34,007 nt of DNA. Origin: Candidatus Mediterraneibacter quadrami (GTDB taxonomy: Bacteria > Bacillota > Clostridia > Lachnospirales > Lachnospiraceae). Position numbers and translations under genes: made by a program. Shown here piece after piece: positions 1 to 34,007 of the stretch. Numbering within the stretch: the stretch's first letter is position 1; every line of letters starts with the position of its first letter. Location of the stretch: contig DWUU01000049.1 of NCBI GenBank assembly GCA_019120575.1, positions 1-34,007 of the forward strand, read 5' to 3'. The notes below the pieces were generated by a model that worked only from the letters and a program-made list of their open reading frames with translations, was not told the origin of the DNA and did no database searches.

Positions 1-110
1 AAAGTAAAAACCGGAAAATTGACTTTAGAGCCGCAGATGAGGCTGTCTGAACGTTAGTGAGTTCCTCATCTGCGGCTCTGTTTTTTGTCAATGATCCGGT
101 TTTTAACTTT
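1..110. repeat. Nested imperfect palindrome around a terminator-like hairpin
   Basis: Inner arms 27-42 and 64-79 are a perfect 16-bp inverted repeat (AGAGCCGCAGATGAGG) with a 21-nt loop. Outer arms 1-23 and 87-110 also pair, matching at about 21 of 24 positions with one bulge and two mismatches. The whole 110-bp stretch can therefore fold on itself, and it may extend left of the window. It contains no plausible coding frame. It could be a terminator built into a mobile palindromic repeat. Confidence 0.7.
27..86 (+). terminator. Rho-independent terminator, plus strand
   Basis: A 16-bp perfect GC-rich stem (27-42 / 64-79) is followed directly by GTTTTTT at 80-86. The T tract is on the plus-strand side, so it would end a rightward gene lying left of the window, convergent with pyrD. 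On the minus strand no T tract follows the stem directly. Confidence 0.75.
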
Positions 111-126
111 TCATTAGGCTGCGGAA

Positions 127-175
127 CCGGAGACGGGAAGGTTTTATCCCTGATTCCGTGAATCCGCATTCTGAT
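127..175 (-). repeat. 3'-UTR repeat, copy 1 (downstream of pyrD)
   Basis: These 49 bases are the reverse complement of 33899-33947 with one mismatch (48/49). The copy begins 6 nt past the pyrD stop codon. Relative to the pyrD transcript it has the same orientation as the second copy has relative to the cyclophilin transcript. Only the half of the palindrome seen at the right end is present here. Confidence 0.9.
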
Positions 176-181
176 AGAAAT

Positions 182-1084
182 TTATTTCACAATCCCGACC
201 ATTTCTGCAACAGTCTCAAATCCCTGCCGTTTCATATAGTCCCCGATTCCGTCCACGATCTTCATGGTCACGCCCGGATCATGGAAGTTGGCCGTACCTA
301 CGGACACAGCGCTTGCCCCGGCGAGGATCATCTCGATTGCGTCCTCCGCCTTCGCGATGCCGCCCATGCCGATGACCGGCACTTTCACCGCATTGGCCGC
401 CTCATAGACCATGCGTACCGCGATCGGGTGGATGGCCGGGCCGGACACGCCGCCGGTCTTATTCGCCAGCACGAAGGACTTCCGGTTAATATCAATCTTC
501 ATGCCGGTGATCGTATTGATCAGGGATACTGCATCCGCACCGCCGGCCTCGACTGCTTTCGCCATCTCCGCAATGCTGGTCACATTCGGGCTCAGCTTCA
601 TAATCACCGGCTGTTTCGCATATTTCTTCACGGCCTTTGTAATGTCTTCCGCCGCTTTCGGATTCTGACCAAAGGCGATGCCGCCTTCTTTTACATTGGG
701 GCAGGAAATATTGATCTCCAGCATGTCCACGTCTTCATCGGCCAGACGTTCTACAACTTCGCAGTAGTCTTCCGTGGACTTTCCGCACACGTTGACAATG
801 ATCTTCGTGTCATACTGTCTGAGAAACGGGATATCCCGCTCGCAGAATACGTCGATCCCCGGATTCTGAAGTCCCACGGCATTCATCATCCCGCCGTATG
901 TCTCCGCCACGCGGGGCGTCGGATTGCCCGCCCAGGGGATGTTCGCCACACCTTTCGTGGTCACCGCGCCGAGCCGGTTCAGATCCACATAGTCGGCGAA
1001 CTCCGCGCCCGATCCGAACGTCCCGGATGCCACGGTCACCGGATTCTTCCATTCTACACCGGCGATATTTACTCTCATATCCAT
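182..1084 (-). CDS. pyrD: Dihydroorotate dehydrogenase B, catalytic subunit
   Basis: Oxidises dihydroorotate to orotate with FMN in pyrimidine biosynthesis; class 1B enzymes pass electrons through PyrK to NAD+. The 300-residue TIM-barrel has the class 1 signature NISCPNVKEGG, whose Cys is the class 1B catalytic base, and a C-terminal FMN-phosphate site (IGMGGI ... AGASAVSVGTA). Length is normal. The start ATG shares one base with the pyrK stop (TGATG), and a GGAG lies 5 nt upstream, so translation is coupled to pyrK. It is the last gene of the reverse-strand pyrF-pyrK-pyrD group. The adjacent pyrK and the catalytic Cys support type B over type A. Confidence 0.97.
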   Translation of the reverse strand: MDMRVNIAGVEWKNPVTVASGTFGSGAEFADYVDLNRLGAVTTKGVANIPWAGNPTPRVAETYGGMMNAVGLQNPGIDVFCERDIPFLRQYDTKIIVNVCGKSTEDYCEVVERLADEDVDMLEINISCPNVKEGGIAFGQNPKAAEDITKAVKKYAKQPVIMKLSPNVTSIAEMAKAVEAGGADAVSLINTITGMKIDINRKSFVLANKTGGVSGPAIHPIAVRMVYEAANAVKVPVIGMGGIAKAEDAIEMILAGASAVSVGTANFHDPGVTMKIVDGIGDYMKRQGFETVAEMVGIVK

Positions 1085-1866
1085 CAGATCTCCACCTCCG
1101 TAGAAAGGAATACCGGTCCGTCTTTACAGATCCGCTTGTTGTTTACATTGCTGTGGTGGTCTTTCTCTTTTGACCTGCACACACAGGCCAGGCAGGCGCC
1201 GATCCCGCACGCCATGCGCTCTTCCAGAGAAATGTAACATTCGATGCCATTTTCCTCTGCATATGTTTTGATAGCCCGGAGCATGGGCGTCGGTCCACAT
1301 GCAAAAATCATATCCGCGGTGAGGCCGTTCTCCCGGATGGCGTCCATGACATTCCCTTTCGTCCCCACGCTTCCGTCCTCTGTGGAAATGTAGAGCGCGC
1401 CGTTCTGTTCAAACTCCTCCCGGAGAAAAGTCTGTGCATCCCGGTAGCCGGCCAGAATCTGCTTCTTCTCACATTTCATCTGCTTCGCAAGCTCCAGGAT
1501 CGGCGGCACGCCGATGCCCCCGCCCATGAGGAATACTTTTTTCCCTTCCGCCTTCTCGTACGGGAAACCATTGCCAAGCGGTCCGATCACCGGGACAGTA
1601 TCCCCGGCGCTCATCTTTGAAAACTGTTCTGTCCCGGTATCCTTCCCGGTCACCCGGTATACGATCCGGAGACGTCCTGCCGCTTTGTCGATCTCGCAGA
1701 TGCTGATCGGACGGGGCAGAAGCTTGCTTCCGTCATTGGTATACACAGAAATGAACTGTCCTGGCTTCGCTTCAGACGCCGCTTCTGTCTGAAGCCACAT
1801 GCTGTAAATGTCCGGCGCCAGCATCTCCTGGGAGATGACCCGCGCATTTTCCTTTTTCTTTGTCAT
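1084..1866 (-). CDS. pyrK: Dihydroorotate dehydrogenase B, electron transfer subunit
   Basis: FAD- and [2Fe-2S]-binding partner of PyrD that transfers electrons to NAD+. The 260-residue protein has the ferredoxin-reductase fold: an N-terminal FAD domain (RPISICEI, residues about 52-59), an NAD domain (MGGGIGVPPILELAK), and a C-terminal cluster motif CGIGACLACVC with a further Cys about 20 residues on. The start is preceded by AAAGGAGCAGCT. It lies 40 nt after pyrF and shares one base with pyrD. Family and pairing are unambiguous. Confidence 0.96.
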   Translation of the reverse strand: MTKKKENARVISQEMLAPDIYSMWLQTEAASEAKPGQFISVYTNDGSKLLPRPISICEIDKAAGRLRIVYRVTGKDTGTEQFSKMSAGDTVPVIGPLGNGFPYEKAEGKKVFLMGGGIGVPPILELAKQMKCEKKQILAGYRDAQTFLREEFEQNGALYISTEDGSVGTKGNVMDAIRENGLTADMIFACGPTPMLRAIKTYAEENGIECYISLEERMACGIGACLACVCRSKEKDHHSNVNNKRICKDGPVFLSTEVEI

Positions 1867-1906
1867 AGCTGCTCCTTTAATCGTCGCTCTGTTATCTGAA
1901 CCCGGT

Positions 1907-2833
1907 TTATTTTGCCGCCAGCGCCTTGCTGATGTCCGCGATCATTGCCTCAACCGCTGCCCTTGACGCATCGCCGAAGTTCTCCGCGCCGAATGATGCG
2001 TAAGCTTCCTGCTTATAAGCTGCGATAATGCCGCGGGACGAATTCACAATGGCGCCCAGTCCGTCTTCATTGAAGAAATGGACCAGATCCTTGCCCTGAC
2101 CGCCCTGCGCGCCGTACCCCGGCACCAGGATATACGCCTTCGGCATGATTTTTCTCAGCACTTTGCCCATCTCCGGATAGGTCGCGCCCACAACCGCGCC
2201 CACATAGCTGTATTCATCGCCCATGCAGTCCGCGCCCCACTCGGCAACTTTCTCGCCAACCAGTTCATAGAGCGGACGGCCGTCGATCTCGCGATCCTGG
2301 AACTCGCCGCTGGACGGGTTGGATGTCTTTACAAGGACGAAAATTCCTTTTTTCTCTTCCTGGCACACTTTGATGAACGGATTAACCCCGTCAGATCCAA
2401 GGTACGGATTCACCGTCGCAAAATCCTCGTCAAAGGGAACATACTCCCTGCTTCCCACCTGCACTTTACCAAGATGGCCGACCGCATATGCGGCAGACGT
2501 AGAGCCGATATCGCCGCGCTTAATGTCGCCGATCACGACCAGATCCTTTGATTTACAGTAATCCACCGTCTTCTTAAACGCCATCACGCCCGGCACGCCG
2601 AACTGCTCATACATGGCGATCTGAGGCTTTACAGCCGGGATCAGATCGTATGTCTTGTCCACGATCTCCTTATTGAACTGCCAGATTGCTTCCGCCGCGC
2701 CTTCCAGTGTCTCGCCGTACTCCGCAAACGCCCTGTCCTGTACATGCTTCGGGATATAACTGAGCATCGGATCCAGACCGACCACGATTGGCGCGCCTGT
2801 CTTTTTGATTTTTTCCACAAGTTTGTTGATCAT
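1907..2833 (-). CDS. pyrF: Orotidine 5'-phosphate decarboxylase
   Basis: Decarboxylates OMP to UMP, the last step of de novo pyrimidine synthesis. The catalytic motif DIKRGDIGSTSAAY carries the Asp-Lys-Asp array, and VVGLDP is the N-terminal strand. The 308-residue length fits the longer OMPDC subgroup rather than the 230-residue form. I chose the second ATG (2833). A perfect GGAGG lies 8 nt before it, and the upstream in-frame ATG at 2848 is itself part of that Shine-Dalgarno (ATGGAGG). The gene lies 33 nt after the DUF2752 gene and 40 nt before pyrK. Confidence 0.96.
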   Translation of the reverse strand: MINKLVEKIKKTGAPIVVGLDPMLSYIPKHVQDRAFAEYGETLEGAAEAIWQFNKEIVDKTYDLIPAVKPQIAMYEQFGVPGVMAFKKTVDYCKSKDLVVIGDIKRGDIGSTSAAYAVGHLGKVQVGSREYVPFDEDFATVNPYLGSDGVNPFIKVCQEEKKGIFVLVKTSNPSSGEFQDREIDGRPLYELVGEKVAEWGADCMGDEYSYVGAVVGATYPEMGKVLRKIMPKAYILVPGYGAQGGQGKDLVHFFNEDGLGAIVNSSRGIIAAYKQEAYASFGAENFGDASRAAVEAMIADISKALAAK

Positions 2834-2866
2834 CTGATTTTCCTCCATTATTCAGAATCTTGTTTT

Positions 2867-3343
2867 TCAGAATATCTGTGCCAGCCCGCCCGGAGCGAGC
2901 AGTGTAAACGGAAAAACCGGGATATTCCTCAGGATCCCGTAGATCAGTATTATTACAAGAAGCCACAGCAACGCTTTTGCGCTGATCTTTCCGTCGATAT
3001 GGTTGCCGCCGGTTATGCCCCAGTCCGCCGCCCGTACCGCAATATACAGACCGATCAGCGGAAGCAGGATCGTCATCAGCGGGTTATAGCAGAACGCGTC
3101 GACGAACCTGAGATGCAGGATCGAGTAGCAGGCCCGCCCCGCTCCGCATCCCGGACAGTACAATCCGGTCAGAAGATAAAACGTACACGGGATCGGATGA
3201 CGGTACGGATCATGAAAATACAGATACACCGCACCGCACAGAGCGGCCGCCCCCGCACAAAGTACGAGCGCGGCCCTCATCTTCCGGCTGCTCTGAAGCC
3301 GGTTTATGGCTTTTGTTATAAACGCTGTAAGTTTCTTCTGCAT
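2867..3343 (-). CDS. DUF2752 family membrane protein
   Basis: A 158-residue membrane protein with about three hydrophobic segments (residues about 23-42, 88-106 and 124-142). The hallmark of DUF2752 is visible: YCPGCGAGRACYSILHLRF followed by AFCYNPL. The CxxC could bind a metal or form a disulfide; the family has no established function. The start is one base after the stop of the zinc-ribbon/CD225 gene and has no clear Shine-Dalgarno, so translation is probably coupled. It sits just upstream of pyrF in the same direction, which does not by itself imply a pyrimidine role. Confidence 0.85.
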   Translation of the reverse strand: MQKKLTAFITKAINRLQSSRKMRAALVLCAGAAALCGAVYLYFHDPYRHPIPCTFYLLTGLYCPGCGAGRACYSILHLRFVDAFCYNPLMTILLPLIGLYIAVRAADWGITGGNHIDGKISAKALLWLLVIILIYGILRNIPVFPFTLLAPGGLAQIF

Positions 3344-3344
3344 T

Positions 3345-3863
3345 TTAATAGTAGTAGTATGCCATATCCATCAGGCCGCCGATCGCAACCATCTGGAAGA
3401 TATTCCAGACAATGCCCACTGCAACAGCAACGATGATCCAGATCTTCGCCGTCCTGGCCGCCTTTTCAGCCGCCTCATAATCTCCCGCCGAAACCGAACT
3501 GTTGATCTTCGCCGCAAACACAATCGCAACGACACCAAACGGAAGACAGCAGCATAAGGTAGATATAATTGAAAGGACCAGATAAGGAATCCAGTTGACC
3601 GGCTCATGATTGACCGGCTGCTGGTATATCGGTGTCGGCTCTGACTGATAGACCGGACCGGACTGCTGGTACTGATAACCGGAATCACCGGTCTGCTGTG
3701 TATTATTTTCCGTCTGCTGTGCGGTATCCTCCGCCGGTTTCACAGATTCAGCCGCGGCGCCGGCCTCTGCATGGACCGGACCCGCTTCCGGCTGCTGTGT
3801 CCCGCAGTGCGGACAGAATTTTGATCCATCAGGGATTTCCTGATAACATTTGATACAATTCAT
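3345..3863 (-). CDS. Zinc-ribbon protein with CD225/dispanin domain
   Basis: The N-terminus is a zinc ribbon (CxxC at residues 4-7 and FCPHCG at 17-22). A low-complexity Pro/Gln/Glu-rich linker of about 70 residues follows, then a CD225/dispanin domain with two membrane helices (YLVLSIISTLCCCLPFG, AIVFAAKIN, GDYEAAEKAARTAKIWI). CD225 proteins associate with membranes and can oligomerise; bacterial members have no settled role. The protein ends in four tyrosines. GAGG lies 8 nt before the start. It heads the reverse-strand group that runs into pyrF-pyrK-pyrD. Confidence is high for the architecture and none is claimed for function. Confidence 0.85.
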   Translation of the reverse strand: MNCIKCYQEIPDGSKFCPHCGTQQPEAGPVHAEAGAAAESVKPAEDTAQQTENNTQQTGDSGYQYQQSGPVYQSEPTPIYQQPVNHEPVNWIPYLVLSIISTLCCCLPFGVVAIVFAAKINSSVSAGDYEAAEKAARTAKIWIIVAVAVGIVWNIFQMVAIGGLMDMAYYYY

Positions 3864-3961
3864 CTCGCTTACCTCACTCTCGTAATCGTAATATACTTAT
3901 TGAAGTACTTGTATTATCATACCATTGAACGGCGCAAAAATCATCACCATTTTGTTAAATT
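3864..3961 (-). promoter_or_regulatory. Probable promoter region of the CD225-DUF2752-pyr group
   Basis: An AT-rich gap between two reverse-strand genes. On the minus strand a possible pair is TTTGCG (-35) and TAATAC (-10), 16 nt apart; neither matches consensus well. I see no hairpin terminator for the upstream GTPase-nuclease gene here, so read-through into the pyr group is possible. No PyrR-type attenuator is evident. Confidence 0.35.
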
Positions 3962-6676
3962 TTATTGTGCCGGCCATTTTTTCTCACCCAGCCTGACCTT
4001 TTCGATCTCTCCGGCAGCCTCTTCCTCCAGACAGTCAAACAGGTAAGTACGGAGCGTGCCGCCCTTCCCGAGATGCGCCCCGCGCATTTCCCGGATCACG
4101 AGCTCCACTTCTTCACGCAGACCGGCCGCCGACATCCGCCGGGCGCCCTGTCCAAGGATGATCACCTGCTCCAGCGCATCCGAAGTAGCCACGGTAACCG
4201 CGTGATCGCGCGCGATCTTTTTCACGGTCTTCTCGATATACTGGTCCGCCGTCTCGGCCTCCTTCGTATAAACAATGTGGATATTATGATATTTTGTGAT
4301 CTCCCCGGGATTTCCTTCTACCTTGTAAGCGTCAAATACAAGGATCAGGGTGCATCTCCGGAATCCCTGATAATTGCACAGGATGTCCGCAAGCTTCCCT
4401 CTCGCGGCTGCCAGATCAATTTCGGACAGTTCCCGGAGTTCATCCCACGCAAAAATGATATTATAGCCGTCCACCAGCAGGTATTCTTCCTGCGGACTTC
4501 TCCGTTTTGCTCCGGAAGGACCGCCTGCGCCGCCCGGATCTTTTCGCGGCTTTGCCTCTACTTTCACCGGCGTACTGTTCACACTGCGCCTCACCGGGTC
4601 CGGCGTGCGTACATAGATGGCGTCCAGTTCCTCCTGCGTCAGTTCGATCTTGCTGGAAACCGGCCTCGCCGCCCGGCGCACCGCAGTTTCCTCCGCCTTC
4701 TCCCGGTCTTCCAGAACGCTTTCAACATGCATCTGATCCTCCACCTGGTACCATGGCACAATGATCCCCGCGCCGTGGGAACAGAACACAGAGTCCGCGG
4801 GGTTCTCAATATCACCATCCGGATCATAGCCAAGCGCTTCGACCACCTCTTCTGCATTGTGACAGATATCGTATCCTTTCAGCGTACAGGTCAGCCGGCC
4901 GAATCCGCCGGTATACGCCGCGAACTCCTTCTGGTAATCCCGCATTTCCGACACAGGCGCCGTACCGGTCAGAACCGCAGCATCCCCTTCTGTCTCCGGA
5001 CCGCTGAAGCTGCCGTACATCCGCTGGATGTCGGTCATGGCCCGTCCCACATTTTCCATGGGCAGCTCCATCCGGAATTCATAATACGGTTCCAGCAGCA
5101 CACTGTGCGCTTTCCTGAGTCCCTGCCGCACCGCACGGTAAGTGGCCTGCCGGAAATCTCCGCCTTCCGTATGTTTCTGATGCGCCCGGCCGGATTTCAG
5201 CGTGATCTTCACGTCCGTCAGCGCAGAGCCGGTCAGCACGCCCCGGTGCTCCTTCTCCTCCAGATGCGTGAGCGCCAGACGCTGCCAGTTCCGGTCCAGG
5301 ATGTCCTCGCTGCAGTCCGCCGCATATTGCATCCCCGAGCCGCGTTCCCCCGGCTCCAGGAGTAGATGCACCTCCGCATAATGCCGAAGAGGCTCGAAAT
5401 GCCCCACCCCTTCAACGGTATTGCCGATAGTCTCTTTATATACAATATTCCCGCTTCCGAAGGTGATCAGAACGCCGAACCGGTCTTTCACCATTTTCTG
5501 CAGGACTTCTGTCTGCACATCCCCCATGAGCTGGATGTGGATCTCCTTCTTCTCTTCCACCCACACCACATGAAGCTCCGGGTCCTCCTCTTCGATCTGC
5601 CGGAGGTTCTGGACCATCCGGTGGACATCACAGCCCTCCGGCAGTTCCACCCGGTACGTCAGCACCGGCTCCAGCACCGGGAGTTCCGAATCCGTCTCCG
5701 CGCCGATCCCCTGCCCCGGATATGTTCCTTCCGGACCGGTCACCGCGCAGACCATACCGGCCTGCGCCTCCTGCAGCAGTTCGTATTTATCGCCGGAATA
5801 CAGCCGGATCTGGTTCACCTTGCCTTCCACATCCGGCAGCGTCTCTTTTACCCGCAGTTCCCCGCCTGTCACTTTGAGATACGTCAGCCGGTTGCCCTGC
5901 GTGTCCCTGGTGATCTTGTAAACCTTGGCCCCGAATGTTTCCGGATATGCCGTGGATACGGCATACTCCCGGATCCCGTCCAGGAATTCTCCGATCCCTT
6001 CGGCTTTCAGCGCAGACCCGAACCAGCAGGGGAAGATCCTGCGCTCTGCGACCGCTTTTCCAAGGAGCGCTGTATCGAGCCCGCCGGTCTCCAGATAGGA
6101 TTCCAGAAGTTCTTCATCACAGACGGCTATAACCTCCGCCTGTTCAGCCCCGACACTGCCGTTTTCATTATCAGGCAGTCCAGTAAAATCCACACAGTTC
6201 TCGCCCAGCCTGTCTTTCAGCTGCCGCATCAGCGCTTCCCGGTCAGTGCCTTCCCGGTCCATCTTATTTACGAAAATAAAGACCGGCACCTGATACCGCT
6301 CAAGCAGCTTCCAGAGGGTCATCGTATGCCCCTGAATCCCGTCCGCGCCGCTGATGATCAGCACCGCATAGTCCAGCACCTGCAGGACCCGCTCCATCTC
6401 CGCAGAAAAATCCACATGCCCCGGCGTATCCAGGAGCGTGATGTCCAGATCTTTCCACGAGAACACCGCCTGCTTGGAGAAGATCGTGATCCCCCGCTCC
6501 CGCTCCAGCTCATAAGTGTCCAGAAACGCATCGCCGTGATCCACCCGGCCCATGCTCCGGATGCCGCCGCTTAAGTAGAGCATTCCCTCGGACAGCGTCG
6601 TCTTCCCCGCATCGACATGGGCGACAAGCCCCAGGCAGATATGTTTTTTCTTATTATCTTCAGACGTATTTCCCAT
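3962..6676 (-). CDS. TetM-like ribosomal-protection GTPase fused to Rae1/YacP NYN nuclease domain
   Basis: A 904-residue two-part protein. Residues about 14-665 align by eye with TetM/EF-G-type translational GTPases: G1 AHVDAGKT (19-26), switch I RERGITI, G3 DTPGH (83-87), G4 NKMD (137-140), then domains II-V. After a Pro/Lys/Gly-rich linker (about 665-729) comes an NYN domain like Bacillus Rae1/YacP (about 730-867): VDGYN, VFDAYKVEG, TKEAETADQYIEK, ATSDALEQ and GQGARRMSA, retaining the acidic residues. Rae1 is known as a ribosome-dependent mRNA endonuclease. The domain IV loop reads AHQKHTEGGDFR where TetM has YYSPVSTPADFR, so tetracycline resistance is doubtful. I infer a ribosome-bound factor that cuts mRNA. 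The second ATG was chosen because AGGGG lies 8 nt upstream; 6700 is the alternative start. Confidence 0.9.
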   Translation of the reverse strand: MGNTSEDNKKKHICLGLVAHVDAGKTTLSEGMLYLSGGIRSMGRVDHGDAFLDTYELERERGITIFSKQAVFSWKDLDITLLDTPGHVDFSAEMERVLQVLDYAVLIISGADGIQGHTMTLWKLLERYQVPVFIFVNKMDREGTDREALMRQLKDRLGENCVDFTGLPDNENGSVGAEQAEVIAVCDEELLESYLETGGLDTALLGKAVAERRIFPCWFGSALKAEGIGEFLDGIREYAVSTAYPETFGAKVYKITRDTQGNRLTYLKVTGGELRVKETLPDVEGKVNQIRLYSGDKYELLQEAQAGMVCAVTGPEGTYPGQGIGAETDSELPVLEPVLTYRVELPEGCDVHRMVQNLRQIEEEDPELHVVWVEEKKEIHIQLMGDVQTEVLQKMVKDRFGVLITFGSGNIVYKETIGNTVEGVGHFEPLRHYAEVHLLLEPGERGSGMQYAADCSEDILDRNWQRLALTHLEEKEHRGVLTGSALTDVKITLKSGRAHQKHTEGGDFRQATYRAVRQGLRKAHSVLLEPYYEFRMELPMENVGRAMTDIQRMYGSFSGPETEGDAAVLTGTAPVSEMRDYQKEFAAYTGGFGRLTCTLKGYDICHNAEEVVEALGYDPDGDIENPADSVFCSHGAGIIVPWYQVEDQMHVESVLEDREKAEETAVRRAARPVSSKIELTQEELDAIYVRTPDPVRRSVNSTPVKVEAKPRKDPGGAGGPSGAKRRSPQEEYLLVDGYNIIFAWDELRELSEIDLAAARGKLADILCNYQGFRRCTLILVFDAYKVEGNPGEITKYHNIHIVYTKEAETADQYIEKTVKKIARDHAVTVATSDALEQVIILGQGARRMSAAGLREEVELVIREMRGAHLGKGGTLRTYLFDCLEEEAAGEIEKVRLGEKKWPAQ

Positions 6677-6681
6677 AGAAA

Positions 6682-6737
6682 ATACCCCTTTCTGTTCCAT
6701 GATTACGCAAACCTAATCATAGCACAGAAAGGGGTAT
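6682..6737 (-). promoter_or_regulatory. SD-sequestering leader hairpin of the GTPase-nuclease gene
   Basis: Arms 6682-6695 and 6724-6737 are a perfect 14-bp inverted repeat. Inside, after a 3/3 internal loop, 6699-6705 pairs with 6714-6720 (7 bp) around an 8-nt loop. In the reverse-strand mRNA the 3' arm contains the AGGGG ribosome-binding site of the gene starting at 6676. UAUUUUCU follows the stem, so the structure could alternatively be a terminator for the deacetylase gene, which stops 15 nt earlier. Both readings allow attenuation control. Confidence 0.7.
6703..6720 (-). CDS. Candidate five-residue leader peptide (MIRFA)
   Basis: Within the apical part of the leader hairpin the minus strand reads ATG ATT AGG TTT GCG TAA. 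The ORF lies wholly between the two 14-nt arms, so a ribosome on it would disturb the hairpin that hides the downstream ribosome-binding site. Short leader ORFs are known upstream of tet(M), erm and cat genes. The ORF has no convincing Shine-Dalgarno of its own and is short enough to arise by chance; the arrangement, not the ORF alone, is the evidence. Confidence 0.3.
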   Translation of the reverse strand: MIRFA

Positions 6738-6752
6738 AAGTCGACAATTCAT

Positions 6753-7664
6753 TTAATTCTGAACACCGTGATGCGCCGTAATACTGGTCCTGTCAATTCC
6801 CCTGAACTCATATCCGCGTTCGGTATAATATTTCAGGATATAGGGCAGCGCCTCCACCGTAGCATCCTTTGCCTGTGTATCATGACAGAGGAGCATCACA
6901 TGATTCAGCTTCTCCGTTGTGGAATTCTCTTCGATGGCATCCTTGCCGGCTCCTGCGGCATCCCCGCTGTCCAGATTCCAGTCATAGTACTGATATCCCT
7001 TCTCCTGGACCGCATCCACCAGCTTCGTCATAAGCCCGCTGCTGTATTTTGCCGAAACCATATTGGACGATCCCCCCGGGAACCGGATAAAGCAGGGTAC
7101 ATATCCGATCTGCTCTTTTGCCACTTCACCGACCTTTTCCAGATCGTCAAAATATGCCTCCTCCGATGCATAAACACCGGCATAATCATGCGTATATGTA
7201 TGAAGCCCGATCGTATGGCCGGCTTCGTAGGCTTCCTTTATATAAGGGCGGCATTCCTCATTCGCACCGGTAATAAAAAAAGTCGCCTTGGCGTCATACT
7301 CAGCCAGAATGTCGATGATCTTCTTTGTATTTTCAGACGGCCCGTCATCAAAAGTCAGATAAACCACCTTTTCATCATCTGAAGGGTCATCTGTTCCGAC
7401 CGGCACGCCCGGCTGAACCGCAAAACTCCGGTCTCTGGACGTCCGGATCTCCTCAGCCGCCTTTGCAACCACGCTGTCCGTCGCTTTTGTAAGCGCTGAC
7501 ATCTCCTCCTGGATCATCACCATTTTATTTGCAAGGGAATTTTCTTTTGCATTGATCACCATACAGAAAATTGTTCCGACGATGGCAAAAAAAACAAGCC
7601 CGCAAAGGATATATTTATTAATCAGATAAGCCCGACGTCTGCCTGAGTGCCTTCCGTTTGTCAT
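6753..7664 (-). CDS. Membrane-anchored polysaccharide deacetylase (NodB/CE4)
   Basis: A metal-dependent deacetylase of cell-wall or exopolysaccharide N-acetyl sugars (CE4). The 303-residue protein has a basic N-terminus, one membrane anchor (about 18-38), a stalk, and a NodB domain with TFDDGPS (104-110, catalytic and metal Asp), HTYTH (155-159, metal His pair) and RFPGGSS (194-200); the final motif is probably LLCHD. The anchor puts the domain outside the cell. The internal ATG at 7664 was chosen because GAGGAG lies about 8 nt upstream, while 7712 has none. It is followed by the leader hairpin of the GTPase-nuclease gene. The substrate (peptidoglycan or another glycan) is not decidable. Confidence 0.92.
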   Translation of the reverse strand: MTNGRHSGRRRAYLINKYILCGLVFFAIVGTIFCMVINAKENSLANKMVMIQEEMSALTKATDSVVAKAAEEIRTSRDRSFAVQPGVPVGTDDPSDDEKVVYLTFDDGPSENTKKIIDILAEYDAKATFFITGANEECRPYIKEAYEAGHTIGLHTYTHDYAGVYASEEAYFDDLEKVGEVAKEQIGYVPCFIRFPGGSSNMVSAKYSSGLMTKLVDAVQEKGYQYYDWNLDSGDAAGAGKDAIEENSTTEKLNHVMLLCHDTQAKDATVEALPYILKYYTERGYEFRGIDRTSITAHHGVQN

Positions 7665-7998
7665 AAAGTCTCTCCTCTTTTGTAATAAGATTATCCTGTT
7701 TATACAATACACAATTAAAAACTAATATTAATTATACCGAGAAGTTTTTAAAATAATACTATATTTTGTTTAATAATTATTAAAAAACTGTAACATCTTG
7801 TATAACGTTGGCCTAAACGGTAAATCTGTTCCCCGTTTACATATAACCGAGAAGAAAAATTTGAAAAAAACAGCAAAACACACACACTTTCAGACAAAGG
7901 ATTCCAGGAACAAAATTATAAAGAAAATAAAAAAAGTGCTTGATTTTTCCGTAAAGTCTGATATAATAACCATGTTGCTTACGAAAAGTAACGATCAA
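7665..7998. other. AT-rich intergenic region with divergent promoters
   Basis: About 330 bp without a gene, markedly more AT-rich than its surroundings. On the minus strand a TATAAT at 7731-7736 may be the -10 of the deacetylase gene, with a poor -35. The plus-strand tRNA promoter is listed separately. A short open frame across 7798-8013 runs into the tRNA and is not considered real. Confidence 0.6.
7940..7967 (+). promoter_or_regulatory. Promoter of the tRNA-Gln/tRNA-Pro unit
   Basis: TTGATT at 7940-7945 and a perfect TATAAT at 7962-7967, with a 16-nt spacer. The start of tRNA-Gln lies 31 nt downstream. The promoter sits in an A-rich tract that could act as an UP-element. Confidence 0.8.
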
Positions 7999-8070
7999 TG
8001 CGGAATGGTGTAATTGGCAGCACAGCAGACTCTGACTCTGTTAGTAGGGGTTCAAGTCCCTTTTCCGTAG
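7999..8070 (+). tRNA. tRNA-Gln (anticodon CTG)
   Basis: A full cloverleaf can be drawn. The acceptor TGCGGAA pairs with TTCCGTA; the anticodon stem GCAGA/TCTGT holds loop CTCTGAC with anticodon CTG; the T-arm is AGGGG-TTCAAGT-CCCTT. The U1-A72 pair and discriminator G73 are typical of tRNA-Gln. CCA is not encoded. It reads CAG codons. Confidence 0.95.
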
Positions 8071-8072
8071 CT

Positions 8073-8103
8073 GGGAATTTGCGAAGAGCAATTTCCCTTT
8101 TTT
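8073..8103 (+). terminator. Terminator-like hairpin between two tRNA genes
   Basis: GGGAATTTGC (8073-8082) pairs with GCAATTTCCC (8088-8097) at 9 of 10 positions, with a 5-nt loop, followed by six T (8098-8103). It starts three bases after tRNA-Gln and ends three bases before tRNA-Pro. It could be a leaky terminator that sets the ratio of the two tRNAs, or a processing signal. Confidence 0.7.
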
Positions 8104-8105
8104 AT

Positions 8106-8179
<74 letters not shown>

Positions 8180-8210
8180 TTTTTTCATGCAAAAAAATAA
8201 GATTAAGAAA

Positions 8211-8246
8211 AGGATCACCTCTCATGAAGCGGTGATCCTCATTTTT
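8211..8246. terminator. Bidirectional terminator between tRNA-Pro and the hydrolase
   Basis: AGGATCACC (8211-8219) and GGTGATCCT (8231-8239) form a perfect 9-bp stem with an 11-nt loop. CATTTTT follows on the plus strand. On the minus strand TTTTCTTAATC and a longer T tract follow, so it can end both the tRNA unit and the hydrolase gene. Confidence 0.85.
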
Positions 8247-8275
8247 ATCCTGTAATCTTCACGTCAGATAATCAG

Positions 8276-9271
8276 CTATTTCATGTTTTCCTCGAAGAAT
8301 TTCTGCATCTTATCAAAGGGGATCACATCGAGGTTATCATAAAGATCCGTGTGCACTGCTCCGGGGATGACAAGAAATTCCTTATTTCCGGCGTATTTGC
8401 TGTCCCGGATCATTGCGTCAAAGGCGTCCTTCCCAAAGTAGAAGCTGTGCGCCTTCTCGCCGTGCATCACAAGAACAGCGCTGCGGATCTCGTTGCTGTA
8501 TTTTAAAATAGGCTGGTTCATAAAGGACATCTGTCCGATTGTGTTCCAGCCGTCATTGGAGTTCAGCGACCGCGCATGATAGGCTCTGCCTTTATAATAT
8601 TCGCTGTAATCTTTGACATAGAAAGGGGCGTCCTCCGGAACAGGAAGAGGCAGGCATCCTCCGGCTCTTGAGTATTCACCCGTTCTGTACTCCCCGGTTC
8701 TGGCAGCGTTGAGCGCCTTCTTTGTCTCATATCTTGCTTCCTCCGAGTCGGCTGCATCGAAATAGCCGTTTGCCGCCACCCGCGTCATATCATACATGGT
8801 AGAAGCAACCGTCGCCCTGATCCGGGTATCAAGAGCGGCGGCGTTAAGCGCAAGCCCGCCCCAGCCGCAGATGCCGATGATGCCGATTCTGTCCGCATCC
8901 ACATCGTCCTGTACGGAAAGGAAATCAACGGCAGCCTGAAAATCTTCGGTGTTGATATCAGGGGACGCCATATATCTCGGCGTGCCGCCGCTTTCGCCGG
9001 TAAAGGACGGGTCAAAGGCGATCGTCAGAAAACCACGCTCCGCCATGGTCTGGGCATACAGTCCGGAACACTGTTCTTTCACCGCACCGAACGGCCCGCA
9101 GACAGCGATAGCGGGAAGTCTGCCAGACGCATTTTCAGGCGCATACAGATCCGCCGCAAGGGTAATGCCATAGCGGTTCACAAAAGTCACTTTCCTGTGC
9201 GTTACCTTTTCACTTCTGGCAAAAGTTTTATCCCATTCTGTCACCAGTTTAAGTTCTTCTGTTTTCATCAT
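8276..9271 (-). CDS. Alpha/beta hydrolase with Cys nucleophile (dienelactone-hydrolase-like)
   Basis: A cytoplasmic alpha/beta-hydrolase of 331 residues without a signal peptide. The nucleophile elbow reads GICGWGG (Cys about 135) where most family members have G-x-S-x-G; a Cys here recalls dienelactone hydrolases. PGAVHTD near the C-terminus supplies the likely catalytic His. The substrate is unknown. The ATG at 9271 has GAGG 9 nt upstream; the ATG at 9292 has only a weak site. The gene is divergent from a LysR regulator, the usual arrangement for a LysR-controlled enzyme. Confidence 0.85.
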   Translation of the reverse strand: MMKTEELKLVTEWDKTFARSEKVTHRKVTFVNRYGITLAADLYAPENASGRLPAIAVCGPFGAVKEQCSGLYAQTMAERGFLTIAFDPSFTGESGGTPRYMASPDINTEDFQAAVDFLSVQDDVDADRIGIIGICGWGGLALNAAALDTRIRATVASTMYDMTRVAANGYFDAADSEEARYETKKALNAARTGEYRTGEYSRAGGCLPLPVPEDAPFYVKDYSEYYKGRAYHARSLNSNDGWNTIGQMSFMNQPILKYSNEIRSAVLVMHGEKAHSFYFGKDAFDAMIRDSKYAGNKEFLVIPGAVHTDLYDNLDVIPFDKMQKFFEENMK

Positions 9272-9340
9272 ATTACGATTCCTCACTTTCATTGTTCTTC
9301 TTTAGCCTGAAAAGCCTGATCGATAATATAATAATAACCT

Positions 9341-9370
9341 TTGACATTCCACAGTGCTAATAGTTATAAT
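9341..9370 (+). promoter_or_regulatory. Promoter of the LysR gene
   Basis: TTGACA (9341-9346) and TATAAT (9365-9370) both match consensus, with an 18-nt spacer. The 150-bp divergent region must also hold the hydrolase promoter and the LysR binding site; I could not fix a T-N11-A site with confidence. Confidence 0.8.
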
Positions 9371-9421
9371 TTATATCAGATTATTCCCTTTAGGAATATC
9401 TTGCAAAAGGAGATCATTGAA

Positions 9422-10303
9422 ATGGATTTACGGGTATTACGCTATTTTCTGGCTGTGGCAAGAGAGGAAAATATGACAAGGGCTGCGCAGATCCTCCATG
9501 TGACGCAGCCGACTTTATCAAGGCAGTTAAAAGCGCTTGAGGAAGAATTGGGAAAGACACTGTTTATCCGGCACGCCTTTCGCATCGAACTTACCGAAGA
9601 AGGACAGCTCCTGCGCAGGCGGGCGGAAGATCTGGTGGATATGGCAGACAAAATCGCAAATGAATTTTCCGCTATGGACGATATAACAGGCGGCGATCTG
9701 TATTTCGGGCTTGCCGAAAGTTATCAGATCCGTTTTCTCGCGCAGGAAATAAAACGCTTCAAGAGGAAATATCCCAACCTGCAGTACCATATCACAAGCG
9801 GCGGGACCGAGCAGGTCATCGAACGTCTTGATAAAGGCCTTCTTGATTTTGCAGTCATTGTAGAAACCCCCGACTACAAAAAATATAATGTGCTGGAATT
9901 TCCGGAAACAGATAAGTGGGGCGCGATCGTACCCAAAGATCATCCGCTTGCATCCAAAGAAACCGTCTGCGTGGACGACCTGATCGGCTTGCCGCTCTTT
10001 GTCTCCGAACAGTCGTGGAATGCGGATATTCCCAGATGGGCCGGAACTAAAATGAAAGACCTGAAAGCAGAGGGCTTTTTTCAATTATCTTATAACGGGG
10101 CGATTTTTGCCGGAGAAGGGCTGGGGGTTCTGCTTACCCTTGACCATCTGATCAATACCGGTTCCGAGAGCGATCTCGCTTTTATTCCGTTTGATCCACC
10201 GCTCGAGAACAAAATGTATCTTGTGTGGAAGAAATACCAGGTCTTTTCTCCGATCGCAGAAAAGTTCCTGGAAGAGATCAGGAATTATATCTGCCCGTTG
10301 TGA
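9422..10303 (+). CDS. LysR-family transcriptional regulator
   Basis: A 293-residue LTTR. The N-terminal winged HTH has the canonical pattern: LRVLRYFLAVAREENMTRAA, LHVTQPTLSRQLKALEEELG, LFIR. A C-terminal periplasmic-binding-like effector domain follows (about 90-293). The start at 9422 has AAAAGGAG upstream and gives the normal LTTR N-terminus MDLRVLRYF; an in-frame ATG at 9341 lies inside the promoter. It probably controls the divergent hydrolase and itself. The 3' end overlaps the convergent Fur-family gene by 19 nt. The effector is unknown. Confidence 0.95.
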   Translation: MDLRVLRYFLAVAREENMTRAAQILHVTQPTLSRQLKALEEELGKTLFIRHAFRIELTEEGQLLRRRAEDLVDMADKIANEFSAMDDITGGDLYFGLAESYQIRFLAQEIKRFKRKYPNLQYHITSGGTEQVIERLDKGLLDFAVIVETPDYKKYNVLEFPETDKWGAIVPKDHPLASKETVCVDDLIGLPLFVSEQSWNADIPRWAGTKMKDLKAEGFFQLSYNGAIFAGEGLGVLLTLDHLINTGSESDLAFIPFDPPLENKMYLVWKKYQVFSPIAEKFLEEIRNYICPL

Positions 10304-10695
10304 TAAATAATCTTTGATATTTTCTTCCCCTTGCCCAGATAACCGCACCTTCTGGCCCCATCCCGGACGATCTGATCCAGTTTCTCTTTTGGCATCCTGA
10401 AAACCGTATCATCTTCCAGGATGATCTCGCATCCGCCTTCGCCGCTGCATGTTTTCCCGCATTCGACCCGGTACATGTTTTTCCGGCTGATCGCCCCGAT
10501 CTCTTCCAGCGCATTGATCATCCGGTAGACCGTCGCAGCGCCGATCTTTCTGTCCTCCTGTGACGCCTTATAAAATATCTCTTTGCAGCTTGCACAGTCA
10601 TTTTCCAGGATAATGTCGATCAGGATCTTCCTCTGCCTGGTGATCCGGCATCCGTTTTGTTTTAATTTTTCAATGATCTCGTCTTTTCTGCTCAC
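10285..10695 (-). CDS. Fur-family metal-responsive regulator
   Basis: A 136-residue protein. The N-terminal winged helix matches Fur (NGCRITRQRKILIDIIL, then IGAATVYRMINALEEIGAISR), but the C-terminal half is short and lacks the His-rich HHHH-type motif of typical Fur. It has scattered Cys (GKTCSGEGGCEI, RRCGY) that could bind metal. It lies 14 nt after the HMA gene and is the last gene of the metal cluster, so it plausibly regulates the cluster. The 3' end overlaps lysR antisense. Whether it senses iron, zinc, manganese or copper cannot be read from sequence. Confidence 0.85.
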   Translation of the reverse strand: MSRKDEIIEKLKQNGCRITRQRKILIDIILENDCASCKEIFYKASQEDRKIGAATVYRMINALEEIGAISRKNMYRVECGKTCSGEGGCEIILEDDTVFRMPKEKLDQIVRDGARRCGYLGKGKKISKIIYHNGQI

Positions 10696-10709
10696 CGTAT
10701 TTTCCCGCC

Positions 10710-11084
10710 TTATGCCTGTGAAATACTAATGACCTTAAAGCCCGCCTTTTCCACCGCCTGTTTCAGATCAGCGTCATCCACCGTGCGGTCAAAGGAAACT
10801 TCCGCCATGTTGTCTTTCAGACTGACTTTGGCAGAAACTCCGTCTATTGCATTGAGCGCATTCGTCACACTGTTGGCACAGTTCCGGCAGTGCATGCCTG
10901 AAATACGGATCGTGCGCTGTCCGGTCACGGGTCCGTCGAGCGTCTTCTTTTTCGCTTTTTTCGTTTTCACGCTTCCGGACCCGCCTCCGCAGCAGGCGCC
11001 CTCGCCTCTGAAATGCCTGATTGATCCTTTCAGCGCAAAGATCAGGATCACCACGACCACAAGTATAATGATTGTATCCGCCAT
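10710..11084 (-). CDS. Membrane-anchored heavy-metal-associated (HMA) domain protein
   Basis: A 124-residue protein. One membrane helix (about 4-18) is followed by a short basic and Cys/Gly-rich stretch (GACCGGGSG), resembling the small Cys-rich proteins found near feoB. After a Lys-rich linker comes an HMA domain with GMHCRNC (63-69) and the usual beta-alpha-beta pattern. HMA domains pass soft metals, usually copper, to P1B ATPases. The ATPase encoded next to it has no CxxC domain of its own, so this may be its detached metal donor. GGAGAG lies upstream of the start, and a separate promoter precedes the gene. Confidence 0.88.
   Translation of the reverse strand: MADTIIILVVVVILIFALKGSIRHFRGEGACCGGGSGSVKTKKAKKKTLDGPVTGQRTIRISGMHCRNCANSVTNALNAIDGVSAKVSLKDNMAEVSFDRTVDDADLKQAVEKAGFKVISISQA
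11031..11061 (-). other. Not a separate feature: hydrophobic N-terminal coding segment of the HMA gene
   Basis: This stretch encodes the membrane anchor of the HMA protein and is recorded only to mark the boundary between the anchor and the promoter upstream. No additional element is claimed. Confidence 0.3.
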
Positions 11085-11130
11085 AACGATCTCTCCATCC
11101 CGTTCGCATCATTATCATCGTTTTCACGAA

Positions 11131-11161
11131 TTAGTATACACTAACCAGAATTAGAATTCAA
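11131..11161 (-). promoter_or_regulatory. Promoter and overlapping operator of the HMA-fur pair
   Basis: On the minus strand TTGAAT (11156-11161) and TATACT (11033-11038 offset, i.e. 11133-11138) are 17 nt apart. The -10 lies within the interrupted palindrome TTAGT-GTAT-ACTAA (11131-11144), which resembles DtxR/MntR-type boxes. A metalloregulator bound there would block transcription of the HMA and Fur-family genes independently of the ATPase. Confidence 0.65.
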
Positions 11162-11176
11162 TAACTCAGCGCTTTT

Positions 11177-13285
11177 TTATTCCTGTTGTCTGTCTGTTTT
11201 TTGAGCATCGTAAGGAAGGAGATTTCTCATGCTCCTCAGGCTGATCAGCAGGGTGGATGTGTTGTGGAGCAGCGCTGAAGTCGTTGGCTGGAGCACGCCG
11301 GCAATGCCAGACACAATCAGTCCTGCGTTGATCCCGATGATCTGATGATAATTTTTCCCGATCCGCTTCATCATTCCATTTGTAAGACGCTTCAGTACGA
11401 CCAGTTCTTTCAGATCTTCCGCCGCAATGGTAATGTCTGCGATCTCCCTTGCAAGTTCTGCGCCGTCGCTGATGGCAATGCCCGCATCTGCTGCGGACAG
11501 GGCAGGCGAATCGTTGATCCCGTCCCCGATCATGATGACCTTGTGGCCCAGCGCTTTCTCCCGCTCCACAAATCCTGCCTTTTCTTCCGGCAGAACCTCC
11601 GCGTAATACTCGTCCACGCCGACCCGGCGGGCGACAGCGGCCGCGGTCTTCTCACTGTCCCCGGTCATCATGACCGTTTTCTGTATTCCTTGTGTTCTCA
11701 GCGCCCGGATCATGTCCGCCGCCTCTTCCCGCAGCGGATCTTCGATACAGATTACCGCAACAAGTTCCTTTTCAATGGCGAGATACAGGTGGGAGTACTC
11801 TTCCGGCAGCGCCTCAAATCTCTCCCGGTATTCCGGGCGGACCGTGCAGCCTTCGTCTTCAAATACAAAATGACTGCTTCCGATCACCACTTTTTTCCCG
11901 TCAATATATGAGGAGATCCCATGCGCCACCACATACTCTACTTTCGAATGCATTTCCTCATGGGCGAGCCGCCGCTTCTTCGCAGCATCCACCACAGCCT
12001 TTGCCATGGAATGGGGGAAATGTTCCTCCAGGCACGCTGCGATCCGCAGACATTCTTCCTCCGGCTCCTCTCCGAACGGGATCACTTCTTTCACTGTGGG
12101 CTTTGCCTTGGTGAGCGTTCCGGTCTTGTCAAAGACCACGGTGTCCGCTTCCGCCACTGCTTCCAGGAATTTTCCGCCTTTTACAGTGATCCCGTACCCG
12201 CCGGCCTCCCGGATCGCTGACAGCACGGTCAGCGGCATGGCAAGCTTCAGCGCGCAGGAGAAGTCCACCATGAGCACGGACAATGCCTTTGTCACGTTTC
12301 TGGTCAGGAGACATACCCCTGCCGTTCCAAGCAGTGTATACGGCACCAGCCTGTCGGCCAGATGCTCCGCCCGGCTCTCCATGGAAGACTTCAGCTTCTC
12401 CGAATCTTCGATCATGGCCACGATCTTTTCAAATCTGGTGGAGCCGGAAACCGCCTTCACCCGGACGTCCAGTTCGCCTTCCTCCACTACAGTTCCGGCA
12501 TAGACGGACTGTCCCTGCACTCTGCGCACGGGCATGGCCTCCCCTGTAAGGGAAACTTGGTTTACCATGCCTTCCCCGCCGGCCACCTCTCCGTCAAAGG
12601 GGATCACATTTCCCATGTGTACGGTCACCACATCGCCCTTTCGGATCTGATCCGCCTTTACCAGGATCTCCTGCCCGTCCCGTTTCAGCCAGACTTTTTT
12701 AATGTTCAGGGACATGCTCCGCGCCAGGTCTCCCACGGATTTTTTATGGGTCCACTCTTCCAGGAGCTCTCCCACTCCCAAAAGGAACATGACCGAACCG
12801 GCAGTATTAAAGTCCCGCCGCAGGACGGAAACCCCGATGGCAGTCGCATCCAGAAGCGGGACTTCGATCTTCCCCTTCCGGATGCAGCGCAGCCCCGCCG
12901 CAAGATATTTCAGCGACTTAAGCGTCACGATCCCTGCGCGCAGGGTCGCCGGCATCAGAAGCCTTCCGCCGTAGTGCAGCAGCACTTTCGCGATCAGTTT
13001 TTCTTTATAGGATGCGTTCAGTTTCCTTCCGGAATTGCGGACAACGGTTTCCGGAACCGCTGCATCTTCATACCGGAAGTTCTTCAGCAGACGGATCAGC
13101 GCGGCACGCTCCCCTGTATAACAGATGACAGCGTCTGCGGTGCGTTCATACACTTTCACATCTGTTATATTGCTCTGTCTGTCCAGGTACCAGAAAAGAA
13201 TGTCCGCCTCCGCACATGTCATTTTCCTCTGAACGACATGGATGCGGAGACGGCACCTGATTTCATGCTTTATGATAAATTTCAT
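11177..13285 (-). CDS. P1B-type heavy-metal-translocating ATPase
   Basis: A 702-residue membrane pump. P-type motifs: SLTGEA (245-250), DKTGTLT (386-392), an HP-locus-like HFPHSMAKA (422-430) and GDGINDSPAL (587-596). The metal-site helix reads FSCALKLAMPL (342-352), so the usual CPC/CPH is replaced by a single Cys. The last helices contain HNTSTLL. The N-terminus (about 1-70) looks like a degenerate HMA fold without CxxC. Metal specificity is therefore uncertain. The gene overlaps the DUF6110 gene by 4 nt (ATGA) and precedes the HMA and Fur-family genes. Confidence 0.93.
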   Translation of the reverse strand: MKFIIKHEIRCRLRIHVVQRKMTCAEADILFWYLDRQSNITDVKVYERTADAVICYTGERAALIRLLKNFRYEDAAVPETVVRNSGRKLNASYKEKLIAKVLLHYGGRLLMPATLRAGIVTLKSLKYLAAGLRCIRKGKIEVPLLDATAIGVSVLRRDFNTAGSVMFLLGVGELLEEWTHKKSVGDLARSMSLNIKKVWLKRDGQEILVKADQIRKGDVVTVHMGNVIPFDGEVAGGEGMVNQVSLTGEAMPVRRVQGQSVYAGTVVEEGELDVRVKAVSGSTRFEKIVAMIEDSEKLKSSMESRAEHLADRLVPYTLLGTAGVCLLTRNVTKALSVLMVDFSCALKLAMPLTVLSAIREAGGYGITVKGGKFLEAVAEADTVVFDKTGTLTKAKPTVKEVIPFGEEPEEECLRIAACLEEHFPHSMAKAVVDAAKKRRLAHEEMHSKVEYVVAHGISSYIDGKKVVIGSSHFVFEDEGCTVRPEYRERFEALPEEYSHLYLAIEKELVAVICIEDPLREEAADMIRALRTQGIQKTVMMTGDSEKTAAAVARRVGVDEYYAEVLPEEKAGFVEREKALGHKVIMIGDGINDSPALSAADAGIAISDGAELAREIADITIAAEDLKELVVLKRLTNGMMKRIGKNYHQIIGINAGLIVSGIAGVLQPTTSALLHNTSTLLISLRSMRNLLPYDAQKTDRQQE

Positions 13286-13590
13286 GAACGCTGCATCGTT
13301 CCTTCATCTGAAAGATCCGCACCGTCTTCCTCTGCTTCCTGCACAGCCGCCGCTTCCCGGGCCGCCCTTTCTTCATTGATCTGCTGGGCTTCCGCCAGGA
13401 TATCCTCCGCGTTCTCCTGCACAGTTGTGACCGTTTTCATCACGCAGTCCTTTGCGCGCAGCGCGGCCGCCGTACACTCTGTATAAACCTTCTTCGCATC
13501 TTTGCTGGATAAGAGCTTCACCCCCGCTGTCCCGAAGAGGACGCCTCCTGCAAATAATCCGATCTTTTTCATCAATGACTCACTGAACAT
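13282..13590 (-). CDS. DUF6110-like protein linked to the P-type ATPase
   Basis: A 102-residue protein. The N-terminal hydrophobic, Gly-rich segment (KKIGLFAGGVLFGTAGVKLL) is followed by SSKDAKKVYTECTAAALRAKD and a long acidic helical tail. I recognise this pattern as DUF6110, recurrently encoded beside P1B ATPases in Clostridia; its function is not established. It is probably a small membrane accessory subunit. The start has a perfect GGAGG 9 nt upstream. The stop overlaps the ATPase start by 4 nt, so production of the two is coupled. Confidence 0.8.
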   Translation of the reverse strand: MFSESLMKKIGLFAGGVLFGTAGVKLLSSKDAKKVYTECTAAALRAKDCVMKTVTTVQENAEDILAEAQQINEERAAREAAAVQEAEEDGADLSDEGTMQRS

Positions 13591-13638
13591 ATACTTCTAC
13601 CTCCTGATAATACTTTTTACTGCTCTGCTGCCGGCTGA

Positions 13639-13719
13639 TCACTTGTGTCTGTATCCGGTATAAAATACCATTATGAAACAGAACACGGCAGCCCATGCCC
13701 AGAATCTGTGCTGTTTCAT
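13639..13719 (-). CDS. Small membrane protein of 26 residues
   Basis: An ORF of 26 codons plus stop, starting MKQHRFWAWAAVFCFIMV, with one hydrophobic helix and a short basic tail (GYRHK). AGGA lies about 10 nt upstream; another in-frame ATG lies two codons earlier (13725) but is too close to the Shine-Dalgarno. It sits 48 nt upstream of the DUF6110 gene and downstream of a good promoter, so it would be the first gene of the metal operon. I recall similar small proteins in Lachnospiraceae but assign no function. Confidence 0.65.
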   Translation of the reverse strand: MKQHRFWAWAAVFCFIMVFYTGYRHK

Positions 13720-13749
13720 GTGCATCACTTCCTTCTGTTTTACTAAATT

Positions 13750-13778
13750 ACAATAAGGATACCGTATCAGCATAGCAA
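13750..13778 (-). promoter_or_regulatory. Promoter of the metal-transport operon with operator in the spacer
   Basis: On the minus strand TTGCTA (13773-13778) and TATTGT (13750-13755) are 17 nt apart, 31 nt upstream of the 26-residue ORF. The spacer contains the palindrome GATACCGTATC (13758-13768), placed where a repressor would exclude RNA polymerase. Confidence 0.55.
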
Positions 13779-13803
13779 CACTCTCCCGGGGTAGTCAAAG
13801 CTA

Positions 13804-13818
13804 ATCGACCTTGTCGAT
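13804..13818. promoter_or_regulatory. Palindrome ATCGAC-CTT-GTCGAT, candidate operator
   Basis: A perfect 6-3-6 inverted repeat between the divergent promoters of the metal operon (minus) and tetR (plus), 39 nt upstream of the tetR -35. Either the Fur-family or the TetR regulator could bind it. Confidence 0.45.
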
Positions 13819-13856
13819 AAAACTTCTCATTATCCCATTTAATCCTTGAAATCCTC

Positions 13857-13896
13857 TTGACAGCAAACGAATATTTTCATAATATAACATCGTTAT
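13857..13896 (+). promoter_or_regulatory. tetR promoter with downstream operator-like palindrome
   Basis: TTGACA (13857-13862) and TAATAT (13880-13885) are 17 nt apart. ATAAC-ATC-GTTAT (13884-13896) overlaps the -10 and the expected start site, and a further GTTAT lies at 13905-13909. The position suggests autorepression. The half-sites are not arranged like the GTTAG-N6-CTAAC sites downstream. Confidence 0.7.
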
Positions 13897-13921
13897 ATAT
13901 CACTGTTATATGGAGATTGCC

Positions 13922-14539
13922 ATGGATGAAAACACATTATCTACATTAGAGCGGATCCGGCAGGCCGCATTAGACGAATTTTCTGAAAAAGGTTTCCTGG
14001 GCGCTTCGCTGCGCCAGATCGTAAAAAATGCAGGCGTGACCACCGGGGCCTTCTACGGCTACTTTTCCAGCAAAGAAGCCCTGTTCGCGTCAATCGTGGA
14101 GCCCCATGCCGCCGCCCTTATGGGCAGATTTATGGAGGCCCAGACTTCCTTCGCGGAACTTCCTGAAGAGCAGCAGCCGGATCACATGGGCGTAGAATCC
14201 TCAGACTGCATCCACTGGATGGTGGATTATATCTGTCGGCACCGGGAACCGGTAAAGCTGCTGCTTTGCCGGTCAGAAGGCACCAGTTATGAACATTTTG
14301 TCCATAACATGGTTGAGGTGGAAGTGGAATATACACTGAAATACATGGACGTCCTCCGCCGCCTTGGACGGGATATCCCCGAGCTGGATGAACAGATGTG
14401 TCATATCATTGCCAGCGGCATGTTTAACGGGATCTTTGAGATCGTGATACACGATATGCCGGAAGGCAGGGCCCTGCGCTATGTAGATCAGCTCAGGGAC
14501 TTTTATACAGCCGGATGGCTGAAACTGATGGGGCCGTAG
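13922..14539 (+). CDS. TetR-family transcriptional regulator
   Basis: A 205-residue regulator. The N-terminal TetR HTH is clear: RIRQAALDEFSEKGFLGASL, then IVKNAGVTTGAFYGYFSSKE. The C-terminal helical ligand domain is less conserved. I chose the ATG at 13922: GGAG lies 6 nt upstream, while the ATG at 13910 contains that Shine-Dalgarno. A terminator overlaps the stop codon, separating the gene from the ABC operon, which begins 76 nt later. It is the closest candidate regulator for the ABC operon. Confidence 0.93.
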   Translation: MDENTLSTLERIRQAALDEFSEKGFLGASLRQIVKNAGVTTGAFYGYFSSKEALFASIVEPHAAALMGRFMEAQTSFAELPEEQQPDHMGVESSDCIHWMVDYICRHREPVKLLLCRSEGTSYEHFVHNMVEVEVEYTLKYMDVLRRLGRDIPELDEQMCHIIASGMFNGIFEIVIHDMPEGRALRYVDQLRDFYTAGWLKLMGP

Positions 14540-14553
14540 CCCCCATCTTTTTT
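14527..14553 (+). terminator. Terminator overlapping the tetR stop
   Basis: GATGGGG (14527-14533) pairs with CCCCATC (14541-14547) across a 7-nt loop, followed by six T. The last codons of tetR form part of the stem. Confidence 0.8.
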
Positions 14554-14561
14554 GCATGATA

Positions 14562-14577
14562 GTTAGTCATTTCTAAC
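14562..14577. promoter_or_regulatory. GTTAG-N6-CTAAC operator, site 1 (ABC operon)
   Basis: GTTAG TCATTT CTAAC lies 38 nt upstream of the first ABC gene. The same half-sites and spacing recur at 18227-18242, and both are preceded by TA. A consensus promoter is not clear here; a weak -35 would overlap the site. Confidence 0.65.
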
Positions 14578-14615
14578 TTCATGATAAATATTTTAGACAA
14601 AAGGGAGGTAATCAT

Positions 14616-16424
14616 TTGAAACAGAAAAAGCAAAGCAGCCTTGCCTGCATCCTGGGTTATGCGGGCGGGTACAGAAATCTCACCCTGCTGGGCTGTATCC
14701 TCTCCGCCCTGTCCGCGGTACTCGGGCTGATCCCCTATGTGTGTGTATGGCTTGCGGCAAGGGACGTCCTGGAAACCTGGCCCGCGCTCACCGGCGTGTC
14801 CGGATCTGCACGCTGGGGCTGGACGGCGGTATGGACCGCTGTCATAAGTATCGCTCTGTATTTTGCAGCGCTCATGTCCACTCATATCGCGGCCTTCCGC
14901 ACGGCCCGGAATATCCGGCGCGCTGCCATGGCGCACGTTCTGAAGCTGCCGCTTGGATTCTTCACGGGCAGTCAGTCCGGACGGCTCAGGAAACTGATCG
15001 ATGACAATGCCGGTCTTACAGAAGATCTGCTGGCCCACAAGCTTCCTGACCTGGCTGGAACGATCGTCACTCCTGTTGCCGCCGTCCTGATGCTGTTCCT
15101 CTTTGACTGGAAAATGGGGCTTCTCTGCCTGCTCACCATGGTGCTGGCGCTGCTGTCCATGTGCCTGATGATGGGCGGAAAGAACGCCGGCTTTTTCCAC
15201 CGCTATCAGAAGGAGATCGAGCGCATGAGCGGTGAGGCCGTGGAATATGTCCGGGGCATCCCCGTAGTAAAAATGTTCCAGCAGACCGTGTACTCTTTCA
15301 AAGCTTTCTATGCAGCCATCAGGGACTACAGCAACCTTGCCAGCCAGTACGCCATGAGCTGCCGTGTGGGGCAGACCTGTTTCCTGACGTTTATCAACGG
15401 AGCTTTCGCCCTGCTGATCCCTGCGGCGCTGCTGCATGCTTCCGGCGGGGACGTGCGCACGGTGCTTGTCAACTTTATTTTCTATGCCCTGTTCGCTCCT
15501 GCCTGCGGTCAGATGATCAACCGCATCATGTACATGAGCGAGGCTGTCATGGAGGCGGATGAAGCCGTGGGACGCCTGGATGAGATTCTGAACCAGAAGC
15601 CGATGGAAAACACAGGCGCGCAGAAACGGCCGGCGAACGCCGCTGTATCCTTTGACCATGTGACCTTTACCTATCCCGGCTCGGACCGCCCGGCTCTTTC
15701 TGATGTATCGTTTTCTGTCCGGCCCGGTCAGGTAACCGCGCTGGTAGGCCCCTCCGGGGGCGGCAAGACGACAGCTGCCAGCCTGATCCCCCGCTTCTGG
15801 GATGCGGACAGCGGCACCGTCTCCATCGGGGGAGTTAATGTCAGAGAAATAAAAACGGAAGACCTGATGAATCAAATATCCTTTGTGTTTCAGGATACCC
15901 GGCTGTTTAAAGAGAGCCTTCTGGATAATATCCGGGCAGCCCGGCCGGACGCTTCCAGAGATGAGGCCCTGTCCGCCGCACACGCCGCGCAGTGCGATGA
16001 CATTCTGGAAAAACTTCCCCAGGGGCTGGATACTGTGGTTGGAGCAAAAGGTGTATACCTCTCCGGCGGCGAACAGCAGCGGATCGCTCTTGCCCGCGCC
16101 ATTTTGAAAGACGCGCCCATCGTGGTGCTGGACGAGGCAACCGCTTTTGCAGACCCGGAAAATGAACACCAGATCCAGAAGGCGTTTGAAGCGCTGATCC
16201 GGAATAAAACTGTATTGATGATCGCCCACCGGCTGTCCACTGTACAGGATGCTGATCACATCATCGTCTTAAACGGCGGGAAGATTGCAGAACAGGGCAG
16301 CCATGAGAGCCTGCTTGCACAGCACGGCATTTATGCCGCCATGTGGAAGGACTATCAGCGCAGCGCCCGGTGGAAAGTCGGCCGGACAGATCCGAAAAGC
16401 GGAAAGGGGGAAAAGACAGTATGA
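14616..16424 (+). CDS. ABC transporter, fused permease/ATPase, subunit A
   Basis: A half-transporter of 602 residues: an exporter-fold membrane domain (about 1-320, six helices), then a nucleotide-binding domain with Walker A GPSGGGKTT (378-386), signature LSGGEQ (482-487) and Walker B VVLDEATAFADPENE. It starts with TTG, supported by GGGAGG 7 nt upstream. It overlaps the second half-transporter by 4 nt, so the two probably form a heterodimer. The ATAFADPENE variant after Walker B recalls siderophore-importing exporter-fold transporters (YbtPQ, IrtAB); this is from memory and not decisive. Drug or lipid export remains possible. Confidence 0.93.
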   Translation: MKQKKQSSLACILGYAGGYRNLTLLGCILSALSAVLGLIPYVCVWLAARDVLETWPALTGVSGSARWGWTAVWTAVISIALYFAALMSTHIAAFRTARNIRRAAMAHVLKLPLGFFTGSQSGRLRKLIDDNAGLTEDLLAHKLPDLAGTIVTPVAAVLMLFLFDWKMGLLCLLTMVLALLSMCLMMGGKNAGFFHRYQKEIERMSGEAVEYVRGIPVVKMFQQTVYSFKAFYAAIRDYSNLASQYAMSCRVGQTCFLTFINGAFALLIPAALLHASGGDVRTVLVNFIFYALFAPACGQMINRIMYMSEAVMEADEAVGRLDEILNQKPMENTGAQKRPANAAVSFDHVTFTYPGSDRPALSDVSFSVRPGQVTALVGPSGGGKTTAASLIPRFWDADSGTVSIGGVNVREIKTEDLMNQISFVFQDTRLFKESLLDNIRAARPDASRDEALSAAHAAQCDDILEKLPQGLDTVVGAKGVYLSGGEQQRIALARAILKDAPIVVLDEATAFADPENEHQIQKAFEALIRNKTVLMIAHRLSTVQDADHIIVLNGGKIAEQGSHESLLAQHGIYAAMWKDYQRSARWKVGRTDPKSGKGEKTV

Positions 16425-18166
16425 CAAAGAAATTACAGCACGTATTCGCGCTCAGCGAGAAAGGAGCAAAAGATCTTGTAAAAGCCGTCGTCTGGTGTTT
16501 TGTGTGCAACTTAAGCCTGATGCTTCCGGTAGGAGCCGTCCTGTTTACGGCACAGCACCTTTTGGATGCTATGGAAACCGGCGTCAGCCCCATGGAGGGC
16601 TTCTGGGTCTATACAGGCTCCGCCCTGGCGGTCCTGATCCTGCTGTTTGTCCTCCACTGGTTCCAGTATGCTTCACTGTATCTGGCGACTTATAAAGAGA
16701 GCGCCAGCCGGCGGGTGAGCCTGGCGGAAACCCTGAGACGGCTTCCCTTAAGCTTTTTCGGGAACCGGGACTTGAGCGACCTGACCTCCACCATGATCGC
16801 AGACTGCTCCAGTCTGGACCAGATGTTCTCCCACTACGTACCGCAGCTGTTTGCGTCCGTCTTCTCCACGCTGGTGATCGGCGCCGCCATGTTCGTGTGC
16901 GACTGGCGGATGGCGCTGGCCATACTGTGGGTCGTACCTGTTGCGGTCCTTCTGACGGCAGGGAGCAGGAAGATCCAGGATTCCTTCGGCACAAAAAATA
17001 TACTAAATAAACGGGCAGTCGCCGACTGTATCCAGGAAGGACTGGAAACCATCCGGGATATCAAGGCATGCAGCCGGCAGGACGCGTATATGGAAAAACT
17101 GGAGAAGAAACTTGCAGCCATGGAGAAAGGCTCCATCCGCTCGGAGCTGGCAACCGGCGTATTCGTCTGCTCCGCTCAGGCGTTTCTCCGGCTGGGTCTG
17201 GCAACCACCATCCTGACCGGAGGAGCTCTTCTGGCGGCCGGAAAACTTTCTTTCCTCTATTTCCTCGGGTTCCTCTTTGCCGCCGCCAGGCTGTATGACC
17301 CGCTGGGGCTTGTGCTCCAGAATATCGCCGCCACCTTCAACGCCAAACTGCAGATCGAGCGGATGCGCTCCATTCTGGAACAGCCGGTACAGGAGGGAAC
17401 AGCTGAATTTACACCGGAAAACTATGACATCACCTTTGACCATGTCTCCTTCGCCTATCGGGAGGGGGACGGCGTACTTAAGGACGTAAGCTTCACTGCA
17501 AAGCAGGGCGAAGTGACCGCCCTTATCGGGCCCTCCGGCGGTGGGAAATCCACTGCCTGCAAATTGGCCGCCCGGTTCTGGGACGTCACCGGCGGGAAGG
17601 TTCTCTTAGGCGGAACGGACGTATCCACGGTAGATCCGGAAACACTTCTTCGCTCCTACTCCATGGTATTCCAGGATGTGGTACTGTTCCGGGATACCGT
17701 GATGGAAAACATCCGTCTTGGCCGCCGGGACGCTTCGGATGAAGAAGTAATCGCCGCCGCCAGAGCCGCCCGATGCGATGAATTTATCCGGGAACTGCCA
17801 CAAGGCTATCAGACCCTGATCGGTGAGAACGGCTCCACCCTCTCCGGCGGCGAACGGCAGCGGATCTCTATCGCCCGCGCGCTTTTAAAGGATGCACCGG
17901 TCATCCTTCTGGATGAGGCCACTGCCAGCCTGGACGTGGAAAATGAGAGCGCTGTTCAGGAAGCTCTCTCCCGCCTGCTCCAGGGCAAGACGGTTCTGGT
18001 CATCGCCCACCGGATGCGCACTGTGGAAGCGGCGGACAAAATCGTCGTCCTCTCTGAAGGCAGCGTAGTAGAGCAGGGAACCCCTGCGGATCTGATGAAC
18101 CGTAACGGCATCTTCCGCCATATGGTGGAACTCCAGAGGCAGAGTGCCGGATGGAAACTGAAATAA
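16421..18166 (+). CDS. ABC transporter, fused permease/ATPase, subunit B
   Basis: The second half-transporter, 581 residues: a membrane domain (about 1-315) and an ATPase with Walker A GPSGGGKST (370-378), signature LSGGER (474-479) and Walker B ILLDEATASLDVENE. The start ATG overlaps the stop of subunit A (ATGA) with AGGGGG upstream; longer frames to an ATG at 16343 would run inside subunit A. Both ATPase sites look complete. Next comes a promoter and operator for DUF3793-flavodoxin with the same palindrome, which ties the operons together. Confidence 0.93.
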   Translation: MTKKLQHVFALSEKGAKDLVKAVVWCFVCNLSLMLPVGAVLFTAQHLLDAMETGVSPMEGFWVYTGSALAVLILLFVLHWFQYASLYLATYKESASRRVSLAETLRRLPLSFFGNRDLSDLTSTMIADCSSLDQMFSHYVPQLFASVFSTLVIGAAMFVCDWRMALAILWVVPVAVLLTAGSRKIQDSFGTKNILNKRAVADCIQEGLETIRDIKACSRQDAYMEKLEKKLAAMEKGSIRSELATGVFVCSAQAFLRLGLATTILTGGALLAAGKLSFLYFLGFLFAAARLYDPLGLVLQNIAATFNAKLQIERMRSILEQPVQEGTAEFTPENYDITFDHVSFAYREGDGVLKDVSFTAKQGEVTALIGPSGGGKSTACKLAARFWDVTGGKVLLGGTDVSTVDPETLLRSYSMVFQDVVLFRDTVMENIRLGRRDASDEEVIAAARAARCDEFIRELPQGYQTLIGENGSTLSGGERQRISIARALLKDAPVILLDEATASLDVENESAVQEALSRLLQGKTVLVIAHRMRTVEAADKIVVLSEGSVVEQGTPADLMNRNGIFRHMVELQRQSAGWKLK

Positions 18167-18189
18167 CATGGCCATATAAGAAAAATCTC

Positions 18190-18218
18190 TTGACATGTTG
18201 TCTGCACGACATTATAAT
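18190..18218 (+). promoter_or_regulatory. Consensus promoter of the DUF3793-flavodoxin operon
   Basis: TTGACA (18190-18195) and TATAAT (18213-18218) are perfect, with a 17-nt spacer. The spacer holds an imperfect inverted repeat (ATGTTGT / ACGACAT). So strong a promoter implies tight repression, matching the operator immediately downstream. Confidence 0.9.
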
Positions 18219-18226
18219 CAGCATTA

Positions 18227-18242
18227 GTTAGTTGCAACTAAC
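18227..18242. promoter_or_regulatory. GTTAG-N6-CTAAC operator, site 2 (DUF3793-flavodoxin)
   Basis: GTTAGTTGCAACTAAC is a perfect 16-bp palindrome starting 9 nt after the -10, covering the transcription start. It shares both half-sites and spacing with 14562-14577. It may be bound by the local TetR protein or by an iron-dependent DtxR/Fur-type repressor encoded elsewhere. Confidence 0.75.
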
Positions 18243-18295
18243 CGTTGTGATAAAATAATGCCGGCCGCATTATAATTTACGGAAAGGAAATGCTC

Positions 18296-18847
18296 ATGTC
18301 CGAAGATCTGCTCATCCGTCATTGCTCTCCTACCCTTGCAGGGATCAAGACCGGGAACCTGTTTTCCTGTATCTGCCCCTGCAGGAAGGAACTGACAAAA
18401 TCCATATCCGGCTTAAACAGGCGGCTGGTTCCCAGAGGGATCCGCATCCTGCCGCTCAGGGTTTGCCAGGGGCGCGCCCTGATCTATGTTTACCGCCCTC
18501 ATGCACTGGAGGATGATCTTACGGATCATCAGGCCAGGGAACTGCTGCTGCACTACGGCTACATGCCTGAAAATCCCAATGCCTGTGTGATGCATCTGAT
18601 CCGCCGGCTCCGTTCCACAGAGGAATTTCCCCATGAGATCGGCCTGTTTTTAAGTTATCCGCCGAAAGACGTTCTGGGATTTATCCTCAACAGAGCCTGC
18701 AACCATAAGTGCCAGGGCTGCTGGAAGGTATACGGAGATGAACAGGAATCGAAGAGCATCTTTGAAAAATACGATCTGTGCAGCAGAATTTATTCTGAAC
18801 AATGGAAACAGGGAAAATCCATCGAGCAGCTCACAGTAGTCGGCTGA
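18296..18847 (+). CDS. DUF3793 family protein
   Basis: A 183-residue soluble protein. I recognise DUF3793 from CSPTLAGIKTGNLFS near the N-terminus, and EIGLFLSYPPKDVLGFI plus CNHKCQGCWKVYGDE in the second half. Conserved Cys residues (CICPC, CNHKCQGC) suggest metal or redox chemistry, but no function is known. CNHKCQGC loosely resembles a radical-SAM start, but the spacing and lack of a barrel argue against it. The second ATG was chosen (AGGA 7 nt upstream). It is followed 36 nt later by flavodoxin, its common partner in Clostridia. Confidence 0.8.
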   Translation: MSEDLLIRHCSPTLAGIKTGNLFSCICPCRKELTKSISGLNRRLVPRGIRILPLRVCQGRALIYVYRPHALEDDLTDHQARELLLHYGYMPENPNACVMHLIRRLRSTEEFPHEIGLFLSYPPKDVLGFILNRACNHKCQGCWKVYGDEQESKSIFEKYDLCSRIYSEQWKQGKSIEQLTVVG

Positions 18848-18883
18848 TGTTTCCGCCATAAAAAAGAAAGGAAGATTTGTCTT

Positions 18884-19315
18884 ATGAATAAAATTGCAGT
18901 TGTATATTGGAGTGGTACCGGAAATACTGAAGCTATGGCCTCTGCCGTAGCAGAAGGTGCAAGAGAAAAGGGGGCGGAGGCAACCCTTATCACCGCCGCC
19001 GGATTTTCAGCAGATCAGGTCGGCGACTATGACGCCATCGCCTTTGGCTGCCCTTCTATGGGAGCGGAGCAGCTGGAAGAAACCGAGTTTGAACCGATGT
19101 TCACCTCCTGCGAGGGAGCCCTGCAGGGAAAAACCATTGCCCTGTTCGGTTCCTATGGCTGGGGCGATGGGGAATGGATGCGCGACTGGGAGGAACGCTG
19201 CAGTCAGGACGGAGCCAGTCTTGCCAGCGACAGTGTGATCTGCAATGAAGCTCCGAATGATGAGGCCCTTTCGGCGTGCCGTGAACTGGGTGCGGCGCTG
19301 GCTGAGAAAAAATAG
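18884..19315 (+). CDS. Flavodoxin
   Basis: A 143-residue short-chain flavodoxin carrying FMN as a one-electron carrier, often replacing ferredoxin when iron is short. The FMN-phosphate loop SGTGNTEAMA is at the N-terminus, and the two isoalloxazine loops are near GCPSMGAEQLE and GSYGWGDGEWM. AAGGAAG precedes the start. It is co-transcribed with DUF3793 under the strong repressed promoter and followed by a terminator. The family call is firm; the link to iron limitation is inference. Confidence 0.95.
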   Translation: MNKIAVVYWSGTGNTEAMASAVAEGAREKGAEATLITAAGFSADQVGDYDAIAFGCPSMGAEQLEETEFEPMFTSCEGALQGKTIALFGSYGWGDGEWMRDWEERCSQDGASLASDSVICNEAPNDEALSACRELGAALAEKK

Positions 19316-19338
19316 CTTTGACAGTTTTGAAAAGAAAC

Positions 19339-19390
19339 AAGTGCCACACCCCTTCCCGAATCATCAAAGGTGTGGCACTTTGGCTCTTTT
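19339..19390. terminator. Bidirectional terminator between flavodoxin and the anti-sigma gene
   Basis: AAGTGCCACACC (19339-19350) and GGTGTGGCACTT (19369-19380) form a perfect 12-bp stem. TTGGCTCTTTT follows on the plus strand and GTTTCTTTT on the minus strand, so it serves both convergent units. Confidence 0.85.
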
Positions 19391-19408
19391 ATATGAAGAA
19401 GATTTCAC

Positions 19409-20404
19409 TCATTTATCCACTGCATACGCATCCTCATTGATCCGGATTTCTTTTATCTCTCCGATATCCACATAGGACGTCAGGACAGACTGGAATCCGA
19501 TTCCTTCCCCTTCAGGTTCCATGCTTGTGATCGTTCCTCCCGACGCCGCGGTATGCGCCTGAGGATCCCCGCTCATATTGCCGGGCTGCAGTACGCCTTC
19601 CGTGCCGTCTTTATAAACCGCTGTGATGGTTGGAACCGGCATGGCATTTTCAAGCCTTGCTTCGCTGGTACGGCTGCCCGTGCCGCTGACTGAAAAGTGT
19701 CCGATCACGATCTCATCGTATGTGATTCCCTCTGCAAGCTCTCCCGGCTCAAGGACAAGCGACTCGGACATGACGTTTTCCAAACTGAAATCCAGGCTGA
19801 CCACCTCAGCTTTATGCTCTTCCAGCCATCCGGTATCATAAGCCACATCAACGGTTTTCAGGCCTTCCCCGAAATATACGGCTCCCTCGCCCCGGCATTC
19901 CTCCAGTGTAAACAGATAGTATTCTTTTCCTGTTTCCCGGTCTTCTTCAGACACTGCTTCATCCATCCGGTCGACACTGTAGATTTCCGGCTCTTTTCCG
20001 TCAACCGTGATCACCGGCCGGTTTATCCGCCGTTCCCTGAGATACGCCCGGCTGTCCCCGTTTTGCGGTTCCAGGCCGACAAGAACCATCTGAACCAGAT
20101 CATCGCCGGCGATCTCCTCGATCGTCAGACAGTAATCGTCATTCTCTGCACTCTGCTCCTCTTCCATTATCATAAGGGATGCCCGGTCATCCTCACCAAT
20201 CCCCAGATATTCCTGCAGGAATCCGGGGTGCGTGTAAGCATATGCGACGCCGCCCCCGAGCACCGCGATGCACGCAGCTGCGGCGGCGATCTTAAACGTA
20301 CCGAAAGCCGGTCGTCTTCGTTTCTTTCCGACAGACCTGTTCATCAGGTTTTCCACCTCTTCTGCCGGGAGGTCATCCATAAAATCTGTAATTCGTTTTT
20401 TCAT
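19409..20404 (-). CDS. DUF4179-like anti-sigma factor
   Basis: A 331-residue single-pass membrane protein. A short cytoplasmic N-terminus (MKKRITDFMDDLPAEEVENL) precedes basic residues, one membrane helix (about 38-57) and a large extracytoplasmic domain. This layout, with its start overlapping the end of an ECF sigma gene by 4 nt, is that of the DUF4179 group of anti-sigma factors. The N-terminus probably holds the sigma factor until an envelope signal arrives. The signal is unknown. Confidence 0.82.
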   Translation of the reverse strand: MKKRITDFMDDLPAEEVENLMNRSVGKKRRRPAFGTFKIAAAAACIAVLGGGVAYAYTHPGFLQEYLGIGEDDRASLMIMEEEQSAENDDYCLTIEEIAGDDLVQMVLVGLEPQNGDSRAYLRERRINRPVITVDGKEPEIYSVDRMDEAVSEEDRETGKEYYLFTLEECRGEGAVYFGEGLKTVDVAYDTGWLEEHKAEVVSLDFSLENVMSESLVLEPGELAEGITYDEIVIGHFSVSGTGSRTSEARLENAMPVPTITAVYKDGTEGVLQPGNMSGDPQAHTAASGGTITSMEPEGEGIGFQSVLTSYVDIGEIKEIRINEDAYAVDK

Positions 20405-20967
20405 GGCTCCATTCCCCTTTCCATAAGAAATCCTTTTAGCTTCTTTCTTCCTCTTTTCAGTTTTGATTTCACAGTATTCTGCCTTATCCCCATTGCATCT
20501 CCGATTTCTTCCGTCGTCTGATAGAAGTAATAATATCGGATAAAAATCTCCTTTTCTTCTTCGGACAGGCGGTTTAACGCCTCCTGCACAAACCGCTGTC
20601 TCTCTTCCTGTTCTGCCTTCTCGAACAGATCCGGCATCTCCACTACGTCATAATCCTGCACCTGGAAAACGCTTCCTTTATATGTCCTGAGTCTGTTTTT
20701 CGTCAGGTTTCTGGCGGATGTGACAAGATACGCCCCCAGGCTTCCCTTCCCGGTGTCCAGATTCGCCGCATGCCGCCACAGTTGATAGAACGTGTCGTTC
20801 GCGATCTCATGTACATCCTCCTCCGGAAGAAGACGTTTTGAGATCTGACGCACAACCCTGAAAACCTCTGCCTCGTAAATCTCCACCAGTTCTTCCAGCG
20901 CTCTTTCCTCCTGGTTTTTCAGCCGTTCAATAAGTATTTCTTCACTGTTTTCGTCCGCGGACCGCAT
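20401..20967 (-). CDS. ECF-type RNA polymerase sigma factor
   Basis: A 188-residue sigma-70 family protein with region 2 (EVFRVVRQISKRLLPEEDVHEIANDTFYQLW, condensed from residues about 35-65) and region 4 HTH (RLSEEEKEIFIRYYYF, then TEEIGDAMGIRQNTVKSKL). No region 3 or extension is present. The start has a run of six G upstream, with a minimal ATG-TGA immediately before it. It overlaps the anti-sigma gene by 4 nt. It likely activates its own promoter and a small envelope-stress regulon. Confidence 0.92.
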   Translation of the reverse strand: MRSADENSEEILIERLKNQEERALEELVEIYEAEVFRVVRQISKRLLPEEDVHEIANDTFYQLWRHAANLDTGKGSLGAYLVTSARNLTKNRLRTYKGSVFQVQDYDVVEMPDLFEKAEQEERQRFVQEALNRLSEEEKEIFIRYYYFYQTTEEIGDAMGIRQNTVKSKLKRGRKKLKGFLMERGMEP

Positions 20968-20990
20968 TCACATCCCCCCTTTTTATAAAG

Positions 20991-21020
20991 TATTACACCA
21001 AAAAAGAAGCCGCGGTTGCA
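20991..21020 (-). promoter_or_regulatory. Candidate ECF-type autoregulatory promoter
   Basis: On the minus strand TGCAACC (21014-21020) is followed 16 nt later by TGTAAT (20992-20997). AAC-containing -35 elements are typical of ECF sigma factors, and the position just upstream of the sigma gene is right. The -10 lacks a clear CGTC. Confidence 0.4.
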
Positions 21021-21036
21021 TATTTCTATGCAAAAA

Positions 21037-21088
21037 GAAAAACACCTGCACATTGTACAGATATCTGCACGATGCGCAGGTGTTTTTC
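21037..21088. terminator. Terminator after dapF
   Basis: GAAAAACACCTGC (21037-21049) and GCAGGTGTTTTTC (21076-21088) form a perfect 13-bp stem whose A/T ends supply U tracts in both directions. It lies 8 nt past the dapF stop and separates the sugar operon from the sigma-factor operon. Confidence 0.9.
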
Positions 21089-21096
21089 TCTTCATA

Positions 21097-21933
21097 TTAC
21101 TCCGGCCATTCTCCGTCAAATACCACTTCCGCCGGCCCGGTCATATATACGGTATCCTTCTCCCGGTCCCATCTGATCTGAAGATCGCCGCCCAGGAGCT
21201 TCACCGTCACTTCATCTTCCGTCAGGCCGTTCAGCGCGCAGGCAACAGCCACGGCGCAGGCGCCGGTCCCGCAGGCAAGCGTTTCCCCGGAGCCGCGCTC
21301 CCAGACACGCATCTCTGCCGTATGCCGGTCGAGAACGCGCACGAACTCGGTATTCACCCGATTCGGGAACCGCTCATGATTCTCGAATTTCGGACCGACT
21401 GTCTCCAGCGGAAAATCTTTGACATCACAGTCCACGAACACGACCGCATGCGGATTGCCCATAGACACACAGGTCATGCGGTATTCTTCCCCGTCCACAA
21501 GGATCGGCGCATCCACCGCACGGTCGCCTTCTGCTTTCACCGGAACCTTCGCCGGCTCCAGTTCCGGTTTTCCCATATCGACCTTCACCAGTTTCACCTT
21601 GCCGCCTTCCACTGTCAGGTCAAGATATTTGATGCCGCCCAGTGTCTCCACGGAAATGTGCGTCTTATCCGTCAGTCCGTAATCATAGACATATTTTGCC
21701 ACACAGCGGATGCCGTTGCCGCACATCTCTCCGCGGGAGCCGTCCGCATTGTACATCTCCATCTCAAAATCTGCCTTGTCCGACGGATTGATCATGATCA
21801 GCCCGTCCGATCCAACGCCGAAATGACGGTCGCTGATCTTCACCGCCAAAGCAGACGGATCCGCGATCTTCTCTTTAAAGCAGTTTACATATACGTAATC
21901 GTTGCCAAGTCCCTGCATCTTTGTAAATTTCAT
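21097..21933 (-). CDS. dapF: Diaminopimelate epimerase
   Basis: Interconverts LL- and meso-diaminopimelate for lysine and peptidoglycan synthesis. The 278-residue protein has both catalytic Cys motifs: MCGNGIRC (Cys about 71) and ACGTGAC near the C-terminus; N-terminal MKFTKMQGLGNDY is characteristic. The start at 21933 was chosen because it gives this N-terminus, with AAGGG about 11 nt upstream; an open frame continues back to 22152 inside the glycosidase gene but is not real. It starts 2 nt after the stop of the amylosucrase-like gene, so it is coupled to the sugar operon. Confidence 0.97.
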   Translation of the reverse strand: MKFTKMQGLGNDYVYVNCFKEKIADPSALAVKISDRHFGVGSDGLIMINPSDKADFEMEMYNADGSRGEMCGNGIRCVAKYVYDYGLTDKTHISVETLGGIKYLDLTVEGGKVKLVKVDMGKPELEPAKVPVKAEGDRAVDAPILVDGEEYRMTCVSMGNPHAVVFVDCDVKDFPLETVGPKFENHERFPNRVNTEFVRVLDRHTAEMRVWERGSGETLACGTGACAVAVACALNGLTEDEVTVKLLGGDLQIRWDREKDTVYMTGPAEVVFDGEWPE

Positions 21934-21935
21934 AA

Positions 21936-23894
21936 TTATTGTCCCTTCTTCATCCAGAGGAATCCCCATCCCGGCATATCCATGGTCACGATCTCGTCCG
22001 TGCCGCCGCTTAAGAGATTCGTATACTCCGCCTTCTCCGGCATCCATACGGTTTTCGGATAATCGCTGAAGTTGAATACGGCATGCAGTTCCTCGTCCCC
22101 GTACCGGCGCACGATCCAGAGGATGGACTGATCGCTGTAATCCTTCGTCCACACTTCCGCGTCCGCACTGAAGACCGGCTCTTCCCGGCGGATCTTCTCC
22201 AGTTTTTTCAGCGCATTGAAGATCCGTCCCTGAACGCTGGTCCTGTCTTTGATATGTTCCACCAGATCCCAGTTGAATTTTCCTCTGTGGATATAGCGGG
22301 AATCCGGTGCCTTGTCCGGATCTTCCTTGTAAGTATAGTCATTGACCTGGCCCACCTCGTCGCCGCTGTAGAGCATCGGGATCCCGGACTGGGTAAACAT
22401 GTATGCGTGAAGCATCACGTCTTTCGTGACCGCCCAGTCCATCTTCTCCTCATCCTGCTCGAATCCGGCGCTCTCCACGCCGCACATGGATGCGGTCGTC
22501 CCGCAGAATCTGGCGTCCTGGGTCACCGGATCGTCATTGTAAAGTTCGCCCCGGCTGACGCTGTCCGGCGTCTTTCCCTGGAAGTAATCATTGAGATAAC
22601 GCTTGTGCGGGATTTCCTCCATCCCCCAGGTCCGCAGTGTATCATAATCAAGTCCCCAGCCGATGTCATCGTGGCATCGCAGATAATTGAGGAATGTGTA
22701 TTCCCTCGGAAGGGAGCAGACGATGTCCATCTGTTTCCGCAGAAGGCGGATGTCCCGTGTGGCGACCGTATGCCAGGTCGTCGCCATGGTCGTTACATTG
22801 TAGAGCATGTGGCACTCCGGCTTCTCCACCGTTCCGAAATACGGCGCCACCTTGTCCGGCTCCATCACGACCTCGCCCAGAAGCACGATGCCTGGGCAGA
22901 CGATCTCGCCGATCATGCGCATCATGCGGACGATCGTGTGCACCTGTGGCAGGTTCCGGCAGTTCGTGCCCAGCTCTTTCCAGATGTAGGGAACCGCATC
23001 GATGCGGATGATATCCATTCCCTGGTTGGCCAGGTAGAGGAAGTTGTACATCATCTCATTGAACACCCGCGGGTTGCGGTAGTTCAGATCCCACTGATAA
23101 GGATAGAAAGTGGTCATCACATAGTGCCCCATCTCCGGCAGGAATGTGAAGTTGCCCGGCGCCGTCGTCGGGAACACCTGGGGCACGGTCCGCTCATATT
23201 CCTGCAGGATCGACGGATCCGCGTAGAAGAAGTACCGGCTCATGTATTCGCCGTCTCCCTGACGGGCTTTTACCGCCCACTCATGATCCTCGGACGTATG
23301 ATTCATAACAAAATCCATGCACAGGCTGATCCCTTTGTCATGGCATTTCTCCGCCAGTTCCGCCAGATCATCCATGGTCCCAAGATCCGGTTTTACTTTC
23401 CGGAAATCCGCCACCGCATAACCGCCGTCAGAGCGGCCTTTTGGAGAATCCAGGAAGGGCATCAGATGGATGTAATTCACATTGCAGCTTTCGAGATACG
23501 AAAGTTTCTCCTGCACCCCTTTGATATTGCCGGCGAAATTATCGATATACATCATCATGCCGACCATATCGCGCCTGCGGTACCACTCGCCTTCCGCCTC
23601 GCGCTGCGCGTCAAGTTTTTTCAGCTTGTCATTTCTCAGGTCGTAATACCGCTTCATCTGTCCGCAAAGCTCGGCGAACATATCGTCATTGCCGTACAGC
23701 TCCATATAGAGCCAGCGGAGTTCATCGTGATGACGGCCGAGACGCTCCGCGAATATACGGTCATTTTCCGCTTTTTTTCTGTCCGCTGCTTTTGCCGGAC
23801 CTGCCGTTTTCGCAGTGCCTGCCGTTTTCTTCCCTGCTGTTTTCTTTGCAGCCGTTTTTCCGCCGCCTGCAGCTTTCGTGGATTTTCCTGCCAT
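21936..23894 (-). CDS. GH13 amylosucrase/sucrose-hydrolase-like enzyme with Lys/Ala-rich N-terminal tail
   Basis: A 652-residue glycoside hydrolase family 13 enzyme resembling amylosucrase (GH13_4): SDGGYAVADFRKV, LCMDFVMNHTSEDHEWA, IIRIDAV (nucleophile Asp about 299), LLGEVV (acid/base Glu about 341) and RCHDDIGW (Asp about 409). It likely acts on sucrose released from raffinose by the neighbouring alpha-galactosidase. Residues about 2-42 are a repetitive Lys/Ala/Gly/Thr tail (AAKKTAGKKTAGTAKTAG) like histone H1 tails, unusual for this family. The start at 23894 has GGAGG 8 nt upstream; the ATG at 23909 overlaps that site. Hydrolysis versus glucan synthesis cannot be decided. Confidence 0.88.
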   Translation of the reverse strand: MAGKSTKAAGGGKTAAKKTAGKKTAGTAKTAGPAKAADRKKAENDRIFAERLGRHHDELRWLYMELYGNDDMFAELCGQMKRYYDLRNDKLKKLDAQREAEGEWYRRRDMVGMMMYIDNFAGNIKGVQEKLSYLESCNVNYIHLMPFLDSPKGRSDGGYAVADFRKVKPDLGTMDDLAELAEKCHDKGISLCMDFVMNHTSEDHEWAVKARQGDGEYMSRYFFYADPSILQEYERTVPQVFPTTAPGNFTFLPEMGHYVMTTFYPYQWDLNYRNPRVFNEMMYNFLYLANQGMDIIRIDAVPYIWKELGTNCRNLPQVHTIVRMMRMIGEIVCPGIVLLGEVVMEPDKVAPYFGTVEKPECHMLYNVTTMATTWHTVATRDIRLLRKQMDIVCSLPREYTFLNYLRCHDDIGWGLDYDTLRTWGMEEIPHKRYLNDYFQGKTPDSVSRGELYNDDPVTQDARFCGTTASMCGVESAGFEQDEEKMDWAVTKDVMLHAYMFTQSGIPMLYSGDEVGQVNDYTYKEDPDKAPDSRYIHRGKFNWDLVEHIKDRTSVQGRIFNALKKLEKIRREEPVFSADAEVWTKDYSDQSILWIVRRYGDEELHAVFNFSDYPKTVWMPEKAEYTNLLSGGTDEIVTMDMPGWGFLWMKKGQ

Positions 23895-23917
23895 GGTCTG
23901 ATCCTCCATACTTTTAT

Positions 23918-26104
23918 CTACTGATCTTCTTCAACAAAATGCCACTGATATGCCTGGTATTCTCCGTGAAGCACCGGTTTTGGCACGCCGGCCTCCCGGA
24001 GCGCCGTACTGTTGTAAAGTTTGCCCGTTGTCTCCTCCCGGTACATCGTATTTTCTTTCAGGCCTTTGACTTTGATATAATCTACGGTCATATTGGCATG
24101 TTTCTTAATTCCGACAACCTGGACCAGCGCCTCTTTCTGATCTTCCGATACGAACTCCCACGCCCCCTGATTATCCGTCTGGGGATTGGTCAGGCGGTAA
24201 TAAGCTCCCTTCTGAACGAGATCCGCATACTTCTTATACTCTGCGATCTGCCGGCGGATCTCCGCCTTGTCTTCCTCGCTCAGCTCATTCAGGTTGAGCT
24301 CGTATCCGAATGTACCTGCCAGGGCCACCGTTCCCCTCGTCTTCATACAGGTCACACGCTCTGTCTGATGATTCGGTGAAGCCGATACATGGGAGCCCAC
24401 ACAGGAACATGGATAGATAAATGACGTTCCGTACTGGATCTCCAGACGGTCGATTGCGTCCGTGTTATCGCTGCACCAGATCTGAGGCGTATAGTAGAGC
24501 ATCCCGGCGTCGAACCGTCCGCCGCCGCCGCTGCATCCTTCCAGCAGGATATTCGGATATCGCTGCACCAGACGCTCCAGGAAACTGTAAAGTCCGAGCA
24601 CATAATCGTGAAGCACTCTTCCCTGGCTGTCCGCTGTCGCCGAATATACATCCGCGATGCTCCGGTTCATATCCCACTTGATATATTCCACATTGCCCTG
24701 ATCCAGGACCGCGCAGATCTGATCATAAATATAATCTACTACTTCTTTTCTGGAGAAGTCAAGTACGAGCTGGTGCCTGGAACGGTTCGGACGCCGTCCC
24801 GGGATCACAAACGCCCAGTCCGGATGTTCCCGGTAGAGATCGCTGTCTTCATTGACCATCTCCGGCTCGATCCAGATCCCGAACTTCAGTCCCATATCAT
24901 TGATCTTTCTGATCAGTTCGCCCAGGCTGCATCCAAGCTTCTCTTCATTTACCTTCCAGTCGCCCAGACCTCTTAACTCGCTGTCGCGCCGGCCGAACCA
25001 GCCGTCGTCCATGACGAACATCTCGATCCCCAGCTTCGCCGCCTCCGAAGCAAGCTTCAGAAGGGATTCCCCGGTGAAATCAAAGTAGGACGCCTCCCAG
25101 CTGTTCAGCAGGATCGGGCGCACGATCTCTTTATATTTTCCTCTGCACAGATGGCTCCTCATACAGCGGTGCAGGTTCTGGGACAGCTTCGCCAGCCCTT
25201 CCCCCGAATAACTCATGATCACTTCCGGGGACTGGAACTCCTCGCCCGCATTCAGCGGATAGGCGAACTGTTCTTCCGAAAATCCCATAAGGAGACGGGT
25301 CTGATAGTACTGATCCTGACCGGCCTCGCTCTGGAAGCTGCCGCTGTAAACGAACGCCATGGCATAGCAGCCTCCCGCATCCTCCGTAGTCTCATGCTCC
25401 GCCATGATCACCGCCGGGTTGTACTGGTGGCTGGACGAACCCCTTGTGCTTCCGATCTTCTGCACGCCGTGTCCGATGGGCATCCGCTGGAGATTCCGCT
25501 CCATGGCATGACGGCCGTAGAATGTCAGGAAGTCATACTGGCCCCCGACCATGTCGAGACATGCCGGCGCCAGCTTCTTTACGGAAATATGTCCGTCGCT
25601 TGCATTGACGATCCGAACGCTCCGGGTAATGATATCATACTCCGGCAGGACGCCGTAGAGCAGCACGGCGCGCACGCCGGTCACCCGGTCCTCCAGCACG
25701 ACTTCAAGGGTCTGCGCCTCATCATCATCCGCATACACCGCCGGCAGTCCTTCCAGGGAATATTTGCCGTCCCGGATGCTGTGGCTCTCATAGCGGAAGT
25801 CGCTGCAGTAGGTCCGGTCTGTATTTTTGATAATGCAGGCAGGCGTCCGGTAATCACCGGTTCCCAGGGACGGGAATTCCTGCGGAAGGGAATCCATGGA
25901 ATAAGTCTTGTCATTCCCCGCATCATACGGGTTTCCGGAAAATCCCCTGTCGTAATAAGTCAGCAGATAATCCATACATCCGTCCGCTTTCCTGCCGTAG
26001 TACAGGTGAAGCAGAAAGCCGTATTTATCGATCTGCATCTGGTAGGTCGTGTTCTTTGTATGCAGCGTGATCGTTTTCTGCGCCTCATTATATACAATAC
26101 TCAT
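23918..26104 (-). CDS. aga: Alpha-galactosidase, GH36
   Basis: Removes alpha-1,6-galactose from raffinose, stachyose or melibiose. The 728-residue cytoplasmic enzyme (no signal peptide) has the GH36 layout: N-terminal beta-sandwich, TIM barrel, C-terminal beta domain. Key motifs: WEASYFDF (336-343), MDDGWFGRR, KWDMNR (476-481, nucleophile Asp478), CSGGGGRFD and CSDNTD (544-549, acid/base Asp546). Length is typical. The start at 26104 has GGAGGGACAGATT upstream; an in-frame ATG at 26182 lies in an intercistronic hairpin region and is rejected. It lies between the permease genes and the sucrose-acting enzyme. Confidence 0.96.
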   Translation of the reverse strand: MSIVYNEAQKTITLHTKNTTYQMQIDKYGFLLHLYYGRKADGCMDYLLTYYDRGFSGNPYDAGNDKTYSMDSLPQEFPSLGTGDYRTPACIIKNTDRTYCSDFRYESHSIRDGKYSLEGLPAVYADDDEAQTLEVVLEDRVTGVRAVLLYGVLPEYDIITRSVRIVNASDGHISVKKLAPACLDMVGGQYDFLTFYGRHAMERNLQRMPIGHGVQKIGSTRGSSSHQYNPAVIMAEHETTEDAGGCYAMAFVYSGSFQSEAGQDQYYQTRLLMGFSEEQFAYPLNAGEEFQSPEVIMSYSGEGLAKLSQNLHRCMRSHLCRGKYKEIVRPILLNSWEASYFDFTGESLLKLASEAAKLGIEMFVMDDGWFGRRDSELRGLGDWKVNEEKLGCSLGELIRKINDMGLKFGIWIEPEMVNEDSDLYREHPDWAFVIPGRRPNRSRHQLVLDFSRKEVVDYIYDQICAVLDQGNVEYIKWDMNRSIADVYSATADSQGRVLHDYVLGLYSFLERLVQRYPNILLEGCSGGGGRFDAGMLYYTPQIWCSDNTDAIDRLEIQYGTSFIYPCSCVGSHVSASPNHQTERVTCMKTRGTVALAGTFGYELNLNELSEEDKAEIRRQIAEYKKYADLVQKGAYYRLTNPQTDNQGAWEFVSEDQKEALVQVVGIKKHANMTVDYIKVKGLKENTMYREETTGKLYNSTALREAGVPKPVLHGEYQAYQWHFVEEDQ

Positions 26105-26157
26105 AATCTGTCCCTCCTGATCTGTAAATATTGGTTCTTTCCCGTATATGAAAATAT

Positions 26158-26197
26158 CCGGGCAGGTGAATGTACTTCCCACATATCACCCGCCCGG
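26158..26197 (-). terminator. Intercistronic hairpin between permease and alpha-galactosidase
   Basis: Arms 26158-26169 and 26186-26197 form a 12-bp GC-rich stem (one G-U pair in the minus-strand RNA) with a 16-nt loop. AUAUUUUCAU follows on the minus strand. It probably works as a partial terminator or a 3'-end stabiliser that lets transporter mRNA exceed enzyme mRNA. Confidence 0.6.
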
Positions 26198-26227
26198 TAT
26201 GACGCGCTTATGCGCATCAGGGCTCGC

Positions 26228-27070
26228 TTATTTCACGGCGCCGTTTACCACTCCGTTGATGATCTGTTTCTGGCAGATCACATAGAATACAACAATCGGG
26301 ATCAGTGCCAGCAGATAGGACGCGAACGCCAGGTTGTAGTTCGTACCGAACTGCGTCTGGAATGTCAGCTGCGCCAGCGGCAGTGTGTTCTGTCCTTTTC
26401 CTGACATAATAATCAGCGGCGTCATAACATCGTTCCATACGGCCAGTGCGGTGATAACCGCAACCGTTGCATGCATGGGCTTCATGATCGGGAAGATGAT
26501 CTTCCAGAATGTACGCCATGTACTCGCGCCGTCCACTCTCGCTGCTTCCTCGAGGGCAATCGGGATATTTACCAGGTAGCCTGTGTAAAGAAGTAAATTC
26601 ATCGGCATATAGAATACCACATAGAGGAGAATAACGCCAGCCCAATTATCAAGATGCATCTCAGCCGTCTGTTTTGCAAGAGGCATCATCAGGATCGCAA
26701 ACGGAACGAACATACCGCTTACGATGAAGAGATATACCAGGTTGTACAGTTTGCTGTGCGCTTTATTTCTTCCGACCGCAAATCCCATCAGGGAATGGAG
26801 GATGATGCAGAGCACAACCGTGCTGACTGTTACCAGAAGGCTGTTGCCAAGCGACCGCCAGAAATCCGTCAGTTCCATAGCCTGCGCGAAGTTGCTTAAG
26901 GACCACTGCGCCGGCAGGGACAGGATGCCGGAGATGCTGTTGGTCATCTCGGAGGGCTGCTTGAAGGCGATTACAATTGTCATATACAGCGGAAATGCCA
27001 CGGTGAGCAGTCCCACAAACAGAAGGATCGTTACAGGCCAGTTTACTCTGGCTTTCATTTTCTCATACAT
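26228..27070 (-). CDS. Sugar ABC transporter permease, CUT1 MalG/MsmG type
   Basis: The second permease of an oligosaccharide importer. The 280-residue protein has about six membrane helices and the EAA loop LEEAARVDGASTWRTFWKI (about 175-193), which contacts the ATPase. The start ATG shares one base with the stop of the partner permease, with GGAGG 10 nt upstream. The operon has no ATPase gene; a MsmK-type ATPase at 31902-33014 probably completes it. The neighbouring GH36 enzyme suggests raffinose-family sugars as substrate. Confidence 0.95.
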   Translation of the reverse strand: MYEKMKARVNWPVTILLFVGLLTVAFPLYMTIVIAFKQPSEMTNSISGILSLPAQWSLSNFAQAMELTDFWRSLGNSLLVTVSTVVLCIILHSLMGFAVGRNKAHSKLYNLVYLFIVSGMFVPFAILMMPLAKQTAEMHLDNWAGVILLYVVFYMPMNLLLYTGYLVNIPIALEEAARVDGASTWRTFWKIIFPIMKPMHATVAVITALAVWNDVMTPLIIMSGKGQNTLPLAQLTFQTQFGTNYNLAFASYLLALIPIVVFYVICQKQIINGVVNGAVK

Positions 27071-27942
27071 TATAACTGTTCCTCCTTCTTACTTGATATC
27101 GTCATCTGTGCAACAGAGATCGCTACGATCACGATGAAGAATACAACCGCGTTGGCGCTCTGATATCCAAAGCTTCCGCCTGAAAGACCGTTGTTGTAGA
27201 TCAGGTAGGAGATAGACTCCGTGCTCTGCTCCGGACCGCCCTTTGTCATGGCCATGATCTGGTCGAATACCATCAGGAAGTTCTTCACGCAGAGAACCAT
27301 GTTGATCGTAAAGAACGGGATGATCAGCGGGAAGGTCAGGTATTTGAACTTCTTCCAGCCGGTCGCGCCGTCCAGGTCGCCCGCCTCGTATACATCCTCC
27401 GGCACCGTCTGGAGACCGGAAATGTAGATAATCGTATTCATGGCGATGGACTGCCATGCGCAGACGATCACGATGGCGATCCATGCCGTCCTGCTGTTGG
27501 AGAGCATGCTTCCCTGAAGCGCTCCGATCCCCAGCACATCGCCAAGGCCAGGCAGGATGTAGGTAAAGAAATACTGGAAAATGTATCCTACAACCAGCGC
27601 GCCGAGCACGTTCGGCACGAAGTATGCCGCTCTCAGGAATGTCTTTCCTTTGATTCTGCTGTTCAGGCCGAGCGCCAGGACAAGGCTGATCACATTTGTC
27701 AGGATCGTTGCCACGATGGCAAGCTTAATGGTGAACAGGTAGGAACCGCCGATTCTGGGATCTGTAAAAAGATCCAGATAGTTGCGGAATCCGACGAAAT
27801 CATATGTACCGAAGCCTTTAAAGTTCGTAAAACTGTAAATCACACCGCGGATAAGCGGTACTGTGTTGAAGCAGACAAACAGCGCCAGGATCGGTATGGT
27901 GATCAGCATATATGTCCGCTTGCTGTCATTTACTTTTTTCAT
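27070..27942 (-). CDS. Sugar ABC transporter permease, CUT1 MalF/MsmF type
   Basis: The first permease of the importer, 290 residues, about six membrane helices, with the EAA loop VYEAGDLDGATGWKKFKYL. The N-terminus begins MKKVNDSKRTYMLITIPIL, without the extra helices of enteric MalF. It starts 20 nt after the solute-binding protein gene (GGAGC upstream) and ends in a one-base overlap with the second permease. Confidence 0.95.
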   Translation of the reverse strand: MKKVNDSKRTYMLITIPILALFVCFNTVPLIRGVIYSFTNFKGFGTYDFVGFRNYLDLFTDPRIGGSYLFTIKLAIVATILTNVISLVLALGLNSRIKGKTFLRAAYFVPNVLGALVVGYIFQYFFTYILPGLGDVLGIGALQGSMLSNSRTAWIAIVIVCAWQSIAMNTIIYISGLQTVPEDVYEAGDLDGATGWKKFKYLTFPLIIPFFTINMVLCVKNFLMVFDQIMAMTKGGPEQSTESISYLIYNNGLSGGSFGYQSANAVVFFIVIVAISVAQMTISSKKEEQL

Positions 27943-27962
27943 AATCTAATCCCGCTCCTTTC

Positions 27963-29246
27963 CTACTCGGCAGTGCCGTGCTCTTCATTGTACTCCTGGA
28001 CCGCACGGATGATATCCCGGTTGTATCTCTGCCAGCGTGTGTCAAAATCGTTCAGGAAGTCTTCCACGTCCCCGTTGATGAGATAGGTCTGGATCAGCGC
28101 GTCTGCAGCCATCTCAGACGGATAGTAATGGTCCTGATAGTCGGTCATGTTGCCAGACTCAATATACGGAAGCATGCCGTCGAGCATCGGAGCAAGTTCA
28201 AACTCGCTGTCTTTGCAGGGTACTGCGTTCTGATCGTCAATGTAAGCCTGGATATTCGCATCATCCATCAGGAAATCGAGAACCTCATAAGCGGCTTCTT
28301 TGTTCTCGCATTCTGCGGTTACTGCGAACAGCAGGTCAACACCTGAGTTCAGCGTATTTTTGGACGCATCGTCGTTACCCGGCGTCACGAAAGAGTCAAT
28401 GTTCATCTCCGGATTTACCGAGAGGATCTGCGGAACCGCATAACTTCCGATCGGATACATTGCGGATTCTCCGTTGGCAAATGCCGTACATGCGTCGTTG
28501 TATCCGTATGCGAACGGATCGTCCGGTCCGTAGCTTACCAGCTGTGCACATTTCTCCGCTACTTCCACGTACTCCTCGGAGAATGTGGTCTCTCCTGCAT
28601 TCACTTTCTGACATGTATCCGCCGGCGCAAGGTCAACCGCCAGGGAGTTCCACGGCGCAAGGCAGGTCCATGTGTCACGGAATCCGAAGTAGAACGGCAG
28701 GATGCCTTCCGCCTCGATCTCTTCGCACAGATCCATCAGCTCATCCCAGGATTCCGGGATCTCCCAGCCGTGTTCTTCGAACATGTCCCTGTTGTACAGG
28801 ATGCCCGCCGCATTCGCCACATACGGCACACCGTATGTACCGTCCTTCGGCGTGATCTCCAGCGCCTCCAGGATGTCAATGTAGGACTCCTTCACATCAG
28901 CCATCCCCGGATAGTCCGATACATCCGCCAGGATATCCGCATCCACGTAGTAGGAATAGTTGATATCACCGCCGATGCCGATGATATCCGGATAGTCCTC
29001 ACGGATGAACCGGGTCCTCAGAATCGTCGTCGCATCATTCGGCGAACTGATCGTCAGGTGGATGTCGTCATGCGTTGCATTGAACTGGTCTTCCACCTGA
29101 TCAAAATACGTCGCCGCCTCCGGCTTGTACTGCAGGATCTCAATCTCCGTTTTTCCGCTGTTCTCATCTGAACCGCAGCCCGGAAGAATGACCGCCGCAA
29201 GCATGGACGCTGCGAGCACTGCGCTGATCGCTTTTCTCTTTTTCAT
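27963..29246 (-). CDS. Sugar ABC transporter solute-binding lipoprotein
   Basis: A 427-residue family 1 extracellular binding protein anchored by lipid. The signal peptide ends in the lipobox LPGC (about residues 21-24), and the mature protein starts CGSDENSG. The two-lobed fold (EIEILQYKPEA, IIGIGGDINYSYY, NRDMFEEHGWEIPESWDEL) is typical of CUT1 binding proteins. GGAAGGAG precedes the start. It is the first gene of the sugar operon and is divergent from the AraC-type regulator. The ligand, by context, is probably raffinose or a relative. Confidence 0.95.
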   Translation of the reverse strand: MKKRKAISAVLAASMLAAVILPGCGSDENSGKTEIEILQYKPEAATYFDQVEDQFNATHDDIHLTISSPNDATTILRTRFIREDYPDIIGIGGDINYSYYVDADILADVSDYPGMADVKESYIDILEALEITPKDGTYGVPYVANAAGILYNRDMFEEHGWEIPESWDELMDLCEEIEAEGILPFYFGFRDTWTCLAPWNSLAVDLAPADTCQKVNAGETTFSEEYVEVAEKCAQLVSYGPDDPFAYGYNDACTAFANGESAMYPIGSYAVPQILSVNPEMNIDSFVTPGNDDASKNTLNSGVDLLFAVTAECENKEAAYEVLDFLMDDANIQAYIDDQNAVPCKDSEFELAPMLDGMLPYIESGNMTDYQDHYYPSEMAADALIQTYLINGDVEDFLNDFDTRWQRYNRDIIRAVQEYNEEHGTAE

Positions 29247-29448
29247 AGTGTTTCAGCTCCTTCCTTTTAGCTTTTCCGCTTATATGCAGATTATAGCATC
29301 CTACATTTTCGGTAAAAATATCAGGATCACCCGTGTTATATGCCATGTTGCAACTTATGTATCTTTTTTTGTAAAGTAGGATCGCATTTTGGTATGTTTT
29401 AGTTTATAATGTTTTTATACTTTTTAAAATTGTGAAAAGGAGCCTGCT
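29247..29448. promoter_or_regulatory. Divergent control region of the sugar operon and its AraC regulator
   Basis: A 202-bp AT-rich region. On the minus strand TATAAT (29290-29295) is a good -10 for the sugar operon but the -35 is poor, as expected for an activated promoter. On the plus strand TATAAT occurs at 29404-29409 upstream of araC, also with a poor -35. The sequence AGGATC-C occurs twice (about 29320 and 29380), which might be regulator half-sites. No clear catabolite (cre) box was seen. Confidence 0.5.
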
Positions 29449-30300
29449 ATGAGTAAGCATGTTTTTTCCATATTCCCAAACGAAAATTTCGTCGATCTGT
29501 GTATGTACCAGTTCGGGAGAGAACAGTGCGATCCCGCCTATTCTTTCGGTCCGGCCACACGGAGCCACTACCTGTTCCACTATGTCCTGTCCGGCACAGG
29601 GCGGCTCATGACGACGGATTTCAAAGGGCAGAATCACGAATACCAGATCCGAAGCGGACAGGGATTCATGATCTTCCCCAAGCAGGTCACGACCTACATC
29701 GCCGATACCCGACTCCCATGGGAATACGTATGGATCGAGTTTGACGGGATGCGCGCCAGAGAAGCGGTGGAAACCGCCGGCCTTACTCCGGAAAGCCCGA
29801 TCTATCACGCCACGTTCAAAGATCTCCGGGAAAATATGGTCAGTGAAATGCAGTATATCGTAGAACACCGGAATGAAACTTCATTCAACCTGACCGGTCA
29901 TCTTTACCTGTTCCTTGATTTTCTGACACGGTCGGCAGCATCCATGAAAATATCCGCAGACGGGCGGATACGCGATTTCTATATAAAAGAAGCATTAAAC
30001 TATATAGAACAGAATTTCCAGAACGATATATCCGTCGAGGGCATCGCCACATTCTGCGGACTGAACCGCACCTATTTCGGGCGGATCTTCAAAGATACCG
30101 TCGGGCAGTCCCCGCAGCAGTTCCTGCTCAGCTACCGCATGACCAAGGCCGCGGAATTGCTGAAACTGACGACGCTGTCCGTCAACGATATCGGAAATGC
30201 CGTCGGATATCCGAACCAGCTTCATTTTTCAAGAGCATTTAAAAACATATACGGGATATCGCCAAGAGAATGGCGGAATAAGAATCGAATCGTGAAATAA
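29449..30300 (+). CDS. AraC-family transcriptional regulator of the sugar operon
   Basis: A 283-residue regulator: N-terminal cupin-like sugar-binding domain (about 1-165, including HYVLSGTGRL and GQGFMIFP) and a C-terminal double HTH (about 185-280; ISVEGIATFCGLNRTYFGRI, then VNDIGNAVGYPNQLHFSRAF). This is the MsmR/RafR type that activates raffinose or melibiose operons on sugar binding. AAAAGGAG lies 7 nt before the start. Position, divergent from the transporter and alpha-galactosidase operon, supports that role. The exact ligand is not visible. Confidence 0.94.
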   Translation: MSKHVFSIFPNENFVDLCMYQFGREQCDPAYSFGPATRSHYLFHYVLSGTGRLMTTDFKGQNHEYQIRSGQGFMIFPKQVTTYIADTRLPWEYVWIEFDGMRAREAVETAGLTPESPIYHATFKDLRENMVSEMQYIVEHRNETSFNLTGHLYLFLDFLTRSAASMKISADGRIRDFYIKEALNYIEQNFQNDISVEGIATFCGLNRTYFGRIFKDTVGQSPQQFLLSYRMTKAAELLKLTTLSVNDIGNAVGYPNQLHFSRAFKNIYGISPREWRNKNRIVK

Positions 30301-30304
30301 TTTT

Positions 30305-30336
30305 TGCGGGGCCCATCCGGCCCCGCAGATATATTT
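30305..30336 (+). terminator. Terminator after the AraC gene
   Basis: TGCGGGGCC (30305-30313) and GGCCCCGCA (30319-30327) form a perfect 9-bp stem with a 5-nt loop, followed by GATATATTTTT on the plus strand. The minus-strand side has no T tract directly after the stem, so it is weaker for the convergent gene. Confidence 0.8.
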
Positions 30337-30837
30337 TTAATCCCGGAACATTTTCATTCCCATCCACTGGCTCATGTGGTCGATCATTTTCGCATCCGGC
30401 TCAATATAGATGCAGATGTTTTTCTGATCTTTCGGGATCATGATCCCATACGCTTTGCCGTTCGGATTGCCGGATGTGTAATCATATACTTTATCCGGTC
30501 TGTAGGAATTCAGTCTCGGCGATCCTTTTGGCGCGATAATCTCCGCCCCCTGGATATCAATATTCTGCAGGCGTTTCCGCTTTGCCCTGTTATAGATCAC
30601 GTCAACCTGAAGATCATGGTTCAGGATAATATACTCATATTCCACGCTGAGCTTCGGAAAGATAAAATAATATGCTACCACTGCCAGAATAACCGCAATC
30701 ACATAGGAAAGCACCCCGAGGAAAGGCATGCCCAGTATGGCAACGGCCACGATCACAAGGATCACAAGAACCCGGACCGGCAGGTCATACGGTTTTGGTC
30801 TGCGGGCGATAAGCTGTTCGTATAATGCATCGTTCAT
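30337..30837 (-). CDS. DUF6106-like small membrane protein
   Basis: A 166-residue protein with a short polar N-terminus, two adjacent membrane helices (about 21-60) and a cytoplasmic C-terminal domain of about 105 residues (SVEYEYIILNHDLQVDVIYN). I believe it belongs to DUF6106, known from Lachnospiraceae; this is from memory. No function is assigned. It starts 3 nt after the stop of the CdaR/PucR-type regulator gene, so the two are co-translated. Confidence 0.65.
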   Translation of the reverse strand: MNDALYEQLIARRPKPYDLPVRVLVILVIVAVAILGMPFLGVLSYVIAVILAVVAYYFIFPKLSVEYEYIILNHDLQVDVIYNRAKRKRLQNIDIQGAEIIAPKGSPRLNSYRPDKVYDYTSGNPNGKAYGIMIPKDQKNICIYIEPDAKMIDHMSQWMGMKMFRD

Positions 30838-30840
30838 AAT

Positions 30841-31746
30841 CTAATTGTTCCTTTCTGATTGTAAATAGTTCAGCACCATAATGGCGATCCTGAATGTCAT
30901 GGCGTCTTCAAAAAGACGGATGTCAAGGCCCGTATGTTTTTCAATCTGGTCCAGACGGTAGATCAGCGTATTGCGGTGCATATGGAGCTGGCGGGATGTC
31001 TCTGCTATATTGAGATTGTTCTGAAAAAAACGGTTGACGGTTCCCAGCGTCTCCTCATCAAACGAGTTCGGGATATCCGCCCCGAATATCTCTTTCAGAA
31101 AACTTTCGCACAGAGAAACCGGGAGCTGATAGATCAGGCGGCCGATGCCCAGCTCATTGTACGGAAATACGGTCTGCTCCGAATAAAAGAGTCTGCCAAC
31201 CCGCAGTGCCAGGCTGGTCTCCCGGAATGCTTCCGGAAGATCGGTCAGGCTGTCAAACAGAAAACTGTAAGACAGCCGGATCTGCACCAGTGCCTCCGTA
31301 TTCAGTGTATCCACGATCATGCGGGCGATACGGCGGCTGTCCTTCTCGCTTTCACCGGACCGCACCGGCCGGAGAACCGCTACCGTACGTTCAGTCACCG
31401 GTACGAGATACGTCTTCGTCTGCGCCGGAAACAGGCTTTTTAATATTTCCATGACCGTCTCATCTATCTCTTTTGTTTCAAACAGAAACAGGATGCGCTG
31501 CTCATCAGGATTGATATGAAGCCTTGCCGCCCGTTCTGCAATGTCATATGCCGGTATCCCTCCGGTCATCAGCCCCTGAAGGAAATCAGCTTTATTGTAT
31601 TTTTCCCTGTAGGCCGTGCACAGGCATCGGATCTGGGTGAGCGCCTGTTCGGCCTCCTCAGGGGAATCCGCCGTCACGTCCATCGTGATCCCGGTGATGC
31701 GTTTCAGTTCCGCAAGCGCCTTTGCAAGTTCCTGTGTGTGCTCCAT
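30841..31746 (-). CDS. CdaR/PucR-type transcriptional regulator
   Basis: A 301-residue regulator. The C-terminal PucR-type HTH is clear: FFQNNLNIAETSRQLHMHRN followed by TLIYRLDQIEKHTGLDIR. The middle resembles the GGDEF-like domain of CdaR proteins. CdaR relatives control sugar-acid or purine genes, but the target here is unknown; neighbours are a DUF6106-like gene and msmK. The ATG at 31746 was chosen (GGAG 6 nt upstream); the ATG at 31758 overlaps that Shine-Dalgarno. It lies behind the msmK terminator, so it needs its own promoter, which I could not define. Confidence 0.88.
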   Translation of the reverse strand: MEHTQELAKALAELKRITGITMDVTADSPEEAEQALTQIRCLCTAYREKYNKADFLQGLMTGGIPAYDIAERAARLHINPDEQRILFLFETKEIDETVMEILKSLFPAQTKTYLVPVTERTVAVLRPVRSGESEKDSRRIARMIVDTLNTEALVQIRLSYSFLFDSLTDLPEAFRETSLALRVGRLFYSEQTVFPYNELGIGRLIYQLPVSLCESFLKEIFGADIPNSFDEETLGTVNRFFQNNLNIAETSRQLHMHRNTLIYRLDQIEKHTGLDIRLFEDAMTFRIAIMVLNYLQSERNN

Positions 31747-31772
31747 AATCCTCTCCATGATTTCAATGAAAA

Positions 31773-31801
31773 GGGCTGCACTCAGTAACTAAGTGCAGCC
31801 C
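31773..31801 (-). terminator. Terminator of msmK
   Basis: GGGCTGCACT (31773-31782) and AGTGCAGCCC (31792-31801) form a perfect 10-bp stem with a 9-nt loop, followed on the minus strand by TTTTCATTG. It lies about 100 nt past the msmK stop. Confidence 0.85.
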
Positions 31802-31835
31802 CCTCGTATTATAATAGATAAGCGGTAAGCTTGCC

Positions 31836-31888
31836 GGTCAGGCTGACCAGCGGTGAATAGCATCTTTGCGACCGCCTAGCTGCTATTC
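31836..31888 (-). other. Structured 3'-UTR of msmK
   Basis: Two further inverted repeats lie between the msmK stop and its terminator: GGTCA/TGACC (31836-31848) and GAATAGCA/TGCTATTC (31855-31862 / 31881-31888). No coding frame or known RNA family is recognised. It could be a stabilising 3'-UTR or the source of a small RNA. Confidence 0.35.
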
Positions 31889-31901
31889 CAATTTTAAGGC
31901 A

Positions 31902-33014
31902 TTAGTTTGTAATCGTCAACTCTGTCTCTTTGTCGAATACGTGGATCTTCTCCATGTCGAGTGCGAATACAGCCTTGTCGCCTGTTCTCAGTGTCGTACG
32001 CGGGTTAACACGTGCTGTCATCTGAGTTCCCTCTACATCGAAGTACAGGAATACTTCTGCGCCGAGCAGCTCGTATACTTTGATCGTAGATGTGATCACG
32101 CTGTCCGGTGAGTTGCTGATGAATGCCTCTGAATCATGTACATCTTCCGGACGGATACCAAGAACAACTGTCTTTCCGTCATATCCGCCATCGATGAGTG
32201 CTTTCTTCTTGGAAGCCGGTACTTTCAGTACATGGTCGCCAACTGTAAGCGTTACATCCTGGCCGTTTACTTTACATACAGCATCCATGAAGTTCATCTG
32301 CGGAGATCCGATGAATCCTGCCACGAACAGGTTGCACGGTGTATTGTAAAGGTTCTGCGGTGTATCTACCTGCTGTACAACACCGTCTTTCATAACGACG
32401 ATTCTTGTACCAAGTGTCATAGCCTCTGTCTGGTCATGTGTTACATAGATGATCGTAGCGCCCAGATTCTCATGAAGTTTGGAGATCTCGATACGCATCT
32501 GAACTCTCAGTTTTGCATCCAGGTTGGAGAGCGGCTCGTCCATCAGGAACACCTTCGGGTTACGAACGATCGCACGTCCCATGGCAACACGCTGTCTCTG
32601 ACCACCGGAAAGAGCCTTCGGCTTACGGTCAAGCAGCTTCTCAAGGTCAAGGATTCTTGCAGCCTCGCGAACCTTCTTGTCGATCTCGTCCTTCGGAACC
32701 TTGCGGAGCTTCAGTCCGAATGCCATGTTGTCATATACTGTCATATGCGGATACAGAGCGTAGTTCTGGAATACCATCGCGATATCACGGTCCTTCGGCT
32801 CTACATCGTTCATTACCTTGCCGTCGATCTTCAGCGTACCGCCGGAGATGTCCTCAAGTCCTGCAACCATACGAAGTGTTGTAGATTTACCACATCCTGA
32901 AGGACCTACGAAGATGATAAACTCTTTGTCTTCGATCTCAAGGTTGAAGTCCTTAACTGCGTGGAATCCGTTAGGATAAATTTTCTGAATGCCTTCAAGT
33001 GATAAGCTTGCCAT
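31902..33014 (-). CDS. msmK: Multi-sugar ABC transporter ATPase, MsmK/UgpC type
   Basis: A 370-residue ATPase of CUT1 importers. Motifs: Walker A GPSGCGKST (about 39-47), Q-loop VFQNYALYPHM, signature LSGGQRQRVAMGRA, Walker B VFLMDEPLSNLDAKLR and switch THDQTEAM. A C-terminal OB-fold (TOBE) regulatory domain includes GIRPEDVH. Such ATPases are often shared by several sugar transporters, and the importer at 26228-29246 lacks one. The start at 33014 has GGAGG 9 nt upstream; the frame stays open to 33668 across the promoter but this is not coding. Monocistronic, with its own promoter and terminator. Confidence 0.97.
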   Translation of the reverse strand: MASLSLEGIQKIYPNGFHAVKDFNLEIEDKEFIIFVGPSGCGKSTTLRMVAGLEDISGGTLKIDGKVMNDVEPKDRDIAMVFQNYALYPHMTVYDNMAFGLKLRKVPKDEIDKKVREAARILDLEKLLDRKPKALSGGQRQRVAMGRAIVRNPKVFLMDEPLSNLDAKLRVQMRIEISKLHENLGATIIYVTHDQTEAMTLGTRIVVMKDGVVQQVDTPQNLYNTPCNLFVAGFIGSPQMNFMDAVCKVNGQDVTLTVGDHVLKVPASKKKALIDGGYDGKTVVLGIRPEDVHDSEAFISNSPDSVITSTIKVYELLGAEVFLYFDVEGTQMTARVNPRTTLRTGDKAVFALDMEKIHVFDKETELTITN

Positions 33015-33060
33015 TTTGTATAGCCTCCTTAAAAAAATGGTTTTCGTTGAATCTGAAGTC

Positions 33061-33089
33061 AGTATAATCCGTAACAGCGGATCCGGCAA
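33061..33089 (-). promoter_or_regulatory. msmK promoter
   Basis: On the minus strand TTGCCG (33084-33089) and TATACT (33061-33066) are exactly 17 nt apart, 47 nt upstream of the msmK start. The spacer contains the palindrome CGGATCCG, of unknown significance. Confidence 0.75.
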
Positions 33090-33216
33090 TGTCACGAATG
33101 ACCAAAAAAACGATTTAAAAGTGTACATTTCAACCATAATACGGTCAAAACCGACAGAAATGCCGCATAATAAAGGCGCAGCGCACAGATAACGGCACAG
33201 CGCACATGCCGGCAGA

Positions 33217-33245
33217 TTGACGGACACCGGCAAATCATTTAAAAT
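33217..33245 (+). promoter_or_regulatory. Promoter of the cyclophilin gene
   Basis: TTGACG (33217-33222) and TAAAAT (33240-33245) are exactly 17 nt apart. The leader is about 70 nt and holds a small hairpin. Confidence 0.75.
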
Positions 33246-33320
33246 AAGTACGGCATCTGCCGGATCTGTTCCGGCGGAAGGCACCAGAAACTTACAATCA
33301 ATATAAAGGAGACGTATATT

Positions 33321-33839
33321 ATGGCAAATCCAGTTGTAACATTTGAAATGGAAAACGGCGATATCATGAAAGCGGAACTGTACCCGGAAATCGCCCCGAA
33401 TACGGTCCGGAACTTTATCTCCCTGGTTAATAAAGGCTTCTATGACGGCCTGATCTTCCACCGTGTGATCCGCGGCTTCATGATCCAGGGCGGATGCCCG
33501 GACGGAAACGGCACGGGCGGCCCGGGATACACGATCAAAGGCGAATTCTCCCAGAACGGATTTAAAAACGATCTGGCGCACGATCCCGGCGTCCTCTCCA
33601 TGGCAAGAGCCATGCATCCGGACTCTGCGGGAAGCCAGTTCTTTATCATGCACGAGAAATCCCCGCATCTTGACGGCGCATATGCGGCGTTCGGAAAGAT
33701 CATTGAAGGAATGGACACAGTAAATAAAATCGCTGAAACCGCGACAGACTACAGCGACCGCCCGCTTGAAGACCAGCGGATGAAAAAAGTTACTGTGGAT
33801 ACATTCGGAGAAACATACGACGAGCCGGAGAAGATGTAA
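33321..33839 (+). CDS. Peptidyl-prolyl cis-trans isomerase, cyclophilin type
   Basis: A 172-residue cytoplasmic cyclophilin that catalyses proline isomerisation in folding proteins. Core motifs: FHRVIRGFMIQGG (catalytic Arg), GEFSQNGFKNDL, SMARAMHPDSAGSQFFI and HLDGAYAAFGKIIEGMD. No signal peptide is present. The position of the Trp that binds cyclosporin in human CypA is Tyr/Ala here, common in bacterial members. AAAGGAG lies 8 nt upstream of the start. Monocistronic, with its own promoter; a palindromic repeat lies in its 3' region. Confidence 0.96.
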   Translation: MANPVVTFEMENGDIMKAELYPEIAPNTVRNFISLVNKGFYDGLIFHRVIRGFMIQGGCPDGNGTGGPGYTIKGEFSQNGFKNDLAHDPGVLSMARAMHPDSAGSQFFIMHEKSPHLDGAYAAFGKIIEGMDTVNKIAETATDYSDRPLEDQRMKKVTVDTFGETYDEPEKM

Positions 33840-33888
33840 AATTCCTGTTTATCTAACTGAGTGTCAAAGCACAGCACTGAATACTGCA

Positions 33889-33997
33889 AAAGAATTTTAT
33901 CAGAATGCGGATTCACGGAATAAGGGATAAAACCTTCCCGTCTCCGGTACGGCTTTATCCCTTATTTCGTGAAAGTTGCATCCGATGGAAATTCTTC
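33889..33997 (+). repeat. Palindromic repeat element in the cyclophilin 3' region (contains repeat copy 2)
   Basis: 33912-33931 and 33954-33973 form a 20-bp stem with one mismatch and a 22-nt loop. Outside it the arms continue with interruptions (AAGAATTT and GRATGC blocks) to about 33889 and 33997, giving an imperfect palindrome of about 108 bp. Its left part, 33899-33947, matches 127-175 (reverse complement) at 48 of 49 bases. No T tract follows the stem, so it is not a standard terminator. The window ends 10 nt later. Confidence 0.8.
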
Positions 33998-34007
33998 TGA
34001 GATTCTG

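Follow-up and report, generated by a model that had tools for sequence, protein, structure and literature searches.

A GTPase–nuclease gene and its leader

The window, meaning the whole stretch of 34,007 nucleotides that was analysed, carries on its minus strand a gene (3962–6676) in which an EF-G-like GTPase is fused to an NYN-domain nuclease. The product is 904 aa long when read from an ATG that is preceded by AGAAAGGGG at Shine-Dalgarno (SD) distance. Another in-frame ATG occurs upstream, at 6700, giving a frame of 912 aa (3962–6700, minus strand); because AGAAAGGGG sits at SD distance from the ATG at 6676, the latter is the likelier start. Residue numbers of the domains nevertheless follow the 912-aa numbering. 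The GTPase motifs and the YacP/Rae1 NYN motifs named in a preliminary description of this DNA all lie inside this one open frame, and the domain search proposed there, carried out with Pfam, recovered GTP_EFTU, the EFG domains and NYN_YacP in a single protein.

That description had considered that a frameshift or sequencing error might have joined two genes. This is ruled out, as 34 of the 37 genomes from the genus, Mediterraneibacter as judged by nearest relatives, have a fusion-length open frame of at least 907 aa that runs through the NYN part, so that neither a frameshift nor an assembly join can account for it. Substitution patterns argue equally against an artefact: between the window gene and five relatives (L058–L061, L070), dN/dS is 0.08–0.14 for the GTPase part and 0.035–0.07 for the NYN part, and against a sixth relative, from Blautia (L062), the values are 0.12 and 0.19, respectively. 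Purifying selection thus acts on both modules, and the fusion is real, encoded by one intact open reading frame. Within the genus sample, the gene is interrupted by a contig end in one genome (G005), its NYN part is split over three frames in a second (G008), and in a third (G011) NYN is found in a frame of 194 aa, with no subfamily GTPase found in about 2.9 kb upstream.

No functional partner was found among the neighbouring genes, which are a polysaccharide deacetylase upstream and CD225/zinc-ribbon, DUF2752 and pyrimidine genes downstream. A search for signs of an anti-phage role with the PADLOC-DB models gave 0 families at E 0.001.

Reading of the sequence upstream of the gene suggests a putative promoter, TCGACT-N17-TATGAT with the extended -10 element TGCTATGAT (6716–6744, minus strand). 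It overlaps a perfect 14-bp inverted repeat (6682–6737, minus strand) with the arms ATACCCCTTTCTGT (6737–6724) and ACAGAAAGGGGTAT (6695–6682), the left arm lying in the putative promoter spacer and the right arm containing the SD sequence. The predicted RNA fold of 6640–6745 has -36.9 kcal/mol (z -6.3). Among 20 loci fetched, which were chosen for holding one arm, the strict leader pattern occurs in 9, while a looser search finds both arms in all 20, the second arm carrying a mismatch at three of these loci; the leader alignment comprises 12 rows. Comparison of the leader with Rfam returned no family at a useful score, and it was not found in the plasmids and viral contigs searched. In Mediterraneibacter and Blautia, this palindrome might limit expression of the fusion by sequestering the SD, and would then silence read-through transcripts.

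The modules of the fusion protein

The G domain (GTP_EFTU, residues 18–247; 5960–6649, minus strand) keeps the motifs G1–G5 (AHVDAGKT, RGITI, DTPGH, NKMD, GSALK) and is followed by EF-G-like domains II–V (residues 258–615; 4856–5929, minus strand), which were assigned by Pfam and are mostly confident in the predicted model. Pfam E-values are 2.3e-50 for GTP_EFTU, 1e-8 for EFG_III, 6e-16 for EFG_IV and 3e-18 for EFG_C, while the EF-G_D2 match stays under its cut-off (22.3 vs 27 bits). In a Foldseek search with the predicted model, the GTPase matches EF-G on and off ribosomes; as the 50 matches listed are all EF-G-like or EF-2-like, none of them concerns the NYN part. Domain order and fold are thus those of EF-G, but the score of 301.7 bits is below the EF-G equivalog cut-off of 659.4 bits.

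Two features set this GTPase apart. One is the tip loop of domain IV, KHTEGGDF (residues 509–516; 5153–5176, minus strand), a subfamily signature by alignment that differs from the tips of Tet-type controls (SPVSTPADF in L118) and of an EF-G-like control. The other is a subfamily-specific C-terminal tail after domain V (residues 613–659; 4724–4864, minus strand), ordered in the predicted model, with the pattern CHN..EV...YD...D.EN..SVFCSHGAG..V.W..V...MH; the alignment shows it to be common in large part to fused and most unfused members and absent from the control proteins. As fused and most unfused members have retained both tip and tail, the GTPase is, as judged from its sequence, a distinct non-Tet EF-G-like subfamily.

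The C-terminal module is a NYN_YacP/Rae1 nuclease domain (residues 741–903; 3992–4480, minus strand), identified by Pfam (E 3.5e-49, 167.4 bits vs a cut-off of 24.6), by its similarity in sequence to the solved YacP structures 5mq8/5mq9 (E 1e-23) and by alignment. The domain is whole, as had been proposed, and the catalytic Asp residues, whose absence would have spoken against a nuclease, are kept (D744, D790, D819, D841). Together with N747 and E823 they show no variation among the 47 fused and 37 standalone rows of an alignment with few duplicates (81 of 84 rows differ). A C-terminal E and R are likewise invariant in standalone rows (37/37 each), but 23 and 26, respectively, of the 47 fused rows have gaps at these positions; both residues are present in the window's own fused NYN. 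The pattern would fit a partial takeover of docking by the GTPase.

Rae1/YacP of Bacillus subtilis has the NYN_YacP domain and its active-site residues in common with the fusion, but is a standalone protein of about 170 aa, whereas here the domain makes up the C-terminal part of a 904-aa protein whose other module is the GTPase. In the literature, Rae1 is described as dependent on translation; it is proposed to get into the ribosomal A site, or stated to cleave there (PMC10100781, PMC12320835, PMC8266666). In the window genome, which is 94% complete, the NYN of the fusion is the sole NYN_YacP found. A second match occurs in 5 of 294 genomes of an order-level sample (G056, G085, G149, G167, G178), that in G056 being a 27-bit fragment and those in G178 possibly pieces, and in 3 of 273 genomes of a class-level sample (G448, G499, G531).

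GTPase and nuclease are joined by a K/E-rich tether of about 75 residues, predicted to be disordered (model residues 670–728; 4487–4708, minus strand) between confidently modelled domains. The preliminary description saw a low-complexity linker; it is not mere low complexity, as an acidic-hydrophobic motif, [DE][DE]h..hh, recurs in 39 of 65 linkers (in the window IELTQEELDAIYVRT, near 4613–4636), compared with a mean of 1.0 and a maximum of 5 in shuffled linkers (200 rounds). The linker evolves fast, with an amino acid identity of 0.36–0.56 to L070, L061 and L062.

Proposed function and distribution of the fusion

We consider it somewhat probable, from domain content and conservation, that the protein is a clostridial Rae1 tethered to its own EF-G-like, non-Tet GTPase, which would bring the nuclease to ribosomes whose A site is accessible. 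Ribosome binding by the GTPase is probable by homology. For delivery, hand-off, A-site cleavage and rescue we infer the following course. With GTP bound, the GTPase would occupy the factor site of such paused or stalled ribosomes, and the KHTEGGDF tip of domain IV would probe the decoding centre. GTP hydrolysis would then lead to withdrawal of domain IV, and the nuclease, held nearby by the tether, would move into the A site and cleave the codon there. The A site is the expected place both of an EF-G-like domain IV and of Rae1. Domain IV and NYN would therefore compete for it, so that either domain IV has to give way in such a hand-off or the nuclease has to act on a neighbouring ribosome; as an alternative step, NYN might cut mRNA on a ribosome that has collided with the first. 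Of the two cleavage products, the 5' one would be left to tmRNA-type rescue and the 3' one to exonucleases. A natural Rae1–GTPase fusion makes the route of Rae1 to the A site, and its recognition of that site, testable with one purified protein. If the proposal is true, bacterial ribosome quality control would gain a GTP-controlled mRNA-cutting factor, one that operates in common gut bacteria.

A phylogenetic survey, as envisaged in the preliminary description, found the fusion to be near genus-wide and to extend well beyond the genus. At class level, 91 of 273 genomes from 22 families have a fusion-length frame, defined as a subfamily open frame of at least 841 aa in a genome with NYN_YacP. 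In the order sample of 294 genomes, the subfamily is present in 169 and NYN_YacP in 268; in the only subfamily-positive genome that lacks NYN (G117), the gene is cut at a contig end. In a phylum sample, NYN_YacP occurs in 20 of 20 subfamily-positive and 130 of 259 subfamily-negative genomes, a co-occurrence that adds little beyond the fusion itself, because 18 of the 20 positives are fusions by length.

An obligate pairing of GTPase and Rae1 had appeared strong in the phylogenetic profile of 64 hand-picked genomes, but the class sample failed to confirm it: NYN_YacP accompanies an unfused GTPase in 11 of 16 genomes and is present in 72 of 158 genomes that lack the GTPase, which is not a significant difference (p 0.11). 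The profile was therefore dropped as support for such a pair. In the genomes that encode an unfused GTPase and Rae1 on a single contig (G434, G472, G536, G551), a long distance separates the two genes.

Unfused members have a KHTEGGDF-type tip and, in most cases, the tail as in the fusion, but neither nuclease nor tether. They include LSL_RS10690 on pMP118 of Ligilactobacillus salivarius, with the tip variant VHTVGGDF, and open frames of about 640–730 aa in other Clostridia. In 5 of the 16 class-level genomes with an unfused GTPase (G356, G384, G359, G398, G502, the first two from one genus), no NYN_YacP was found; this points to an additional role of the GTPase apart from the nuclease, so that it is probably more than a nuclease carrier.

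These genomes, along with the 72 that have NYN_YacP and no GTPase and the fast evolution of the linker, are what one would expect of a two-function protein, in which the GTPase acts independently to relieve pauses or remodel translocation, the nuclease acts mainly as a backup or on neighbouring ribosomes, and fusion provides co-expression and proximity instead of an obligate delivery. We regard this as possible but rather unlikely, since the fusion has been retained over 22 families, the linker motif is conserved well above shuffled sequences, and the C-terminal residues specific to standalone NYN domains are often missing from fused ones.

The trees also bear on the origin of the tethered Rae1 that we favour. 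Fused rows group in a single clade, or almost do; five standalone rows of the NYN tree are nested beside fused ones with weak support (87/62), and in the GTPase tree, a quick tree, one unfused row (L102) is placed without resolution inside the fused clade. A single old fusion that takes the place of a standalone Rae1 fits these trees, although they do not prove it.

Relation to tetracycline resistance proteins

The preliminary description took the GTPase for a TetM-type ribosomal protection protein. Tet(M) and Tet(O) have the same EF-G-like five-domain order, and tet_protect (NCBIfam) is the nearest curated family, but the fusion reaches only 431 bits against an equivalog cut-off of 775. Five relatives score 374–421 bits, whereas three Tet-type controls score 817–853 (L116, L118, L119) and two others 685–703 (L115, L120); a further control, L114, had no match at the score limit used. 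The tip of domain IV, a loop whose role in Tet proteins is treated in PMC4342817, is not Tet-like, and the extra conserved tail, the tether and the nuclease are further differences from Tet(M)/Tet(O). On the scores of fusion and controls and on the tip, membership of the Tet family was rejected, and with it the suggestion that drug-bound ribosomes are the target is left without specific support.

The architecture itself is not new, as the preliminary description had guessed. Atkinson et al. 2015 (PMC4342817) report NYN-bearing 'Tet' proteins in ten Clostridiales species and raise a possible resistance mechanism; within the full-text literature searched, which lay apart from Leroy 2017 and Condon 2018, we found the architecture mentioned there only. 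By description, those proteins correspond to the present ones, but were filed in Tet, whereas we assign them to a separate, widespread subfamily and link the nuclease to Rae1. A tetracycline resistance protein that carries an additional RNase, the view of that printed proposal and of records labelled TetM/TetW/TetO/TetS, would agree with the nearest curated family and with the annotation of a fused Agathobacter copy as Tet, though a fused Monoglobus copy is named 'translation factor GTPase family protein'. Given the scores, the tip and a near genus-wide gene under selection, we consider such a protein improbable.

Highly improbable is a ribosome-biogenesis or rRNA/tRNA maturation factor, with the NYN processing precursor RNA and the GTPase checking the subunit, as the complete EF-G-like domains IV and V suggest 70S binding and Rae1 was later described, in PMC12320835 and PMC8266666, as translation-dependent and mRNA-cutting.

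Database records at present list one unfused and one fused member of the subfamily as tetracycline resistance proteins, and such labels can inflate counts of the resistome.

Integrity of the fusion gene and its product

The fusion gene lies on the minus strand, where its long form (3962-6700) encodes 912 aa; a start at the second ATG (6676) gives a frame of 904 aa at 3962-6676, with AGAAAGGGG at Shine-Dalgarno (SD) distance. In the 912-aa numbering, used here unless stated, Pfam places GTP_EFTU at residues 18-247, EF-G domains II to V at 258-615 (the domain II match scoring under its threshold) and NYN_YacP at 741-903, and every motif listed in the preliminary description was found in this frame. 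The structure was modelled by AlphaFold2 on the 904-aa form (subtract 8), from 42 aligned fused sequences, with a mean pLDDT of 83.5 and a pTM of 0.65. The GTPase and NYN modules are mostly confident and are separated by a long segment modelled with low confidence (residues 670-728 of the model); model residues 1-7 and 868-880 also have a pLDDT <50. Among the 50 matches listed by Foldseek the model resembles EF-G-like or EF-2-like structures, and by sequence comparison the NYN domain matches solved YacP structures. The stretch directly downstream (3345-3863, minus strand) encodes a CD225 (interferon-induced transmembrane protein-like) domain and, N-terminal to it, a zinc ribbon.

The fusion is real and under selection. 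In 34 of 37 genomes of the genus, a frame of 907 aa or more stays open through the NYN domain. Within the genus, the gene is truncated by a contig end in G005, and G008 carries a fusion whose NYN part is spread over three frames. In G011 (L212), NYN_YacP sits in a frame of 194 aa, and the ~2.9 kb upstream yielded no subfamily GTPase; the gene may be split, lost or misassembled. Named relatives include Mediterraneibacter and Blautia, the nearest being 96% identical. The dN/dS values, which are rough because several distances are near saturation, are 0.08–0.14 for the GTPase and 0.035–0.07 for the NYN domain against L058-L061 and L070, and 0.12 and 0.19, respectively, against Blautia L062; the linker changes faster (0.10–0.31 where not saturated). 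The NYN domain had also been described as complete-looking; its six active-site residues are invariant in 47/47 fused and 37/37 standalone rows.

A GTPase subfamily distinct from Tet proteins

The preliminary description called the GTPase a ribosomal-protection type with TetM/EF-G motifs; by the tests made, it is not a Tet protein. Its best NCBIfam model, tet_protect, gives the fusion 431 bits where 775 are required, and five relatives score 374–421 bits; three Tet-type controls pass (817–853), two remain under the cut-off (685 and 703) and L114 produced no match within the E-value limit applied. Tet identity is rejected on this sub-cut-off score, on the domain IV tip and on a C-terminal tail of its own. 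Fused and unfused members share, in contrast to the Tet-type controls, the tip KHTEGGDF (with variants) and a GHFEPLRHYAE loop, and have in common a tail with CHN, SVFCSHGAG and MH elements, except that the later tail motifs are missing from L112 and that MH is not reached in some unfused rows. As Tet proteins dislodge tetracycline by domain IV loops, according to PMC4342817, the different tip is evidence against such a function, though not proof.

A profile from domain IV to the tail (26 rows) separates the subfamily from Tet-type and EF-G-like controls: members score 362–429 bits (many being training rows), eleven unfused training rows, each left out in turn, 332–384 and the outlier L112 237, compared with at most 140 for six Tet-type controls and 75 for an EF-G-like protein. 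Genome searches with this profile (E-value limit 1e-50) covered three samples which overlap and contain related genomes, so that the counts are descriptions rather than independent tests: the subfamily occurs in 115/273 genomes of the class sample (NYN_YacP in 181/273), 20/279 of the phylum sample (150/279) and 169/294 of the order sample (268/294). Of the 273 class-sample genomes, 91, from 22 families, combine a frame that is open over 841 aa or more with NYN_YacP in the same genome; these fusions were called by frame length, and GTPase and NYN were seen in one frame only among the matches listed. By our own sorting of the listed frames, a further 7 genomes carry apparently cut or interrupted fusions (G375, G392, G401, where the fusion runs off the contig within NYN, G497, G509, G514 and G556), 16 an unfused GTPase and one a fragment (G526). 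A separate NYN_YacP accompanies the unfused GTPase in 11 of these 16 genomes and is absent from 5. In the phylum sample all 20 positive genomes (judged by length, 18 with the fusion and 2 with an unfused GTPase) have NYN_YacP, and none of the 129 genomes without NYN_YacP has the subfamily; in the order sample the sole positive genome without it has a gene truncated by the end of its contig.

The simplest history is that an already existing unfused GTPase was joined to Rae1 once, and that the fusion was then inherited vertically, with some losses. In a quick GTPase tree without bootstrap (47 fused, 31 unfused and 7 outgroup rows), fused rows form one clade, with unfused L102 (Ligilactobacillus salivarius) unresolved within it and unfused L092 branching immediately outside it. 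The AU test does not reject a strict fused clade (p 0.60), and the tree with that clade scored 6.1 log units above the one from the free search. In the NYN tree fused and standalone rows each form nearly one block, five standalone Lachnospiraceae rows lie beside the fused ones with weak support, and fused rows occupy one side of a branch in only 4% of 200 bootstrap trees. The five genomes whose standalone NYN groups weakly with fused ones (G123, G198, G245, G287 and G310; L036, L041, L044, L045, L047 and L094-L097, L101) have GTPases in the unfused clade (three in the tree: L094, L097, L101); possibly the fused GTPase half was lost and another gained. In L102 (3408-5926, from pMP118) the GTPase, annotated as Tet, adjoins rpsN and a putative metal homeostasis gene, and may be connected with metal stress.

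The suspicion that such fusions had been catalogued before proved right, as the GTPase-NYN architecture appears in Atkinson et al. (PMC4342817). A full-text literature search, with the main Rae1 papers outside its reach, found no functional study. New here are that the GTPase tests as a separate subfamily with unfused members, that the fusion occurs widely and takes the place of Rae1, and that a resistance reading is not favoured.

Tether and proposed mechanism

The linker, taken from the end of the profile match to the NYN start, measures 64–121 residues (median 75) in 65 distinct fused sequences and is rich in K and E. Many linkers contain an acidic-hydrophobic motif, often EELxxIFERTYG, whose loose form occurs in 39/65 vs a mean of 1.0 and a maximum of 5 in 200 shuffles; the window's copy, IELTQEELDAIYVRT, is modelled as a short helix with low confidence. 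A C-terminal E and R are present in 37/37 standalone NYN rows; in fused rows, gaps replace them in 23 and 26 of 47, but the window protein retains both. One reading is that the GTPase renders part of the standalone docking surface dispensable.

EF-G-like factors put domain IV into the ribosomal A site, as seen in EF-G structures. Rae1 is translation-dependent and cuts in, or is proposed to enter, the same site, according to later papers. Domain IV and Rae1 should not share the A site of one ribosome, and we propose a sequential hand-off or action on a neighbour. Most likely, the GTPase would bind the ribosome and probe it, GTP hydrolysis would be followed by withdrawal of domain IV, and the tethered nuclease would then occupy the vacated A site or, alternatively, reach a neighbouring ribosome in a collision. 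Our confidence is limited by the unfused GTPases that occur without NYN_YacP, which suggest a GTPase function independent of the nuclease.

An inverted repeat in the leader

Upstream of the fusion gene, a perfect 14-bp inverted repeat overlaps promoter and SD (together 6682-6744, minus strand, as read from the sequence), the SD lying within the right arm and the left arm inside the 17-bp spacer of a putative promoter, TCGACT-N17-TATGAT. A 106-nt RNA from this region folds at -36.9 kcal/mol (z -6.26; 0/200 shuffles as good). An alignment of 12 leaders (Mediterraneibacter, Blautia and relatives) shows the outer pairs kept, mostly without variation, and one inner pair is C-G, A-U or U-A, being unpaired in 4. 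In 20 loci picked for containing one arm, the other was always found, three times with a mismatch; in some of these loci that inner position has again changed on both sides. Covariation support for pairing is modest. The repeat was not seen upstream of more distant fused genes such as L064, L073-L081 and L152-L162. The window's genome has a single occurrence of the 12-mer CCCCTTTCTGTG, which was present in 46/89 genomes searched.

The repeat may be a read-through silencer, an operator or an attenuator. If the putative promoter is used, the left arm is untranscribed; silencing by the hairpin would then be confined to read-through transcripts, or else the palindrome would serve as an operator.

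Loci with the repeat are the window, L058-L063, L066, L067, L070 and L192-L211, and in many of them the first ~14 nt of the coding sequence are nearly identical DNA from Mediterraneibacter to Blautia. Some relatives have a second copy 0.8–1.6 kb upstream (L194, in the region 225-1900, and also L210, L208 and L209), the full leader being present twice in L194 and L210. Between the two copies in L194 is a SLFN_AlbA_2/HATPase_c_4 gene, as if inserted behind a copy of the fusion's promoter; L208 holds only pieces of a similar gene.
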